From: Haloplanus salinarum
GTDB lineage: Archaea > Halobacteriota > Halobacteria > Halobacteriales > Haloferacaceae
Assembly (NCBI RefSeq): GCF_024498175.1
Contig: NZ_CP101823.1
Location: 2,108,001 to 2,172,000 of the forward strand
Direction of reading: 5' to 3'
Length of the DNA stretch: 64,000 bases
Made by a program: the position numbers and the translations under genes. The first letter of the stretch is position 1, and the number at the start of each line of letters is the position of its first letter. The notes below the pieces were generated by a model that had not been told where the DNA came from, searched no databases, and worked only from the letters and a program-made list of their open reading frames with translations. Positions 1 through 64,000 of this stretch are shown here, piece by piece.

Positions 1-277
1 GGTCGGCCGGCGGCGGCGTCCGGCGCAGGCGGCCGACGAGCAGGCGGAAGAAGCCGGTGACGAGCACCACGACGACGAGGTGCGCGCCGACCACGACGAG
101 CGTGGGTCGGCCGAGTAGCCACCGCATCAACGGGTTGCCCTCGGCACCGCGGCCGACGACCCGCGCCGCGGCGAGCGTCGTCAGCAGGTCGACCGCGAGC
201 AGGAGAAAGAGCGCGACGGCGATCCAGTCCCAGTACTCCTCGATCCGCGACTCGGTGACCCGCCGCGAACGGGTCAC
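1..277 (-). CDS. small membrane protein, C-terminus beyond window
   Basis: A reading frame on the minus strand starts with GTG at 277 and runs off the left edge of the window. The visible 92 residues begin with a charged stretch and an EYWDWIAVALFLLLAVDLLTT transmembrane segment, then GNPLMRW, then a second hydrophobic segment. This layout resembles haloarchaeal DUF5658-type two-helix membrane proteins, but that is a weak assignment. It lies 39 bases downstream of the subtilase-like gene and could be the last gene of the same transcript. Confidence 0.6.
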   Translation of the reverse strand, partial: MTRSRRVTESRIEEYWDWIAVALFLLLAVDLLTTLAAARVVGRGAEGNPLMRWLLGRPTLVVVGAHLVVVVLVTGFFRLLVGRLRRTPPPAD

Positions 278-316
278 GGCCGGCCTCCGGAGCGGAGCGC
301 CGACGGACGGGACGCG

Positions 317-1984
317 CTACTCGACACTGGCCTGCCGGCCCCCACTGTCGTCGGTGTCGCGCCCGTCGCCGCCACGCCGCCGGTCACCGTTCGCCGCCCG
401 GTCGTCGCGCGCCTCGTCGCCGCCGTCGTCGCTCCGCCCGCTTCGCTCGTCCTCGCTCCCGGAGCGACCGCCGTCCGCGTCCGTCCCCTCGCCGTCTGCC
501 GTGTTCGACCCGTCGGGACGCACGCTCCCGTCGTCGCGGCCGTCGTCGCGGGTGGCGTTGCGCGTCCCGTCGTCGGATCGGTTCCGCGCCGGTCGCTCGG
601 CCGTGGCGGTGCTCGCCGCGCGGTCGGCCGTCGCGGCGGTCGAGGCGTCGACGCCGGCGTCCGTCGCCGGATCGTCGGCCCCGGCGGCCGGGCGGTCGGC
701 CCCCTGCGTCGCCTCGACGGCCGCGAGGGCGTCGATCGAGCCGTCGTCGCCGTCGGCGGTGCGTTCGAGGATGGTCTCGACGCGTTCCGGGGAGGGGTCG
801 CGGTCGCCCGACGCCATCAGCGCCGCGGTGCCGGCGACGTAGGGGGCGGCGGCCGACGTCCCGGCGAGGTCCATCGCCCGGGTCCCGGCGTTCGCCGGGG
901 CGAGCAGATCCACCGTACCGTTCTCCGAGAGGGAACTGTACGCCGCCCGCTCGCCGTTCGCGGCCGCGCCGACGGCCACGACCCGGTCGCTCGTCGCCGG
1001 CGCGACCATGCTCCCGTGGGCGGTGGCGTGTTCGAGTCCGTGGTTGGCGGCGAACACCTGCACGCGACCCGGGGTGGCGACGGGGTCGTCGGCGTAGACG
1101 GCGAGGTAATACCGCCCCTGGGGGACCGCGACGTCGATACCCTCGACGCTCACCCCCGGGCCGGTCTCGTCGGCCGTCGACTTCGCCACGACGCGGTCGG
1201 GCGCGTTCGGGAGCCGACGGTAGAGATAGAGGTCGTAGTCGGCGGCGGACTGCCAGCGCAGGCGGGCGGTGACCCGCCCGCGAACGCGTTCGCCGTCCGC
1301 GAGGTGGTTCGCCGCATCGCCCTCGGCGAAGCTGACCCACCCGTCCGCGGTCCCCGTGCCGGCCCAGTGGCGGTCGGCGTAGTTGCCCGCCGAGGTGACG
1401 AAGACCACGCCCTCGGCGGCCGCCGCCTCCGCGGCGGCGGTGATCCGACTCCCGTCACCGGCGACGCTCGGGAAGTAGCTCCCGGAGTCGACGACGACGT
1501 CGACTCCCTGGTCGGTCAGCCACTTGACGGCGGTGGCGTACTCCTCGGGCGTCGGCGTCCGCCCGACGCCCGCGAGATAGAGGTCGGCCGACGGCGCCGT
1601 CTCGGAGACCACCTCGGCGACGGCGGTGTCGTGGGCCGTCGATCCCGGGTCGCCGCCGATCCGCCGGTGCTCGACGACGTGGGGGGCCATGACGCGGTCG
1701 TCCGCATCGAAGCCGCGGCCGATGACGCCGACCTCGACGTTCGATCCCGTGAGGCCGCGGTCGTGGACGGCGTCGGCCCGCACCGACCGGAGCGCGTCGG
1801 CCGTCGCCCCGGCGCTCGACGGGTGTCGCTGGACGGTCGAGCCGATGGTCGGCCCGACATCGCCGCCCGCGGTGGCCGCCCCGGTCGACCGATCGTCGGC
1901 GGTCGAGGAGGGGACGGGCTGTGCGAACGCGAGGACCACTACGACCGCGAGAAGGACGACACGCGCGCTGGAGGCGTCGAACAT
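317..1984 (-). CDS. secreted subtilase-like (S8) protein with incomplete triad
   Basis: The 555-residue protein has an N-terminal hydrophobic signal or anchor (residues 7-24), a subtilisin-like fold region (about 60-425) and a long low-complexity acidic tail (about 430-555). The catalytic Ser is in DLAGTSAAAPYVAG (Ser377), the oxyanion Asn in TSAGN (Asn201), and the His in STAHDTAVAE (His118). The strand that normally carries the catalytic Asp reads VGVIGRGFD (about 85-93), with Gly where Asp is expected. Residues 235-310 look like an inserted pre-peptidase beta domain (YDLYLY, YYLAVYADD). The HTH gene ends 6 bases upstream, so the two are probably cotranscribed. Whether it is still a protease is uncertain. 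Confidence 0.85.
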   Translation of the reverse strand: MFDASSARVVLLAVVVVLAFAQPVPSSTADDRSTGAATAGGDVGPTIGSTVQRHPSSAGATADALRSVRADAVHDRGLTGSNVEVGVIGRGFDADDRVMAPHVVEHRRIGGDPGSTAHDTAVAEVVSETAPSADLYLAGVGRTPTPEEYATAVKWLTDQGVDVVVDSGSYFPSVAGDGSRITAAAEAAAAEGVVFVTSAGNYADRHWAGTGTADGWVSFAEGDAANHLADGERVRGRVTARLRWQSAADYDLYLYRRLPNAPDRVVAKSTADETGPGVSVEGIDVAVPQGRYYLAVYADDPVATPGRVQVFAANHGLEHATAHGSMVAPATSDRVVAVGAAANGERAAYSSLSENGTVDLLAPANAGTRAMDLAGTSAAAPYVAGTAALMASGDRDPSPERVETILERTADGDDGSIDALAAVEATQGADRPAAGADDPATDAGVDASTAATADRAASTATAERPARNRSDDGTRNATRDDGRDDGSVRPDGSNTADGEGTDADGGRSGSEDERSGRSDDGGDEARDDRAANGDRRRGGDGRDTDDSGGRQASVE

Positions 1985-1990
1985 GGCGGA

Positions 1991-2599
1991 TCAGCGACGG
2001 TATTGGTCCCAGACGACGAGCAGCGAGAGGACGAGGAGGCCGCCGGCGAGGAAGGCGACACCCGGGGGGACCAGGCCGAGAAGCGGCCCCGTCGCGCTCC
2101 CGACGCTGTCGCCGACGCGGGGCGCCGTCCCGGGGCCACCCAGGTCGACGACCCCGGTACCGAACGCCCGCTGGACCGCCAGCGCCCCCACCGCCAGGAC
2201 GGCAAGGGCGCCGACGAACCGCTCCAGCGAGTCGAGAAAGCGCTCCTTGTCGTCGTCGGCGCCCACGCAGACGACCAGCGAGTCCTGCGTGGGCGCGTAC
2301 ACCTTCATCTCGCGTCCCTTCACCGAGTACCGCGTGTCGGCGACCTCGACCAGCCCGGCCTCTTCGAGGTTCCCGAGGTGATGGCGGACGTTCTGGAGGG
2401 AGGTCGACACCGTCTCCGCGAGCTCCGACGCCGTCGCGGGGCGTTCCTCCAGGGCGGTCAGGATCGAACGGGCCGTCTCGGAGGAGAGCGAGCCGATGAG
2501 ATCCTCGGCGTCGTCGTCCGTCAGGGACAACACGCGGAGCTCGCCGTCGCCCTCCGCGCTCACGTCTCCCTCCGCCTGTGACGGTAACAACCCTGACAT
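1991..2599 (-). CDS. membrane-anchored ArsR-like winged-helix regulator
   Basis: This is a 202-residue protein. Residues about 35-100 form a winged helix (ETARSILTALEERPATASEL, then SLQNVRHHLGNLEEAGLV), the ArsR-type pattern of haloarchaeal regulators. Two hydrophobic segments follow at about 128-145 and 177-196, so the protein probably sits in the membrane with its DNA-binding part in the cytoplasm. The ATG at 2599 is chosen because a TATA-like stretch (TTTTTAC on the minus strand, about 2627-2636) lies 28-37 bases upstream, as in leaderless haloarchaeal transcripts. It precedes the subtilase-like gene by 6 bases, suggesting that it regulates or senses with it. Confidence 0.85.
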   Translation of the reverse strand: MSGLLPSQAEGDVSAEGDGELRVLSLTDDDAEDLIGSLSSETARSILTALEERPATASELAETVSTSLQNVRHHLGNLEEAGLVEVADTRYSVKGREMKVYAPTQDSLVVCVGADDDKERFLDSLERFVGALAVLAVGALAVQRAFGTGVVDLGGPGTAPRVGDSVGSATGPLLGLVPPGVAFLAGGLLVLSLLVVWDQYRR

Positions 2600-2667
2600 C
2601 AGGCCGTGGATTACCAATCCAGGGTAAAAACGCTTCGCCAGAATCTCATTCAGTAATCCTACTGATA

Positions 2668-3834
2668 CTAGTCGTCGCCGGACGCGGTCGGGAGGACGCC
2701 GCGGAGATGCAGGGCCGCGAGACAGGCGAGCAGGGCGAGGAGGGCGCCGGCGAAGCCGCGGAAGATGGCGTCGAACGGGTAGAGTTCGCCCAGCGCGCCG
2801 ACGGCGCCGCTCCCGGTGGCCTGGACGACGAGCGCCAGTCCGCCGTAGACGGCGTAGGCGCTCCCCCGGTTGTCCGACACCGTGCCGAGGACGTACGCGT
2901 CGAGGGCCGGAAAGAGGCTGTGGGCGACGAGCCCGAGGCCGACGCTCACGACCACGAGCGCGGCCGTCGACCGGGCGACCGTCAACGCCACGACGCCGAC
3001 GGCGACGCCGGCGCCGATCGTCAGGATGTACGGGACGTGCGGGAGGCGGTCCGCGAGACTCCCACCCAGCCAGAACGCCGGCAGCCCGGCGGCGAAGGCC
3101 ACCGTCAGGAGCGTCCCCGCGGCACCGGCGGTCAGCCCCTTGGTCGTGACGAGGTAGGTGACGTAGAAGTTGAACACGCCCTGCCAGACGAAGCCCGTGC
3201 CGCCGACCATCACGACGGCCGCGAGGATGACCGGCCAGTGGCCCAGCGCCGCGACGAAGTCGTGGTCCCTCCCCCGCGGAACCCCGCCGTCCCGTCGGCG
3301 GGCCACGACCAGAAAGAGGAGCGTCAGGGTCGCACCGAGCACCGCCAGCAGCCAGAAGACGGCGCGCCAGGAGTCGGCGGCCACGAGCGCGACGGTGAGC
3401 GTCGGCGCGACGACCGCCGCCGCCTGGGCCGCGGTGCCGTGGATGCCGGCCGCCCGCCCGATGGCGTCGGGGTAGAGGTCGCCGATGAGCGGGACGGCCG
3501 CGGCGTAGTACGCCCCGGAGGCGACGCCGATTGCGAAGGCGCCGGCCTGCAGGAGCGGGAGGGACGTCGTCGTGGCGGTCAGCGCGGACGCGACGGTCAG
3601 GAGCACGCCCGCCCCGAAGACGATACGTCCGCGGGCCACCCGGGTGACGAGGTAGCCGACCGGGATGCGGGGGACGGCGGTGCCGACCCAGACGAGCGTC
3701 GTCACGAGGCCGACCGCCCCCGTGCCGACCCCGAACGTGGTCCGGAACGTCTCCAGAAGGGGGGCGAAGGCCACCCGGCCGAAGTTGGCACAGAACACCA
3801 GCCCACAGAGCGTGCCGAAGAGCCGACGTGTCAC
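2668..3834 (-). CDS. major facilitator superfamily transporter
   Basis: The 388-residue protein is composed almost entirely of hydrophobic helices (about 12), with an MFS-like loop between helices 2 and 3 (WVGTAVPRIPVGYLVTRVARGR) and a central cytoplasmic loop rich in Arg and Asp (ARRRDGGVPRGRDHD). The start is the GTG at 3834, reading VTRRLFGTLCGL; upstream codons in this frame translate to a non-hydrophobic, Arg/Pro-rich stretch unlike an MFS terminus. It is divergent from nnr and shares an 82-base intergenic region. The substrate cannot be told from the sequence. Confidence 0.85.
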   Translation of the reverse strand: MTRRLFGTLCGLVFCANFGRVAFAPLLETFRTTFGVGTGAVGLVTTLVWVGTAVPRIPVGYLVTRVARGRIVFGAGVLLTVASALTATTTSLPLLQAGAFAIGVASGAYYAAAVPLIGDLYPDAIGRAAGIHGTAAQAAAVVAPTLTVALVAADSWRAVFWLLAVLGATLTLLFLVVARRRDGGVPRGRDHDFVAALGHWPVILAAVVMVGGTGFVWQGVFNFYVTYLVTTKGLTAGAAGTLLTVAFAAGLPAFWLGGSLADRLPHVPYILTIGAGVAVGVVALTVARSTAALVVVSVGLGLVAHSLFPALDAYVLGTVSDNRGSAYAVYGGLALVVQATGSGAVGALGELYPFDAIFRGFAGALLALLACLAALHLRGVLPTASGDD

Positions 3835-3884
3835 GGTCGCCCTTCGACCAGGTGGGGCACAAGCGTTGCGCTCCCCGTGGCGAA

Positions 3885-3892
3885 TAGTATAA
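3885..3892 (+). promoter_or_regulatory. TATA-like box of nnr-moaC
   Basis: The sequence TAGTATAA lies 25-32 bases before the nnr ATG, the usual place for a haloarchaeal TATA box on a leaderless transcript. Read on the other strand it could also serve the divergent MFS gene. Confidence 0.6.
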
Positions 3893-3916
3893 CGGCCGCC
3901 GGGGCGAAGCCGGGGT

Positions 3917-5356
3917 ATGATCACCGCAGAGCGGATGGCGGCCGTCGACGAGAACGCGGCCGCCCTCGGCGTCCCGCGCAAGCAGTTGATGGAGTCGAGC
4001 GGCAACGCCGTCGCGCGGGCGGTCCGGGGAGCCGCCGACCCCGGCGCCGCCGTCGCCCTCGTCTGTGGCCGCGGCAACAACGGCGGCGACGCCTTCGTCG
4101 CCGCCCGTTTCCTCGACGACTACGACGTGACCGTCCACCTGCTCGGCCGTCCCGAGACCATCGGCACCGACATCGCCCGCGAGAACTGGGGGGCGCTGAC
4201 CGCCGCCGACTTCGACACGCGAGTCGTCTCCGACTCCCGGGATCTGGCCCTCGACGATCCGGACGTCGTCGTCGACGCCCTCCTCGGCACGGGCGTGACG
4301 GGGGCGCTCCGCCAGCCCGAACGCGCGGCCGCCGAGGCGATCAACGGGACGGCGGCGACGGTCGTCGCCGTCGACGTCCCCTCGGGCGTCGACGCCGACA
4401 CCGGCGAGGCGGCGGGCGTCGCCGTCGACGCCGACCGGGTCGTCACCTTCCACGACGCCAAACCGGGGCTGGACGCCCTCGACGCGGCGGTGACCGTCGC
4501 CGACATCGGCATCCCCGAGGCGGCGGAACTGTTCACGGGGCCGGGCGACCGCCGACTGCTCTCCCGGCCAGCCGACACGCACAAGGGCGACTTCGGCGAG
4601 GTGCTCGTCGTCGGCGGCGGACCCTACACCGGCGCGCCGGCGCTCGCGGCGCAGGCGGCGATGCGCACCGGCGCGGACCTCGTGCGAGTGGCCTGTCCTC
4701 GGGCCGTCGCCGACGGGGTCCAGGGGTTCGAGGAGGGGCTGATCCTCCGGCCGTTCGACGGCGACCGACTGCGGATCGACCACCTGGATCACGTCCACGA
4801 ACTCGCCGCCACCCACGACGCCGTCGTCCTCGGCCCCGGCCTCGGCGACCACGAGGCGACGCTCGCGGCCGTGCGGGACTTCCTCGCCGACTTCGACGGC
4901 CGGGCGGTGGTCGACGCCGACGCCCTCGGGGTCGTCCCCGACGCCGACACCGACGCGACGCTCCTCTGTACGCCCCACGGGGGCGAACTCCGGGGGATGG
5001 GCGGGCCGAGCGCCGACGACTGGCGCGACCGGCTGGACGCCGTCGCCGACTTCGCCGCCGACCTGGGACACACGCTGCTGGTGAAAGGCGCGTACGACGT
5101 GATCGCCGACGGTGAGCGGGCGCGGGTCAACCGGACGGGCAACCCGGGGATGACCGTCGGCGGCACCGGGGACGTCCTCGCGGGCGCCGCGGGGGCGCTG
5201 CTCGCGACGCAGGACCCGGTCGACGCCGGCGCCCTCGCCGCCTACGCCAACGGCCTCGCGGGCGACCGGGTCGTCGACCGACAGGGGTATGGGTTGCTCG
5301 CCAGCGACCTGTTGCCGGAACTCCCGCGGACCCTGTGGGGTGGTGCCGATGAGTGA
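3917..5356 (+). CDS. nnr: bifunctional NAD(P)HX epimerase / ADP-dependent dehydratase
   Basis: The 479-residue protein has the two-domain layout of Nnr, which repairs hydrated NADH and NADPH. The N-terminal YjeF domain (about 1-210) carries GRGNNGGDAF (51-60), the epimerase nucleotide loop. The C-terminal ribokinase-like domain (about 215-475) contains HKGDFGEVLVVGG and NPGMTVGGTGDVLAG, the ADP/ATP-dependent dehydratase motif. Length fits the fused archaeal and bacterial form. The first ATG follows a TATA-like box at the right distance. The stop overlaps the moaC start by 8 bases, a common haloarchaeal pairing. Confidence 0.95.
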   Translation: MITAERMAAVDENAAALGVPRKQLMESSGNAVARAVRGAADPGAAVALVCGRGNNGGDAFVAARFLDDYDVTVHLLGRPETIGTDIARENWGALTAADFDTRVVSDSRDLALDDPDVVVDALLGTGVTGALRQPERAAAEAINGTAATVVAVDVPSGVDADTGEAAGVAVDADRVVTFHDAKPGLDALDAAVTVADIGIPEAAELFTGPGDRRLLSRPADTHKGDFGEVLVVGGGPYTGAPALAAQAAMRTGADLVRVACPRAVADGVQGFEEGLILRPFDGDRLRIDHLDHVHELAATHDAVVLGPGLGDHEATLAAVRDFLADFDGRAVVDADALGVVPDADTDATLLCTPHGGELRGMGGPSADDWRDRLDAVADFAADLGHTLLVKGAYDVIADGERARVNRTGNPGMTVGGTGDVLAGAAGALLATQDPVDAGALAAYANGLAGDRVVDRQGYGLLASDLLPELPRTLWGGADE

Positions 5357-5840
5357 CGACCCCGCCGACGACCTCACCCACACCGACGAGTCCGGCAACG
5401 TGCAGATGGTGGACGTGGGCGACAAGCCCGACACCGCCCGCCGCGCGGTCGCCGCGGGGACGATCCATCTCCAGCCCTCGACGGTCGCCGCCATCCGCGA
5501 CGACGACATCGGGAAGGGGGACGTCCTGGCCACCGCCCGTGTCGGCGCCGTCCAGGCCGTGAAACACACCTGGGAGACGATTCCGATGTGTCACCAGATC
5601 CCGATCACGAACGTCGAGACCGACTTCGCGGTCGGCGAGGATCGGGTGGACCTGACCGTCGCCGTCGAGACGACGGGCAAGACCGGCTGCGAGATGGAGG
5701 CCCTGGAGGGCGTGACGACCGGCCTGAACGTCGTCTGGGACATGGTGAAGGCCGCCGAGAAGGACGACGACGGCGAGTACCCGGACACGGCGATCAGCGA
5801 CGTGCGGGTGACCGAGAAGGTAAAGCGGCCGTTAGACTGA
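5349..5840 (+). CDS. moaC: cyclic pyranopterin monophosphate synthase MoaC
   Basis: The 163-residue protein matches MoaC, which converts 3',8-cyclo-7,8-dihydro-GTP to cyclic pyranopterin monophosphate in molybdenum cofactor synthesis. Family motifs are PMCHQIP (near residue 77), KTGCEMEALEGV and the following TTGLNVVWDMVKA, plus a final ISDVRVTEK. The start is the ATG at 5349, giving MSDDPADD; an in-frame earlier ATG at 5289 would lie well inside nnr and adds residues in a shadow frame. Its 3' end overlaps the 3' end of the convergent hflX gene by 9 bases. Confidence 0.95.
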   Translation: MSDDPADDLTHTDESGNVQMVDVGDKPDTARRAVAAGTIHLQPSTVAAIRDDDIGKGDVLATARVGAVQAVKHTWETIPMCHQIPITNVETDFAVGEDRVDLTVAVETTGKTGCEMEALEGVTTGLNVVWDMVKAAEKDDDGEYPDTAISDVRVTEKVKRPLD

Positions 5841-7127
5841 TTCGACGGCCGCGAGGTCGCCCGCCTTGGCGCGGGCGCGCTCGACGACCGACGGCGGCGC
5901 CTCGAACTCCAGGGTGAGCTGTTCGCCCTCGTACTCCTCGGCCTCGACGTTGCCGTGATCGTGGACCCAGGAGACGAGACTCATGGCGTCGTCCGAGACC
6001 GGGAGGACGAGCCGTTCGAACTGCCAGTCGGGGAGTTCCCGCTCGATCCGGTCGCGGAGTTCGTCGACGCGTTCGCCGGTCAGCCCCGAGACGGCGACGG
6101 GGTTGGGGGCGAGCGCCGACAGCGCCTCCCGCTTCTCGGCGAACTCGTCGTCGTCGACACGATCGATCTTGTTCAACACGGTGACGATGGGCGCTTCGTT
6201 GCGCTCGTACAGCGTGTCGTGGCAGGTGACGAGCTTCTCGCGCATCTCCTCGACCGGCTCGCTGGCGTCGACTACCAGCAGGACGAGGTCGGCGTGATAC
6301 ACGGAATCGAGCGTCGACTCGAAGGATTCGACCAGCCAGTGGGGCAGGTCGGAGACGAACCCGACCGTGTCGGTCAGGAGGACGTCCCGGCGACCGGTGT
6401 CGGCTCGGCGGGTGGTGGTGCCGAGCGTCGTGAAGAGGCGGTCCTCGCTCTCGGCGGTCGTCTCCAGGTCCGGGTGGCGGTCCTCGTTCTCGTCGACGTC
6501 GAGGTCCGCGGCCAGCCGGCGCATTAGCGTCGACTTGCCGGCGTTGGTGTAGCCCGCGAGCGCCACCAGATCGAAACCGGACTCGCGGCGTCGCTCCCGC
6601 CGCGTCGCTTCCTTGTCGGCGATGGAGTCCAGTTCCCGCTTGATGTCGGCGATCTGGTTTTTGATGTCGCGCTCGCGGCTCTCGTCGTACTCCCCGAGGC
6701 CCATGAAGCCGGGGCGCTCGTCCCGCTTGGCGAGGCTGGTCTTGGCCTCCGCCCGCGGGAGTTCGTAGCGAAGCTCCGCGAGTTCGACCTGTAGCTGTGC
6801 CTTGCGGGTCCGGGCCCGCTGGCCGAAGATGTCGAGGATGAGGGTGAAGCGGTCGACGACCTCGACCCCCTCGGGGAGCTTGCCGCCGATGTTGTACGTC
6901 TGGTAGGGGCCGAGCCGGTTGTCGACGATCACCGCCTCGGCGTCGCGGTCGACGGTCAGGGCCGCCAACTCCTCGACTTTCCCCTCGCCGAAGCCGTAGG
7001 CGGCGTCCTCCTCGCGGGTCTGGGTGAGTTCGCCGACCACCTCGTGGCCCGCGGCACGCGCGAGCTCCTTGATCTCGTCGAGATCTGCGTCGCCGCGGTC
7101 GACGCGCTTGGCGACGATGGCTCTCAT
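5832..7127 (-). CDS. hflX: HflX family GTPase
   Basis: The 431-residue protein has the HflX layout: an N-terminal domain (about 1-170) with the family signature GPYQTYNIGGKLP and FGQRARTRKAQLQVELAELRY, a coiled linker, then the G domain with GYTNAGKST (P-loop), DTVGFV (G3) and NKID (G4), and a short C-terminal domain. HflX proteins bind the large ribosomal subunit and split stalled ribosomes in bacteria; the archaeal role is less certain. The start is the ATG at 7127 (MRAIVAKRVDRGDAD); the longer in-frame option begins with a GTG inside the likely TATA region near 7195. Confidence 0.93.
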   Translation of the reverse strand: MRAIVAKRVDRGDADLDEIKELARAAGHEVVGELTQTREEDAAYGFGEGKVEELAALTVDRDAEAVIVDNRLGPYQTYNIGGKLPEGVEVVDRFTLILDIFGQRARTRKAQLQVELAELRYELPRAEAKTSLAKRDERPGFMGLGEYDESRERDIKNQIADIKRELDSIADKEATRRERRRESGFDLVALAGYTNAGKSTLMRRLAADLDVDENEDRHPDLETTAESEDRLFTTLGTTTRRADTGRRDVLLTDTVGFVSDLPHWLVESFESTLDSVYHADLVLLVVDASEPVEEMREKLVTCHDTLYERNEAPIVTVLNKIDRVDDDEFAEKREALSALAPNPVAVSGLTGERVDELRDRIERELPDWQFERLVLPVSDDAMSLVSWVHDHGNVEAEEYEGEQLTLEFEAPPSVVERARAKAGDLAAVESV

Positions 7128-7254
7128 CGGTGCGTCCACCCGTCGGGACCCGGTTGTGTTCCCTGCACGTTCTACCGTAGCGGTAGGCGCTCGAACCACT
7201 TAAACTCCGCTCGCGCGCCACAAACGACTTACCCCCGCACGGTCCAGAGGGGGT

Positions 7255-7593
7255 ATGGACGGGCTCCTGTATGCGTTGCAACTCGGGATCGACCCCCAGC
7301 AGTTGGGGATCGAGTTCGGGAGCGGGGCCGTGATCGGGGGGATCATCGGCTTCGCGGCCAAGAAACTCGCCAAGATCATCGCACTGATCGTCGGCCTCGA
7401 ACTCGCGCTGTTCAAGTTCCTCGAATCCCGGGAGATACTGACCGTCGACTGGGAGGCGCTGTCGGCCGGCCTGCTGCGAACGGGCGAGGGGGCGACCGCC
7501 GGCCCGCCGGGCTGGGTGTCGACCATCCTCTCGACGCTCTCGGTGTCGGTGGGCTTTACCGGCGGGTTCCTCCTCGGCTTCCGGCGGGGATAG
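7255..7593 (+). CDS. FUN14 family membrane protein
   Basis: The 112-residue protein has the FUN14 pattern: an amphipathic start, a Gly-rich first helix (GSGAVIGGIIGFAAKKLAK), a second helix (IIALIVGLELALFKFLESR) and a third C-terminal helix (VSVGFTGGFLLGFRRG). In eukaryotes FUN14 proteins sit in the outer mitochondrial membrane; the archaeal role is unknown. It is divergent from hflX, monocistronic, and convergent with the SBDS gene. Confidence 0.8.
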   Translation: MDGLLYALQLGIDPQQLGIEFGSGAVIGGIIGFAAKKLAKIIALIVGLELALFKFLESREILTVDWEALSAGLLRTGEGATAGPPGWVSTILSTLSVSVGFTGGFLLGFRRG

Positions 7594-7626
7594 CCGGCCG
7601 GCGGCGCGTCGATACTGCCCGCGGCC

Positions 7627-8352
7627 TTACCGGACGTTGAGGTCGTCCTCGTCCTTGACGATCCGGGTCTCCGCCTCGCCGCTCGTGACCTCGTTCACCA
7701 GGTCGTAGAACTCGTTTTGCATCCCGGCCGGGAAGGTGAGCACGCCGATCCAGGAGCCGTCGGCCTGCCACTCCTCGCTGTCCAGGTCGGCGAACTCGCG
7801 GATCTTCGCCTGGGCGCTGCCCGCCTTGTCGGCGGGCACCTGGACCGCCACGGTCACCTCGGCAAAGCGGATCGGAATCACGGGTCGGAGGGCGTCGAGC
7901 GCCTCGTCGACCTGGGTCTCGACGCGCTCCATGGGATCGACCTGGAAGCCCGCCTCCTCCAACGCCCGCTCGATCCGTTCGGGCGGGTGCGGGGCGTCGT
8001 CCATCTGTGGGTTGACCGCGTTGCGCGCGATCCGGTTGATCAACTGCTTGCGCTTTTGCTCTTGCATCTCGCGGCGCTGTTCGGCGGTGATCTGGATCTC
8101 GCCGCGCGTGACGACCTCCGGGATGATCTCCAGGGGATCGGTCGTCCCGAACACCTCTTCGAGGTCGTTCTCGGCGGGCCGATCGCCCCGCGAGGCGTTC
8201 TCGAAGACGTCCTCGGCCGCGATGACGTCCTCCAGGTCGCCATCGAACTCGCCGCGCTTGATGGCCAGCGCCGCGTCGGGGTCGATCAGTACCTCGAAGC
8301 GCTCGCCGTGGGATTCGAGGCGGGCGGTGACGGCCTCGTCGAGTGAAATCAT
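7627..8352 (-). CDS. ribosome assembly factor SBDS
   Basis: The 241-residue protein matches the archaeal Shwachman-Bodian-Diamond syndrome family (Sdo1), which helps release the anti-association factor aIF6 from the large ribosomal subunit. The N-terminal domain has the typical [19 protein letters not shown] and [19 protein letters not shown]; the middle domain includes [21 protein letters not shown]; the C-terminal ferredoxin-like domain follows. The ATG at 8352 lies 24-31 bases from a clear TATA box (GTATATAC on the minus strand), supporting a leaderless message. Confidence 0.95.
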
Positions 8353-8375
8353 ACGGCGAGGTAGATACTCCGGGG

Positions 8376-8383
8376 GTATATAC
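8376..8383 (-). promoter_or_regulatory. TATA box of the SBDS gene
   Basis: GTATATAC is centred about 27 bases upstream of the SBDS start codon on the minus strand. Confidence 0.6.
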
Positions 8384-8468
8384 TCTCGGCCCGGGATTCG
8401 GGGCGCGGGCGCCGTCGCCCGACGAACCGGCCGGAGGGCGGCGGCGAACGCCCGATCGAGGGGCAGCC

Positions 8469-8807
8469 TCAGGAAAGGTCGTCGATGACGTCGATCAGAT
8501 CCGCCTTGTCCTGGACGCCGATCAGTCGCTCGGCCTGCTCGCCGTTCGCGTAGAACTCGAGGGTGGGGACGCTCCGGATGCCCCGATCCTGGGCGAGTTC
8601 CTGGAGTTCGTCGATGTCGACTTTCAGCACGACCGCGTCCGTCTCGGCGGCGATTTCCTCGACCGTCGGCTCCAGCATCTTGCAGGGACCACACCAGTCG
8701 GCGTAGTAGTCCACGAGGACGACGGCGTGTTCCGAAACGAGTTCGTTCAGGTGGTCGTCGTCCTCGACGTGGATCGGTTCGGACTGCTCCGCGGTCGACT
8801 TGCTCAT
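8469..8807 (-). CDS. trxA: thioredoxin
   Basis: The 112-residue single-domain thioredoxin has the active site WCGPC (Cys39 and Cys42), the cis-proline motif [12 protein letters not shown] and normal family length. It would be a cytoplasmic dithiol-disulfide reductant. It is monocistronic, with TTAAGG about 25-30 bases upstream on the minus strand acting as a weak TATA-like element. Confidence 0.93.
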
Positions 8808-8871
8808 ATCCCCCTGTAGCCGTGCGAACCCCTTAACGGTTGAGTCGTTCTGGCGTCGTCACGCACGACCG

Positions 8872-9549
8872 TCAGGGCCGTCCGTCGACGCGATACCGGA
8901 GGACGACCCCGTCGTCGACCCGGTCGACGTCGACGAGGTCGAGGGCGGGGAACGCCTCGACGAACCCCTCGCCGTCGGCGAGGGTTGGGGCGTCGCGGCC
9001 GCCGACGACGAGCGAGCCGACGAACACGCTGAGTTCGTCGACGAGGCCCGCCTCGAACAGCGAGAAGACGAGTTCCCCGCCGCCCTCGGCGAGCAGCCGG
9101 TCGACGCCCGCATCGTCGAGGGCCGCGAGGGCCACAGGGAGGTCGACCCGCTCCTCGCCCGCGCGGATGGCCGTCACGTCGGCTCCCGCGTCGCGGAGAG
9201 TGTCGAGTCGGTCGTCGGGCGCCGCCTCGGAGACGAGCAGGTAGGTGGCGGCGTCGTCGTCCAACACCGTCGCGTCGGTCGGGGTCCGGGCGCGGGAGTC
9301 GGCGACCACTCGCGCCGGGTTGGCCGGGCGCCCGTTCCGGAGGCGTTCGACCCGGCGGTCCTCCGATTTCACGCCGAGGTGTGGGTCGTCCGCGAGGACG
9401 GTCCCGACGCCGACGAGGACGGCGTCGGCGGCCGCCCGGAGGCGGTCCACGCGGTCGAAGTCCGCCTCGCCGGAGATGCGGACCTGGCGGCGCTCGCGGG
9501 TCGAGAGCTTCCCGTCGACGCTGGTCGCCGCGTTGACGACGACTTCCAT
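8872..9549 (-). CDS. arfC: diaminohydroxy-pyrimidine ribosyl-phosphate reductase (riboflavin pathway)
   Basis: The 225-residue protein is a stand-alone RibD C-terminal (dihydrofolate-reductase-like) domain. Motifs are VVNAATSVDGKLSTRERRQVRISG at the N-terminus, the NADPH-binding DAVLVGVGTVLADDP, RVVADS, and LLAEGGGELVFSLFEAGLVDEL. Archaea use such a reductase to form the ribitol side chain in riboflavin and F420 synthesis; the symbol follows the Methanocaldococcus enzyme. The start is the ATG at 9549 (MEVVVNAAT); an upstream in-frame start adds only an Arg-rich, non-conserved extension. Confidence 0.88.
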   Translation of the reverse strand: MEVVVNAATSVDGKLSTRERRQVRISGEADFDRVDRLRAAADAVLVGVGTVLADDPHLGVKSEDRRVERLRNGRPANPARVVADSRARTPTDATVLDDDAATYLLVSEAAPDDRLDTLRDAGADVTAIRAGEERVDLPVALAALDDAGVDRLLAEGGGELVFSLFEAGLVDELSVFVGSLVVGGRDAPTLADGEGFVEAFPALDLVDVDRVDDGVVLRYRVDGRP

Positions 9550-9651
9550 GCCGAACCGTTCGCGCGACGGCGCAAACCGCTTTCGGTGGCGGCCGTGACT
9601 CACCGCGAGCGGCGCCGGTATCGGCGAGCGGCCGGGTCGGGGCGGACGAGG

Positions 9652-9658
9652 TTTTTAT
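9652..9658 (+). promoter_or_regulatory. TATA-like box of the rpa1 operon
   Basis: TTTTTAT lies 26-32 bases before the ATG at 9684. The spacing decides in favour of this start over the in-frame ATG at 9657, which directly abuts the box. Confidence 0.6.
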
Positions 9659-9683
9659 GACCGCGCGACCAACCCACCACCCG

Positions 9684-10955
9684 ATGCAACTCGACGATCA
9701 TGCCGAGGAACTCGCCTCCGACCTCGGCGCAGACAAAGCGGAGGTCAAAGAGGACCTGCAGAGCCTGCTCGACTACAACGTGCCCATCGAGGAAGCGAAG
9801 GGGAGCGTCCGCCGGAAGCACGGCGGCGACGGGGGCTCCTCGGCGACGCCGACGGCGAAATCGCTCGCCGACGTCGACCCGGAGGACGGCTCCGTCACGG
9901 TGACCGTCCGCGTCCTGACCAAGGGGATGCGCTCGATCCGCTATCAGGGCGAGGACCAGGTCATCCGGGAGGGCGAGTTCGCCGACGGGAGCGACCGCAT
10001 CGCCTACACGGCCTGGGAGCCGGTCGACTTCGAGCCCGGGGACTCGATCACCGTCGGCAACGCGAACGTCCGCGAGTGGGAGGGGGAACCCGAACTCAAC
10101 CTCGGGACGAACACCACCGTCGCGGCCGCCTCGGACCCCGTCGAGACGCCCTACGAGGTGGGTGGCGACCGCGACCTGATCGACCTCGAACCCGGCGACC
10201 GCGGCCGGACCGTCGAGGTGACTGTCGTCGAGGTGGAGAGCCGGACCATCGACGGCCGGGACGGCGAGACGGAGATCCTCTCGGGGGTCGTCGCCGACGA
10301 GAGCGCCCGTCTGCCGGTGACCGACTGGGATCCCCACGCCGAACTCGAGGAAGGGGCGTCCCTCCGGCTCTCGGACGTGTACGTCCGCGAGTACCGGGGC
10401 GTCCCCCAGGTGAACGTCACGGAGTTCTCGACGGTCGAGCGGCTCGACCGCGAGATATCGGCGCCCGACTCGGCCCCCCGACTGGGGGTCGGCGAGGCCG
10501 TCGAGTCCGGCGGACTGTTCGACGTGGAGCTCGTCGGCAACGTGATCGAGGTCCGGGAGGGCTCCGGGCTGATCGAACGGTGTCCGGACTGCGGACGGGT
10601 CGTCCAGAACGGCCAGTGTCGCGCCCACGGCGAGGTCGAGGGCGAGGACGACCTGCGGGTGAAGGCCATCCTCGACGACGGCACCGGGACGGTGACGGTC
10701 GTCCTCGACACCGACCTGACCGCCGACGTGTACGGCGGCGGGATCGAGGAGGCGAAGGCCGAAGCACGCGACGCCATGGACAAGGAGGTGGTGGCCGACG
10801 CCATCCGCGACCGGATCGTCGGCCGCGAGTACCGCGTTCGGGGGTCGCTCTCGGTCGACGAGTACGGCGCCAACCTCGACGCCGAGACGTTCGTCGAGTG
10901 CGCGGACGACCCGGCCGACCGCGCGAGCGAACTGCTCGCGGGGGTGGCGCGATGA
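9684..10955 (+). CDS. rpa1: replication protein A, Rpa1 type (ssDNA-binding)
   Basis: The 423-residue protein binds single-stranded DNA in replication and repair. After an N-terminal helical region (1-45) come three OB-fold-like regions (about 70-150, 170-255, 280-400). A zinc-finger motif lies in the third (Cys300, Cys303, Cys312, His315; CPDCGRVV then CRAHG). This layout and the following two genes match the rpa1-rpap1-rpe operon known from Haloferax volcanii. The stop overlaps the next ATG by 4 bases (ATGA). Confidence 0.92.
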   Translation: MQLDDHAEELASDLGADKAEVKEDLQSLLDYNVPIEEAKGSVRRKHGGDGGSSATPTAKSLADVDPEDGSVTVTVRVLTKGMRSIRYQGEDQVIREGEFADGSDRIAYTAWEPVDFEPGDSITVGNANVREWEGEPELNLGTNTTVAAASDPVETPYEVGGDRDLIDLEPGDRGRTVEVTVVEVESRTIDGRDGETEILSGVVADESARLPVTDWDPHAELEEGASLRLSDVYVREYRGVPQVNVTEFSTVERLDREISAPDSAPRLGVGEAVESGGLFDVELVGNVIEVREGSGLIERCPDCGRVVQNGQCRAHGEVEGEDDLRVKAILDDGTGTVTVVLDTDLTADVYGGGIEEAKAEARDAMDKEVVADAIRDRIVGREYRVRGSLSVDEYGANLDAETFVECADDPADRASELLAGVAR

Positions 10956-12520
10956 GTTCCGCCGACGACGGCGACGACGCGGGACCGGGGCGGCGCGAGG
11001 TAGCCCACCGCCTGTTCGCCGCGGAGTTCGACGACGCCACCGTCTCCTACGCCGAGAGCGACGAGGAGCGCGCCCCGAAGTACGTCGTCACGCCGACGGG
11101 CGCGCGGGTGAACCGTCTGTTCGCGGTCGGCGTCCTGACCGAAGTGGAGTCGGTCAACGAGGACGTCCTCCGCGCCCGGATCGTGGACCCGACGGGGGCG
11201 TTCGTCTCCTACGCCGGCCAGTACCAGCCCAACGCCGCCGCCTTCTTCGAGCGGGCGGACCCGCCCGCCTTCGTCGCGCTCACGGGGAAGGCCCGCACGT
11301 TCGAACCCGAGGACGGCGACCGGGTCTACAGTTCGGTCCGCCCCGAGAGCGTCGCCGAGGTCGACGCCGAGACGCGCGACCGGTGGACGGTGTCGGCCGC
11401 CGAGGCCACGCTCCGTCGCATCGCCGCGATGGCCGAGGCCAAGACGCTCGACGTCGAGGGCGAGGCGCTGCGGTCGATCCTCGAAGACCGGGGGTACGAC
11501 GCGTCGACGGCCGCGGGCATCGAGGTCGCCCTCGATCACTACGGGACGACGACGGCGTACCTCGACGCGCTTCGGGGGGTGGCCCTCGACGCCCTGGAGG
11601 TCGTCGCCGGCGACCGCGACGCCGTCCGCTCGCTCGACCGCGCGCCTGGCGACGCCGGCACGTCGTCGCTCGGGCCGCTCCCCGCGACGGTGACGGGCGA
11701 CGCGGGGTCGATCGACCCCACGACGACCGCCGACGCGGGCGACGGGGCGGGCGTCGCCGACGACGCGTCCGCCGACGAGGGAATCGCCGCACCGTCGACC
11801 GACGACGGCGAGGCCGGATCGGCGGAGACCGCTGCGGCCGAGACGGGGGCCGACGCCGCGACGGGGACGGGCCCCGAGACGGCGACCGAACCCGCGGACG
11901 CCGAACCGGAGCCGTCGGCCGCCGAGTCGTCGGGGACGGCGGACGACCTCGGCGACTTCGACGACGCCGGCGAGACGGCGGACGACCTCGGCGACTTCGA
12001 CGACACCGGCGAGACGGCGGACGACCTCGGCGACTTCGACGGCGGCGTCGGGGACCCCGACGAGTCCGCCGACGACCTCTACGAACTCGACGAGGAGGAG
12101 CGCCGCGAGGTCGAGGAGTCCTTCGACGTCGGCTTCGAGAGCGGGGCCGAGGTCGACGAGCCGGGCGAGGCCGGCATCGACGTTCCCGGGCCCGAGGACC
12201 TCGACGCCGAGGCGGACGCGACCGGGACCGAGGGCGGAACGGCAGCCGACGACGGGGGGGACACCGACGCCGGATCGGCCGCGACGACCGACGAGGGCGG
12301 TGACGGGGCGACCGGCGCCGCGGACGTCGACCTGGAGGCTGTGGCCGTCGAGGCGATGGACGAGCTCGACGACGGCGACGGGGCGGCCCGGGACGCGGTC
12401 GTGGGTGCGGTCGTCGACGAGTACGGCGCCGACCCCGGCGCCGTCGCCGACGCCATCGAGGACGCGCTGATGAGCGGGAAGTGCTACGAGCCGAGCGAGG
12501 ACAGCCTGAAGGCGATCTGA
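10952..12520 (+). CDS. rpap1: Rpa-associated protein Rpap1
   Basis: The 522-residue protein has an OB-fold-like N-terminal part (about 12-140: REVAHRLFAAEFDDATVSY, KYVVTPTGARVNRLFAVGVL, FVSYAGQYQ), typical of COG3390 Rpa-associated proteins. A long, very acidic Ala/Asp/Glu/Gly linker (about 225-460) follows, with three exact-length 13-residue repeats, and then a conserved C-terminal helical domain (VVDEYGADPGAVADAIEDAL, GKCYEPSEDSLKAI). In Haloferax, Rpap1 partners Rpa1. It is coupled by start-stop overlaps to rpa1 (ATGA) and rpe (TGATG). Confidence 0.9.
   Translation: MSSADDGDDAGPGRREVAHRLFAAEFDDATVSYAESDEERAPKYVVTPTGARVNRLFAVGVLTEVESVNEDVLRARIVDPTGAFVSYAGQYQPNAAAFFERADPPAFVALTGKARTFEPEDGDRVYSSVRPESVAEVDAETRDRWTVSAAEATLRRIAAMAEAKTLDVEGEALRSILEDRGYDASTAAGIEVALDHYGTTTAYLDALRGVALDALEVVAGDRDAVRSLDRAPGDAGTSSLGPLPATVTGDAGSIDPTTTADAGDGAGVADDASADEGIAAPSTDDGEAGSAETAAAETGADAATGTGPETATEPADAEPEPSAAESSGTADDLGDFDDAGETADDLGDFDDTGETADDLGDFDGGVGDPDESADDLYELDEEERREVEESFDVGFESGAEVDEPGEAGIDVPGPEDLDAEADATGTEGGTAADDGGDTDAGSAATTDEGGDGATGAADVDLEAVAVEAMDELDDGDGAARDAVVGAVVDEYGADPGAVADAIEDALMSGKCYEPSEDSLKAI
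11936..12052 (+). repeat. three tandem 39-bp coding repeats in rpap1
   Basis: Three consecutive 39-base units encode TADDLGDFDDAGE, TADDLGDFDDTGE and TADDLGDFDGGVG. The first two differ by one residue, so the array looks recently duplicated. Confidence 0.9.
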
Positions 12521-13296
12521 TGGCGGCGGTCGAACCGGTTCCGGGCGAGCCGGCGGCGGTCGCGGACTGCGGCGACGAGTGCGCGCTGGTCGTCGCGGAC
12601 TATCACGCCGGCATCGAGACCGGCCTCCGCTACGAGCGGGGCGTCGAACTCCGGAGCGACGCCGACGGCCGCCGGACGCGCCTGCTCGCCCTAGTCGAGC
12701 GGGTCGAGCCGGATCGGGTGATCGTCCTCGGGGACCTGATCCACCGGATCGGCGACCCTGGGGCCGACGAGCGCGACGAGGTGGTGGCCCTCCTCGACGC
12801 GCTGGACGATCGGGGGCTGCCGCTGACGCTCGTCCCCGGCAACCACGACGGCGGCGTCGCCGAGGCCTACGGCGACCGGCTGACGGTAGCCGACGCCGGC
12901 GGCCACCGCCGCGGCGACGTGGGGTTCGTCCACGGCCACACCTGGCCGGATCGGTCGATCCTCGGCGCCCGGACGCTCTGTATGGGCCACGAGCACCCGC
13001 AGGTCCGCCTCGAAGACGAGGTGGGGGGCGGCCGGACGGAGAAGACGTGGCTCCGGGGCCCCCTGCGGGCCGACCCGTTCGCCGACGAGTTGGGCGTCGA
13101 CCCGGCGGCGCTTTCCTGGCCCGATCCGCCGCCGGAGCTCGTCGTCTTCCCCGCGTTCAACGACCGCTCGGGCGGGACGTGGATCAACGTCGAGGGCCAG
13201 TCCTTTCTCGCGCCGTTCCTGCCCGCAGCCCTGGACGACGCGGCCGAGGCGTACCTACTCGACGGGACGCGACTGGGCGCGTATCGGCGGATCTGA
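12520..13296 (+). CDS. rpe: calcineurin-like phosphoesterase Rpe
   Basis: The 258-residue protein carries the metallophosphoesterase signature in order: D-x-H (DYH, Asp27 and His29), GD (71-72), GNHD (107-110), HGH (138-140) and GHEH (156-159). All metal ligands appear present. In Haloferax the equivalent gene closes the rpa1 operon; its substrate is not settled. The ATG overlaps the rpap1 stop, so translation is likely coupled. Confidence 0.9.
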   Translation: MAAVEPVPGEPAAVADCGDECALVVADYHAGIETGLRYERGVELRSDADGRRTRLLALVERVEPDRVIVLGDLIHRIGDPGADERDEVVALLDALDDRGLPLTLVPGNHDGGVAEAYGDRLTVADAGGHRRGDVGFVHGHTWPDRSILGARTLCMGHEHPQVRLEDEVGGGRTEKTWLRGPLRADPFADELGVDPAALSWPDPPPELVVFPAFNDRSGGTWINVEGQSFLAPFLPAALDDAAEAYLLDGTRLGAYRRI

Positions 13297-13357
13297 GCCG
13301 GGACGGCGGCCGTGGGCGAACGGTGAGCTTAATCGGCTCGCGCGACTACCGCGGTCG

Positions 13358-16195
13358 ATGGCAGATACGGAGTCGTCGCGGATGGACGCCTTCACCCACC
13401 TCGGCGATCGGGTACGGTCGGCGCTCTCCGAGCGCGGCTTCGCGACGCCGACGGAGCCACAGCGGCGGGCGATCCCGCCGCTGGCGGCCGGCGAGAACGC
13501 GCTTGTCCTCGCGCCGACGGGGACGGGGAAGACCGAGACGGCGATGCTGCCGGTGTTCGACTCGATCCACCGCGCCGAGGACCGGTTCGGGATCTCGGCG
13601 CTCTACATCACGCCGCTGCGCGCGCTCAACCGCGACATGCGCGAGCGGCTGGACTGGTGGGGCGAGTACCTCGACGTCGAGGTAGACGTCCGCCACGGCG
13701 ACACCACGCAGTACCGGCGGGGCAAGCAGGCCGACGACCCCCCGGACGTGCTGGTGACGACCCCCGAGACGCTGCAGGCGACCCTGACGGGCGAGAAACT
13801 TCGAACGGCCCTGTCCGATGTCGAACACGTCGTCGTCGACGAGGTGCACGAACTCGCGTCGTCGAAGCGGGGCGCGCAGTTGACGGTGGGCCTCGAACGC
13901 CTCCGCGACCTGGCCGGGCCGTTCCAGCGCATCGGCCTCTCGGCGACCGTCGGGTCGCCCGCGGAGGTCGGCCGGTTCCTGACCGGCGACCGCGACTGTG
14001 CGGTCGTCGAAGTCGAGGCGGGAACGAACGTCGAGTTCCGGGTGCGCGAACCGGAGGTGACCGACGAGGACGAGGCCCTGGCGGGGAAGCTGGCGACCGA
14101 CGTCGAAATCGCCAGCCACGTGCGGACGATCCGCGACGTCGTCGCGGCCCACGAGTCGACGCTGATATTCGTCAACACGCGCCAGACCGCGGAGGCGCTC
14201 GGTTCGCGGTTCAAGCGCCTGGAGGAGCCCATCGGCGTCCACCACGGATCGCTCTCGAAGGAGGCCCGGATCGAGGTGGAGGACGCGTTCAAACGGGGCG
14301 AGGTCGACGGCCTCGTCTGCACGTCGTCGATGGAACTCGGCATCGACGTGGGACGGGTCGATCACGTGATCCAGTACGGGAGCCCCCGGGAGGTGGCTCG
14401 CCTCCTCCAGCGGGTCGGCCGCGCGGGGCACCGCCGGGACGCCGTCTCGGAGGGAACGGTCGTCACGAGCCACCCCGACGACACGCTGGAGGCGCTGGCC
14501 ATCGCCCGCCGGGCGGTCGCGGGCGAGGTGGAGCCCGCGACCATCCACCACGGGAGCCTCGACGTGGTCGCCAACCAGACCGTCGGCCTCGTGATGGACC
14601 ACGGCGAGGTCGGCGCCCGCGAGGCCTACGAGACGCTGACGCGGGCGTATCCGTTCCGCTCGCTGTCGGAGGCGGCGTTCCGGGCGGTAGTGCGCGAACT
14701 GTCCTCGAACCGCCTCCTGTGGCTCGACGAGGACGCCGACCGCCTGGAGAAATCGGGGGGAACGTGGCGGTACTTCTACGCCAACCTGTCGATGATCCCC
14801 GACGAGGAGACCTACGAGGTGTACGACCTCTCCGCCCGGAAGACGGTCGGGACCCTCGACGAGCGGTTCGTCCTCAACTTCGCCGGGCCGGGCGAGACCT
14901 TCATCCAGCGCGGCGAGATGTGGCGGATCACCGAGGTGGACGAGGAGGAGGCACGCGTCGAGGTGACGCCCATCGAGGACCCCGGCGGCGAGGTGCCGTC
15001 CTGGACGGGCCAGGAGATTCCGGTGCCGGCGGCCGTCGCGGGCGAGGTGGGCGAGATGCGCGACGTGGCGACGACGCAGTTCGAACGCGGCGCCGACCGG
15101 CGGGCCGTCGCCCGCGAGTTCCTCCCGCGGTATCCGGGCGACGAGTACACCGTCCGCGAGGCGCTCGACCCCGTGGAGCGACAGGTGGAGGCGGGCGCCC
15201 CGACGCCCACGGCCGACCGCCTCGTCGTCGAGGGGCAGGGCCGAGGGGTCGTCCTCAACGCCCCCTTCGGCCACGAGGTGAACGAGACGCTCGGCCGGCT
15301 GTGTTCGGCGCTGATCGGTCAGAAGACCGGCTCGTCGGTGGGGATGGAGGTCGACCCCTACCGGATCGAACTGGAGGTGCCCGGGCGCACCGGGCCGTCC
15401 GACGTGGTGGAGGTCCTGGAGACGACGGATCCGGACCACGTGGAGGGCCTTCTGGAACTCGCCCTGAAGAACTCGGGGACGCTGAAGTTCACGCTGGCGC
15501 AGGTGGCCGCGAAGTTCGGCGCGCTCAAGCGGTATCAGGGGCAGGGTCGGTTCGGCGCCGACCGCCTGCTCGCGGCCCTGGAGGATACGCCGGTGTACGA
15601 CGAGGCGGTCCGGGAGGTGTTCCACACCGACCTCGCCGTCGACGAGGCAGCGGCCGTTCTAGAGGGAGTCCAGACGGGCGACATCGAGGTGACGACCGCC
15701 CGCGAACACACGCCCATCGGCACGGGCGGCCGGTCCAGCGGCCGGGAACTGCTCGTCCCCGAGAACGCCGACGCGAGCGTCGTCGAGACGCTGAAAGAGC
15801 GCATCCGGAACGACCGGGTGATCCTCGCCTGCCTCCACTGCACGGAGTGGACGCGGAAGACGAAGGTGCGGCGGGTGCCGGACCAGCCCCGGTGTCCGGA
15901 GTGCGAGTCGACCCGGATCGCCGCCCTGAATCCGTGGGACGACGACGTGGTCACGGCGGTGCGGGCAAAGGAGAAGGACGACGAGCAGGAGGGGATGACC
16001 CAGCGCGCCTACCGCTCGGCGAACTTAGTCCAGAGCCACGGCAAGCGGGCGGTGATCGCCATGGCCGCCCGCGGGGTCGGTCCGCACAACGCCGCCCGGA
16101 TCATCGCCAAACTCCGCGAGGACGAGGACGACTTCTATCGCGACATCCTCGAACAGGAGCGCCAGTACGCCCGGACGCAGTCGTTCTGGGACTAG
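13358..16195 (+). CDS. lhr: Lhr-type superfamily 2 DNA helicase
   Basis: The 945-residue protein has helicase motifs I (APTGTGKTE, about 52-60), II (VVDEVHEL), III (LSATV), and IV-VI (FVNTRQTAE, TSSMELGIDVGRVD, QRVGRAGHRRDA), followed by the Lhr winged-helix and C-terminal core region. A zinc-binding pair CLHC and CPEC lies near residues 827 and 846. Lhr helicases act in archaeal DNA repair. The ATG at 13358 is about 25-30 bases after a TTAATC element. The 3' end overlaps that of the convergent cdc48 gene by 4 bases. Haloarchaea usually carry two Lhr paralogs, and I cannot say which this is. Confidence 0.92.
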   Translation: MADTESSRMDAFTHLGDRVRSALSERGFATPTEPQRRAIPPLAAGENALVLAPTGTGKTETAMLPVFDSIHRAEDRFGISALYITPLRALNRDMRERLDWWGEYLDVEVDVRHGDTTQYRRGKQADDPPDVLVTTPETLQATLTGEKLRTALSDVEHVVVDEVHELASSKRGAQLTVGLERLRDLAGPFQRIGLSATVGSPAEVGRFLTGDRDCAVVEVEAGTNVEFRVREPEVTDEDEALAGKLATDVEIASHVRTIRDVVAAHESTLIFVNTRQTAEALGSRFKRLEEPIGVHHGSLSKEARIEVEDAFKRGEVDGLVCTSSMELGIDVGRVDHVIQYGSPREVARLLQRVGRAGHRRDAVSEGTVVTSHPDDTLEALAIARRAVAGEVEPATIHHGSLDVVANQTVGLVMDHGEVGAREAYETLTRAYPFRSLSEAAFRAVVRELSSNRLLWLDEDADRLEKSGGTWRYFYANLSMIPDEETYEVYDLSARKTVGTLDERFVLNFAGPGETFIQRGEMWRITEVDEEEARVEVTPIEDPGGEVPSWTGQEIPVPAAVAGEVGEMRDVATTQFERGADRRAVAREFLPRYPGDEYTVREALDPVERQVEAGAPTPTADRLVVEGQGRGVVLNAPFGHEVNETLGRLCSALIGQKTGSSVGMEVDPYRIELEVPGRTGPSDVVEVLETTDPDHVEGLLELALKNSGTLKFTLAQVAAKFGALKRYQGQGRFGADRLLAALEDTPVYDEAVREVFHTDLAVDEAAAVLEGVQTGDIEVTTAREHTPIGTGGRSSGRELLVPENADASVVETLKERIRNDRVILACLHCTEWTRKTKVRRVPDQPRCPECESTRIAALNPWDDDVVTAVRAKEKDDEQEGMTQRAYRSANLVQSHGKRAVIAMAARGVGPHNAARIIAKLREDEDDFYRDILEQERQYARTQSFWD

Positions 16196-18387
16196 AGATC
16201 CACGGGGAGCGACGGCGAGACGGCCTCTAGCGCCGCCTCGAAGTCGGCGGCGGTCAGAGACACCTCGTCGGCGTGGTCGTTGGCCTCGGCGGCGGGGTAG
16301 GCGTCGGCCACCGAGCGCACGGCACGCATGGCCGCCTCCCGGCAGACCGCGGCGAGGTCGGCCCCGGAGTAGCCCGCGGTCCGGGCCGCGAGGTCGTCGA
16401 GGTCGACGCCGTCGGCCAGCGGCTTCCGGCGCGTGTGGACCGCGAGGATGGCCCGGCGGGCGGCCTCGTCGGGACCGGGCACCTCGACGTGGGACTCCAG
16501 GCGGCCGGCCCTGAGGAGCGCCGGATCCAGCGCGTCCTTTCGGTTCGTCGCCGCGAGGACGATCAGGTTGGGGTTGTCGGCGACGGCGTCGAACTCGGTG
16601 AGGAGTTGGGAGACGACGCGCTCGGTCACCTCGCTGTCCCCCCGATTCCGGTCGGTCGCCACGGCGTCGATCTCGTCGAAGAAGACGATGGCGGGGGCGG
16701 CGCCGCGGGCGCGGTCGAACACCTCGCGGACGGCCTTCTCGCTCTCGCCGACGTAGCGATCCAGGAGTTCCGGTCCCCGGACGTGGACGAAGTTGACGCC
16801 GCTCTCGGCGGCGACGGAGCGGGCGAGGAGCGTCTTGCCCGTCCCCGGCGGTCCGTAGAGCAGGACGCCGGCGGGCGGGTCGGCGTCGGCCGCCTCGAAC
16901 AGCGGATCGTAGGTGAGCGGCCACGTCACCGCCCGTTCGAGGGTGGCTTTCGCCTCCTCGAGGCCGCCGACGGACTCGAAGCCCTCGGTCGGCGCCTCGG
17001 AGACGTACTCGCGCATGGCGCTGGGGTCGACGGCCGCCATCGCCGCCTCGAAGTCCTCGCGGGCGACCGAGATGTCGTCGGTGGCGGTCCCCTCACGGCG
17101 GGCACGGCGGAGCGCCGACATGGCCGCCTCCGTCACCAGCGACTGGAGGTCGGCGCCGACGAAGCCGTGGGTCCGGGCGGCGAGTCGGTCGAGGTCGACG
17201 CCGTCGGCCGTCGGCATCCGGCGGGTGTGGACGTCGAGGATCTCGCGGCGCCCCGTCTCGTCCGGGACGCCGATCTCGATCTCGCGGTCGAAGCGCCCGC
17301 CCCGCCGGAGCGCCGGGTCGAGGTCGTCGACCCGGTTGGTCGCGCCGATGACGATCACCTCGCCCCGCGCCTCCAAGCCGTCCATCAGGGAGAGGAGCTG
17401 GCCGACGATCCGATCCTCCATCCCGCCGCCCTCCTCGCGTTCCGGCGCGACCGAGTCGATCTCGTCGAAGAAGACGATCGACGGGGCGTTCTCGCGCGCG
17501 TCCTCGAACACCTGCCGCAGTCGTTCCTCGCTGTCACCCTTGTACTTCGAGACGATTTCGGGCCCCGAGACGGAGACGAAAGTGGCGTCCACCTCGTTGG
17601 CGACGGCGCGGGCGATCAGCGTCTTGCCCGTGCCCGGCGGCCCGTAGAGCAGGACGCCCTTGGGTGGGTCGACGCCGAGCCGGGCGAACAGCTCCGGCTC
17701 CGACAGCGGGAGTTCGATCATCTCCCGCACGAGGTCGAGTTCGTCGTCGAGGCCGCCGATGTCCTCGTAGGTGATCCCGGTGGTCGGGCGGCGGCCGGCG
17801 CCGGCGTCGCCGTCCGCCCCGTCGGTCGGCCCGTCGCGCGAGACCGGATCGTCGCGGGCATCCTTCGGTCGCGTGGCCGCCGCGTCGGCGGGCCCGCCGC
17901 GCAGGCGGAGGTCGGTCGCCTCGACCATCCGGACGGCGCCCGCGGGGGCCGTCTCCCGCACCACGAACGCGCCGGGGTCGAGACTCTCGACCCGAATCCG
18001 GTCGCCGGCCCGTAGCGGGCGGCCGTCGAGTTCCCGTCGGAGTTCCCGCCGGACCGCGTCGCGGTCGGCGTCGACACCCGTCGGCACCGCAAGGGTGACC
18101 GACTCGGCGTCCGTGACGGCGGCCGTCCGCACGCGGACGGCATCGCCGACGGCCACCCCGGCGTTCGCCCGCGTCCCGGCGTCGATCAGGACGGCGTCGT
18201 CGGGGACGCCGGCCCGCGCCGGCCAGAGTTTCGCCACCGTCGTCCGGTCGCCTTCGAGCAGGACGGCGTCGCCGCTCAGGACGCCGAGTCGCTTCCGGGC
18301 CGCCTCCGGGAGGCGTGCGATGCCGCGGCCCGCGTCGCGCTTCTCGGCGGCCCGAACCGTGAGTTCGATCCCGGCGCTGTCGGTCAT
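16192..18387 (-). CDS. cdc48: Cdc48/VAT-type AAA+ ATPase
   Basis: The 731-residue protein has the complete Cdc48 plan: an N-domain (about 1-175, double-psi barrel, LTVRAAEKRDAGRGIARL), D1 AAA with GPPGTGKT and FFDEIDSVAPERE, and D2 AAA with GPPGTGKT and FFDEIDAVATDRN. It unfolds proteins and may feed the proteasome. It lacks a clear C-terminal HbYX tail (it ends SLPVDL). A variable Asp/Gly-rich insert (about 170-200) links the N-domain and D1. Haloarchaea carry several paralogs. Confidence 0.95.
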   Translation of the reverse strand: MTDSAGIELTVRAAEKRDAGRGIARLPEAARKRLGVLSGDAVLLEGDRTTVAKLWPARAGVPDDAVLIDAGTRANAGVAVGDAVRVRTAAVTDAESVTLAVPTGVDADRDAVRRELRRELDGRPLRAGDRIRVESLDPGAFVVRETAPAGAVRMVEATDLRLRGGPADAAATRPKDARDDPVSRDGPTDGADGDAGAGRRPTTGITYEDIGGLDDELDLVREMIELPLSEPELFARLGVDPPKGVLLYGPPGTGKTLIARAVANEVDATFVSVSGPEIVSKYKGDSEERLRQVFEDARENAPSIVFFDEIDSVAPEREEGGGMEDRIVGQLLSLMDGLEARGEVIVIGATNRVDDLDPALRRGGRFDREIEIGVPDETGRREILDVHTRRMPTADGVDLDRLAARTHGFVGADLQSLVTEAAMSALRRARREGTATDDISVAREDFEAAMAAVDPSAMREYVSEAPTEGFESVGGLEEAKATLERAVTWPLTYDPLFEAADADPPAGVLLYGPPGTGKTLLARSVAAESGVNFVHVRGPELLDRYVGESEKAVREVFDRARGAAPAIVFFDEIDAVATDRNRGDSEVTERVVSQLLTEFDAVADNPNLIVLAATNRKDALDPALLRAGRLESHVEVPGPDEAARRAILAVHTRRKPLADGVDLDDLAARTAGYSGADLAAVCREAAMRAVRSVADAYPAAEANDHADEVSLTAADFEAALEAVSPSLPVDL

Positions 18388-18481
18388 CGTCGGGCGGTAG
18401 GGCCGGCCGGGCCTTTACGCTTCGCTCCCGCTCGGCCCGTCGGCGAAACCGTTTATGTGGGCTCCGGGTCGATCGGGTCGC

Positions 18482-19306
18482 ATGGTGTCGGATCTGCTGA
18501 CCGTGCCGGTCGTCCTCGTCGCGCTCGGCGCGGCGAGCGTGTACACGGGGTGGAAGCGTCGCCGCGTCCACGCCCGGATGGCCGCCCTCGAACCGACGCC
18601 GATCGGGTCGCTCCCGGCCGACGGCCGCGTCGAAGTCGAGGGGACGGCGACCCCCGTCGACGACCCGATCACCGCGCCGGTCTCGGGGCGGGAGGCCGTC
18701 GTCGCCGCCTGGACGGTCGAGGAGTGGGACGAACGCGGCGACCGGGGGCGCTGGCGGGAGGTCGCTCGCGGCATCGAGTCGGCCCCGTTCCGCGTCGACG
18801 ACGACACCGGCTCGGTCGCGTGCGAACCGATCTCGAAGCGGGAGACGGCCGGCAAGTGGACGCAGACGACGGGCGTCACCGCCACCGAGGGCGTCCGGAT
18901 CGACGACGCCCTCGCCGAGTTCGCGTCGTTCGCGGTGGAGATGGAACTGCCGCCGGACGCCGATCCGCCGCCCGGCATCCGGCGCCTCCACGCGGATCAC
19001 GGCCTCTACGAGGACACCGGATCCGTGACGAACGTCGTCGACGTCGGCACGGAACACGGCCACCGACGATACACCGAGGGAACCGTCGACGTCGGCGAGT
19101 CGGTGTACGTCCTCGGACGGGTCGAGTCCGACGGGAACGGGCCGACCGTGACGACGCCGCGGGAGGGGCCCTTCGTCGTCTCGGACCGGGCCGAGGCGGC
19201 GCTGGAGGCGTCCATCGAGGGCACCGCACGGCGGCGACTCGTCGGGGGCGCCGTGGCGACAGTCCTCGGCCTCGCGGGCGCGGGGTACCTGCTCGCGCCG
19301 TTCTGA
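18482..19306 (+). CDS. GIDE-domain membrane protein
   Basis: The 274-residue protein has an N-terminal membrane helix (about 3-22), a soluble GIDE/MUL1-like domain (about 35-235: VEVEGTATPVDDPITAPVSG, VVAAWTVEEW, and a late YTEGTVDVGESVYVLGRV) and a C-terminal helix (about 254-273). In mitochondrial MUL1 the domain faces the intermembrane space; prokaryotic versions are uncharacterised. A TTTATG element about 25-30 bases upstream fits leaderless expression from the ATG at 18482. Confidence 0.75.
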   Translation: MVSDLLTVPVVLVALGAASVYTGWKRRRVHARMAALEPTPIGSLPADGRVEVEGTATPVDDPITAPVSGREAVVAAWTVEEWDERGDRGRWREVARGIESAPFRVDDDTGSVACEPISKRETAGKWTQTTGVTATEGVRIDDALAEFASFAVEMELPPDADPPPGIRRLHADHGLYEDTGSVTNVVDVGTEHGHRRYTEGTVDVGESVYVLGRVESDGNGPTVTTPREGPFVVSDRAEAALEASIEGTARRRLVGGAVATVLGLAGAGYLLAPF

Positions 19307-19366
19307 CGCTCGGCGGGCGGAGCGTCGGGAGCGACCCGCCACGGCGGCGGACGAACGGGCCCAACG

Positions 19367-19374
19367 TTGATTAG
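19367..19374 (+). promoter_or_regulatory. TATA-like box before the FAH micro-ORF
   Basis: TTGATTAG lies 23-30 bases before the GTG at 19397, not before the FAH ATG at 19456, implying transcription from the micro-ORF. Confidence 0.45.
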
Positions 19375-19396
19375 CGCCGGCCGCGCCACTCCGGGC

Positions 19397-19456
19397 GTGA
19401 CACCCACGACCGACGACCACGGCGTACCGACGGCCCGCCCGCGGGGGTGGGCGTGA
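19397..19456 (+). CDS. 19-residue leader micro-ORF coupled to the FAH gene
   Basis: GTG opens a 19-codon frame (VTPTTDDHGVPTARPRGWA) whose TGA overlaps the FAH ATG by one base (TGATG). The TATA-like element is correctly spaced for a leaderless message starting at this GTG. A second, similar leader precedes the dehydratase gene. No family is recognisable, and the role is probably in translation of the next gene. Confidence 0.45.
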   Translation: MTPTTDDHGVPTARPRGWA

Positions 19457-20274
19457 TGCGATACCTCGCCCGCACGGCGGACGGGCGGTCCCTGCTCGGC
19501 GACGACGCGGGGTTCGTCCCGCTCGCGGCGGCCTACCCCGACGCGTCGAGCGTCCGTGACGTGTTGCCCGCGGCGTCCGGCGGCCTCGTCGACCCCGACG
19601 AGGCGTCGGCCGGGCGGGTCGGCCGCGACGGGCTGACCCTCGGTCCGGCGCTCGCCGACCCCGGCAAGCTGTTCGGCATCGGCCTCAACTACGCCGACCA
19701 CGCCGCCGATCTCTCGGAGGAGCCGCCCGACGAGCCGGCCAGCTTCTTCAAGCCGGCGACGGCCGCGACGGGGCCAGGGGGGCCGATCCGGCTGCCGCCG
19801 GCGGACGTCTCCGACCGCGTCACGGCCGAGGCGGAACTCGCCGTCGTCGTCGGCCGGACCTGCCGGAACGTCGCCGTCGACGAGGCCGCGGCGGTCATCG
19901 CGGGCTACGTCCCCGTCGTCGACGTGACTGCGGAGGACGTCCTCCAGCGCAACCCGCGGTTCCTGACGCGGGCGAAGAGCTTCGACACCTTCCTCGTCCT
20001 CGGGCCGCACGTCGCAGTCCCGGAGCCGGGACGTGACCTCGCCGACGTCGAGGTGCGGACGGTCGTGAACGGCGAGGTGGCGGCCCGCAACGTCGTCGGG
20101 AACATGCACTTCTCGCCGCGCGAACTCGTCGCCTTCCACTCGGAGGTGATGACGTTGGAGCCCGGCGACGTGATCTCGACGGGGACGCCCGGCGCGGCGG
20201 TCGTCGAACCGGGCGATCACGTCCGGGCCGAAATCGACGGGGTCGGACGCGTCGAGGCGGACGTGGTGCGTTAA
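19456..20274 (+). CDS. fumarylacetoacetate hydrolase (FAH) family protein
   Basis: The 272-residue protein has the FAH core: FGIGLNYADHAADL, FFKPATA, metal-binding AEAELAVVVG, VVDVTAEDVL, RAKSFDTFLVLGP and STGTPGAAVVEPGD. FAH enzymes hydrolyse or decarboxylate oxo-acids. Members acting on 2,4-diketo-3-deoxy sugar acids occur beside an enolase-superfamily dehydratase and an SDR, as found just downstream, so a sugar-acid role is the best guess. Its stop overlaps the 3' end of the convergent LarA-like gene by 4 bases. Confidence 0.88.
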   Translation: MRYLARTADGRSLLGDDAGFVPLAAAYPDASSVRDVLPAASGGLVDPDEASAGRVGRDGLTLGPALADPGKLFGIGLNYADHAADLSEEPPDEPASFFKPATAATGPGGPIRLPPADVSDRVTAEAELAVVVGRTCRNVAVDEAAAVIAGYVPVVDVTAEDVLQRNPRFLTRAKSFDTFLVLGPHVAVPEPGRDLADVEVRTVVNGEVAARNVVGNMHFSPRELVAFHSEVMTLEPGDVISTGTPGAAVVEPGDHVRAEIDGVGRVEADVVR

Positions 20275-21569
20275 TCCCGGTCGACGGGTTCGAAGGACGG
20301 TTCCCCGTCGACGAAGGAGAGCGAGAGCCACGAGTCCACCTCGACGGCGTCGGGGGCCTCGCGGGCCAGCGCCTCGGAGACGCGGAACGCCGAGAGGTGG
20401 CCCGTATCGCGGATCCACGCCATCCGGACCGTCTCCGGATCGTAGGTGCCGATGGTCGAGAGCGCCGCGACGATTGCGCGTTGGTCGTCGGGGAGGACGA
20501 CCGGAACCGTCGCCTTGCGAAGCGAGTTGCTGGTGAGCGCGTTGGTGTACACCTGATCGAGGTCGAGGTCCTCGACGGCCGCCCGGGTGGTCAGGTCCGC
20601 GAGGCCGATGCCGTTGCCGTTGCCGTGGGTGGCCTCGGTGAGCCCCCGGACGACGATCCGGTCGATCGACGGCGACGCGGGGTCGTCGGCGTTCAACACG
20701 CGGTACCGCCCGATCACGTTGGTGTCCATCCCCGCCCCCGAGACGTCCTTGCCGATGCGGTCGACGACGAGGACGTCGAGGTCGTCGTACGGCAGCGTGG
20801 GCATGTACTCGTCGGCGGCGGCCTTCAGGGGTTCCTCGGCGTCGGGCAGGTCGGCGGCGGGGACGCCCTCCACGGCCGCGGTGCGGTCGTGGAAGTTCTC
20901 GACGACGGCGATCCCGCCCAGCAGCGGCGTCGATTCGCGGACCACCGCGTACGCCGCCTCGATGACGGGGACGTACCCCTCGTCGAGCGCGTGTTCGTGG
21001 GCGGCCTTCGCCCCGGCCCGCTTGCCGAGGCCGATGGTCGCCATCTTCGTCAGGCCGCTCTCGAACCGCCCCGTGAAGTTCGTGTGGGCCTTCACGCGAT
21101 TGACGACGACGACGCCGTCGGCCGCCAGTGCGGCCGTCGAGAAGGGAACGGGGGCGCCGACGGCGGACTCGCCGAGGGTCGTCGTCTCCATCCGGGCGTC
21201 GATCGGACAGCCGAGGGCGTCCTCGGTGAGGCCGATGCCGGCGAGCGCCTCGCGTTGGCCCTCGGCGGTCGCCCCGCCGTGGCTCCCCATCGCCGGCACG
21301 ACCACGGGGTCGAACCCCCGCGCCCGGAGTTCGTCGACGACGGTCCGGGCGATGGGGACGACGTCGTGGATGCCGCGACTCCCGAGGCCGACGGCGACCG
21401 TCGCGCCGGTCGGCAGGTCCTCGAGTGGAAGGGCGTCGAGTTCGGTGCGAGTCCGGCCACGCACGTCGTCGAGCGTCGGCGTCTCGGGGTCGTAGCGGAC
21501 CCGCGCGAACCGCGGGAGCGCCGGGTCCGAGAGCGCGGCGTCGACGACGTCGCCGTCGGGAAAGCGCAT
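20271..21569 (-). CDS. LarA-like protein (nickel-pincer racemase/epimerase family)
   Basis: The 432-residue protein resembles the LarA N-terminal fold (DUF2088): ATVAVGLGSRGIHDVVP, VVVPAMGSHGGATAEGQREAL and RVKAHTNFTGRFESGLTKM. LarA racemises lactate with a nickel-pincer cofactor; homologs racemise or epimerise other 2-hydroxy acids, including sugar acids. The usual DHTRP-type motif appears as GLGSRGI, so this is a divergent member. I see no larB, larC or larE here. The ATG at 21569 follows a TTTAC element on the minus strand. The gene faces the FAH gene and is divergent from the dehydratase. Confidence 0.65.
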   Translation of the reverse strand: MRFPDGDVVDAALSDPALPRFARVRYDPETPTLDDVRGRTRTELDALPLEDLPTGATVAVGLGSRGIHDVVPIARTVVDELRARGFDPVVVPAMGSHGGATAEGQREALAGIGLTEDALGCPIDARMETTTLGESAVGAPVPFSTAALAADGVVVVNRVKAHTNFTGRFESGLTKMATIGLGKRAGAKAAHEHALDEGYVPVIEAAYAVVRESTPLLGGIAVVENFHDRTAAVEGVPAADLPDAEEPLKAAADEYMPTLPYDDLDVLVVDRIGKDVSGAGMDTNVIGRYRVLNADDPASPSIDRIVVRGLTEATHGNGNGIGLADLTTRAAVEDLDLDQVYTNALTSNSLRKATVPVVLPDDQRAIVAALSTIGTYDPETVRMAWIRDTGHLSAFRVSEALAREAPDAVEVDSWLSLSFVDGEPSFEPVDRD

Positions 21570-21628
21570 GGAAACCCTCGGGGCGAGCGGTCCGTAAACC
21601 CCCCGGCGTGCGGTCGGTCCACATAGAC

Positions 21629-21634
21629 ATTTAG
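21629..21634 (+). promoter_or_regulatory. TATA-like box before the dehydratase micro-ORF
   Basis: ATTTAG lies 24-29 bases before the micro-ORF ATG at 21658, the leaderless spacing. Confidence 0.5.
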
Positions 21635-21657
21635 TACCGGCCGTCGAAACGCCGGCC

Positions 21658-21753
21658 ATGGCCGAGCGACGCGACAGGCGTGCCGACGTATCGACACAGT
21701 CGACCGACGTGGAGCGAACGGCGGACGGCCGCCGCGACGGGAGGCGGTCTTGA
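21658..21753 (+). CDS. 31-residue leader micro-ORF coupled to the dehydratase gene
   Basis: ATG begins MAERRDRRADV and the frame runs 31 codons to a TGA directly abutting the next ATG (TGAATG). The product is very basic and polar (Arg/Asp repeats, ending GRRDGRRS). The only good TATA-like element is placed for this ATG, so the dehydratase would be translated by coupling. No homology is recognised. Confidence 0.5.
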   Translation: MAERRDRRADVSTQSTDVERTADGRRDGRRS

Positions 21754-22983
21754 ATGCGCGATTACGGTGCGGGGCCGAGCCGGCGGGCCGACGCCCGCGA
21801 CGTCCGGATCACCGACGTCGAGACGGCCGTGATCGAGGGCAACTTCGACTGGAACCTGGTGCGGATCCACACCGACGCCGGCGTCACCGGCCTCGGCGAG
21901 TCCTACCGCGGCGGCCGGGTGACGGACATCATGGGGTACATGACCGACTTCCTCGTCGGCGAGAACCCCCTCGACGTCGAGCGACTCTTCCGGCGGCTGG
22001 TCCAGGAGACGTCGGGCCACGGCGGGACGACCGGGAAGGTGGTGACGGCGGCCTCGGGGGTCGAAATCGCCCTCTGGGACCTCGCGGGCAAGCTCCTCGA
22101 CGTCCCCACCTACCAGTTGCTCGGCGGGAAGTACCGCGACGAAGTGCGGCTCTACTGTGACTGCCACGCGGGGGAGGCCTACGCCGTCGACACGGGGTAC
22201 ACCGACTACGGCGACGAGGCGGCCTACGAACCCGCGGCGTACGCGGAGACGGCGACCCAGGCGGTCGAGTTGGGCTTCGACGCGATCAAGTTCGACCTCG
22301 ACACGCCCGCCGACAACGATCCCGATCCGTTCAACGGGCGGCTGTCGGCGGCGGACGTGGCCGAAAAGGAGGCCATCGTCGAGGCAGTCGTCGAGGCCGT
22401 CGGCGACGACGCGGAAGTCGCCTTCGACTGTCACTGGGACTACTCCCTCGACACCGCGAAGCGCCTGGCCCGGGCGCTGGAGCCGTACGAGCTGCTGTGG
22501 CTGGAGGACGTCGTACCGCCCGAGAACGTCGACGCCCAGCGCGAGGTGGCCCGGTCGACGTCGACGCCGCTGGCGACCGGCGAGAACCGCTTTCGCGTCC
22601 ACGAGTTCTCCGACCTGCTCTACGACTTCGCCGTCGACGTGGTGACGCCCGACCCGACGACCTGTGGCGGCCTCGCGGAGTCCCGGGCCATCGCCAACCG
22701 GGCCGAGGAGAACTACATCACCTTCTCGCCGCACAACGTCTGTAGCCCGGTGGGGACGATGGCCTGCGTTCACCTGGGAGCCTCCGTCCCCAACTTCGAC
22801 TATCTCGAGTACCACGCGCTGGAGGTGGACTGGTGGGACGACCTGCTCGTCCGGTCGGATCCCCTCATTCGGGACGGACGGATCGCCGTCCCCGAGAGGC
22901 CGGGACTGGGCGTCGAACTCGACGAGGACGTGGCCGCCGACCACGCCAAGGGCGAGGGCCTCTGGACGTCCCGGACCGATTGA
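21754..22983 (+). CDS. enolase-superfamily sugar-acid dehydratase (mandelate racemase/GlucD type)
   Basis: The 409-residue protein has an N-terminal capping domain (VETAVIEGNFDWNLVRIHTD, GESYRGG) and a barrel domain. Visible catalytic elements are KFDLD (base on strand 2), metal ligands in FDCHWDYS (Asp), LWLEDVVPPEN (Glu) and TGENRF (Glu), and the C-terminal FSPHN (His). Haloarchaeal gluconate and pentonate dehydratases belong here. Neighbouring FAH and SDR genes suggest a hexonate or 6-deoxy-hexonate substrate. The exact substrate cannot be read from sequence. Confidence 0.85.
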   Translation: MRDYGAGPSRRADARDVRITDVETAVIEGNFDWNLVRIHTDAGVTGLGESYRGGRVTDIMGYMTDFLVGENPLDVERLFRRLVQETSGHGGTTGKVVTAASGVEIALWDLAGKLLDVPTYQLLGGKYRDEVRLYCDCHAGEAYAVDTGYTDYGDEAAYEPAAYAETATQAVELGFDAIKFDLDTPADNDPDPFNGRLSAADVAEKEAIVEAVVEAVGDDAEVAFDCHWDYSLDTAKRLARALEPYELLWLEDVVPPENVDAQREVARSTSTPLATGENRFRVHEFSDLLYDFAVDVVTPDPTTCGGLAESRAIANRAEENYITFSPHNVCSPVGTMACVHLGASVPNFDYLEYHALEVDWWDDLLVRSDPLIRDGRIAVPERPGLGVELDEDVAADHAKGEGLWTSRTD

Positions 22984-23041
22984 CGGGCGTCCGGGCCGGG
23001 GCGCGGACACCCGTCCGCGCGGCTTACCGCCTCCGACCGGA

Positions 23042-23047
23042 TTTATA
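23042..23047 (+). promoter_or_regulatory. TATA box of the SDR gene
   Basis: TTTATA lies 25-30 bases before the ATG at 23072, so the SDR can be transcribed separately from the dehydratase. Confidence 0.65.
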
Positions 23048-23071
23048 CGTTCCCGGACGGAGGGGACGGAC

Positions 23072-23863
23072 ATGGACCTCGAACTCGACGGCACGAGCGC
23101 ACTGGTCACCGCATCGAGCAGCGGCCTCGGCAAGGCGTCCGCACGGGCGCTGGCCCGGGAGGGGGCGAACGTCGTCGTCAACGGCCGGGACGAGGACCGA
23201 CTGGCCGCGACCGTCGACGAACTGCAGGACGTCGGCGACAGCGAGGTGATCGGCGTCCAGGGCGACCTGACCGAGCGGGCGGATATCGAGCGCCTGGTCG
23301 AGCGAACCGTCGAGGCGTTCGGGGGCATCGACTCGCTGGTCACCTCCGCGGGCGGGCCGCCCTCCGGCCCCTTCCTGGAGACGACGGATCAGGATTGGTA
23401 CGAGGCCTACGACCTGCTCGTGATGAGCGTCGTCCGGACCGTCCGCGAGGCCGCCCCGTACCTCGGGGAGTCCGAACAGGGGACGATCACCTGCATCACC
23501 TCGCGGTCGGTGAAGGAGGCCATCGACTCGCTGGTGCTCTCGAACTCGGTGCGGATGTCCGTCGTGGGGCTGGAGAAGACCCTCTCGCAGGAACTCGCGC
23601 CGGACGTCCGGGCGAACGCGGTGTTGCCAGGTCCCCACGAGACCAGCCGCATCGAGGAGTTGATCGAACAGGCCATCGAGCGCGGTGACTACGACAGCTA
23701 CGAGGAGGGGCTGGCCGACTGGGCCGAGGGCAACCCCCTCGAACGCATCGGCGACCCCATCGAACTCGGCGACACCGTCGCCTTCCTCTCCTCGCCCCGC
23801 GCGGGCTACATCAACGGCGTCGCCCTGCCCATCGAGGGCGGCGAGAGCGGGTCGAACCTGTAG
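23072..23863 (+). CDS. short-chain dehydrogenase/reductase family protein, non-canonical active site
   Basis: The 263-residue protein has the SDR nucleotide-binding motif TASSSGLG (13-20), an NNAG equivalent TSAGG (91-95), Ser144 in CITSRS, and a normal C-terminal substrate region. At the expected Tyr-x-x-x-Lys site it reads S157-N-S-V-R161, so both catalytic Tyr and Lys are replaced. A subgroup of SDRs with LSN-type motifs exists. In context it could oxidise a 2-keto-3-deoxy sugar acid before FAH cleavage, but activity is uncertain. Confidence 0.85.
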   Translation: MDLELDGTSALVTASSSGLGKASARALAREGANVVVNGRDEDRLAATVDELQDVGDSEVIGVQGDLTERADIERLVERTVEAFGGIDSLVTSAGGPPSGPFLETTDQDWYEAYDLLVMSVVRTVREAAPYLGESEQGTITCITSRSVKEAIDSLVLSNSVRMSVVGLEKTLSQELAPDVRANAVLPGPHETSRIEELIEQAIERGDYDSYEEGLADWAEGNPLERIGDPIELGDTVAFLSSPRAGYINGVALPIEGGESGSNL

Positions 23864-23939
23864 CGTCGGCGTCCCGACGAGAACGGGAAATTTTTCCGGG
23901 CACGAACGGAGACCGTAGGATAATGGACTGGAGTGCGTG

Positions 23940-25475
23940 ATGTCGATTCGAGTGGACTGGCGACAGAGCGTCGCGCTCACCGGGACCGTCATCAAGTATC
24001 TCTCCGTCGCGATGCTCGTGCCGCTGGCACTCAGCCTCGTCTACGGGGAGGACACCGTCGCCTTCCTGCTGTCCATCGGCATCTCGGTCGCCGTGGGCCT
24101 CGCGCTGGAGCGGTTCGCCGACGACCCGCAACTCGACGCCCGGGAGGCGTTCCTCCTCGTCGCCCTGGCGTGGGGCGCCGTCGCGATCATCGGCGCGATC
24201 CCGTACGTCGTCGCGGGCTACGGCACCGAATCCGCGCTCCGACACCCGATCAACGCGCTGTTCGAGTCGATGTCCGGTTTCACCACGACCGGGGCGACCG
24301 TCACCGAGGAGATATCCTTCGACCAACACTCCCGAGCGCTGCTGATGTGGCGCCAGCTCACCCAGTGGCTCGGGGGGATGGGCATCATCGTGTTGATGGT
24401 CGCCATCCTCCCCGAGGCGGCGGTCAACGGCGCGCAACTGATCGATTCGGAGGCCCCGGGACCGGAACTCCAGAAGTTGACGCCGAAGATCGCCGAGACC
24501 GCCCGGCTCCTCTGGCTGTTCTATCTGGCCTTCACCGTTCTGTACGTCCTCATCCTGCTCGGCCTCCACTACGCGGGGCTGGCGCCGAACATGGACGCCT
24601 ACAACGCCGTCGCACACGGGTTCACGACGCTGCCGACGGGCGGGTTCTCCCCGCAGGCCGACAGCATCGCCGCGTTCTCGCCGGCCGTCCAGTGGGCCGT
24701 CATCCCCTTCATGCTAATCGCGGGGATGAACTTCGCGCTGTTTTACCTGCTCGTCCAGGACGACTACGCCGAGTTCCTCCGCGACCGCGAGCTACAGGCC
24801 TATCTGGGGGCGAACGCCGGCCTGATCGTCGTCCTGTGGGGCCTGCTTTTCACGGGGTCGGCGCCAACCTTGGAACTCGGGGGCGTCACGCAGGGGGCCG
24901 TCGAGAACTCGCTCCGGCAGGCGACGTTCCAAATCGCCTCGCTCCTGAACTCGACGGGGTACGCGACGAGCGACTTCGCACAGTGGGGGACGACCGCACA
25001 GGGACTCCTCCTGTTCGCGATGTTCGTCGGCGGGTCGGCCGGCTCCACCGGCGGCGGCGTCAAGGTCGTCCGCTGGCTGGTGGTCATCAAGGGGATCCGC
25101 CGACAGCTGTTCACGACGGCCCACCCCGACGCGGTCAAACCGGTTCGGCTCGGCGGCCACGTCATCGACGAGGAGGTGATCCGGGCCATCTACGGGTTCA
25201 CGCTGCTGTATCTCCTCACCTTCGGCGTGGCGACGATCCTCATCCTGCTCGACGCGGGGCGTGTCGGCCTAGAGATCACGACGCTCGAAGCGATCAGCGC
25301 GAGCCTGGCGACCATCGGCAACATCGGCCCGGGATTCGGCTTCCTCGGCCCGTTCGGGAGCTACGTCGACTTCCCCTCGACCAGCAAACTGCTGATGGTC
25401 TTCCTGATGTGGATCGGCCGGCTGGAGATCATCCCGGTGTTCGTGATGTTCACCGGCGCGTTCTGGACGGAGTGA
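23940..25475 (+). CDS. trkH: TrkH-type potassium uptake protein, membrane subunit
   Basis: The 511-residue protein has multiple membrane spans with four pore-loop repeats: FESMSGFTTTGATV, HGFTTLPTGGFS, LLNSTGYATSDF and the late SASLATIGNIGPGFG, and a GGSAGSTGGGVKVVRW turn. It imports potassium, the main compatible ion in salt-in haloarchaea. A preceding in-frame GTG (23937) directly abuts the ATG chosen. No intact trkA is adjacent, but a decayed trkA/trkH copy lies 0.4 kb downstream. Confidence 0.92.
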   Translation: MSIRVDWRQSVALTGTVIKYLSVAMLVPLALSLVYGEDTVAFLLSIGISVAVGLALERFADDPQLDAREAFLLVALAWGAVAIIGAIPYVVAGYGTESALRHPINALFESMSGFTTTGATVTEEISFDQHSRALLMWRQLTQWLGGMGIIVLMVAILPEAAVNGAQLIDSEAPGPELQKLTPKIAETARLLWLFYLAFTVLYVLILLGLHYAGLAPNMDAYNAVAHGFTTLPTGGFSPQADSIAAFSPAVQWAVIPFMLIAGMNFALFYLLVQDDYAEFLRDRELQAYLGANAGLIVVLWGLLFTGSAPTLELGGVTQGAVENSLRQATFQIASLLNSTGYATSDFAQWGTTAQGLLLFAMFVGGSAGSTGGGVKVVRWLVVIKGIRRQLFTTAHPDAVKPVRLGGHVIDEEVIRAIYGFTLLYLLTFGVATILILLDAGRVGLEITTLEAISASLATIGNIGPGFGFLGPFGSYVDFPSTSKLLMVFLMWIGRLEIIPVFVMFTGAFWTE

Positions 25476-25541
25476 GGCGGTACCGAGCGGGGCGACCCGT
25501 CGCGGCCGTGACGTTATGTGAATCCGTGGCGGAGTCCCGCA

Positions 25542-25867
25542 ATGACCGACGCTTCGAACCCACCGACCCCGCCGGCGGGGCTCCCCGACTCGCTCGCGGC
25601 GGAACTCGCGGAGTTCACACCCGCGGAACTCCGAAACACGATCATCCACGCCCGGAAACGCCACCAGTTTCACGAGGAGCGGGAGTCGCCGGTCGAGCCG
25701 GGGCCGGGTGACGACATCCTTCGGGCGACCGACAAGGGGGCTACACCGAAGTCGTGAAGCGGTTCTACTGTGGCGAGGGCTGCGACGACTGTCCGCACGG
25801 TCCGTACCTCTATCACGTGCGTGAGGAGGATCACCCCGAGGGCGAAGTGCGTCCCGAGGAGGACTGA
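25542..25867 (+). pseudogene. small CxxC haloarchaeal protein, frameshifted at a G-run
   Basis: The first frame (25542-25757) gives LPDSLAAELAEFTPAELRNTI and HEERESPVEPGPGDDIL, then runs out of frame after a run of five G (25736-25740). The next frame continues in style: GYTEVVKRFYCGEGCDDCPHGP to a TGA at 25867. One extra G would restore a protein of about 109 residues with a CGEGCDDC metal- or redox-type motif. Either a recent mutation or a sequencing error in the homopolymer explains it. Confidence 0.75.
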
Positions 25868-25890
25868 CGGGGCCGGCGATCCCCCGTCCG

Positions 25891-26534
25891 TCACGGATCC
25901 AGGCCGTACAGCCCGGCACGGACGAACACGAGGACGGGGATGATCTCCAGGCGGCCGATCCACACGTTGAGGACGAACATCGCCTCGGCGACCGGGGACA
26001 TCGTCGGGCCGGTGCTGCCGGAGGAGAGGCCGACGTTGCCCTGGGCGCTGGCGACTTCGAACAGCGCGTCGGCGTAGCCGAACTCGGGGCCGACGACGTT
26101 GACGAGGACGAGACTCCCCACGAGGGCGATGAGCCACAGGAGGGAGACGATGGCAGCCTCGCCGAACTCCCGTTCCATGGCAGCCCGGTCGAGCGTTCGG
26201 CCGCCGAGGCGGGCGGTCACGACGGCGTTTCTCGGGAGGAACACCCGCGAGAACTACCTGACGGTGCCGTGGTCGATGGTGTAGCCACGGCGATTTTGAT
26301 GCCCCCGACGGTCGATCCGGCGGCGCTCCCGAGCACCATCACGCCGACGACCAGCACCTGCAACGTCTCCTTGGTCGTCGCGTCGTCGTTGATCACCAGA
26401 CAGTCGTACTGCCTCGCCGCCCGATCGGCCCGGCCCTCGTCGCGTTCGATGGCGGCCACCTCGTTGACGCCGGTGGTTGCGATTTCAAGTAGGAATATGC
26501 CGATGTCGCCCGCGCCGACGATCACGAGATACAT
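25891..26534 (-). pseudogene. trkA/trkH deletion remnant
   Basis: On the minus strand, MYLVIVGAGDIGIFLLEIATT to ATTKETLQ (from 26534) is the start of a TrkA NAD-binding domain. It continues without a break into GVMVLGSAAGSTVGGIKI, a TrkH pore turn. After a frameshift near 26245 the frame resumes as FLPRNAVVTARLGGRTLD, SAQGNVGLSSGSTG and FVLNVWIGRLEIIPVLVF, the TrkH C-terminus, ending at 25891. An internal deletion therefore joined trkA to the 3' third of an adjacent trkH, followed by frameshift decay. Confidence 0.8.
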
Positions 26535-26594
26535 CGCTCGCGTGTTCCGAGTCGACGGTTGAAATACTGCCACTCTTCGCCCTTGGAGCACTTG

Positions 26595-28500
26595 GAAGTT
26601 GAGACTACAGTGGGTTTAGTGGGGCTGTGATGTGGTTTCGGGCGAATTTTCGAGGCGAAGCTGCTTCGGATCTACTCTCGATAGTCTTCTTGTGTCGTAC
26701 TACCAACTAGACCGGTGAATTTCCAAGATCCCCGACAGCGTTGCCACTCAGGAATCCGGATTGTCCCGGACAGAGTATCTCTCTATCCGATTCCGGTCTC
26801 CTTCTTCAGCAGCGTGAGCGTATTGTCGGCTGTCACAATGGGTGAGTGTTCGTACTCACCCGTCAACTCGACTTGGACGAGCAAATCGACCGCTCGCCAA
26901 ATCGAGTACAAGAGACACGCGAATGCGAAGTAGAAGAATCGGAGCCCGAAATTCTTCGACGTCGTCGCCGCCATAAACCGCTTTATCGACCTGTAGCCGC
27001 TCTCGATCTCCCAGCGATAGCCGTACTCAGTGAGGTGCCCACTCCCACAATTCGTCATGAACACCGAATACTGCCGGTGATCGTCGTGCTCGGAATCTTC
27101 TTTCCGGCGGTAGATCAGCGTCGTTTCGTGCCATTCGTTCTTCCCGAGGTGGAGCTTTCGGTCGGTCTCGTATCGGTCCTGGTCACGCTGGAGCAATCGC
27201 TTCGCCTGGGCTTTCTCGCTAGTCTGCATCCGCTTCGGCACGACGTAGGAGAGCCCACGTCGGCTGACCATCTCCAGAACGTGTTGACTATCGAACTCCC
27301 GGTCCATCAGGACGTTATCGACGTGAACGAGCTCTTCAGCCGAATCCAGCAAATCCCCGACGATCTCCTTGCGTGACTCGCCTTTCCGTACCGGGCGGGC
27401 ATCAAGCACGAGTGGGATAGCGTTGCCGACCAACTGGACTGTCGCCCATTGGTAGGCGTACTCGTCGGTCTTCTCCTTCGTCCCGATGATTTCGTCTTCG
27501 TGGCCCGTTCTATCACCGGTGAAGGGGTCAGCTTCGGTGATATCGATGGCGACGATGCCCGCTCGAAAGAACTGCTCCGTCTCCGCGACTTCGCTCAGGA
27601 GCCTGTTGACGGCCTGTCGGTACATCTCGCGAATCTCTGATACCGAGAGATCGCGAATCTGCTCGCGATGGGCGTGCCCTAACGGTGTCCGCTCACGAGT
27701 CGACTCGTAGGTGAAGCTACGAGCGCCCTCGTTGGCCGCGAGGCGCTCACGAAGTCCGAGATACGTCTGTAAGTCCCAGTAGGCGTTCTCGTGAATCTCA
27801 CAACCGTCCCCACGATCCAGCGAAAACGCCGGGAAAACGATACGGCTGACGTGATCGGTGATCTTCTCTGCCTGCTCCAACGTAGTTTGATCGTCAGGGT
27901 CTGACTCATCAGACTCGTTCCCGTGGTATCGGGGCTTTTGTGTCGGTTCACGCGGAACCTCAACACCCGCATCCTGGGCTTTGATGAGGATCGTTCGAGC
28001 CGCCGTTTCGACTGTCTCCCTGAGGTCAGCGGTGAATCTCTGGTGCCAACTTCGCCACAGTGTCGATTGGTCCGGGATCGTCTCGAACCCCAGTTTCTCG
28101 CGGAGCTCAGGACGGGTCCCGAGGTAACTGACGAGTGCGGTTTCGTGCTCCCACCCGTGGCATTCTTTCAGCACGAACACCCGAAAGAGCGTGTCCATCT
28201 GATACCGTGTCGACCCCTCATACTGATCATGGGTGCTGAATCGGAAGTAGGCTAGCGGGAGTGCACAGACGAACTCCTCGACCGAGTCGTGGCTCTCGTG
28301 GTCGAACCACATCTCCGACACTGTCCGGATATCAGATTCCAGTCCAGCAAGCGACGTTCGGTCGTACGGCGGTGTCGACTCATACGCCGGCCACTGAGCG
28401 TATTTTTGTTGTGCGAGCCGTCGAAAAACAGTCTGATGAGAGTCAAGAGTCCGCGGCACTACAACACACTGGTACCATAATCCTCAAGAACGTATCTGCG
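26595..28500 (-). mobile_element. IS4-type insertion sequence (right end approximate)
   Basis: The element carries the transposase at 26783-28459. Its left end is taken at 26595 (GAAGTTGAGACTACAG), because the same sequence starts a decayed related copy at 40571 and both continue with similar bases up to the transposase stop. I could not find a matching inverted end just past 28459, so the right limit is only approximate. Confidence 0.6.
26783..28459 (-). CDS. IS4-family DDE transposase
   Basis: The 558-residue protein has an N-terminal helical domain and an RNase-H-like core with probable catalytic residues in AIDITEADPF (Asp), VLMDREFDS (Asp) and YRWEIESGYRSIKRF (Glu, YREK-like box), the IS4 pattern. 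The final region VTADNTLTLLKK is also seen in the decayed copy near 40760-40974. Start is a GTG at 28459, immediately preceded in frame by TAG. It is full-length and may be functional. Confidence 0.85.
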   Translation of the reverse strand: MPRTLDSHQTVFRRLAQQKYAQWPAYESTPPYDRTSLAGLESDIRTVSEMWFDHESHDSVEEFVCALPLAYFRFSTHDQYEGSTRYQMDTLFRVFVLKECHGWEHETALVSYLGTRPELREKLGFETIPDQSTLWRSWHQRFTADLRETVETAARTILIKAQDAGVEVPREPTQKPRYHGNESDESDPDDQTTLEQAEKITDHVSRIVFPAFSLDRGDGCEIHENAYWDLQTYLGLRERLAANEGARSFTYESTRERTPLGHAHREQIRDLSVSEIREMYRQAVNRLLSEVAETEQFFRAGIVAIDITEADPFTGDRTGHEDEIIGTKEKTDEYAYQWATVQLVGNAIPLVLDARPVRKGESRKEIVGDLLDSAEELVHVDNVLMDREFDSQHVLEMVSRRGLSYVVPKRMQTSEKAQAKRLLQRDQDRYETDRKLHLGKNEWHETTLIYRRKEDSEHDDHRQYSVFMTNCGSGHLTEYGYRWEIESGYRSIKRFMAATTSKNFGLRFFYFAFACLLYSIWRAVDLLVQVELTGEYEHSPIVTADNTLTLLKKETGIG

Positions 28501-28587
28501 TGGCCAGTACAGTGGGACACATACTGCGACATGTGATTTCTTTTCTGTTAAGGGAAATACTATGTGTCTTCACGAACAGCACAATGT

Positions 28588-31500
28588 ATGAGTTCAGTTC
28601 CATCTCTCACAGAGGTTCAGGAGGTGTTCGAGGCGCTTGGGCCGCCTGGAACACCGTTTACGACGACTGAGGTCGCCACAAGGTTCGAGTGTACCGACCG
28701 AACAATCTACAACAGACTTGAGACGCTGGTCGAAGATGGCGTGCTGGAGACAAAGAAAGTCGGTGCCCGCGGTCGTGTCTGGTGGCGACCAGTGGAGGGA
28801 GACGGCGAGAACGAACGGAATACCGAGGAAACGTACCAGAAACTGTTCGAGTCGATCAACGAAGGACTCTGTACTATCGAAGTGTTGTTCGACGCTGACG
28901 AGCAGCCAGTCGACTATCGATTTCTCGAAACAAACCCCGCGTTCGATGAACTCACTGGCTTACGAGATGCAGCGGGCAAACGGATACGCGAGTTGGACGT
29001 AGACCACAATGACTACTGGATCGAAAAATACGGTGCTGTCGCACAGACGGGTGATCCCATTCAGTTCACAGAATATGCAGAGCATCTCGGTGAGCAGTGG
29101 TACGAGATCAATGCATTCCGGATTGGTGACCCGACAGAGCACATTGTTGGCATCCTATTTGATGATGTCACCGAAGGTGAAAATGCTGAGAACGCGGTAG
29201 ATGAGGGTGAAAAACGGCTTGAAGCGTTGCTGGAAGCCACCACAGAGGGAGTCTATCGAATAAGCCCAGATTGGTCGGAAATATACCAACTCGCGGGAGA
29301 AAATTTCATCGCTGACGACCCTCCCAACACGTGGCAAGAGTATATTCCGGAAGATGACCGAGAGCGTGTCGGGAAGGCAATCGAGGAAGCGATCGAAACA
29401 CAGAGCCCGTTCGAATTAGAACACCGCATTACCCGCGCCGATGGAACCATCGGGTGGGTAGATTCGAGGGCAGTACCGATAGTAGAGAACGGCGAGATCG
29501 TCGAGTGGGTCGGCACGGCGACGGATATCACCGAACGCAAGGAACGCGAACAAGAGATCAAAACGCAGCGTGAGTGGCGAGAAGCTGTGTTTAATGGAAG
29601 TCGCGACGCAGTGTTCATCTCTGATTCGGACGCAGCCTTTGTCGACATAAACGACGCCGCAACTGATCTCACCGGGTACGATCGTAAGGAACTGTTGTCG
29701 ATGCGGATTCCGGATCTCCATGAGGAGACAGATATGGATGCCTACCGCGAGTACAACGACCGTATTCTCGCTGGCGAGTCAATAACTACTGAAGCGCAGT
29801 TATTGCGCGCCGACGGATCGAAAGTTCATGTCGAGTTTGATAACAAGCGTATCGAGATTGATGGAAATGTATATATGCACACTACTGCCCGTGATGTCTC
29901 CAAACGAAAAGAGCAGGAAGCAGAGCTTAGACGGCATGAAATGTATCTCGAAAGCATGCCAGACCATGTCAGTCTTGTCGATCAGAATGGAATCATCCGA
30001 TACGATTCGCCCAGCGTCACTAAACTCCTCGGCTATGATTCCGACGAGCGACTCGGGGATTCGGGATTCAACTATATCCATCCCGACGACCGTGACCGGA
30101 TTAAGAAAAGATTCCACGAGTCCGTTACTGGAAGTGCGACCACCGAATTATACGAATACCGCGCGAAGACAAAAGACGGTGGATGGGTTTGGGTCGAGAG
30201 TTCTGCCCGTAATCTTACCGACGATCCGGACGTCGGCGGTGTTATCGTGAGTGTGCGGGATATAACTAAACGCAAAGAAGAGCGACGGCAGCGCGAGACG
30301 CTTATTGACAACCTCCCCGGGATAGCCTATAGATGCCGGAACGAGAAGGGATGGCCGATGGACACTGTGGGAGGGGAATGCGAGGAACTTACCGGGTATG
30401 CCCAATCGGCTTTCGAGTCTGGCAAGGTGTCGTGGGGTAAGGACATCATCCACCCCGACGATTGCGACGAGGTATGGGAGACCATACAGACAAGTGTTCA
30501 GCAGAACGACGCCTTCGAGACAACATACCGAATCATCACGCGTGACGGCGACCAGCGGTGGATGTGGGAACGTGGGGAACCTGTCTCAACAACCTCGGGG
30601 AGCGACCCGGTACTTGAAGGATTCATCACAGATATTACCGAACGTGAGCAGCTAGAACGTGAGCAGCAACAGGTAATCGACCGGGTGAACGACGGAATCT
30701 TCGAGACGGACGCAGAAGACCGGTTTGTATTTGTCAGCGATATGGGCGCAGAACTATTGAATACGCCGAAGACGGAACTCCTTGACGAACACATCTGGGA
30801 CGTGTTTGAGAGCGCACGTGGCACGCCCTTCGAAGAGCAATACTACAAGGTGATGGAGACACGCGAACCAACTTCCTTCATCGAGTATTATCCGGAGCTC
30901 GACAAGTGGTTCGACGCGCAAGTGTATCCAGACGACGATGGTGGAATTGCCGTCTACTTCCGTGACGTGACTGAACGTGAGGAACGGGAACAAGCACGGC
31001 AGCGAGCCGAAAAACGGTACCAGACGCTACTGGATGCGGCCCCGGATCCGATTGTCGCTGTCGATACCGAATGTAGAGAGGTCATCGAAGCGAATCAAGC
31101 AGCCGAAGATCTGTTCGGACTGACGAAATCGGACCTTATCGGCCGATCAGGGCTCTCTCTCCACCCGGCTGAAAGAAATGCGTCGTACGAGACGTTCATG
31201 GCAACCGCTATCGAAGAAGAAGAAGGAAGGTGGCGGTACCTATCTGATGGCTCTCCGATCCACGCCGAAACCAGTACAGGTGAACATATCCCTGTCGAAA
31301 TCAGCGTTCGGACGCTCGAACTTGGTGAGGGAGCGGTTGCCTTCGGTATCTTCCGAGATATCAGCGAGCAACTCACACACGAACGCCGCTTGAAGGAACT
31401 CAACAAGTCAACCCGAGAGTTGCTTGACAGTGAAAACATATCGAGCGTCGAACAGACTGCGGTCGAGACCCTGGACAACTTGCTAAATGTCTCAGCCGTT

Positions 31501-33102
31501 GGCTTCTATCATTTTTATGAGAAAGACTCCTCACTTCAACCGACGACTACAATTGCCTCGAGGGGATCCGAGCAGCAGTCAGAATATCTTCCGGTAGTTG
31601 AAGCGGGTGTAGGTGCTGAGTGGCGTGCGTTTTCCACTGGCCAGACCGTAGCGATCGATGACTTCTGGGCACGCGAAACGGAGTACGAGTCAGAGCGGGC
31701 GGTTCGAAGCGAGGTTGTAGTGCCAGTTGCTGACTACGGTTGCCTTGTTGTGAGTGACACCCAGCCCGCGGTGTTCACCGATCAAGAGATTTCTCTTGTT
31801 AAGGCATTAGGAGCCGCAGTCAAGGGAGCACTGAGAAGTGTCGAACGTGAAGAACGAATCCGAAACCAGCGCCGTGGTCTTCAACAGATCGAATCGATAA
31901 ACAAGCAGATTCGAGACATTGCTCACGCAGTCGTTGAGTCCGAATCGCGGACGGAACTTGAACAGACGGTTTGTGATCGCCTCCTCAGTTCCGAACTGGT
32001 GGACTTCGCTTGGGTCGGTCGCGTAGATTTCAGCGAACAACAGTTGTCTGCCCACGGTCAGGCCGGTGACAACGAAAGCTATCTTGACAACATTGCTCTT
32101 GGGTTAGAAGAGGGAGGCGGGTCTGAACCATCTGTACAGGCCGCACGCTCCCGCGGGGTGTGTAGTAGTTCGAATGTCCCTGAAAACATCCATCGCGACG
32201 AGTGGCGGAGCATGGCTCTCGAGCAAGGGTTCAAATCGGTGCAAAGTATTCCACTCGTCTCTCAGGAGACGCTCTATGGGGTACTCAGCGTGTATACAAA
32301 AACTTCATCGGGTTTCCCGGAGGGGCTGCAGTCGGTGCTTGGTGAACTAGGTGACCTGATCGCACACGCGGTTGTGTCGATAGAACGGAAACAAGCAATG
32401 TATACGCAGCAGACAATAGAGTTAGATCTCGAAATTCAGGATCCGACCTGTTTCTTTGGCCGGCTCACCGACAGAGTCAATTCGACTATCGAACTAGATG
32501 GGATCGTTCCGCAGTCTGATCGATCCACGCTTGTTTTCATCAAAGTTACTGATGGATCCGCGGAACAGGTCCGAGAAGCGGTGAAAAAACAAGATGAGGT
32601 CAGACGTAGCCACCTCATCAAAAGGACCGAAAACGATCTACTGAAAGCATATCTTACCAAACCGTCTATTCCATCAGTGTTGTCCGAACAGGAGCTCAAA
32701 CTGAAACAACTGGTAGCGGACGACTCTCAGTGTCAGGTCACGGTGGAAGTTCCACAAACAGTCGATGCTCGGGAGGCGATGGCGCGAGTTACGTCTCACT
32801 ACGAAAATGTACAGTTACTAGCCAAACGAGAAGCAAGTCCTACGACCGACTCAAGTATATCTTCGCCCAGAATCATTGAAACTCTCACCGACCGCCAGCG
32901 CGAAGTCATCGATACAGCCTACCGGTGTGGATACTTTGATTCACCACGAGGTGCCAGCGGCAAGGAAGTTGCAGAGTTGTTGGATCTCTCTAATGCGACG
33001 TTCCACCAACACGTCCGGAACGCAGAAAAGACCGTATTTGAGGCGCTGCTGACGGCTGACTCCTCTTCTTTTCAGCACACCAGTAGCTCAAACGTTGAGT
33101 GA
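28588..33102 (+). CDS. giant multi-PAS/GAF regulator with wHTH and HTH-10 (Bat-type) domains
   Basis: This 1504-residue protein is probably cytoplasmic. In order: a winged helix (about 8-70, TTTEVATRFECTDRTIYNRL), about seven PAS domains (about 80-930, each ending DVTE or DITKRK-like), two GAF domains (about 945-1085 and 1100-1260), a Bat domain (about 1268-1420) and a C-terminal HTH-10 (about 1435-1490, LTDRQREVIDTAYRCGYFDSP). Bat-type proteins activate bacterioopsin and respond to redox and light; the PAS/GAF array suggests several ligands. The ATG at 28588 is used; an in-frame GTG 24 bases earlier is possible. It opens the sensory island and has lower GC than the core chromosome. Confidence 0.9.
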   Translation: MSSVPSLTEVQEVFEALGPPGTPFTTTEVATRFECTDRTIYNRLETLVEDGVLETKKVGARGRVWWRPVEGDGENERNTEETYQKLFESINEGLCTIEVLFDADEQPVDYRFLETNPAFDELTGLRDAAGKRIRELDVDHNDYWIEKYGAVAQTGDPIQFTEYAEHLGEQWYEINAFRIGDPTEHIVGILFDDVTEGENAENAVDEGEKRLEALLEATTEGVYRISPDWSEIYQLAGENFIADDPPNTWQEYIPEDDRERVGKAIEEAIETQSPFELEHRITRADGTIGWVDSRAVPIVENGEIVEWVGTATDITERKEREQEIKTQREWREAVFNGSRDAVFISDSDAAFVDINDAATDLTGYDRKELLSMRIPDLHEETDMDAYREYNDRILAGESITTEAQLLRADGSKVHVEFDNKRIEIDGNVYMHTTARDVSKRKEQEAELRRHEMYLESMPDHVSLVDQNGIIRYDSPSVTKLLGYDSDERLGDSGFNYIHPDDRDRIKKRFHESVTGSATTELYEYRAKTKDGGWVWVESSARNLTDDPDVGGVIVSVRDITKRKEERRQRETLIDNLPGIAYRCRNEKGWPMDTVGGECEELTGYAQSAFESGKVSWGKDIIHPDDCDEVWETIQTSVQQNDAFETTYRIITRDGDQRWMWERGEPVSTTSGSDPVLEGFITDITEREQLEREQQQVIDRVNDGIFETDAEDRFVFVSDMGAELLNTPKTELLDEHIWDVFESARGTPFEEQYYKVMETREPTSFIEYYPELDKWFDAQVYPDDDGGIAVYFRDVTEREEREQARQRAEKRYQTLLDAAPDPIVAVDTECREVIEANQAAEDLFGLTKSDLIGRSGLSLHPAERNASYETFMATAIEEEEGRWRYLSDGSPIHAETSTGEHIPVEISVRTLELGEGAVAFGIFRDISEQLTHERRLKELNKSTRELLDSENISSVEQTAVETLDNLLNVSAVGFYHFYEKDSSLQPTTTIASRGSEQQSEYLPVVEAGVGAEWRAFSTGQTVAIDDFWARETEYESERAVRSEVVVPVADYGCLVVSDTQPAVFTDQEISLVKALGAAVKGALRSVEREERIRNQRRGLQQIESINKQIRDIAHAVVESESRTELEQTVCDRLLSSELVDFAWVGRVDFSEQQLSAHGQAGDNESYLDNIALGLEEGGGSEPSVQAARSRGVCSSSNVPENIHRDEWRSMALEQGFKSVQSIPLVSQETLYGVLSVYTKTSSGFPEGLQSVLGELGDLIAHAVVSIERKQAMYTQQTIELDLEIQDPTCFFGRLTDRVNSTIELDGIVPQSDRSTLVFIKVTDGSAEQVREAVKKQDEVRRSHLIKRTENDLLKAYLTKPSIPSVLSEQELKLKQLVADDSQCQVTVEVPQTVDAREAMARVTSHYENVQLLAKREASPTTDSSISSPRIIETLTDRQREVIDTAYRCGYFDSPRGASGKEVAELLDLSNATFHQHVRNAEKTVFEALLTADSSSFQHTSSSNVE

Positions 33103-33215
33103 TACAATCTCATATATTAGTGTCCAGAGGATAATCGCACAGATATCTGGGGAAGTGCCTTCTTCTTCACAAAATCCTGTGCAAGAGCGTGGAAACACAG
33201 TACCAGTGAACCCCA

Positions 33216-34850
33216 ATGTTCGAAGCAATACTCAATACAATATCGGTTGGAATGGCTGGCACGCGAACAGGGACTACAGACACAGACGGGCAACCCCAAA
33301 CCGAACAGCAAGGTAATCTCTCCACGACGGATGGAGACGAAGCTGTCTCTAGCATCCTCAATGGTCTTGAAACACCAGCTATTTTCGTTGGAACGGGTGG
33401 GTTGATACAGAATATCAACAAACAGGCGTCAAACCTATTTGACACGACTGAAGCGGAGGCGGAGGGAACGGAACCCAGTTCTCTTCATGATGCTGACAGT
33501 GAGGCAACGGACTTCGCAGCGAAGGTGCTCCGGACTGAGAAGGAGTTCCAGCAGGTGCAAGAACCGATCAAAATTAATGGTACTGAGATAGTCAGTGAAC
33601 GGACGGCAACTCCGATATACGACGGGCAAGATCAACTCGTTGGTGTCCTTGAACTGAATCGCGATGTATCAGAGAGGGTGAAAGAACAAAACCGGAAAGA
33701 AGCCCTCGAAGACTATCAGCAACGAGTGCTTGACGACCTACAGGACAAAATCAGCAGAGTAGGCCGTGGAGACCTCACAATCGATCCAACTGTCCCAGAG
33801 CCAAATGCGGACTTCGACGAAATTCAGACGGTGTACAACGAGTTCACCGAGATGAACCGTGAACTCGGTTATGCCGTCGACAGTATCCAAGACCTTGTTG
33901 ACGAACTACAGTCGCTGTCGGACGACATAGCGGAGACCAGCCAGGAACTCGGCGGGACGAGCGAGGAGGTCACATCGTCCATCGAACAGATTAGCGCATC
34001 TAGCACTGAAGTGACGGAAGGTGCGGAGGATCTGGCACAGAAAGCGGAGGTGGCTTCTGAGAATGTGACCGAACTCTCTTCATCGATCGAGGAAATAACA
34101 GCCACCCTGCAGCAGATCGACTCACAGTCTGAAGAAGCGGCCTCTCTCGCAGGCGACGGAGTGTCTGATGTTTCGGATGCAATCGCTCAAATCGAGGAAG
34201 CTGTCGAAGCGATGAATGAGATTGAATCAGCCATCGATTCGTTAGAATCCCAGATGGAAAATGTGGGGGAAATCACCGAAGTGATCGAAGATATTGCAGA
34301 ACAAACGAACCTTCTGGCACTTAACGCGAATATCGAGGCCGCCCGAGCCGACCAATCTGGTGATGGGTTTGCGGTGGTTGCAAACGAAATAAAAAGTTTA
34401 GCTAATGAATCTCAAGAATCGACTGCGAATATTACACAGATTATTGACGAGGCGCGGGAAGAAACAGCAGCGGTTACTGAACGATACGAAACAGTCAACG
34501 ACGAAATCACCAGTGGAGTGGCTGCAGTCGAAGCAGTGGTAGATATACTTAATCAAATTGAAACGGGGATCGAAGAAACCAGTCAGGGAGTTGCTGAAGC
34601 AAGTGACGCAGTCGAGAGCCAGGCAGAAAATGCCGAGGAAGTCAGTTCTGTTGTCGAAGACACTACTGCGGCGACTGAAGAGATTACGGCCTCAATGCAA
34701 GAAGTCGCCTCAGGTATCGATCAACAGTCTACAGCCATGGACGAGGTCGCTGAAATGGCACAGGCGCTGAGTGCGCGTGCTGAAACGCTTGAAGAAAAGA
34801 CAAGCGAATTCAAAGTCGATACCGACCAATCGGCATCGCTCTCGGATTAA
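33216..34850 (+). CDS. soluble PAS-containing methyl-accepting transducer (Htr type)
   Basis: The 544-residue protein has no membrane helices. Residues about 40-150 form a PAS-like domain (LETPAIFVGTGGLIQNINKQA), 160-215 a HAMP-like segment (VGRGDLTID), and 220-535 a long coiled-coil signalling domain with the conserved hairpin tip IAEQTNLLALNANIEAARA. This tip binds CheA and CheW. Glu/Gln-rich heptads supply methylation sites. An in-frame ATG at 33252 is an alternative start. The next gene is cheW; no cheA, cheB or cheR is in the window. Confidence 0.9.
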   Translation: MFEAILNTISVGMAGTRTGTTDTDGQPQTEQQGNLSTTDGDEAVSSILNGLETPAIFVGTGGLIQNINKQASNLFDTTEAEAEGTEPSSLHDADSEATDFAAKVLRTEKEFQQVQEPIKINGTEIVSERTATPIYDGQDQLVGVLELNRDVSERVKEQNRKEALEDYQQRVLDDLQDKISRVGRGDLTIDPTVPEPNADFDEIQTVYNEFTEMNRELGYAVDSIQDLVDELQSLSDDIAETSQELGGTSEEVTSSIEQISASSTEVTEGAEDLAQKAEVASENVTELSSSIEEITATLQQIDSQSEEAASLAGDGVSDVSDAIAQIEEAVEAMNEIESAIDSLESQMENVGEITEVIEDIAEQTNLLALNANIEAARADQSGDGFAVVANEIKSLANESQESTANITQIIDEAREETAAVTERYETVNDEITSGVAAVEAVVDILNQIETGIEETSQGVAEASDAVESQAENAEEVSSVVEDTTAATEEITASMQEVASGIDQQSTAMDEVAEMAQALSARAETLEEKTSEFKVDTDQSASLSD

Positions 34851-34898
34851 TATGCTCGAACCACTACAAATCGCCGCTAATGTGGGGTCAGAAGAGAG

Positions 34899-35381
34899 AT
34901 GAACGGAATACAGAACCACTCAGAGCAACACGCCGACGAGAGCACGCAGGTACTCACTTTCGGCATCGCAGACCAGTCGTATTGTATCGAGCTTGAGTAT
35001 GTAACCGAGATTATTGACAGCGGAGATATGACTACGATCCCTGACACGCCTGTCCACGTTGAGGGGGTGATGGATCTGCGTGGCCAGACGACGACGATTG
35101 TCAATCCGCTGGTCTTGCTCGAAGGAGAGTCGCTCAATCCCGAAGACATCGTCACCGATGGCGGTGAAGAAACGCATCGGATCATCATGCTTGATGAGAA
35201 ACTCGTCGACAGTGATGGAGCACTCGGCTGGTTGGTTTCAAGTGTCTCTGCTGTGGATAAGATTCCGATCGAAACACTCGAAGCTGAGGGACTCGCCAAT
35301 TCGCCGATGTTCCGGGGGGTTGTGAAACAGGATGATAACGGCTTTCTGATATGGCTGGACCCAGAGGAGCTCACGGTATGA
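34899..35381 (+). CDS. cheW: CheW-type adaptor
   Basis: The 160-residue protein is a single CheW domain: TFGIADQSYCIELEYVTEII, IPDTPVHVEGVMDLRGQTTTIV and a late FRGVVKQDDNGFLIWLDPEEL. CheW bridges transducers and the CheA kinase. Its location directly after a soluble transducer suggests a dedicated pair. The ATG at 34899 gives the normal length, and the stop overlaps the next small frame (ATGA). Confidence 0.92.
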   Translation: MNGIQNHSEQHADESTQVLTFGIADQSYCIELEYVTEIIDSGDMTTIPDTPVHVEGVMDLRGQTTTIVNPLVLLEGESLNPEDIVTDGGEETHRIIMLDEKLVDSDGALGWLVSSVSAVDKIPIETLEAEGLANSPMFRGVVKQDDNGFLIWLDPEELTV

Positions 35382-35767
35382 TCATCCCCCCAAATCAGTC
35401 ACCAATGCTCGGGTTGTCAGCAACGGAGGTACACATCGGCTACAAAAAGCCTCTGAGGAAAGAACTGGCCGCGATGGTGGACGAAGTATCGAGTGTGGGT
35501 AAGCAAGCGGCGGTGGAGACCGGTAAATTCTCTGACTCACTAGAAAGCAGAATAATTCACTGCCTGGAAATTTCAGAAAGTAGACGAAGCCTGTCACAGC
35601 TGCCAGGTAACCTCTACGACCAACTTTCTGGGTTCAAGACCCAGGCCGACCCAAGAAATGACATTCCAATGACTGTAGGGGCGCTGAGCGGGACATCTGA
35701 GACTGTTCACGCGGATGACGGTCATATGTCCGTCGAACGGCGGTCTGACAGGGGTGGGCCGGTTTGA
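35378..35767 (+). CDS. hypothetical protein coupled to cheW
   Basis: A 129-codon frame begins with an ATG overlapping the cheW stop. The product has no membrane segment and no family I recognise; residues 15-75 look helical (EVHIGYKKPLRKELAAMVDEV, then ESRIIHCLEISESRRSLSQL). The C-terminal third is polar and low in complexity, so the gene could be decayed or non-coding. Confidence 0.4.
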   Translation: MIIPPNQSPMLGLSATEVHIGYKKPLRKELAAMVDEVSSVGKQAAVETGKFSDSLESRIIHCLEISESRRSLSQLPGNLYDQLSGFKTQADPRNDIPMTVGALSGTSETVHADDGHMSVERRSDRGGPV

Positions 35768-35853
35768 TTAGGCAACAACAAGCAGGCCACCTTCTCGACC
35801 AATGGCGACTGCCTACGGTCAGGCTCTATCCGAATGAGGTGGGTAATCGATAG

Positions 35854-37806
35854 ATGGCAGATACTAGTGTTCCAGCGACAGAAACCAGACAGCGACTGTA
35901 CTCTATCATACGGAAGCAAATCCCGTTTGACAAAAAAGCCCGTGAGGTGCTGGAAGTTGGCGCAGAGTATCTCGGTCTGGAGTACGGATACATCACCCGG
36001 ATTGACAACGAAATGGGCGATTGGGAGGTAGCCATCACAACCGACACCGAGGAGTTCCCCGTCGGGCTACGTTGTCCACTTCAAAACACACACTGTCGCG
36101 AAACCATCACAACAGAGACTCACTACGCGCTTTACGATGCGCCCTCTCTAGGGCGGGCTGACGACCCGAAACCCCAAGCCCGCAAACAGGGTACGTACCT
36201 CGGGATACCACTTATCAGCAACGAAAGCCTATACGGAACGGTCTGTTTTGCCGCTGAGGAGCCCCGCTCCGACCCATTCAGTGATGTGGAGACGTGGTTT
36301 GCCGAACATCTGGCCGGGTTGCTTGAACGTGAACTCGTCCGCGACCGCGTTGAAGCCAAACTCACGAACCAAACCAACCTCGCTACCGTGTTGAACCGTG
36401 TCCTCCGACACAACCTCCGTAATGACATCTCTGTCATCCGAGGATACACAGAACTTCTCAACGAGCAGGTTGAAAATGTCTCAACCATTCAGACCATCCT
36501 TGACCATATCGATGATCTCATCGAGATGAGTCAGAAAGCCCGTGAACTACAACAGACCGTAACCGCCGGTTCTGAACGGCGCCAGGCGGAGCTAGGGGAG
36601 TTCATACAGGGGATTGTACACGATATCGAACAGGACTATCCAGAGGCGTCCATCTCCGTCGAACACGACGGGAAACTCCATGTGGATGTCCTACAGAATT
36701 TCGACCGCGCTGTCGAAGAACTCGTGAAGAACGCTGCCAAACACAGTGGAGACACTCCGAACGTCACCGTTGCTATCGATGGAGCTCCAAACGCTGCCGA
36801 AATTCGAATCGACGACGACGGTCCCGGACTCCCAGAAGACGAAGCCCAAGTCCTTACGACGGGTGAGGAGACGCCACTCGCCCATGGCTCCGGATTGGGG
36901 ATATCGTTGGCCCGTTGGATCGTCACCAGTCACGGCGGTTCCCTCACAGCAGAAGTTACCGAAGGCGGAACAACAATCACGATAACAATTCCTCGACAGT
37001 CCGGTTTAGGCATACAACAACAGCTGACAGAACTCTCGCGGTCGCGAGACAAGTACAAATCGGCCTTCGATGAAGCGGTCGACGCGATGGTTATCGCTGA
37101 CGACGACGGACGATATATCAAGGTGAACGACAGCGCAACCGACTTGTTTGGCGTGCCCGAAGGAAAATTACTCGGACGCACGATTGCCGATTTCATACCC
37201 GAGGGCGTTGGTTTCGAAGAGGAGTGGCAACAGTTTCGCACCGCAGACGAACAACAGGGAACGGTTCGAATCATGCGCCCAGACGGATCCGAGAGAATCG
37301 TAGAGTACGCTGCCAAATCAAATATTGTGCCCGGCGAACATCTTTCAGTCCTGCGCGACGTCACTGAACGTGAAGAACGCAAACAGGAGCTAACGGCACT
37401 GAAACAGCGGTACAAAACACTGCTTGAGGCGGCTCCTGATCCAGTGTTTATCGCAGACATTGAAACCGGTGAGATTATCAATGCGAACGCGGCTGCCGAA
37501 ACAACTCTCGACAGGTCGCGTCAAGAGATAGTCGGCCACCACCAATCAGACCTCCATCCTTCAGACAAATCTGAGCTATATCATGAACTGTTTCAAGAAC
37601 ACGTTCAGTCGGAAGGAATGAGACGATATCTCCCCGATGGAGCGCCCATCTATATGATAACAGGCGACGGGGAGCAAGTCCAGGTCGAAATCAGCGTCGG
37701 CAGGGTATCACTTCCTGATGGTCCCGTCGCATTCGGAATCTTCCGAGAACTCACCAGTCGTATCGACTATACTAGCGAGACGGTACAGCAACTGACTACG
37801 GAGTGA
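35854..37806 (+). CDS. GAF-HisKA-HATPase histidine kinase with C-terminal PAS domains
   Basis: The 650-residue cytoplasmic kinase has a GAF domain (about 10-165, YLGIPLISNESLYGTVCF), an H-box LRHNLRND (His186), and an ATPase domain with the N-box VEELVKNAAKHS, DDDGPGLP and GSGLGISLARWIV (to about 385). Two PAS domains (about 398-505 and 510-640) come after the catalytic core, the reverse of the usual order. Start is the ATG at 35854. It lies 9 bases ahead of the next kinase gene, so the two are probably cotranscribed. Confidence 0.9.
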   Translation: MADTSVPATETRQRLYSIIRKQIPFDKKAREVLEVGAEYLGLEYGYITRIDNEMGDWEVAITTDTEEFPVGLRCPLQNTHCRETITTETHYALYDAPSLGRADDPKPQARKQGTYLGIPLISNESLYGTVCFAAEEPRSDPFSDVETWFAEHLAGLLERELVRDRVEAKLTNQTNLATVLNRVLRHNLRNDISVIRGYTELLNEQVENVSTIQTILDHIDDLIEMSQKARELQQTVTAGSERRQAELGEFIQGIVHDIEQDYPEASISVEHDGKLHVDVLQNFDRAVEELVKNAAKHSGDTPNVTVAIDGAPNAAEIRIDDDGPGLPEDEAQVLTTGEETPLAHGSGLGISLARWIVTSHGGSLTAEVTEGGTTITITIPRQSGLGIQQQLTELSRSRDKYKSAFDEAVDAMVIADDDGRYIKVNDSATDLFGVPEGKLLGRTIADFIPEGVGFEEEWQQFRTADEQQGTVRIMRPDGSERIVEYAAKSNIVPGEHLSVLRDVTEREERKQELTALKQRYKTLLEAAPDPVFIADIETGEIINANAAAETTLDRSRQEIVGHHQSDLHPSDKSELYHELFQEHVQSEGMRRYLPDGAPIYMITGDGEQVQVEISVGRVSLPDGPVAFGIFRELTSRIDYTSETVQQLTTE

Positions 37807-37815
37807 CAAACAGAC

Positions 37816-40119
37816 ATGGAAGGTTCAGAACGACCACCAGCTCATCAACGACAGCAACCTCTAGCACAAAGCAATGATTTCGACCTCGTTCTGAACACGA
37901 GCCAAATTACTACGCCCGGGAGAATCGACGTCCTCCACGTTGACGACGACGAGAGCATCTTAGATCTGTCTGCCACGTTGCTCGAAAAGAATCACGGTCT
38001 GTTGTCGATTCACAGCAAACTCGATGCCAAAGAAGCGCTCGACTATCTCGAAACGAACGACATTGATTGCATTGTCTCCGACTACGATATGCCCGGTCTC
38101 AACGGTATCGAGTTTCTCGAACAGGTGCGCGAGGTACATCCTGATATCCCGTTTATTTTGTATACTGGCAAAGGGTCCGAAGAAGTCGCAAGCAAGGCTA
38201 TCTCGAAGGGAGTGACCGACTATCTACAAAAAGGCACAGGGACGGAACAGTACGAACTTCTGGCTAACCGAATCGAGAACGCCGTTGCTCAGCGTCGGTC
38301 GGAACGACGCGCCAACAAGATCGAACGCTGGCTCGTAGAACTCGCCGAAGAGACGACGAACATACTCTGGATCTTCACAGCGGATATGGATGACGTGATA
38401 TTCATCAACTCCGCTTTCGAGGAACTCTACGGCATCCCCATAGACCGACTCCGCGACGATCCAATGGCCTTTCTTGACGCAACTCACCCCGAAGATCGAC
38501 GGCATGTGGCGAAGGCCGTCGAACGGCTTCGGAACGGGCAGACCGTTGAAATTGAACATCGAGTTAACGAAAGCGAGGACTACCAACGCTGGGTATACGT
38601 CCAAGGAAAGCCGATCCGTACTGACGACGGCGAAGTCACCCGGGTCGTTGGCTTCATAACAGACGTCACCGAGCGCAAAGAACGCGAACAGCAACTCCGA
38701 AAGTTCCAGCGTGCCGTCGAATCCTCAGGCCATGCGATTTATTGTACAGATACTGACGGCATCATTGACTACGTCAACCCAGCCTTCGAAGAGATAACCG
38801 GATACACGGCCGAGGAAGCGATCGGAGAGAACCCAGCTATTCTCCAGTCGGGAGAACACGAGCAAGCGTTCTACGAAGACCTGTGGCAAACCATTCTTGA
38901 CGGCGACGTCTGGCGTAACGAGGTGGTCAACGAACGCAAAGACGGCGAGCGGTTCGTCATCGACCAGACGATCGCTCCGGTGACCGACGAGTCGGGAGAA
39001 ACAACCCACTTCGTTGCGGTCAATAACGATATCACTGAGCAACGCGCTACCGAGCGCAAGTTAGAGATCCTCCAGACAGCGATCGACAATGCCCACGCGC
39101 CACTCACCCTGACTGATCCGCACAAAGAGGACAACCCGATGGTGTACGTCAACAAGGCGTTCGAAGACCTCACGGGCTATACAGAATCGGAAGCTCTCGG
39201 TCGGAACTGTCGGTTTCTACAGGGTGACGGTACCGATCCCGAAACCGTTGCTCGGTTGCGGGAGGCGATCGACAACGAAGAGCCGATCACCGTTGAAATC
39301 CGCAACTACCGGAAGGACGGAACCCCGTTCTGGAACGAACTGAGCGTCGCGCCGGTGTACGACGCCGATGGCGATCTCATCCGGTATCTTGGCACGCAGC
39401 GAGACGTTACCGACCGGAAAGAACGTACCCAAGAGCTACAACGCCAGAACGACCGCCTCGAGGAGTTTGCAAGCGTCGTCTCCCACGATCTTCGTAATCC
39501 ACTCAATGTAGCTGAAGGACGGCTTCAGCTTGCCAAAGACGAGTGTGAGAGTGAGGAGCTATCGCACGTCGAGGGTGCCCTCGATCGAATGGGGGCGCTG
39601 ATCGACGATCTCCTGACGCTGGCTCGACAGGGAGAAACGATTACTGATTTCGAGTCCATCGAGCTTGCGGCACTGGTCGAGAAATGTTGGGCCACTGTCG
39701 AAACAACGAGCGCCTCTCTCGTCGTCGAGATCGATAGTGAAACCTCGATCCAGGGGGATGCGAGTCGGCTGAAACAGGTGTTCGAGAACCTGATTCGAAA
39801 CGCGGTCGAACACGGCGGCCCGGATGTCACGGTGACGGTCGGCGAACTGGATAACGGGTTCTATGTAGCAGATGATGGACCTGGAATCCCCGAAGAGGAT
39901 CGCGGTCAGATCTTCGACGCCGGGTATTCGACGGCGGACGCAGGGACCGGGTTCGGCTTGAGTATTGTCGACCAGATCGTCGGTGCTCACGGGTGGAGCA
40001 TCCAGGCTACCGAGAGTGAGGCCGGCGGTGTTCGCTTCGAAATTACTGGCGTCAGCGGTGCTGGGTCTGCTAGCCATGAACGAGTTGGAGGAAACAATGG
40101 GGGAGACCCAAGAGTATGA
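37816..40119 (+). CDS. hybrid histidine kinase: receiver, PAS, PAS, LOV, HisKA, HATPase
   Basis: The 767-residue protein starts with a receiver domain (about 36-155; acidic HVDDDE, phosphoacceptor Asp89 in SDYDMPG, Lys139), then two PAS domains (about 180-290 and 300-410). A LOV domain (about 420-532) has the flavin-adduct motif GRNCRFLQGDGTDPE with Cys465, together with YVNKAFEDLTGY and YRKDGTPFWNELSVAP. HisKA follows with SHDLRNPL (His557), then HATPase with NLIRNAVEHGG, DDGPGIP and TGFGLSIV. LOV domains with this cysteine sense blue light through FMN. The stop overlaps the HalOD1 start (ATGA). Confidence 0.93.
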   Translation: MEGSERPPAHQRQQPLAQSNDFDLVLNTSQITTPGRIDVLHVDDDESILDLSATLLEKNHGLLSIHSKLDAKEALDYLETNDIDCIVSDYDMPGLNGIEFLEQVREVHPDIPFILYTGKGSEEVASKAISKGVTDYLQKGTGTEQYELLANRIENAVAQRRSERRANKIERWLVELAEETTNILWIFTADMDDVIFINSAFEELYGIPIDRLRDDPMAFLDATHPEDRRHVAKAVERLRNGQTVEIEHRVNESEDYQRWVYVQGKPIRTDDGEVTRVVGFITDVTERKEREQQLRKFQRAVESSGHAIYCTDTDGIIDYVNPAFEEITGYTAEEAIGENPAILQSGEHEQAFYEDLWQTILDGDVWRNEVVNERKDGERFVIDQTIAPVTDESGETTHFVAVNNDITEQRATERKLEILQTAIDNAHAPLTLTDPHKEDNPMVYVNKAFEDLTGYTESEALGRNCRFLQGDGTDPETVARLREAIDNEEPITVEIRNYRKDGTPFWNELSVAPVYDADGDLIRYLGTQRDVTDRKERTQELQRQNDRLEEFASVVSHDLRNPLNVAEGRLQLAKDECESEELSHVEGALDRMGALIDDLLTLARQGETITDFESIELAALVEKCWATVETTSASLVVEIDSETSIQGDASRLKQVFENLIRNAVEHGGPDVTVTVGELDNGFYVADDGPGIPEEDRGQIFDAGYSTADAGTGFGLSIVDQIVGAHGWSIQATESEAGGVRFEITGVSGAGSASHERVGGNNGGDPRV

Positions 40120-40349
40120 CCGAAGCACATCGCCCATCCTCGGATCGAAAAATGGTGCTAGAACTCTGCGAAGCACTCGATGAACATGATGTGGACTTGG
40201 GCAGTACCCCGTTGCACCAGTATGTTGATCCGGAAGCACTGGAACGAGTTGTTAATTCGCTGGATGACGACTTTGAAATTACCTTTACAGTCGAAGCGAC
40301 TTCCGTTACTGTAACGCCGAAAGGTGTTCACACACAGCGACGCGAGTGA
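40116..40349 (+). CDS. HalOD1 output-domain protein
   Basis: The 77-residue protein matches the stand-alone HalOD1 domain of haloarchaeal signalling proteins: MVLELCEALDEHDV, PLHQYVDPEALERVV and a C-terminal beta pair. Such proteins are predicted outputs of two-component systems. Its ATG overlaps the LOV kinase stop, making it the likely partner of that kinase. Confidence 0.8.
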   Translation: MTEAHRPSSDRKMVLELCEALDEHDVDLGSTPLHQYVDPEALERVVNSLDDDFEITFTVEATSVTVTPKGVHTQRRE

Positions 40350-40546
40350 ACAGTGTAGCTATGACGTCGGGCAATCCGCGAAGGCATTTTCTGCCCGTAT
40401 GATTATTCTATCTTTGTACCGGAGATTTTTTTTTGATTGTTTCGTCAACAGTTAGGTTCGTACTATAAGCAAGTTTCAAATTTATAGGGACCTTCGGCTG
40501 GGAGATGTAGCAGACTCCTTCTGATGGCGTATGAATTGAGATGCCC

Positions 40547-40582
40547 AGTCTCAACTTCTCCCGATTCGCTGAAGTTGAGACT
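40547..40582. repeat. inverted 12-bp motif pair at IS junction
   Basis: AGTCTCAACTTC (40547-40558) and its exact reverse complement (40571-40582) are separated by 12 bases. The same motif occurs at 26595-26606 (forward) and 42180-42191 (reverse), so these look like abutting transposon ends. Confidence 0.7.
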
Positions 40583-40974
40583 ACAGCGGGTTCAGCGGGC
40601 CTGTGATGCATGGTTTCGGGCGAATCGATAGCAGAATCTGCTTCAGATCCCTCTCCAAACGACCATTCTTGTTGAGATAGAAACTAATTCGGAGTGTTTC
40701 CGTGGCCTCGGATAGTGTAGCCACTCGGACGCCGGGCTAACGCCGGTGGCGCACCCTCACTATCCGATCCCTTTCTCCTTCTTCAGCAGCGTCAGTGTGT
40801 TATCGGCCGTCACGACCGGCGCTTGCTCATACTTGCTGGTCAGTTCGACCTATACGAGCAGACCAACCGCTCGCCAAATCGAGTAGAGCAAACACGCGAA
40901 CGCAAAATAAAAAATCGAAGCTCAAAGTCCTTCGACGTGGTCGCGGCCATAATCCGATTAATCGATCTGTAGCT
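40571..40974 (-). mobile_element. decayed IS4-type element end
   Basis: The first 35 bases closely match the left end of the IS at 26595. On the minus strand from about 40974 to 40760 the translation still resembles the transposase C-terminus (SYRSINRIMAATTSKDFELRFF), with frameshifts and an early break. Most of the transposase is missing. Confidence 0.75.
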
Positions 40975-41050
40975 CGACAGGACGACCCCGTTGGTGCCAT
41001 CAGGCAGTGATCTGGATGCCTGTGAAAAATGGGTAATGGTGGGTAAGACT

Positions 41051-41057
41051 GATATAT
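41051..41057 (+). promoter_or_regulatory. TATA box of the toxin-antitoxin pair
   Basis: GATATAT lies 25-31 bases before the antitoxin ATG, fitting a leaderless message. Confidence 0.6.
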
Positions 41058-41081
41058 GCGTGGGCAATAGTGGGTTACAAG

Positions 41082-41318
41082 ATGAAAGTTGACGCTGACA
41101 AACTCCAGACGAACGAGACCGACGATCGGGGACGGGTGTACCTCGGGACTGAGTACGCGAACAAGCGCGTCACAGTGGCTATCGTCGAGGTTGAGTCCGA
41201 GACTCCCGACGAGGCAGAACTAGCCGCTGCGTATCGTGAGGCGTCGGAAAGCGCCAGTGATCTTGCCGACGAGTGGGACGGGGCTTCGGACGAGGCGTGG
41301 TCGGGACTTGATGAATGA
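41082..41318 (+). CDS. antitoxin of a PemK/MazF-type system
   Basis: The 78-residue acidic protein (MKVDADKLQTNETDDRGRVYLG) has an AbrB/MazE-like beta-rich start (GRVYLGTEYANKRVTVAIVEVE) and an acidic helical tail (EWDGASDEAWSGLDE) suited to binding a toxin. It would neutralise the following toxin and repress the operon. Its stop overlaps the toxin start by 4 bases. The ATG at 41082 fits the TATA position. Confidence 0.75.
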   Translation: MKVDADKLQTNETDDRGRVYLGTEYANKRVTVAIVEVESETPDEAELAAAYREASESASDLADEWDGASDEAWSGLDE

Positions 41319-41668
41319 GTGACGACACCGAGGTTCGGCGCGGTGATGTCGTTATCGTTCGACTCGATCCTGCCGAGGGGCACGAAATGCGGAAAACACT
41401 GCCTGCGGTAGTGGTTCAGAACGATGTCGGGAACAAGAACTCTAATACCACAATCGTCGCACCTGCGACGGGAACGTACCGAGGCTATCCCTTCGAGGTA
41501 CTCGTGGAAGCGTCTGGCTCACCGTTCGAGAAAGACTCCTCCGTGCGGCTTGATCAGATTCGAGTCGTGTCTGTCGAGAAGCGAATCCATTCGGTGGCTG
41601 GCAGTCTCGCCGACTCGACAATGGGCGAGGTCGACGACGCGCTCAAATTGAGTCTCGGACTCGACTGA
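41315..41668 (+). CDS. PemK/MazF-type endoribonuclease toxin
   Basis: The 117-residue protein has the MazF fold signature: RRGDVVIVRLDPAEGHEMRKTLPAVVVQND, then NTTIVAPATG, PFEVLVE and SSVRLDQIRVVSVEKRI. MazF toxins cut mRNA at short sequences. All expected core elements are present, so it may be active. The pair sits between two transposon-like inverted motifs (40571 and 42191). Confidence 0.88.
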   Translation: MSDDTEVRRGDVVIVRLDPAEGHEMRKTLPAVVVQNDVGNKNSNTTIVAPATGTYRGYPFEVLVEASGSPFEKDSSVRLDQIRVVSVEKRIHSVAGSLADSTMGEVDDALKLSLGLD

Positions 41669-41697
41669 TCCGGAAACGTTTTGCGAAGAGACCAGTG

Positions 41698-42069
41698 TCA
41701 CTGTTCATCCTCAACGCTCGGGTGTGACTCGCTAGGCGCGTGTTTGCGCCAGGATTCCGTGTCCTCTGTGCCAAGCTGCTCGTTGAACAGTGCAGTCGCC
41801 CGCTCGTAGCCGCTGTATCCTTCGAATCGCTCGGTCTCGTCGGTGATCGCCCAGTACGTTGCCTTGTGTTCGACGAGATCACGATCCTTCAATCGCGAGA
41901 GAGCAGTGCTGACCGCGCCCTTGTCGGTGCCAATCTGAGAGGCGATTTCGCGGGGCTTGAACGCCCGATTCTTATTGGCGGCGAGAAATCCAAGGACTTG
42001 ATCAGGCACGGAGAGCTCTTCAAGTTCCTCCTTGCTCGTGTTCTCGAAAGTGTCTCGGTCGATGGACAT
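41698..42069 (-). CDS. MarR-like winged-helix regulator
   Basis: The 123-residue protein contains a winged helix: VPDQVLGFLAANKNRAFKPREIASQIGTDKGAVSTALSRLKDRDLVEH, followed by a wing (YWAI) and a helical tail. The ATG at 42069 is preceded by a TATA box (TTTACATA, minus strand) at leaderless spacing. It is convergent with the toxin gene. Similar regulators often sit beside haloarchaeal toxin genes, but a functional link is inference. Confidence 0.8.
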   Translation of the reverse strand: MSIDRDTFENTSKEELEELSVPDQVLGFLAANKNRAFKPREIASQIGTDKGAVSTALSRLKDRDLVEHKATYWAITDETERFEGYSGYERATALFNEQLGTEDTESWRKHAPSESHPSVEDEQ

Positions 42070-42092
42070 CGTTGAATGGAGGTACGTCATCC

Positions 42093-42100
42093 TATGTAAA
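42093..42100 (-). promoter_or_regulatory. TATA box of the wHTH gene
   Basis: TTTACATA on the minus strand lies 24-31 bases upstream of the start codon at 42069. Confidence 0.6.
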
Positions 42101-42192
42101 GAGCGTTAGAAGTGAAAGTAACGAAAATACTGAAATCACTGTTGCCACGAAGCGAGTTGAGGAATGCATTGAGACGATTAGTCTCAACTTCA

Positions 42193-42527
42193 GGTCCAGC
42201 ACATACGCCCATGAGGGCGTCCGGAAGGCCGTCGCGCTGGCCAGGTACGCTCGCGAACTCCGGACGTGGGCAGCTGACCTCCACGACCGCGCTGACGCCG
42301 CGACTGGCGTCGACGACTGGTTGCTCCCCGACCAGCGCGGCAGGCACAAGCGCGAGTCCGTGCCGTTGGTCGTTCCTGATCGATATACCGAGCGGTTCGA
42401 CCAGCTTCGCAGCTACCTCGCAGATGAGATGGAGGCTGTGGATGATGAGTCGATGCAGCAGGAGGTGGAACTCCTGGAAACACTGTGTCAGCAGGCGCCC
42501 GCGACGCCGCGCGAGGTGAGTGACTAA
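42193..42527 (+). pseudogene. C-terminal fragment of an unrecognised gene
   Basis: From just after the inverted motif at 42180-42191 an open frame gives a well-formed helical sequence (AHEGVRKAVALARYARELRTW, GVDDWLLPDQRGRHKRESVPL, VPDRYTERFDQLRSYL) to a TAA at 42527. No plausible ATG or GTG precedes it; upstream codons reach a TTG at 42072 through non-conserved sequence. The 5' part was probably lost at the transposon-like junction. It may be the tail of a larger haloarchaeal protein. The TAA overlaps the next ATG (TAATG). Confidence 0.55.
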
Positions 42528-44320
42528 TGCTCGTGTTCGCGTTCGACCGAGACTGGACTGTCGACGTGAATCCACATCCCCGCCGCGACGCTGTCCCGCT
42601 GGAGTGGGTGCGTCATCTCGCACATGAGACGCCGCACACGGTCTACGCTATCGGGAATCAGACGCTGGCCGAGGAGGCCGCAATTCCGGGTGTCGTCGAC
42701 ATCGTCGGCCGCCACCCCGACGACTGGGACGAGTGGCTCGGCGAGAAACAGCCCGACGGCCGGTACGAGCAGTTCCCACTCCGGCGCGAGCGGCTATCAC
42801 TCATCGCCGACCTACACCCGGACGCGGACGGCTACGTCGTTGTCGACGACCTCGATCTGAGTGATGTCAACGGGTGGGAGCACTACCACGCTTGGGAGTT
42901 CGTTCCCGCGGTCGAACGGGGAGACATCCATCCCGACCTCCCATGGGTTCGTGACCTAATGACCGACGGTGGACTCCCGACGTCTGCTGGAATCATCCCT
43001 CCGGACGCATCGGCGCTATCGTCGTTCCTCGATGAGCACGCCGATGCGCCCGGATTTGAGCTCACATACGAGGAGGAGGGGACCGAACGGACGCAACTGT
43101 GCCACGATGTCTCCCTTCACGCGGTGACACTCGAACGACCCTCAGCAGCACCGGCACTCCAGTGTACGCCGCTCGCGCCCGGTCGCGATCAGTTCACCGT
43201 CAGTGTCGATGCGATCGAGTTGCTCTCGGTGGTTGATCCGCCTCCGGAGCTGTATACGGCAGACGCTGAGACGCTTGCCGAGGAGGCAACAGGGCTCCGC
43301 CGGCTCGCCCATGCGAATCCAGAGGCAGTCCGTATCTCATCGATCCTCGCTCTTCTGGATCGCGAAGATGAAGATCGAGTTCGAGACAGGAATGCAGTCC
43401 AGGCACTTCGTCGGGTGGCGGCAGTGCATCCGGAGGACTGTACGCCGGCGATTCCAATCCTCCGGTCACTGCTGGAACGTGACGAGCTACCCGCTCGGGC
43501 CGACGTGTTGGCAACTCTTCGAGCGATTAGTGATGCCGATCCGGGGGGGATCGCTCCGCTCACCGACGAACTCGTACCGTATCTGCAGTCGAACATTGTC
43601 TCCGTCAGGCGTGAAGCGACCAGATGTATCGCCGCGATTGCCGAGGAAGACCCCGAGGATGCTGTGGATGCCGTTCTGGGACTTGCAACGATCGTTGAGG
43701 ACGACGCTGACGGACTCCAGTACGCGGTGTACGCACTTTCGCGGATCACGCGCGAGTATCCGGAAGAGGTCAAACCGGTCGCCGAGACACTTGGGGAAGT
43801 CACGCTCCGTGACTCGTTGTCCGACAGCGTTCGCTTGAACGCGACCGCTGGGCTCGGCCGGATCGTGGGCGAATACCCGAGTACCGCCGTCGAAATTGTC
43901 GACGACGTCGCGACCCTGTTCGATGCCGACAACCCCAAGCTCCGAAACAACGCGATCGGACTAATCGGCGACGTGGCGATCGTTCACACCGACGTAGTCG
44001 AACCATACACCGAGGAGATCACCGCATTGTTGACGGTCGAAGACACATACACGCGAATCAATGCGAGTGGTGCCCTCAGCCGCGTAGCGGAGGACTTCCC
44101 GGAGTCGGTCGAACACGTCACGCCGACGTTCGTGGAGTTGCTGTCGGACGAGAATCCACTCGTCCGTGAGAACGCGTGCTGGGCGCTCGGACACCTCTGT
44201 GCTCGCGGCGCGACTTCGACCTTGGAAGAGCGGGCACGCGGTGATGACAATGCCGATGTCCGCACGAGGGCATCGTGGGCACTCGCCCAGATCAACAACG
44301 GGGATCAACGTGATGACTGA
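42527..44320 (+). CDS. HAD-like domain fused to HEAT repeats
   Basis: The 597-residue protein starts with a HAD-superfamily-like domain (about 1-130): AFDRDWTV at 5-12 (Asp7 and Asp9, the nucleophile pair), YAIGNQ (motif II position), and GYVVVDDLDLSDV (motif IV). A linker of about 100 residues follows, then seven or more HEAT/armadillo repeats (about 230-590; for example NAVQALRRVAAVHPED, RREATRCIAAIAEEDPED, NACWALGHLC). HEAT arrays are protein-binding scaffolds. It is coupled to the fragment upstream (TAATG) and the wHTH gene downstream (8-base overlap). No known system is assigned. Confidence 0.75.
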   Translation: MLVFAFDRDWTVDVNPHPRRDAVPLEWVRHLAHETPHTVYAIGNQTLAEEAAIPGVVDIVGRHPDDWDEWLGEKQPDGRYEQFPLRRERLSLIADLHPDADGYVVVDDLDLSDVNGWEHYHAWEFVPAVERGDIHPDLPWVRDLMTDGGLPTSAGIIPPDASALSSFLDEHADAPGFELTYEEEGTERTQLCHDVSLHAVTLERPSAAPALQCTPLAPGRDQFTVSVDAIELLSVVDPPPELYTADAETLAEEATGLRRLAHANPEAVRISSILALLDREDEDRVRDRNAVQALRRVAAVHPEDCTPAIPILRSLLERDELPARADVLATLRAISDADPGGIAPLTDELVPYLQSNIVSVRREATRCIAAIAEEDPEDAVDAVLGLATIVEDDADGLQYAVYALSRITREYPEEVKPVAETLGEVTLRDSLSDSVRLNATAGLGRIVGEYPSTAVEIVDDVATLFDADNPKLRNNAIGLIGDVAIVHTDVVEPYTEEITALLTVEDTYTRINASGALSRVAEDFPESVEHVTPTFVELLSDENPLVRENACWALGHLCARGATSTLEERARGDDNADVRTRASWALAQINNGDQRDD

Positions 44321-44639
44321 CAACGTACCGCCCGATGTGTTCACGGCTTCGAAGCTGGATCGTCTCATGGAAGTCCTCGCAAAGCAACAACGACGAGTGA
44401 TTCTGTACCGGTTGAAAAAAGCCGATCGGCTGCAGCTATCCCGGGGACCAGACGCTCTAGATAGTGCAGCTATTGAACTCTATCATATCCACCTTCCAAA
44501 GTTAGAGGCAGCAGGGTATATCGACTGGAACCAGGGAACTCGCGAGGTCAAGAAGGGGCCTCAGTACGACGAGGCTGAAACCTTGCTTACACTGCTCGAA
44601 AACAATGCTGACGAATTCTTGGTGACATACGATGACTGA
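44313..44639 (+). CDS. winged-helix protein (DUF7344-like)
   Basis: The 108-residue protein has a winged helix: RLMEVLAKQQRRVILYRLKKAD, then a histidine-rich YHIHLPKLEAAGYIDWNQGTREV, the layout of many small haloarchaeal regulators. The ATG at 44313 overlaps the HAD-HEAT stop by 8 bases, so it is part of that coupled set and may control it. Confidence 0.75.
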   Translation: MTDNVPPDVFTASKLDRLMEVLAKQQRRVILYRLKKADRLQLSRGPDALDSAAIELYHIHLPKLEAAGYIDWNQGTREVKKGPQYDEAETLLTLLENNADEFLVTYDD

Positions 44640-44682
44640 GATAAGGAACGTACAGGACTGTTTACGGCTGCTGTCACCGTTT

Positions 44683-44716
44683 AGTGTTGGTTAAGATAAT
44701 CACCAGTGTTGGTTAA
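44683..44716 (+). repeat. pair of direct repeats in AT-rich spacer
   Basis: AGTGTTGGTTAA occurs at 44683-44694 and 44705-44716, spaced 22 bases start to start (two helical turns). The 44640-44918 spacer is AT-rich with no other clear gene; the repeats could be a regulator site. Confidence 0.4.
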
Positions 44717-44918
44717 TTTTTGCCAGTAAGTCGATATCGTGGTGACGCCCCTGCTGAACACCGAACTATGCTGATTCTCATTGACGCTGCTCGTGTATTA
44801 GTATCATATTTTATACTATTTTGTCTCCTGCCTCCTTGTCAACGAATATAGATTCATATTCGACCTGATTCGCTCTTATATTTTATTTGGTATATTCTTG
44901 GAGTAGTGCGATTGGATT

Positions 44919-45245
44919 TTGACGTCCTTCAATACTGAAATTGCTACGTGGACAGACGATGGCGTTGACTTTGAGGTCTCGATCAATGGAGTTGAACGGA
45001 CGGTCGAGATAAAAACAAGTCAAAAGAGTCCGGATTTTTTACCGGTGAAAGAAGGACGCGTTAATTCTGATTATTACATTCTCGGCCATCTGGAGGATTC
45101 TACGGTGACGTTCCTTGGCGCGGCAACGAAGGAGACGGTTCTCGACAGGGAGCCAACGAAGTCGAAGTATGGACACTACAATTATTTGGTTCCCGTTTCG
45201 GTACTGGAGGCGCTCCCTGATAGCGACTCGATTGTGAGTGTGTAG
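44919..45245 (+). CDS. PD-(D/E)xK nuclease-like protein, possibly N-terminally truncated
   Basis: A 108-codon frame opens with TTG at 44919. Residues 12-32 (DDGVDFEVSINGVERTVEIKT) have the spacing of a PD-(D/E)xK core (Asp, then Glu-Ile-Lys). YYILGHLEDSTVTFLGAATKETV follows, as in restriction-type nuclease folds. The weak start, small size and AT-rich flank suggest a fragment of a longer gene. It could instead be an intact small nuclease-like protein. Confidence 0.45.
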   Translation: MTSFNTEIATWTDDGVDFEVSINGVERTVEIKTSQKSPDFLPVKEGRVNSDYYILGHLEDSTVTFLGAATKETVLDREPTKSKYGHYNYLVPVSVLEALPDSDSIVSV

Positions 45246-45446
45246 GGAAGATTGCCAGTCGGAATCTGTGCGGTGTTTTCTGGAACGTACTCCTGTGACA
45301 CCCGATGTTGCACCCGCTGGTTATTTATATACCCGTGTAGTTATTTCGGGATGAGAAGGGAGAAGTCGGATCAAGAACCAGCAATAGTGGCCTTGAAGTA
45401 GCCGATTTCGGCCGATTTGGAAAAAGTTTTTGATAAGGACGAGACC

Positions 45447-45471
45447 CCGGGTTCAAATCCCGGCCTAGGCT
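45447..45471 (+). other. tRNA 3'-end fragment, likely att site
   Basis: The T-stem CCGGG, the loop TTCAAAT, the stem CCCGG, then the acceptor strand CCTAGGC and a T (discriminator position) form a perfect tRNA 3' end. No 5' half lies upstream. U73 is typical of archaeal tRNA-Thr, so a tRNA-Thr origin is possible. Such fragments arise when an integrase-bearing element inserts into a tRNA gene. Confidence 0.7.
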
Positions 45472-45590
45472 CTCTTTCCCTGTTACGTCCGGTAGTTACC
45501 GGGTTCTTCGTCGGTGAAACAATGTACACCACGCAAGAACGGGTACCCGGTGTCAAATACGGCACTCCGACGCCTTACAGCGGTTTCAAC

Positions 45591-47168
45591 GTAGTTGGAT
45601 AGCAGTTCCATGCCGAGACGATTTCGTAGCAGTCTCATAGATCGTTCACCAGTGCTGAACTACTGTGTCGCTGGGGAGTCGCGGATCAACGGAATCGGCA
45701 GATTCCGTGATCCGCACCGACGATAGTTCGCTACTCCGCCAGCAGCTGGTAATCAAAGAGCTTGAGAACCGATTTCTACGCCGCCAGATCATTGCACAAC
45801 AACAGGAGATCGAACAGCTTGAGGCTCGCCTCAAGCAGTACGAAAACCCAAACACACCACCCAGTAAGCAGGGTGGTGCGGCTAAATCACCGGGTGGCGA
45901 CGGTCAAGACGGGGATGAAGACGAAGAATCTGAAGAAGATGACGCTGGCGGCGACCCTGACGCCGCCAGCGACTCTTCACCAGGACGGAGTGAAGGTCAC
46001 GAAGGAACAACACGACCGCCACCAGAACCCGAAGAGACGATTCGGGTTGATCAGGGATACTGTCCAGACTGTGAGCAAATCCTCTCGAACCCTGATAACT
46101 ACGTCTCACGAACTATTATCGATGTCCCGCTTCCCGTTCCAACCACCGTCGTAGAGTTCCAACTCGGCAAACATAACTGCTCCTGTGGAAACGAGGTGTT
46201 GCTGAGCATCCTGACTGTCCCGAAAAGGGGCGGTTTGGGCCAAATATCCTGGCCCAAACCGCTCTCGGTCGGTTCCATCAACGACTGCCAAACCGAAAAC
46301 AGGCCGAGTTGTTTGACTGGGAGCTCGACCTTCCGATCTCCCACCGGACGATCTACAACTTAACCAAGCGGGTCGCAGACCGGCTGCGACCCGCATACAA
46401 CGATGTCAAAGAGAAGATTCGAGAGAGTGAGGTCGTCTACTGTGATGAACAGGCTTTCCGGTTGACGGAGAGCAACACTGGGCGTGGACGTTCGTCACTG
46501 ATGACGAAGTGCTGTTCTGGGTTGATGAGAGCCGTGGAAGTCAGGTCCTAGAAGACGTCCTCGGCGAGGAATTCGCCGAGGACTCGACACTCAGTTGTGA
46601 CGGCTGGTCAGCGTATCCGAGTTATCACCCGAAGCTTCAGCGGTGCTGGGCGCATCTGTTGCGGGAAGCCGAGTACGTCGCTGAACGGTACGACGAAGCA
46701 GAGCGGCTGTCTGGAGAGTTGCACGCACTCCACGACGATCTAACGACGTTCGTCGAAGGAGATCCGTCCGCTTCCGCCCGCGAGCAGAAGCGGGCGGAAG
46801 CGTCCTTGCACTTAGAGGGCCTGATTAGGGAAGATTACGAGGTCCGAGAGGTTCAGCAGCTGATCAAGAAGATCAGCAATGGGCTGGGTCATTGGCTGAC
46901 GTTTGTGACTGAGCCAGACGTTGACTCAACGAATAATCGCGCAGAGCGGGCTCTGCGCGAGCAAGTAGTCCTTCGGAAGATGTTTCGGACCCTCCGTTCG
47001 GCAGAAGGGGTCCAGATTCACGAGACAATAACAACGATGTTGGCGACGTGGAAACGGCGAGGACTTGACCCACCTGAACAGCTCCAGTCAATTTTGGGTG
47101 GGAGAGAACTTCGGTAAGGACGAGAGGCATCACTGAGCGGTGTATCTTGGTCTTACTATCCAACTACT
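45591..47168 (+). mobile_element. IS66-type insertion sequence, decayed
   Basis: Terminal inverted repeats of 12 bases, GTAGTTGGATAG at 45591-45602 and CTATCCAACTAC at 47157-47168, enclose a broken IS66 transposase gene. I see no target-site duplication at the two flanks. The right end lies inside an HTH-10 gene. Confidence 0.8.
45665..47117 (+). pseudogene. IS66-family transposase, two frameshifts
   Basis: Three frames are needed. The first (45665 to about 46195) gives the leucine-zipper start, an acidic linker, zinc ligands CPDC and CSCG. The second (about 46195-46482) gives PISHRTIYNLTKRVADRL and VVYCDEQAF. The third (to 47117) gives LSCDGWSAYPSY, RCWAHLLREAEY and STNNRAERALREQV. Motifs of the DDE core are all present but split, so no intact transposase is made unless by frameshifting. 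Confidence 0.85.
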
Positions 47169-47468
47169 GAGGAAGTACTGTGCGACCACGCGGTCAGTCG
47201 CCCGGCGAATTGTCTCGCTGGCGGTCGATTTATCGACCCCGAGCGCATCCCCCAGCTCCGTCAAATTGCACTGTCGCGGCACCTCGAAGTAGCCTCGCTG
47301 GTGGGCCACCATCAAGCACTCGCGCTGTCGGTCGGTCAGCAAGCTCTCGCTGTCCTCGGTGTGGACTACGGAGAGGAGTTCGTATCGAATCCCAGCGAGT
47401 CCACTACTTTCTGGCCGTCTTCCGAAGGAAACTTCGTTATTTCTGTGATTTCGGTCCGACCGGCCCAT
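47149..47468 (-). pseudogene. HTH-10 (Bat-type) regulator fragment disrupted by IS66
   Basis: The frame gives LTDRQRECLMVAHQRGYFEVP and TELGDALGVDKSTASETIRRA, a nearly complete HTH-10 domain. After VVAQYF its C-terminus is encoded by the IS66 right terminal repeat and ends at a stop inside the element near 47130. Upstream codons (VRDAFSPYVDLGVTFATADG) read as coding but no start is found before an in-frame stop, so the N-terminus is also lost. Confidence 0.7.
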
Positions 47469-47532
47469 ACCGTCGGCCGTCGCAAACGTAACCCCGAGGT
47501 CGACGTACGGGGAGAACGCGTCCCGTACGGAC

Positions 47533-47949
47533 CTACTCGCTCTCGGCGTTGACTACCGTGACAGGCACGTCGGCGTCCAAGAGGACCTGCTGAGCGACGC
47601 TCCCAAACAGGGCCTTTCCCGTGGGGGAGCGACGGTGGGTTCCCATCGCGATGTGATCGACGTCGAACTCCGCAGCGATCTCGAGGATGCCGTCGGCGGG
47701 CGGATGTCGTGCCTCCGCAAGCTCGACGGCGACGCCGTCGTCTTCGAGCCGGTCTCGTACGAGGGAGACCGTATCGACGCGGTCGAGGTTCTGTAGCTCG
47801 TCCGGCGCGTCGGCTTCCTCGCCGGTCAGCGTGTGTGTCACGACGACCTCGATGTCCGCCGTGCCGGGGAGGCCGGTGACGAACTCCGCCTGCGAACGGG
47901 CCCGGTTCTCGTCGTCGTCGACGGGGAGAAGGATCCGATACATCGACAT
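47533..47949 (-). CDS. UspA-family universal stress protein
   Basis: The 138-residue protein has the UspA fold: YRILLPVDDDENRA at the N-terminus, and the nucleotide-binding loop MGTHRRSPTGKALFGSVAQQVLLDADVPV at the C-terminus (G-x2-G-x9-G-S/T type). It follows livF by 3 bases and is likely the last gene of the Liv operon; haloarchaeal transporters often carry a UspA partner. An in-frame ATG at 47943 is an alternative start. Confidence 0.88.
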   Translation of the reverse strand: MSMYRILLPVDDDENRARSQAEFVTGLPGTADIEVVVTHTLTGEEADAPDELQNLDRVDTVSLVRDRLEDDGVAVELAEARHPPADGILEIAAEFDVDHIAMGTHRRSPTGKALFGSVAQQVLLDADVPVTVVNAESE

Positions 47950-47952
47950 CGG

Positions 47953-48702
47953 TTATCCCCCCAGGTAGAGCCGGCCGACCTCCTCGTTGTTGAGGAGTTC
48001 GGTGCCGGTCCCCGTGAACTTGATCTCGCCGCTCGCGAGGACGAACCCGCGGTCGGCCACCGAGAGCCCTTTCTCGGCGTTCTGTTCGACCAACAGGATG
48101 GTCGTCCCCAGCTCGTTGAGCTGTTCGATTCGCTCGAACACGTCGTCGATGAAGCGCGGTTCGAGCCCGATCGAGGGCTCATCGAGCATCATCACGTCGG
48201 GTTCGACCATCAGCGCGCGGGCGAGTTCGAGCAGGCGGCGCTGCCCGCCCGAGAGCGTTCCGGCCTCCTGGTCGCGGATATCTCCGAGGATCGGGAACTC
48301 GTCGTAGAGCTCCTCTGCGCGTCGGTTCGCTCTCTCGTCGTCCTCGAAGACGTAGCCGCCCATGAGCATATTCTCGTGGACGCTCATCCCCGGGAAGACG
48401 CTCGCCTCTTGCAGGACGTAGCTCATTCCGTTGGCGAGGTTCTCCTGCGGCGAGCGTCCCGTGATGTCCTCGTCGCGGAGCGTGACCGTCCCCTCTTTGA
48501 CGTCGGCGAAGCCGTAGATGCTCTTCATCAGCGTCGACTTCCCGGAGCCGTTCGGGCCGATCAGACATGCGATCTGGCCGTCCTCGACGGCGATATTCAC
48601 GTCGTGCAGGACTGTCGTGTTACCGTAGCCGGCGACGACGTGGTTCATCTCGAGGAGCGCGTCCGTCCCGTCGTTGCTCTGGGATTCGGGTGTCGTGGAC
48701 AC
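47953..48702 (-). CDS. livF: Liv-type ABC transporter ATP-binding protein (LivF)
   Basis: The 249-residue ATPase has Walker A GPNGSGKST, signature TLSGGQRRLLELARAL and Walker B VMMLDEPSIGL. The C-terminal pattern (VEQNAEKGLSVADRGFVLASG) is typical of LivF. It energises the importer formed by the upstream genes. Three bases separate it from livG, and the whole set runs livK-livH-livM-livG-livF. Confidence 0.92.
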   Translation of the reverse strand: MSTTPESQSNDGTDALLEMNHVVAGYGNTTVLHDVNIAVEDGQIACLIGPNGSGKSTLMKSIYGFADVKEGTVTLRDEDITGRSPQENLANGMSYVLQEASVFPGMSVHENMLMGGYVFEDDERANRRAEELYDEFPILGDIRDQEAGTLSGGQRRLLELARALMVEPDVMMLDEPSIGLEPRFIDDVFERIEQLNELGTTILLVEQNAEKGLSVADRGFVLASGEIKFTGTGTELLNNEEVGRLYLGG

Positions 48703-48705
48703 GGA

Positions 48706-49470
48706 TCACTCCCTCCCGAGGTACGCGTCGAGGACTCGTTGGTCGTTCTGTATCTCCTTCGGGGTGCCTTCGGCGATCCGCTCGCCGTGGGCGAGGACGT
48801 AGATGCGATCGGCGATTTCCATAACGAAGTCCATATTATGTTCGATGAGGAAGATCGTCGCTTCCTCGTCTTCGTTTGCCGTCCGGATGTACTCGATGAG
48901 GTTCTCAAGCATCGCGGGGTTGATCCCGCCCGCCGGCTCGTCCATCAGGAGGATGTCCGGTTCGGCCATCAGTTCCATCGCGAACTCGATGAGTTTCTGC
49001 TGCCCGAAACTCAGTCGGCCCGCCCGCGTCTTCGCGAGCCCGCCGAGATCGACGTAGTCGAGCAGCTCCTCCGTCCGCTCCAACAGCGAGTCGTCGGGCC
49101 GTCGGAGCAGATTACTCACGTCGGACCCGCCCTCCTGCGCGGCCAACAGCAGGTTCTTTTCGACGGTCATATCGCCGAAGATGCGAGTCTCCTGGAACAT
49201 CCGTCCGAGACCGGCCCGCGCGATCTTGTACTCCGGCCAGTCGGTCACGTCTTGGCCCTGGAGATGGACGCTCCCCTCGTCGGCGCTGAGCGTCCCCGTG
49301 ATGCAGTTGAACAGGGTCGATTTGCCAGCGCCGTTCGGGCCGATGAGACCGACGATCTCACCGTTGTTGACCGTCACGTCGACGTCGTCGACGGCGGTGA
49401 GACCGCCGAACCGCTTGGTCACGCCGTCGGTTCGCAGCACTGCTCTGTCGGCGTCGGTAGCCTCACTCAT
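48706..49470 (-). CDS. livG: Liv-type ABC transporter ATP-binding protein (LivG)
   Basis: The 254-residue ATPase has Walker A GPNGAGKST, the LivG-type inserted loop (DVTDWPEYKIARAGLGRMFQETRIFGDMTV), a signature near LSFGQQKLIEFAMELM and Walker B ILLMDEPAGGINP. The C-terminus LIEHNMDFVMEIADRIYVL is a LivG signature. Its ATG overlaps the livM stop by 8 bases. Confidence 0.92.
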   Translation of the reverse strand: MSEATDADRAVLRTDGVTKRFGGLTAVDDVDVTVNNGEIVGLIGPNGAGKSTLFNCITGTLSADEGSVHLQGQDVTDWPEYKIARAGLGRMFQETRIFGDMTVEKNLLLAAQEGGSDVSNLLRRPDDSLLERTEELLDYVDLGGLAKTRAGRLSFGQQKLIEFAMELMAEPDILLMDEPAGGINPAMLENLIEYIRTANEDEEATIFLIEHNMDFVMEIADRIYVLAHGERIAEGTPKEIQNDQRVLDAYLGRE

Positions 49471-50527
49471 CGTCGATCACCTCCGAATCGCCGTCGCCGG
49501 CGGCGGCCATCCCGCCGCGTTCGTAGTAGTCCATCTCGCTCGCGTACTCTCTGAGCGTCCCGACGATCCCCTCCGGGAAGCCGATCACCGTGACGACGAC
49601 GACGACCCCTAGGAGGACGAGATGCCAGCCGACGAAGGCGGTCTCGACGTACTCGATGACGGTGTGGAGGCCGAACGCGCCGAGCACCGGGCCGGCGACG
49701 GTGCCCGATCCGCCCAGCAGCGCCATCGCGATCAGCTCGACGTTCCAGGCGCCGTTGTACGCCGTCTGTGGATCGATGAACGTGTTGAACAGGCTGTACG
49801 TCCCGCCGGCGAGTCCGGTGAAAAGCGCCGCCAGCATCCAGGCGGCCGTCTTGTAGTAGGCCGTGTTGAACCCCATCGCGGTCGCCTTCTCCTCGTCGTC
49901 GCGGATGGCGTTCAGGATGAACCCGAACCGCGTGTTCGAGAGGTAGTAGACGACCGCCATTTCGACGACGAGCACGCCGAAGAACAGGTAGTAGAACACG
50001 GTCCCCGGCGGCACGTCGAGGAGGATTTTCCCGCTCGCGCCGCCGGTGATCTCGATGATCCGCGAGACCTGCTGGGTGGCCAGGAGGACGCCGAGCGTCG
50101 CGATAGCGAAGTAGTGGCCGCGGAGCCTGAGCACGGCCGCGCCGATGATCGCCGCGAACGCGACGGCGATCAGTCCGGCGGCGACCATCGCCAGCGGCAC
50201 CGCCACGGTGAAGTCCTTCACCAGGATCGCCGTCGTGTAGGCACCGATCCCGAAGAAGGCCATGTTTCCGAAGCTCGGATAGCCCGTCTGGCCGCCCACG
50301 ATATCCCACGAGAGCGCCAGGATCGCGAACAGGTACATCTCGGAGATGACGGTCATGTAGTACCCCTGTTCGAGTCCCAGGAGCGGCGGCAACGCGCCGG
50401 CGACGGCGCCGAATGCGAGGAGCTTCCAGGCGTGTGCGTCACAGAAGTCGAACACGCGTTCGATCTGATTCGGCGGCACGATCGATCGAAGCAGTCCCTC
50501 GCTGCCGTCCGATTCGTTCGTACTCAT
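49463..50527 (-). CDS. livM: Liv-type ABC transporter permease (LivM)
   Basis: The 354-residue membrane protein has about ten helices. The LivM motif YLFAILALSWDIVGGQTGYPSFGNMAFFGIGAYTTA and the LRGHYFAIATLG loop are present. It pairs with LivH to form the channel. The stop and start overlap neighbours by 8 and 4 bases. A hydrophilic tail (ERGGMAAAGDGDSEVI) is lineage-specific. Confidence 0.92.
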   Translation of the reverse strand: MSTNESDGSEGLLRSIVPPNQIERVFDFCDAHAWKLLAFGAVAGALPPLLGLEQGYYMTVISEMYLFAILALSWDIVGGQTGYPSFGNMAFFGIGAYTTAILVKDFTVAVPLAMVAAGLIAVAFAAIIGAAVLRLRGHYFAIATLGVLLATQQVSRIIEITGGASGKILLDVPPGTVFYYLFFGVLVVEMAVVYYLSNTRFGFILNAIRDDEEKATAMGFNTAYYKTAAWMLAALFTGLAGGTYSLFNTFIDPQTAYNGAWNVELIAMALLGGSGTVAGPVLGAFGLHTVIEYVETAFVGWHLVLLGVVVVVTVIGFPEGIVGTLREYASEMDYYERGGMAAAGDGDSEVIDDE

Positions 50528-51411
50528 TGTTCAGCCCCCTCGCCGAACAGGCCGTTCGGTTTGACGACCAACAGGACGATCAGCAGCGTGAAACTGACCG
50601 CGAGCGTCCACTGCGAGGAGACGAACCCCGTGGTCAGTTCCTCGACGGTCCCGAGCAGCAGGCCGCCGATGAGCGCCCCGGGGATCGATCCCACGCCGCC
50701 GAACACTACGATGACGAAGCTCTTGAGCGTGTAGATGAGCCCCATCTGCGGCTGGATGTTGAGGATGGTCGCGATGAACGCGCCGATCCCCCCGGCGATG
50801 GCCGACGAGATGCCGAACGTCACCGCGCGGGTGTGTTCGACGTCGATCCCGACCAGTGCCGCGGCCTCCGGGTTCTGCGAGACGGCTCTGATCGCCCGTC
50901 CGGTCCGCGTCCGCTGCAGGAACAGATAGAGCACGGCGGTCAGGGCGATCGCGCCGACGAACGCGACGAGCTTCATCTTCGGAATGACGAGGCCGACGAC
51001 GTTGATCGACGGATCGCCGAACGCGACCTGGATCGACCGCGGGTTCGCCGACCACGCCTGGATCGCCAACTGCTGGATCGCGATGCTGATGCCGAACGTC
51101 ACCAGAAGCGTCAGGAAGATATCGGTCCCGATGACGCGCGAGACGAGCGTCCGCTGGAGCCCGTATCCGACGACGTACAGCACGGCGATCGCGGCCGGGA
51201 TCGTCGCCAAGAACAGCAGCGGGGTGCCCTCGGCGTTCCCGGTGATGAGGCTCAGCACCCAGTAGGAGGTGTAGCCGCCGAGCATCACCATCTCGCCGTG
51301 GGCGAGGTTGATGATGTCGACGACGCCCCAGATGAGCGCGAAGCCGACCGCGACCGCCGCGAACAGCGCCCCGATGAGCAGGCCGTTGACGACGAACTGC
51401 GTGACAGCCAT
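50524..51411 (-). CDS. livH: Liv-type ABC transporter permease (LivH)
   Basis: The 295-residue membrane protein starts FVVNGLLIGALFAAVAVGFALIWGVVDIINLAHGEMVMLGGYTSYW, the LivH signature, and later has RAIRAVSQNPEAAALVGID and GGVGSIPGALIGGLLLG. It forms the permease with LivM. It begins 5 bases after the substrate-binding gene. Confidence 0.92.
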   Translation of the reverse strand: MAVTQFVVNGLLIGALFAAVAVGFALIWGVVDIINLAHGEMVMLGGYTSYWVLSLITGNAEGTPLLFLATIPAAIAVLYVVGYGLQRTLVSRVIGTDIFLTLLVTFGISIAIQQLAIQAWSANPRSIQVAFGDPSINVVGLVIPKMKLVAFVGAIALTAVLYLFLQRTRTGRAIRAVSQNPEAAALVGIDVEHTRAVTFGISSAIAGGIGAFIATILNIQPQMGLIYTLKSFVIVVFGGVGSIPGALIGGLLLGTVEELTTGFVSSQWTLAVSFTLLIVLLVVKPNGLFGEGAEQ

Positions 51412-51416
51412 CCGTC

Positions 51417-52739
51417 TCAGCGCTCACTCCAGTCGGGCATCGGGTAGATGGGGTCCGACTGCGCGACGTTGTCCGGATACGTGATCTGGAGGCCCGGTTC
51501 GGGCTGCCACTGGTAGACGAGCATGTTCTTGTTGATGACGCCGGAGTCATCGAAGGAGACGGTGCCGTACACCGTCGAGAACTCCGCCTGCCGGATGTGG
51601 TTCCGGACGTTTGTGGGCGTGATCTCGCTGACGTTCTCGAAGGCGTTGACGAACGTCATAATCACGGCTTCGCCGGCCGCGCTGTGGTAGTCCGGCGTGT
51701 AGTCGTAGTTCTCCTCGATGGCCGAGACGAAGTCGCCCGTCGTCCCGTACACCGAATCCTCGAAGTCGGCGTTGACCGCCCACGAGGACGGGCCGTACAT
51801 ATAGTCGCCATTCGCGCCGACCTCATCCTTGAACGACTCGTTGAGGCTGCCGACCGTTCCCATCGCCGCGTCGACGTTGACGCTCTGGCTCTCCATCTGG
51901 TTCGCCAGGATGATGTTGTGCTTCTGGTGGGCACACAGGAGCAGGATGTCGGCGCCGGCGTCCCGCACGCGGCCGAGGTTCGTCGAGAGGTCCGAGGTCC
52001 CCGAGGGGAACGTCTGGTCGACGACCAGTTCGAGGTCGGTGTTCTCGATCTTGTTCCGTGCGCCCTCCGCGGTGGACTGGCTGAACGTCCCGTCCTCGGC
52101 GAGGATGGCGATGGACTCCGGCGTCGAGTCCTGCGCGAGGCACATATCGATGTAGCTCTTGGCGTACTTGTTGGCCGTCGGCAGGAGCCCGAAGATCCAC
52201 TCGTTGCCCTGTGCGAAGATTTCGGGGCTCGCGCCGCCGCCCTCGACCATCGGCTTCTGGTTTTGGGCCGCGACCGCGCTCGCCGGGAGCGTCACCGTAC
52301 TGGAGTAGGGGCCGAGCAGGTAGTCGACGCCCTCGCGGTCGATGAGCTCCTGGTAGATGCTCTTGGAGGTCGAGGCGTCGGTCCCGTCGTCCCGGAGAAT
52401 CATCTCCAGTTCGTAGGTGTTGCCGTCGCCGGCCTCGACGCCGCCGTTGTCGTTGATGCGCTGGATCGTCAGCTCGTATGCGTCCTTGTACAGCTGGCCG
52501 AGGTCGGCGTTGTCGCCGGTCAGGCTCATCGACCCGCCGAGGGTGATGGTCTGTGGGTTGCCGTCCGAACTCCCGGTCGTCCCGCCGCCACTGTCCGTCG
52601 AGTCGCCGCCCGACGAGCCGTCGTCACCGCCTCCGCCGTCGCCGCCGCCGCCGGAACATCCCGCGAGTCCGGTAATTCCGATCGCACCTGTGCTTCCTGC
52701 CACCTTGAGGAACGTCCGTCGGTTCTGTCTGTCTTCCAT
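51417..52739 (-). CDS. livK: Tat-exported substrate-binding lipoprotein of Liv-type importer
   Basis: The 440-residue protein starts with a twin-arginine signal and lipobox (RRTFLKVAG to GLAGC), an Asp/Gly/Ser-rich linker, then a periplasmic-binding fold of the LivK/HAAT family (ITLGGSMSLTGDNADLGQLYKDAYELT, DYLLGPYSS). It captures a ligand outside the cell: a branched-chain amino acid, another amide or a short-chain acid. The ATG at 52739 puts the RR at residues 7-8; an earlier in-frame ATG adds 16 residues. It leads the operon. Confidence 0.9.
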   Translation of the reverse strand: MEDRQNRRTFLKVAGSTGAIGITGLAGCSGGGGDGGGGDDGSSGGDSTDSGGGTTGSSDGNPQTITLGGSMSLTGDNADLGQLYKDAYELTIQRINDNGGVEAGDGNTYELEMILRDDGTDASTSKSIYQELIDREGVDYLLGPYSSTVTLPASAVAAQNQKPMVEGGGASPEIFAQGNEWIFGLLPTANKYAKSYIDMCLAQDSTPESIAILAEDGTFSQSTAEGARNKIENTDLELVVDQTFPSGTSDLSTNLGRVRDAGADILLLCAHQKHNIILANQMESQSVNVDAAMGTVGSLNESFKDEVGANGDYMYGPSSWAVNADFEDSVYGTTGDFVSAIEENYDYTPDYHSAAGEAVIMTFVNAFENVSEITPTNVRNHIRQAEFSTVYGTVSFDDSGVINKNMLVYQWQPEPGLQITYPDNVAQSDPIYPMPDWSER

Positions 52740-52881
52740 AGTGTCTGCCCCGGCGCGTATCAGTGATACACGCTCTGTCGGCGCCAATGTATACCATAGT
52801 AATAAATGCTAGTGATCTATAGCAATCAATATCGGCGGTCGGCCCGCTATGCGGCGCACCGACTCGCGTTCTCCCCGGTGA

Positions 52882-54429
52882 TCACCAGAGGACGTGCGGC
52901 CAGAGGAGTCTGAACAGGAGTACGACGAGCGCCGTCAGGACGAGCGTCATCACCGCGTTCAACAGCACACCCGCCCGGATCATATCGCGCTGTTCGAGGT
53001 GCCCGCTTCCGAAGACGATGGCGTTCGGCGGCGTCGCCACGGGGAGCGCGAACGCGAAACTCGCGGCGACCGCGCCCGTGACGGTCAGGAAGACCGAGGC
53101 CGGTATCGGATCGACGCCGAGGGTCCCCGCGAGGACGCTCCCGAGGCCGATGAGGATGGGCGCGAGGATCGTCGTCGTCGCCGTGTTCGAGGTGAGTTCG
53201 GTCGCCAGCACGGCGAAGACGATGACGGAGAGCACCACGAGCGCCAGCGGCGCGCCGACGACGGTGTCGAACACCGACTGCGCGAGCCACGCGGTAGCAT
53301 TGGTGTCGCCCAGCGCGTCGGCGAGCGAGATGCCGCCGCCGAAGAGCAGGATCGTCCCCCAGTCGATGTCGATGAGGTTCTCCCAGTCGTCTGCGCCGCT
53401 CAGCACGAGTGCGGGGATCGCCAAGAGACCGACGACCACGAAGTAGAGGGTTCCCCGGTGGCCGTTCAGTCCGAAGAGGTTCGGCCCGTCTCCGCCGAAC
53501 AGTGTCACCTGCCACGCCGTCGGCAGGAGCCCCTCGAACAGGAACCCGAGCCCGCCGAGCATCCACAGCCCGGCGGTCGCCGCGAAGATGTACGCCGCCC
53601 TGCGGGCCCGCTTCGACATCGGTCCCTCCTCGGCGACGAGCTCGGCGGCCTGCGATTGGGCGTCGTTCACGTCGTCGATCTCCGGCGGATACAGCCAGAA
53701 CGTCAGCGCGTACCACGTCAGCGGCAGCGTCACCGCGACGATGGGCAGCCCGATCGCGAGCCACTGGACGAACGAGATCTCGATCCCGACCAGTCTGTCG
53801 AGGAACGCCACGGCGACGACGTTCGGCGGCGTTCCGATGAGCGTTCCGACGCCGCCGACGCTGGCGGCGTAAGCGGTGCCCAAGAGCGTCGCGACCCGCA
53901 TATTCGAGGTCCCGCTGCCTTCGGTTTCGCGTCCGACGACGCCCGCGAGCACGCCGAGGGCTACCGGCGTCATCATCGCCGTCGTCGCAGTGTTCGACAC
54001 CCACATCGAGAGGAACGCCGTCGAGAGCATGATCGCTAAGATGAGCAGCCGCGGCGACCGCCCCAGCCAGTTGATGAGATTCAGCGCCAGCCGCCGATCG
54101 ATATTGTGTGTCTGGAGCGCCTCGGCGAGCACGAACCCCGCGATGAACAGGAAGATGAGCGGATCGGCGAACCCCGACAGCGCCGCCTCCATCCGATCGT
54201 AGATCCCGAATATCGTCAGCACGACCGGAATGAGGAGCCCCGTCAGTGCCAGCGGAAGCGCTTTCGTGACCCACAGGATCGCCGCCAACGCCATCGTCGA
54301 AAGCGCCAGCTGTCCCGCCCTGCTGAGCCCCGGCGGCGTCGGCACCCCAGCGATCACCGCGGTCGCGACCAGCGCGACGATCAGCGACAGCGCGGTCCGG
54401 CCGGTCATCTCCCACTGTGTTCGACTCAT
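52882..54429 (-). CDS. SLC13/DASS-family anion symporter
   Basis: The 515-residue protein has about 11-12 helices. It carries DASS signatures: SNTATTAMMTPVALG (first SNT motif), TLIGTPPNVVAVAF, TSNTATTTILAPI (second SNT) and PVATPPNAIVFGSGH. These carry dicarboxylates, citrate or sulfate with sodium. It lies between the Liv operon and a small regulator (2-base gap from 54432), which may control it. Confidence 0.92.
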   Translation of the reverse strand: MSRTQWEMTGRTALSLIVALVATAVIAGVPTPPGLSRAGQLALSTMALAAILWVTKALPLALTGLLIPVVLTIFGIYDRMEAALSGFADPLIFLFIAGFVLAEALQTHNIDRRLALNLINWLGRSPRLLILAIMLSTAFLSMWVSNTATTAMMTPVALGVLAGVVGRETEGSGTSNMRVATLLGTAYAASVGGVGTLIGTPPNVVAVAFLDRLVGIEISFVQWLAIGLPIVAVTLPLTWYALTFWLYPPEIDDVNDAQSQAAELVAEEGPMSKRARRAAYIFAATAGLWMLGGLGFLFEGLLPTAWQVTLFGGDGPNLFGLNGHRGTLYFVVVGLLAIPALVLSGADDWENLIDIDWGTILLFGGGISLADALGDTNATAWLAQSVFDTVVGAPLALVVLSVIVFAVLATELTSNTATTTILAPILIGLGSVLAGTLGVDPIPASVFLTVTGAVAASFAFALPVATPPNAIVFGSGHLEQRDMIRAGVLLNAVMTLVLTALVVLLFRLLWPHVLW

Positions 54430-54431
54430 CG

Positions 54432-54683
54432 TCAGAAGTACTCCACTAGAACGCGGATCTGCTCGTCGCTTAGCTCGGTCCGGTACAGGTCGAACAGCTG
54501 CTCCAGCCGTTCGCGGGAGAGGCTCCGGGTGTCGTTTTCGAGCATCGAGATGTGAGCCTGCATAATATCGTCGAGCTCCCGTTCAACGTTTCGCTGATCG
54601 AACCCGGCGGCGACCCGGAGGAGCCGCCAGGAGTCCGGAGAGATCTTCCCGATCTCGATCCCGTCTTCCCCGCCGGATTCCAT
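54432..54683 (-). CDS. small XRE-like helix-turn-helix protein
   Basis: The 83-residue protein from the ATG at 54683 reads MESGGEDGIEIGKIS, then a five-helix region (SWRLLRVAAGFDQRNVERELDDIMQAHISMLENDTRSLSRERLEQLFDLY) of Cro/C1 type. The start is favoured because TTTAATATT lies 22-29 bases upstream; an in-frame ATG at 54716 would add 11 residues and place the box within the gene. It precedes the SLC13 gene by 2 bases and likely regulates it. Confidence 0.7.
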   Translation of the reverse strand: MESGGEDGIEIGKISPDSWRLLRVAAGFDQRNVERELDDIMQAHISMLENDTRSLSRERLEQLFDLYRTELSDEQIRVLVEYF

Positions 54684-54781
54684 CTCTCGTCTATTACCAA
54701 TATTAAACACGTTCATATAACTGTCCGTTCCGGAGCTATCGGCCGCGTTGGGTTTTTGTCCATCCCCCGTGGCCGCTCCGT

Positions 54782-55243
54782 ATGGCGTTCCTCGTCTTCG
54801 GCATCTACTTGCTCCTGTGGGCCTTCGTCGCTGGATCGATCGTCGTGACCTTCACCGCTGCCCCGTCGGGCGGACTCGTCGATACGCTGTTCCGGGCCCC
54901 CGGTCAGTTCTACCTCGAGACCGTGCTGACGCTCCGGCAGTTCGCGCTCTTGACGACCCTCCCGGTGCGGTGGACCGACATCGGCTACGCGGCGCTGTCG
55001 ATGGTGCCGCTCGGGACCCACTTCTTCATCACTAGCGTCGGCATCGACGTGGCCGCCGAACAGTACTGGAAGGACTCCGACGTCGGCATCCACTTCCTGC
55101 TCGTCGGGGTCGTGATCGCCGTCCTCGTCATCTTCGGCGCCGTGCTGCTTGAACTGGGCGCGCAGCTGCTCGTCCTCTCGCTCCTCGCAATCGGTGTCGC
55201 GCTCCTGACGCTCGCGTTCGCAGCAGTCTTCATCGCGTCGTGA
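54782..55243 (+). CDS. predicted four-helix membrane protein
   Basis: The 153-residue protein has about four hydrophobic segments (residues 3-25, 48-60, 100-123 and 127-150) and a conserved-looking loop FRAPGQFYLETVLTLRQFALLTTL. No family recognised. A TTTTTG element lies 25-30 bases before the ATG. It is divergent from the small regulator and convergent with the S9 peptidase gene. Confidence 0.65.
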   Translation: MAFLVFGIYLLLWAFVAGSIVVTFTAAPSGGLVDTLFRAPGQFYLETVLTLRQFALLTTLPVRWTDIGYAALSMVPLGTHFFITSVGIDVAAEQYWKDSDVGIHFLLVGVVIAVLVIFGAVLLELGAQLLVLSLLAIGVALLTLAFAAVFIAS

Positions 55244-55249
55244 TCGGCC

Positions 55250-56626
55250 TCAGTTCAGCGAACTCGACCTGTCGGCGTCCTGGGGTGGCCGCGGACGGCT
55301 GGTCCGATCGTCCGGGTCGGTCCGCAGATACTTGGCGAACAGATCTGCAATCCGCGTGTACGCGTCGACGACGGTCTCGCGCTGCGTGAATCCGTGGCCC
55401 GCGTCGGCGTATCGCTGCAGTTCGTATCGCTTGCCGTGTGCGTCGAGTTCGGCAGCGAGCTGCTCGGACTGTGAGATCGGCACGCGCTCGTCTGCCTCGC
55501 CGTGCAGTAACAGCAGCGGTGCGTCGATATCCGGCACGTCTTCGATGGGGCTCGCGTGGGTGAACTCGGCGAGATCCGGCGCGGGGAGGCCGAGTTCACG
55601 CCTGACGACGCGCCAGCCGATCTCGTCTGTGTCGTCGACGAACGTCTCGTAGTCGTACACGCCTGCGAGTGCTGCGCCGGCCGCGAACCGGTCAGACGCG
55701 GCGAGTGCCTTCACCGTCAGCTGTCCGCCGGCACTGCCGCCGACGATGCCGGCCCGACCGCCGTCGATCGGTCCGTACTCGCCGTCGAGGTGTTCGACCG
55801 CGGTCACCACGTCTGCGACGTCGCCGCGGCCACGGCGGTGGTTGTCGCCGTCCCGAAAGGCACGGCCGAAGCCCTCTGACCCGCGGTAGTTCGGTTTGAC
55901 GACAGCGTAGCCGAGCGCGGAGAAATACTGCGCGCGGACGTCGAAGCCCGGTTCGTCGACGGCGGTCGGCCCCCCGTGTGGACTGACCACGAGCGGGATC
56001 GAATCGGGCGCTGCCGTCTCGATCCCCTCGGGAAGATAGAGGTGAGCCTGGATCTCGGTCTCGTCCACGGACTCGTACCGGACGCTCTCGGGGACCGTGA
56101 GTCGCTCCTCGAATCCCACCCCGTCCGTCCGGTGGATCGACTCTCCGGCCGTTACGTTCCGGACGTCCAGCGGTCGCGTCGGCGTGCTACGCGTGCCGAG
56201 GAGTTCGCCGTCCCACCACGCGGGCGGCTGTCGCGCCGCCGGGCCGCTCGACGCCTGGTCGGGTTCGCCCTCGACCGGGACGATGTACCACTGTGACGCT
56301 CCGTTCGCGGAGACGGCCGTTGCGACCCGGTCGCCTGTCGCGTCCCACGCCGGGACCCCGGCTTCGACCCCGTCTTCGACGAACAACGCCTCTCGGTCGC
56401 GTCCCGGGCCGTCGAGATACAGTCCTTTGCAACCGCTCGATTCGTGGACGAACGCGAACTCGTCCGTCCCGGGCCTGGGGCGTGGGCCGAACGCCAACAC
56501 CCCGGGTTCGGCGTACAGCACTTCGAGCGCTCCGCTCCGGGAGACACGGACGATCTCGGATTCGTTATCGAACGTATCCCAGTGCTCGGTTCGAACCGCG
56601 AGCATCGTCTCCGTATCCAGCCACAC
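55250..56626 (-). CDS. S9 prolyl-oligopeptidase-type hydrolase, 5'-truncated
   Basis: The 458-residue frame begins with GTG at 56626. Residues 1-180 are only the last blades of a beta-propeller; residues 185-440 form the alpha/beta hydrolase with GGSAGG (Ser298), HGEADERVP (Asp379) and DAGHGF (His411). Full S9 enzymes are usually 600 residues or more. An in-frame TGA lies 8 codons upstream, next to the end of the phosphatase gene. The 5' part has therefore been lost at this junction; the catalytic domain is complete but gating is not. Confidence 0.85.
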   Translation of the reverse strand: MWLDTETMLAVRTEHWDTFDNESEIVRVSRSGALEVLYAEPGVLAFGPRPRPGTDEFAFVHESSGCKGLYLDGPGRDREALFVEDGVEAGVPAWDATGDRVATAVSANGASQWYIVPVEGEPDQASSGPAARQPPAWWDGELLGTRSTPTRPLDVRNVTAGESIHRTDGVGFEERLTVPESVRYESVDETEIQAHLYLPEGIETAAPDSIPLVVSPHGGPTAVDEPGFDVRAQYFSALGYAVVKPNYRGSEGFGRAFRDGDNHRRGRGDVADVVTAVEHLDGEYGPIDGGRAGIVGGSAGGQLTVKALAASDRFAAGAALAGVYDYETFVDDTDEIGWRVVRRELGLPAPDLAEFTHASPIEDVPDIDAPLLLLHGEADERVPISQSEQLAAELDAHGKRYELQRYADAGHGFTQRETVVDAYTRIADLFAKYLRTDPDDRTSRPRPPQDADRSSSLN

Positions 56627-56650
56627 CCGGTAGAAGGGAGATTTCTTGAT

Positions 56651-57067
56651 TCAACTACTTCCCTCACGAGTGATCTTGACGGCCTGGCGAACCAGTGCGT
56701 CGTGTGGATCGGTTTCCGGCCTTTGCTCGATTATCTGGTTGAATGCTTCGTTGAGGTTGTTTTCTGTAAGGTGTGTGATTGCGGCTGCGGCGACTGAAGG
56801 GCTGCGGGAGGATCCAGCCGAACAGTGAACCAGGACGCACCGACCGTTTTCACGTTGCTCAACAACTGTTTCTACGGCTTCGGCGAATGACTGGTAGCTG
56901 TTCTGAGGGCCGTCCACCATCGGGACATCTACTCGGGTGATGTCTCCTGTTTCCGGGTTGCTGTGTGTTAGAGAGATGACGGTGTCGACACCGTGTTTCT
57001 GTAGAAGCAACTCGTCGCCGGCGTTAGATTCTGTCCCTACGTAGATCCCGTTGAATACTTCGTTCAT
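56651..57067 (-). CDS. dual-specificity protein phosphatase
   Basis: The 138-residue protein has the DSP/PTP signature HCSAGSSRSP (Cys82, Arg88) and a probable general acid Asp52 in MVDGPQ. It would dephosphorylate Tyr, Ser or Thr in proteins. It lies on the accessory side of the junction with the truncated peptidase gene. A TTAACC element about 35 bases upstream on the minus strand is a likely promoter. Confidence 0.9.
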   Translation of the reverse strand: MNEVFNGIYVGTESNAGDELLLQKHGVDTVISLTHSNPETGDITRVDVPMVDGPQNSYQSFAEAVETVVEQRENGRCVLVHCSAGSSRSPSVAAAAITHLTENNLNEAFNQIIEQRPETDPHDALVRQAVKITREGSS

Positions 57068-57189
57068 CCAGATTCGACCTGTTGAGAGGTATCTACAGTC
57101 ACTGTTCGGTTAAGTTCTGCTCGTCAACGCCTCCGTGTTTCCGATGGCGATCAGGACAGATTATTTAAATATTTTAGACCAATTTTCGG

Positions 57190-57315
57190 ATGAAAACCCA
57201 AACGAAGGAAGGAGACGTGAAAAGCACGGTAGGAAACGCCAGAGAAACGTTAATTCTCCGCCCGGCTTTCCCATTCTATCAACGGTTTAATCGGCATCAT
57301 CTGAATCCGGGGTGA
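57190..57315 (+). CDS. possible 41-residue micro-ORF
   Basis: ATG starts MKTQTKEGDVKSTVGNARETL and stops with TGA at 57315. An AT-rich TATA-like stretch (ATTTAAATATTTTA, 57163-57176) is at about the right distance. No homology is recognised; otherwise the 57068-57380 spacer shows no gene. Confidence 0.25.
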   Translation: MKTQTKEGDVKSTVGNARETLILRPAFPFYQRFNRHHLNPG

Positions 57316-57380
57316 AGTGATTCAACAGAAGCCGTGTGTCACCGTTCTTCTTCCAAACTATGCAACGTGAATAGCACTAT

Positions 57381-57541
57381 ATGTCATCTCAAAAATACGT
57401 GGATGTAGAACGCGAACTTCAAAATCTGGAAAACGAGGTTTCTCAAAAAAATTACCGGGTGATCCGGGAGTTCATAGACCACGCTGCTGCTGAAGGTATC
57501 AGTGAGACACAGCAGACCAGGCAGATTCAGTCGTTGAAGTG
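57381..57541 (+). pseudogene. integrase (tyrosine recombinase) N-terminal stub
   Basis: The frame from ATG 57381 (YVDVERELQNLENEV, VIREFIDHAAAEGISETQQ, RQIQSLK) resembles the SAM-like N-terminal domain of haloarchaeal tyrosine recombinases. It is cut after Lys53 by the left end of the IS5-type element; the frame stops at 57554 inside the IS. The catalytic domain is not found on the other side, so a deletion also occurred. Confidence 0.65.
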
Positions 57542-58476
57542 TCTGCTCTGTTGAATAGATGCTGAGCCACGGTTACAGCGGCTCACACAGTGATTCTATG
57601 TTGATGATGGCGAACATCAGGACAATTTCACGAAACTGGCGATACCAGCCGAGCGCTCGCACGGCGTCGCCGAGCGAGCGCTTGGCTGTTGAGTACGACG
57701 TTTCGGCCATCCAGCGCTGAGAGTAGCCGTTTGCCCGGTTGAGCGCGTTGTTCAGGGCTGATTTCGGTGATGATCCACGATAGTGAACAAGATACTCAAG
57801 GTCATACGCGGCGATCTCGTACTCGGTGTGCCAGTCTTGGAAGCCGTTGTCGGCAGCGACGGACTGCAGGTCGTCCGCGTTTCGGCGGACGACCGGCGGT
57901 CCGGTCTTCGTATCGTGCTTCCACCGTGCTGTGATGTGAACGTCAAGAACCGCAAGCGATTCCACATCAGTTAATGTCGTCACTTTCAGCGTCTGTACGG
58001 TGCTTCCCGATCGCTGGCGGAAGTACGAGGAAGCACGACGACGGTCGAAGAACGTGCTGTCGAGAGCGGCGTGACCAGACTGCGGGTGCTGCTGCGCAGA
58101 AACGCGCAGCAGCGCCCGCCAGACCCACATTTTCAGCCGGTCAAAAGATTTGTAGATCGTGCTGTAATCCGGCAGGTCGTCCCGATCTAGGCCGAGGGCG
58201 TCACGAACCTCAGTCAAGTACTTCAACCGATTCGGCGTTTCACGGTAGCTGTGGCCTTCTTCGAGCCGAAAGCAGTGCAGAACAACGTGGACCCAGCGGG
58301 CGAACCCGCCGCTGGCGGGCTCGCCCGCGTGCTTCCCCAACGCTTGTTTAGCTAGGTCACGACACTGCTCAACGAAGTCGAGGAGGTCGACTTCCATAGG
58401 CAAGAATCGAATTCCTCGTCTTCATCCTTCTAAACCCGTGATATCGGCTGAATAGATCGCTCTTCAACAGAGCAGA
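57542..58476 (-). mobile_element. IS5-type insertion sequence, 935 bp
   Basis: Perfect 14-base terminal inverted repeats, TCTGCTCTGTTGAA at 57542-57555 and its reverse complement at 58463-58476, enclose one transposase gene. Flanking bases show no target duplication, consistent with a later adjacent deletion. Confidence 0.88.
57573..58397 (-). CDS. IS5-family transposase
   Basis: The 274-residue protein has DDE elements in ALDSTFFDR (Asp), VAADNGFQD (Asp) and AETSYSTAKRSLG (Glu), as in haloarchaeal ISH-type IS5 elements. The ATG at 58397 is chosen over a TTG 6 bases earlier. It appears intact. Confidence 0.88.
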   Translation of the reverse strand: MEVDLLDFVEQCRDLAKQALGKHAGEPASGGFARWVHVVLHCFRLEEGHSYRETPNRLKYLTEVRDALGLDRDDLPDYSTIYKSFDRLKMWVWRALLRVSAQQHPQSGHAALDSTFFDRRRASSYFRQRSGSTVQTLKVTTLTDVESLAVLDVHITARWKHDTKTGPPVVRRNADDLQSVAADNGFQDWHTEYEIAAYDLEYLVHYRGSSPKSALNNALNRANGYSQRWMAETSYSTAKRSLGDAVRALGWYRQFREIVLMFAIINIESLCEPL

Positions 58477-58584
58477 ATATTTGAACGCGTTACTGCTGCC
58501 CCTCACAACAGGAACGTCGGCACGACTGGCTGATCGCCTCCAAAGCGCCCGCTGCCTACTGCAATAACGCTCTAGGCCCCAAAC

Positions 58585-59119
58585 GAGGGTGTCATAGAAG
58601 GATTCACAAGATGTTGTTTCCACTCAAATCCCCTGTGAATTAGCCGATACGTGAGTATACGAACGTACCGTCCACCTACGAAGACTCGGGATTTTCCAAG
58701 TGATAGAGCAGTTCGTAGTCACCGACATTTTCTCCGCTTTCGAGCACATCAGACAGTACCTGCTTGTGTTCTTGATCGATGTCGTGCGATGAGTCCTCGA
58801 ACGATTCATACACCTGTTCGATGCTGTCCGCTTTCATATAGTAAATCAAAAAGTCGCTCTCCTCCGTATGTTCGATAAACGCAGTCTCCGAATGCATTCC
58901 CTCGCTCTTGAGTGTTTCAACCGCCTCTGCTTCTCTCTCGGTGATTTCCTCCATCCATTCCCTGAGCCGCTCCGTCTTCCCCTTCTCTATTTTTTGCTTC
59001 GCCAGCACTATTTCAGCCATATCTCGAAATGATATGTTGGAAGATTAGTTCTATCGTCTGTCTCTACCGATAGCTCGGACTCGAAACCGTCGGTGTGTGA
59101 ACTCTTCTATGACACCCTC
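58585..59119. mobile_element. 535-bp mobile unit with TIRs and target duplication, cargo gene inside
   Basis: 24-base inverted ends (GAGGGTGTCATAGAAG perfect, then 6 of 8 matching) at 58585-58608 and 59096-59119 are flanked by a perfect 7-base direct repeat CCCAAAC (58578-58584 and 59120-59126). No transposase is inside; the only gene is at 58676-59020. It was therefore moved by a transposase supplied in trans. Confidence 0.85.
58676..59020 (-). CDS. DUF6176-like small protein, cargo of the mobile unit
   Basis: The 114-residue protein (VLAKQKIEKGKTERLREWMEE, then AFIEHTEESDFLIYYMKADS) fits the dimeric ferredoxin-like DUF6176 pattern. Function unknown; homologs are common in haloarchaea. Its ATG at 59020 and stop lie wholly between the terminal repeats, so it travels with the element. 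Confidence 0.75.
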   Translation of the reverse strand: MAEIVLAKQKIEKGKTERLREWMEEITEREAEAVETLKSEGMHSETAFIEHTEESDFLIYYMKADSIEQVYESFEDSSHDIDQEHKQVLSDVLESGENVGDYELLYHLENPESS

Positions 59120-59353
59120 CCCAAACGCGTAAATTATCAACTGTAGTGTATTGTGTATGGGCTTAGTGAGGGGCAGTTCCTACTCTGCGAAGTAACTGAT
59201 AATCCGGGTCCCGGGTGTCTCCCCACGGGATTATAATCGACCACAATCACATCCTGTCCCTCTGAGGTGCTCGATCGGCTCTGCCCTTTTGAGTTCTTCC
59301 CCATCCGTTCTGTCGCTCTAATCGATTTTTTGACTCTCCCTACCGCGTCACGC

Positions 59354-60772
59354 CTACTCTTCGTCGCGGAACACATGATACCAGACTAAGATAATCGATC
59401 CCAGTCTTGATGCGATCGTGCCCAATTTTGACCAGGGAGTTAAATTGAACAGCCAGGTCAGCGGACCGGATCCAGTACCAGGGGTCGGGGTCGAGTTTTG
59501 GTTCTTTGGGAGGGACGGATCCGCAGTTCCCGGCTGCTCAGTCCCCCCAGATCCCGCCGACGAGTCGGACGATTCGTTCGATATCGAAGACTCGGCCTGT
59601 TGGGGGCCGAATGAAGCGATCCAATTGCCGTCATTTGAGCTCCCGCCCACAATGTAGTGGTCGCCAACCTGAATCGGCTTCGTGAAACTGTAGCCGCCGA
59701 CCCCGCCACTAAGCAGGTTCTCCGGCTCGCTGAGCGGGACCTCCCACTCGAAAGCTTGCGTTTCGATGTCTCTGGATCGAATGTACCCGTCGCCACTGTC
59801 ACGACCGATTACGACCAACTCCGTGCCAAACACGTCGAAGGAGAGCTTTGTCGCCTCAAAGTTCAGTTGCCACTCGATCTCACCAGTCGTCTCTCGCATC
59901 GCATTGATGCCCTCCGAATCACCGATGAAGAACAGCCCTGCTGCGGGACCACAGGAGCTGATACCGGAGCCAGTGTACTGGAGTTGTCGCGTGGTGCCAG
60001 CCTGCAAATCAAAAATATAGGCCGCATTAGAATTCCGCTCAACGACACAGGCAGTGCTATTATTACTAATCGTCCCGGTCCACTGTCCAAACGCCCCTTG
60101 GTAGACCGCAGTTTGGGTTATCTCTTCGAGGACGGTGCCGTCGGTCGGATCAACAAAAAGCAACCGGCCACCACTCTGTGTGATCACAAGTCCATTCTCG
60201 CCTGCGAGCGGCGTTTGTGGGTTCCGAGCCCGACCGTAGCCGAGATCCTCTTGCCAGAGTGGTTCCGGGCCGCTGGCATCGAATTTTTTCAGTGTCGCAT
60301 TCGTATCGACGACGTAGAGATACTGGCCAAAGCTGGTCATTCCAGCGGGCTGTGCGCCAATGGGAAATCGGCCGACTGGCTCCTGTGTTGCCAGATCGAA
60401 AAACCGGACACTCCCAGATTGTAGCGTGACAGCGAGGATCGAATCCGCCACAGTGAGCCCGTAGGCTGTAATACTCCCATCCACGCTCTGCTTGAATTGT
60501 GACTCGCCGGAGCTGGCGTCATAGCCGAAGATGTTCCCATCTGAGTCGGCGACGTACGCGACCCCATCATGCGCGACTGGCCATGTTGGTGAGCCATTCA
60601 ATGGCCGATACCACGCCGTTCCAATGTCGTTTGACGTGGTCGCGGATTGGGCGTTACCCCGCTGTGAGGTGGCCCCAGCCACTCCGGCCCCTGCGATCAT
60701 CGACAGTGCCGTACGACGGCTCACGGCGGGCACCCCCGGCGGACGGTTATCCGATGTGTGGTTTGGTACCAT
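59354..60772 (-). CDS. Tat-exported PQQ-like beta-propeller protein
   Basis: The 472-residue protein starts with a twin-arginine signal (SRRTALSMIAGAGVAGA, about 18-34). Residues 50-395 form a PQQ-like propeller with repeats such as VAYVADSDGNIFGYDASSGE and LLFVDPTDGTVLEE. A Ser/Gly/Pro-rich linker (about 395-435) leads to a final hydrophobic segment (LGTIASRLGSIILVWYHVF), probably a membrane anchor. It would face outward and bind proteins or polysaccharides; the ligand is unknown. ATG at 60772. Confidence 0.85.
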   Translation of the reverse strand: MVPNHTSDNRPPGVPAVSRRTALSMIAGAGVAGATSQRGNAQSATTSNDIGTAWYRPLNGSPTWPVAHDGVAYVADSDGNIFGYDASSGESQFKQSVDGSITAYGLTVADSILAVTLQSGSVRFFDLATQEPVGRFPIGAQPAGMTSFGQYLYVVDTNATLKKFDASGPEPLWQEDLGYGRARNPQTPLAGENGLVITQSGGRLLFVDPTDGTVLEEITQTAVYQGAFGQWTGTISNNSTACVVERNSNAAYIFDLQAGTTRQLQYTGSGISSCGPAAGLFFIGDSEGINAMRETTGEIEWQLNFEATKLSFDVFGTELVVIGRDSGDGYIRSRDIETQAFEWEVPLSEPENLLSGGVGGYSFTKPIQVGDHYIVGGSSNDGNWIASFGPQQAESSISNESSDSSAGSGGTEQPGTADPSLPKNQNSTPTPGTGSGPLTWLFNLTPWSKLGTIASRLGSIILVWYHVFRDEE

Positions 60773-60945
60773 ACAGACTACTTACAAATATGACAGTATT
60801 GGCTAATAATTTGCGTTGGTGACGACTCGTCGCGGTTGATCGGCTGCTGGCTCTGTGCGTGAGGCTAACGTATGGAAACCAGTCACCCCGCAATCGGCAT
60901 GAGGACGTGGCGTAGCCTCCCTCCGGCCGATAGCCGATAGCGGGG

Positions 60946-61929
60946 TCAGCCGCTGGTGTCGTTTACCACTGTCCTGTTCGACTCGTTGAGGTTGATGGTG
61001 ATGTTCTTCGTCTGGGCGGTCGTGTTGTCGGCCCCAGCTGAGCTGTCTTCGTCAACCATCTCAATATTCGAGTCATCGATCTGTAGTTCGACCCACGAGT
61101 GCACGACGGTCTCCGCGCTGAGATCGACGGTCAGCATAACTGTACTTCCGTTCCCGTCGGGGCGCTGGAGTTTGATGTCGACGTGGCCGTCAGTGGTTGC
61201 CTCCGTGACCGTTGCATCCAACTCCGTGGCGTCGAGGTGCGCCCGAACGTTATAGCTCGTCTGCTTGTCGGACACGACGAGACGCTCGATCAGCTCCCGG
61301 TCGGCCTGGTCCAGTACTCCCATATCGTCGGTGTAGTTCAGGCTTACCGCCTGGACATCCGGACGGACTGTCTGGACCGTCACCGACTCGTTAGTGTGGT
61401 TTACCGTCCCCCGAACTAATGGGAGGCAATCGTCAGCCGGTCGAACGCGAATCCCCGCGATATCCAGCGGTTTGTCGCGGGCTGTGGATTCGTAGTACTG
61501 ATTGATTTGTATCTCAAGCTGGCGGTACTCACTGAGGCCGGCACGAGTACCCACCTTTGTAACGACGAGTTCGGCAAGCCGCTGGCGTCCGATCTCCTCG
61601 ATCACCGCTCCATCATGATGGGTGACCAACGTGACAGTCACGTTTCCGACCCGATGGGTGGTGCTGTTGCGCGCCGAACTGTTGAGGCGGAGGGCACCAC
61701 TACAGGTGCGCTGGGCTTGCTGCAGGGTGTACTTGCCCTGGTCAGTCCGGGTCTGTGTCACGTTGAACTGCTGATCTGCCTCTAGTTGTGTCGTGTTGGT
61801 TCCGTCAGCGGGGCTGGCTATCGGATCGGAGGGTAGACTGGCACCTGCGATGACGACGACGCCACTGGCTACAAGCAGGACAGCCGAGATGCCGAGGGCG
61901 TACAGTGCGAGTCTGTAGTCACGTTGCAT
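60946..61929 (-). CDS. predicted extracellular membrane-anchored protein
   Basis: The 327-residue protein starts MQRDYRLALYALGISAVLLVASGVVVIAG, one helix, followed by an Asn/Thr-rich exported domain with many N-x-S/T sites (NTTQ, NSSARNSTT, NHTNES). A paired Cys (CSGA near 76, DDC near 167) may form a disulfide. No family recognised. The ATG at 61929 is preferred to one at 61947. It is divergent from the next gene across a shared regulatory region. Confidence 0.75.
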   Translation of the reverse strand: MQRDYRLALYALGISAVLLVASGVVVIAGASLPSDPIASPADGTNTTQLEADQQFNVTQTRTDQGKYTLQQAQRTCSGALRLNSSARNSTTHRVGNVTVTLVTHHDGAVIEEIGRQRLAELVVTKVGTRAGLSEYRQLEIQINQYYESTARDKPLDIAGIRVRPADDCLPLVRGTVNHTNESVTVQTVRPDVQAVSLNYTDDMGVLDQADRELIERLVVSDKQTSYNVRAHLDATELDATVTEATTDGHVDIKLQRPDGNGSTVMLTVDLSAETVVHSWVELQIDDSNIEMVDEDSSAGADNTTAQTKNITINLNESNRTVVNDTSG

Positions 61930-62102
61930 GGTTCTTGCTCCCATCATATCGAGTGTGTTGTCTCATCGGTTGCTCCAGCAACAGCCGGGCGGGGACCAAC
62001 GGGCGGCCACGAGCACCGTGGAGCCGGATCGCAGTCGATTGTGGGCAGCCGGCCGACTGCTGCACTCGTGGCTTGCAGGAAAGTCCTTGTAAATCACCGT
62101 TG

Positions 62103-62149
62103 GAAACGGCTATGAAACACGACTGAAACGCGCCTGAAACGCGTTTCAG
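62103..62149. promoter_or_regulatory. phased GAAAC repeats and palindrome, candidate operator
   Basis: GAAAC occurs at 62103, 62114, 62125 and 62136, exactly 11 bases apart. The last forms half of the perfect 16-base palindrome CTGAAACGCGTTTCAG (62134-62149). The downstream gene's TATA box is at 62175. This is the layout expected for a cooperatively bound regulator. Confidence 0.65.
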
Positions 62150-62174
62150 CCGCTGAAAATACTGAAAATCATCA

Positions 62175-62183
62175 GATACATAC
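62175..62183 (+). promoter_or_regulatory. TATA-like box of the 62207 gene
   Basis: GATACATAC lies 24-32 bases before the ATG at 62207, which favours that start over one at 62189. Confidence 0.55.
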
Positions 62184-62206
62184 TGTCGATGTGTCGAGAA
62201 CGAACT

Positions 62207-62848
62207 ATGCCCTTGGTCCCCCCATCCCGACTGGCACTGGTCCTCTCGCTGGTCGTCCTCGGCAGTAGTCTTGCGGTGTTTGGCAGCGCTGCCGATATCG
62301 TCACCAGCGACCCCCACGAATTCACAATCAAGGACGGTGCCCTCGTCGCTACGACCGATGGGAGCCAGCAACACGTACTGGTCGAAGACGTACGCACAGT
62401 CACTCGCATCGAGATCAGCCATCAAGACCGCTATTATGCGATCCAAACGGTCACCCGTGGGCCTCCACCAGTGGATACGCAGACACGCCTGCGTGCACAG
62501 CAGGCTGTCACGTCCGCACAGACCGTCGGCAGTGACATCCCAGCGCCAAGCAGTGCCGCGTATGCTGTCCGTCGGATCCCAGCCCGTCTCTCCAGCGACC
62601 GCGCAGCGGCCATCGGAGCCACACCGAACACGTCGCTGCAGACGGCGCTTACCGCCAACGCGTCCGCCTTCACTGTCCGACAGCACGACGATACGATCGT
62701 CTTTGCACGGCGTGAATCACGGTGGAGCGACGATCGCGTACTCGTCGTCGTGACACCACACGCGTCTGGTGTCCAGTACAGTGCCGTGGTCAATCTTCGT
62801 ACCGAGACCGTGGAATCGCTCGTTCGACTCGATAGGAGCGGCCGATGA
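62207..62848 (+). CDS. predicted secreted protein
   Basis: The 213-residue protein has an N-terminal hydrophobic segment (LALVLSLVVLGSSLAVFGSAAD) that is probably a signal peptide or anchor; the rest is exported and includes PHEFTIKDGALVATTDG and RIEISHQDRYYAIQTV. No family recognised. The stop overlaps a 47-codon micro-ORF (ATGA), and that in turn overlaps the wHTH gene. Confidence 0.7.
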   Translation: MPLVPPSRLALVLSLVVLGSSLAVFGSAADIVTSDPHEFTIKDGALVATTDGSQQHVLVEDVRTVTRIEISHQDRYYAIQTVTRGPPPVDTQTRLRAQQAVTSAQTVGSDIPAPSSAAYAVRRIPARLSSDRAAAIGATPNTSLQTALTANASAFTVRQHDDTIVFARRESRWSDDRVLVVVTPHASGVQYSAVVNLRTETVESLVRLDRSGR

Positions 62849-62988
62849 AAGGCGGCTGTTCGCTCCTCCATCGGACTCATATCCGTACTCGGACGTGGGT
62901 GCCATCCCTCCGCGCTGTCGCCCCGACTGACCTCCGAGGGCGTCTGAGACACTGGTTGTACGACATGCATCTCGGTGATAAGCCATGA
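62845..62988 (+). CDS. 47-residue basic micro-ORF coupled on both sides
   Basis: ATG at 62845 overlaps the previous stop and its TGA (62986-62988) overlaps the next ATG (62985), both as ATGA. The product is Arg-rich (MKGGCSLLHRTHIRTRTWV, then LRGRLRHWLYDMHLGDKP). The exact fit between two genes favours translation, but there is no homology I recognise. Confidence 0.5.
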   Translation: MKGGCSLLHRTHIRTRTWVPSLRAVAPTDLRGRLRHWLYDMHLGDKP

Positions 62989-63536
62989 CACAGCGACGCT
63001 CCCGCCCACGCTTTGAGCTACTCGCTGCCGGGATTCTCGTCACTGCCATGGCGGTCCTCGTCGCCCAGTTCATGAGCGCCACGCCAGCTATCGTCGTGGT
63101 CGCCGACGAGAGTACGCGAGTTGGGACCTTTGGCTGGCAGTTCACGTTTCACGATGTGGTCGTCATTGCCGTGTCAGCATGTTCCGCCGGAGCGAGCGCG
63201 ACGGTCCTCCTCGATAGAGCAGATTCAATGTCGGCAATCGCAGTGGATATTGAGCGTCTGGACTCGGATGCACAGCAGCCCACCGGCGAGTCCAGCAACG
63301 AGCTACTGCAGGCCCGCCGGCAGGAGTGGGCCACCATCTCAGAACGGCTTACGAGCAACGAGGAACTGGTCTATCAGACGGTACTCGAAGCTGACGGCGT
63401 CCTTCCACAGAGCGAGATCGTCGACCAGACAGATCTCTCGAAAGCGACTGTCAGCCGCACGCTCGACAGTCTGGAGGCCAAAGATCTCGTCGAACGCAAG
63501 CGCCGCGGAATGGGCAATACCGTGTTGCTCACGTAA
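62985..63536 (+). CDS. membrane-bound winged-helix regulator
   Basis: The 183-residue protein has two membrane helices (about 10-36 and 51-75) and a C-terminal winged helix (ITSNE-like start at NEELVYQTVLEADGVLPQSEIVDQ, then LSKATVSRTLDSLEAKDLVERK), the MarR/IclR-like pattern common in haloarchaea (DUF7343 type). It likely senses at the membrane and controls this operon, possibly through the GAAAC repeats. Confidence 0.8.
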   Translation: MTQRRSRPRFELLAAGILVTAMAVLVAQFMSATPAIVVVADESTRVGTFGWQFTFHDVVVIAVSACSAGASATVLLDRADSMSAIAVDIERLDSDAQQPTGESSNELLQARRQEWATISERLTSNEELVYQTVLEADGVLPQSEIVDQTDLSKATVSRTLDSLEAKDLVERKRRGMGNTVLLT

Positions 63537-63561
63537 CGTGTGTCGAGTGTAACACGTCATC

Positions 63562-63568
63562 TTATATC
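63562..63568 (+). promoter_or_regulatory. TATA-like box of the 63587 gene
   Basis: TTATATC lies 19-25 bases before the GTG at 63587. Confidence 0.45.
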
Positions 63569-63586
63569 GGCCTCTCGAAGGGCTAC

Positions 63587-63991
63587 GTGCTACAACGAGC
63601 GGTCACGGCGCCCACTGTGTTTTTTCTGTGGTTGGCGTTCGCTGTCGCAACGAGCTCACAAGGAGAGTCAACTCGGAGTGCAGTCGCAGTCGGCGCCGGC
63701 GACGACCGATGCAACACAATCGAGTCCACATTGGCAGTGAACGAGACTGCAACGCGCGTTACAGCTTCCGGAATCGATTTTTCGGGGTGCAGGCTACTGT
63801 TGAGTGCCCCTGCTGTCCTCCCCGAGACTGGCAGGGGCTGCCATCCCCCTCCGCGTCAACACGTTGCATGGTGCCGCCCATCCAAGGGCGGCAATTCGTC
63901 CCTACCGTGTTACAACGTAGGTGCACACCACCCCGCCCTGGCGGTGACACGCAGCCTGATGACGGCGCTACTGCCGTCGCCATCTCAGTAG
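63587..63991 (+). CDS. hypothetical exported protein, possibly frameshifted
   Basis: A GTG opens a 134-codon frame with an export-type start (APTVFFLWLAFAVATSSQ), then RSAVAVGAGDDRCNTIES and NETATRVTASGIDFSGC. After about residue 70 the composition changes to Pro/His/Cys-rich and lacks the acidic bias of haloarchaeal proteins, so the second half may be out of frame or non-coding. Confidence 0.4.
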   Translation: MLQRAVTAPTVFFLWLAFAVATSSQGESTRSAVAVGAGDDRCNTIESTLAVNETATRVTASGIDFSGCRLLLSAPAVLPETGRGCHPPPRQHVAWCRPSKGGNSSLPCYNVGAHHPALAVTRSLMTALLPSPSQ

Positions 63992-64000
63992 CGAACCTGC

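Follow-up and report, generated by a model that had tools for sequence, protein, structure and literature searches.

Mobile insertion cassettes (MICs), such as MIC231 of Bacillus cereus and the qnrD mic of Proteeae, have been described in bacteria, where they are moved in trans by the parent insertion sequence (IS) (PMC3913671). The IS231-MIC231 elements were called modular by De Palmenaer 2004 (this work and Chen 1999 as cited in PMC2266710). In haloarchaea, the closest described elements are ISH2 of Halobacterium and HqIRS32 of Haloquadratum, which are ~520-530 bp long, lack a transposase, carry a small ORF and are moved in trans by ISH8 (PMC3119063, PMC10264941). MITEs are usually regarded as empty shells; an exception was noted in HqIRS32, which alone among the MITEs of its species has an ORF that probably encodes a protein (PMC3119063). 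Another element, MITEHsal2 of Halobacterium salinarum 91-R6, is listed as a MITE of 411-413 bp with 6-8-bp duplications (PMC10264941). Transporter ISs (tIS) have passenger genes between IS ends and keep their own transposase (PMC3129680). In the open-access papers that we searched for archaeal MICs or cargo-bearing haloarchaeal MITEs, we found just ISH2/HqIRS32 and general reviews.

Here we describe a haloarchaeal element that, judged by its sequence, is a MIC in kind. Like the bacterial MICs, it has the inverted repeats of a known IS (its 15-bp ends are those of ISH11-family ISs of the same genome), a passenger gene (DUF6176 only) in place of the transposase, and a target duplication. On the other hand, this element and its relatives differ from MIC231 and the qnrD mic in the archaeal host, in the ISH11 (IS5 family) ends, in the smaller size (300-1,300 bp), in the many unrelated single genes that they carry, and in that one payload may be found in the shells of unrelated IS families. 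With ISH2/HqIRS32 they share the haloarchaeal host, the absence of a transposase and the small ORF (that of ISH2 is homologous to an RHH cargo of ISH11 shells); however, ISH2/HqIRS32 have other ends, a 10-bp duplication and one fixed cargo. A passenger gene between IS ends is also seen in tIS, but a tIS assignment is ruled out by the missing transposase. By analogy only, small single genes that can replace one another within a shared frame recall integron gene cassettes. The latter depend on attC sites and a tyrosine recombinase, while the ends described here are transposon ends for a DDE transposase. Neither the scale of the ISH11-based group in archaea nor the change of shell by payloads appears to have been described.

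Results

The cassette and its insertion site

The window, i.e. the whole 64-kb stretch of DNA that was analysed, corresponds to G000:C1:2108001-2172000 within a 3.45-Mb haloarchaeal genome. The features of the cassette, in window coordinates, are as follows.

58578..58584, plus strand: left copy of the target site duplication, CCCAAAC (a single copy at the empty site)
58585..59119, no strand: whole non-autonomous cassette, 535 bp, defined by its ends, the target duplication and the empty site
58585..58608, plus strand: left terminal inverted repeat, 24 nt, GAGGGTGTCATAGAAGGATTCACA
58676..59020, minus strand: cargo gene, 114 aa, DUF6176 (Pfam PF19673), with a predicted ferredoxin-like/dimeric alpha-beta-barrel fold (rhamnose mutarotase/ABM type)
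59096..59119, minus strand: right terminal inverted repeat, 24 nt, GAGGGTGTCATAGAAGAGTTCACA
59120..59126, plus strand: right copy of the target site duplication, CCCAAAC, a perfect match to the left copy

The initial annotation had proposed 24-base terminal repeats and a perfect 7-base duplication, and both hold: the two ends, 487 bp apart, are paired at 22 of 24 positions (92% complementary), and CCCAAAC flanks them on both sides. Since moving the boundary of the element by one base extends the direct repeat to 9 bp (CCCCAAACG), 7 bp is the conservative reading. The bases inward of the left repeat are AGATGTTGTTTCCACT, an end of the class TTCACAAGGTRTTGNTTTCA that is common to other cassettes. 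Inward of the right repeat is CACC, as in the ends of autonomous ISH11-type ISs.

The 15-mer AGGGTGTCATAGAAG with zero mismatches has two sites in the window, and both are cassette ends. We observed scores of 37.9 and 39.5 for these ends under a 24-position end model, compared to at most 11 in the rest of the window; in the shuffled window (5 x 64 kb, both strands) one match scored above 11 and none above 20. The joined flanks align unbroken (85 bp, 87%) to a site at G000:C1 ~2,172,5xx, within a related intergenic repeat 5.4 kb downstream of the cassette, where the duplicated bases occur once. Therefore, the 535 bp together with one copy of the duplication are inserted DNA. The empty site used here is paralogous and comes from the same genome, as no locus homologous to the insertion site was detected in the 11 other genomes of the genus. 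Given the end-model scores, the target duplication and the empty site, we rejected a chance repeat or a regulatory palindrome as an explanation. The genome has one full copy of the cassette.

A complete-looking IS5-family IS lies at 57543-58475, 109 bp to the left of the cassette, with a 276-aa transposase on the minus strand and ends CTGCTCTGTTGAA. The core of these ends, CTCTGTTGAA, is also that of the second DUF6176-carrying shell type, found in Halorubrum.

The cargo gene

The single non-transposase gene of 114 codons had been called DUF6176-like, and the Pfam profile agrees: the protein matched PF19673 with E 4e-30 and 104.3 bits (cut-off 27) over profile positions 2-108 of 109. No other gene, and no transposase ORF, is present in 58585-59119, which rules out an autonomous ISH11-family (IS5) IS.

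A search of the collection with the single DUF6176 sequence gave zero matches, while the alignment-based search found 16 loci. The majority of the homologues have no such transposon ends. Two homologues, L048 and L070, do have ISH11-type ends, and they are located in unrelated surroundings; we did not see orthologues that keep these repeats at a fixed, non-mobile locus, the finding named beforehand as the one that would speak against a mobile element. For the window gene and L048, the closest two cassette-borne copies, pN was 0.145 and pS was 0.73, a ratio to be taken as merely indicative, since synonymous sites of this pair are near saturation. Across families, too, the homologues are conserved, and their pN is much lower than their pS. 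Among the RHH cassettes described below, copies from different genomes had pS of 0.39-0.41 and pN of 0.05 (dN/dS ~0.1). The earlier suggestion of selection for the product of the cargo was thus right in direction, the selection being purifying.

These data bear on the reading of the element as a plain MITE, an internally deleted ISH11 with an incidental ORF. The size, the ends and the absent transposase fit it. However, the ORF is a DUF6176 gene by its profile match, with homologues conserved as described above; the interior has no ISH11 sequence past the ends; and the same kind of shell holds 28 different cargo groups. We consider this reading highly improbable, and a MITE in the strict sense is ruled out, as the element is coding and its interior is not derived from ISH11.

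AlphaFold2 modelled the DUF6176 protein with pLDDT 46 without an alignment and 85.8 with the alignment of 16 homologues. The best PDB matches of the model were the rhamnose mutarotase RhaU (TM 0.62, E 1.4e-3), YgiN and proteins resembling antibiotic-biosynthesis monooxygenases, which all belong to the dimeric alpha-beta-barrel class; at E 1e-3 or weaker such matches indicate a fold and do not assign a function. The model suggests a small enzyme or a ligand-binding protein rather than a protein acting on DNA. A PADLOC search gave no match to a known defence protein, and we found no mention of DUF6176 in the open-access papers searched.

As the sole gene of the element, DUF6176 might be a helper or regulator of transposition rather than a cargo, and a regulatory effect on transposition is conceivable for the RHH protein of sister cassettes. 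Against this stand the lack of transposon ends at most DUF6176 loci, the presence of the gene in two unrelated shells, the modelled fold, which is enzyme-like and not DNA-binding, and the unrelated genes in sister cassettes. A helper role thus has very little to recommend it, and we treat the gene as cargo.

The probable autonomous partner

An IS with the same ends that could mobilise the cassette had been named as something to look for, and the same genome contains two: ISH11-family ISs of 1,069 bp, with 15-bp ends identical to those of the cassette, each encoding a 330-aa DDE_Tnp_1 transposase. The one used as a query was 91.5% identical in DNA over its full length to ISH11 of Halobacterium pNRC100, ~90% to ISHma6 and 89% to ISNpe17. 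Copies of ISH11 in Halobacterium have target duplications of 6, 8 and 9 bp (PMC10264941), the same spread as the 6-11 bp observed here. We also searched for an autonomous IS with the asymmetric end TTCACAAGGTRTTGNTTTCA; the two-ended elements examined at those loci were cassettes without an ISH11-type transposase, from which we infer that the partner of this end class is ISH11-type.

Elements with the same ends across the order

The pattern GAGGGTGTCATAGAASNNTTC (at most 1 mismatch) was present in 142 of 293 genomes of the order, compared to 0 in each of the 293 genomes for the reversed-pattern control. When ends were paired within the fetched loci, 64 candidate elements resulted; this sample is not unbiased, as it started from the window and from end matches with few mismatches. 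A target duplication was found in 31 of the 64; with permuted flanks the rate was 0.12%. Six of the 31 duplication-supported elements have a transposase and 25 have none, and nearly all of these 25 carry one small gene or a gene pair.

The cargo of the duplication-supported elements that passed the Pfam threshold includes DUF6176, two different GNATs, DUF3592, DUF6653, RHH_1, DUF7344 and a DUF433+DUF5615 pair, while HD_3 and MazG-like cargo was found in elements for which we could detect no duplication. Other cargo proteins, which have no family, are lipoprotein-like or membrane proteins. Several further cargo ORFs had no family match (e.g. those of L024, L116 and L159) and may not be genes. 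With respect to the two end classes, the cargo genes are in either orientation. The initial annotation had described one odd element with a fixed cargo gene; the element is real, but it is neither alone nor fixed in its content, as it is a member of a group that spans the order, with many different and interchangeable cargoes.

Two-gene cassettes are also seen. For example, a 791-bp ISH11-shell cassette (L156 1495-2285, genome G222) has the DUF433/DUF5615 pair, which looks like a toxin-antitoxin module, and a 1,329-bp ISH11-shell element (L117 1527-2855, G248) has DUF7344 with a second small gene.

Shells shared by elements with different payloads

In a comparison of 34 elements, whose cargo falls into 28 unrelated groups, we found that elements with different cargo share shells of 60-85 nt, in several cases at both ends (L024/L093/L107 and L089/L136). 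Similarity of the cassettes to the full IS, on the other hand, ends at 18-35 nt, so the shells are not recent truncations of ISH11. In the window element, just the left end is shared with a cassette of other cargo (39 nt, 92%, with L021).

One pair of loci, L202/L201, from the genomes G306 and G207, shows a swap of cargo in place. The upstream 4.2 kb are 95.7% identical, the downstream 1.27 kb are 98.8% identical, and the left and right shells are nearly identical over 69-77 bp; between them one genome has a GNAT and the other has an HD-domain gene in its place. At this locus G207 lacks 155 bp adjacent to the element, and with them the second copy of the duplication.

A simple new capture, in which two ISH11 copies flanking a host DUF6176 gene lost their interiors by deletion, once and in this lineage, fits with most DUF6176 homologues being outside such elements. 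Composite formation followed by internal deletion is, moreover, an established route to MICs and MITEs. Yet similarity to the IS ends well short of the 60-85 nt that cassettes of different cargo share, and ISH11 shells surround two more DUF6176 copies (L048, L070), with IS5-type shells around others. We therefore regard a single new capture as unlikely.

Payloads found in two unrelated shells

Three payloads (DUF6176, DUF3592 and RHH) were each found in two unrelated transposon shells.

For DUF6176, L070 (ISH11 shell) and L069 (IS5-type shell) are 87% identical over ~450 bp; the common part includes the gene, ~97 bp upstream and a few bases beyond the stop, and the ends are unrelated. The shell of L069 (Halorubrum tebenquichense, also L179) starts with TGGCTCTGTTGAAACACT. 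Another DUF6176 gene is held by a 489-bp element with ends TGGCTCTGTTGAAATCCT, present in G209 and in Halorubrum lacusprofundi pR1SE2, and probably also on the DL31 plasmid. Genome G209 has 45 matches to the TGGCTCTGTTGAAATCCT ends and a 1,195-bp IS between such ends with a DDE_Tnp_1 transposase. In a tree of 23 DUF6176 homologues, in which the inner branches are mostly weak, L070 and L069 grouped together (100/100) apart from the window gene, and L063 (IS5-type) was placed elsewhere; given these placements, the entry of DUF6176 into such elements probably happened more than once. Bacterial MAG contigs also have homologues (L181, a Pyrinomonadaceae MAG, 44%; L182, a Chlamydiae MAG, 34%).

For DUF3592, L236 (ISH11 shell, 8-bp duplication) and L238/L239 (adjoining IS5-type shell) are 95% identical over ~595 bp starting ~65 nt before the start codon, and the different shells give way to the payload at almost the same base. 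The protein is 94-97% identical across genomes of three families, compared to less than 45% for other DUF3592 homologues, with the exception of two near relatives at 82-83%. The genome of the window has a second ISH11-type cassette relic, with DUF3592 and one intact ISH11 end (L203, G000:C1:1262000-1265500), which is 93% identical over 729 bp to the cassette L241 (G043) of another family. The loci L240 and L241 are 98% identical over more than 2 kb despite their different genera.

For RHH, ~20 loci have paired ISH11-type ends, mostly 405 bp long and many with 6-11-bp duplications, while at three loci the gene is between ISH2-type ends ~500 bp apart; ISH2 of pNRC100 itself encodes the homologue. 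MITEHsal2 is very likely the 405-bp RHH cassette at pHSAL2 14778-15182, to judge by its size and the shared strain. Palindromes GTGCAC...GTGCAC on both sides of the RHH gene, conserved between L032 1501-1905 (ISH11 shell) and L204 (ISH2 of pNRC100), look like operators of this gene.

Proposed mechanism

Taking the comparisons of genomes together, we consider it very probable that the window element is a MIC with ISH11-type ends, moved in trans by the ISH11 transposase, with shell and payload as separate modules and with the gene kept by selection. The transposase would recognise the terminal repeat and subterminal bases at both ends, and would excise or copy the unit; reinsertion would make a 6-11-bp duplication, with the gene as a passenger. 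Presumably it could act on the window copy today. The shell module would be ~60-85 bp of cis-acting sequence per end, and the payload module would be the gene with its own upstream region, likely transcribed from its own promoter. The DUF6176 gene would have no part in transposition and would persist because its product is selected.

Payloads would be replaced within shells that persist, and the same payload might move to the shell of an unrelated IS family. Such swaps may involve nested or adjacent insertion and deletion mediated by short repeats, or recombination within shells. Insertion of elements into or beside other elements and deletion at short repeats have been described for Haloquadratum (PMC3119063). 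The simplest route would be an element inserting into or beside another one, which is frequent in haloarchaea, and then a short-repeat deletion.

We also considered a wider interpretation, a transposon-based gene-cassette economy of haloarchaea, in which small payload genes with their promoters pass between unrelated shells (ISH11, the CTCTGTTGAA IS5 type, ISH8/ISH2) by recurrent exchange at a fixed inner shell edge. The inner edge of IS5-type shells is ~66 nt from the terminus in at least 9 different interiors, and a dedicated mechanism of payload exchange is possible; however, the constant edge could be merely how far the cis-acting end extends. We hold this interpretation as speculative and rather doubtful. 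If true, haloarchaea would have an equivalent of integron cassettes in function, based on DDE transposons.

Should cassettes with one complete gene prove common among haloarchaea, with payloads that switch shells, small host-type genes (enzymes and regulators, and a pair that resembles a toxin-antitoxin module) would have a way to spread between genera and between families that does not require transfers of plasmid size. The cassettes also give a computable test of which small unknown genes are selected cargo, and ISH11 with the cassette makes a defined pair for genetics.

Other elements

An IS5-type shell end, with the layout as in Halorubrum, is present at position 490 of L013 (minus strand), ~1.26 Mb in the genome of the window (G000). 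At L057 1154-1959 (G235) a DUF6176 gene lies between perfect 20-nt inverted repeats CTACCACCTTTTACGACGGT, without a target duplication. Finally, two 464-bp elements of G209 (L196 and L197) have IS5-type ends and the same gene of a 69-aa membrane protein, one of them with the duplication TTTCGT.
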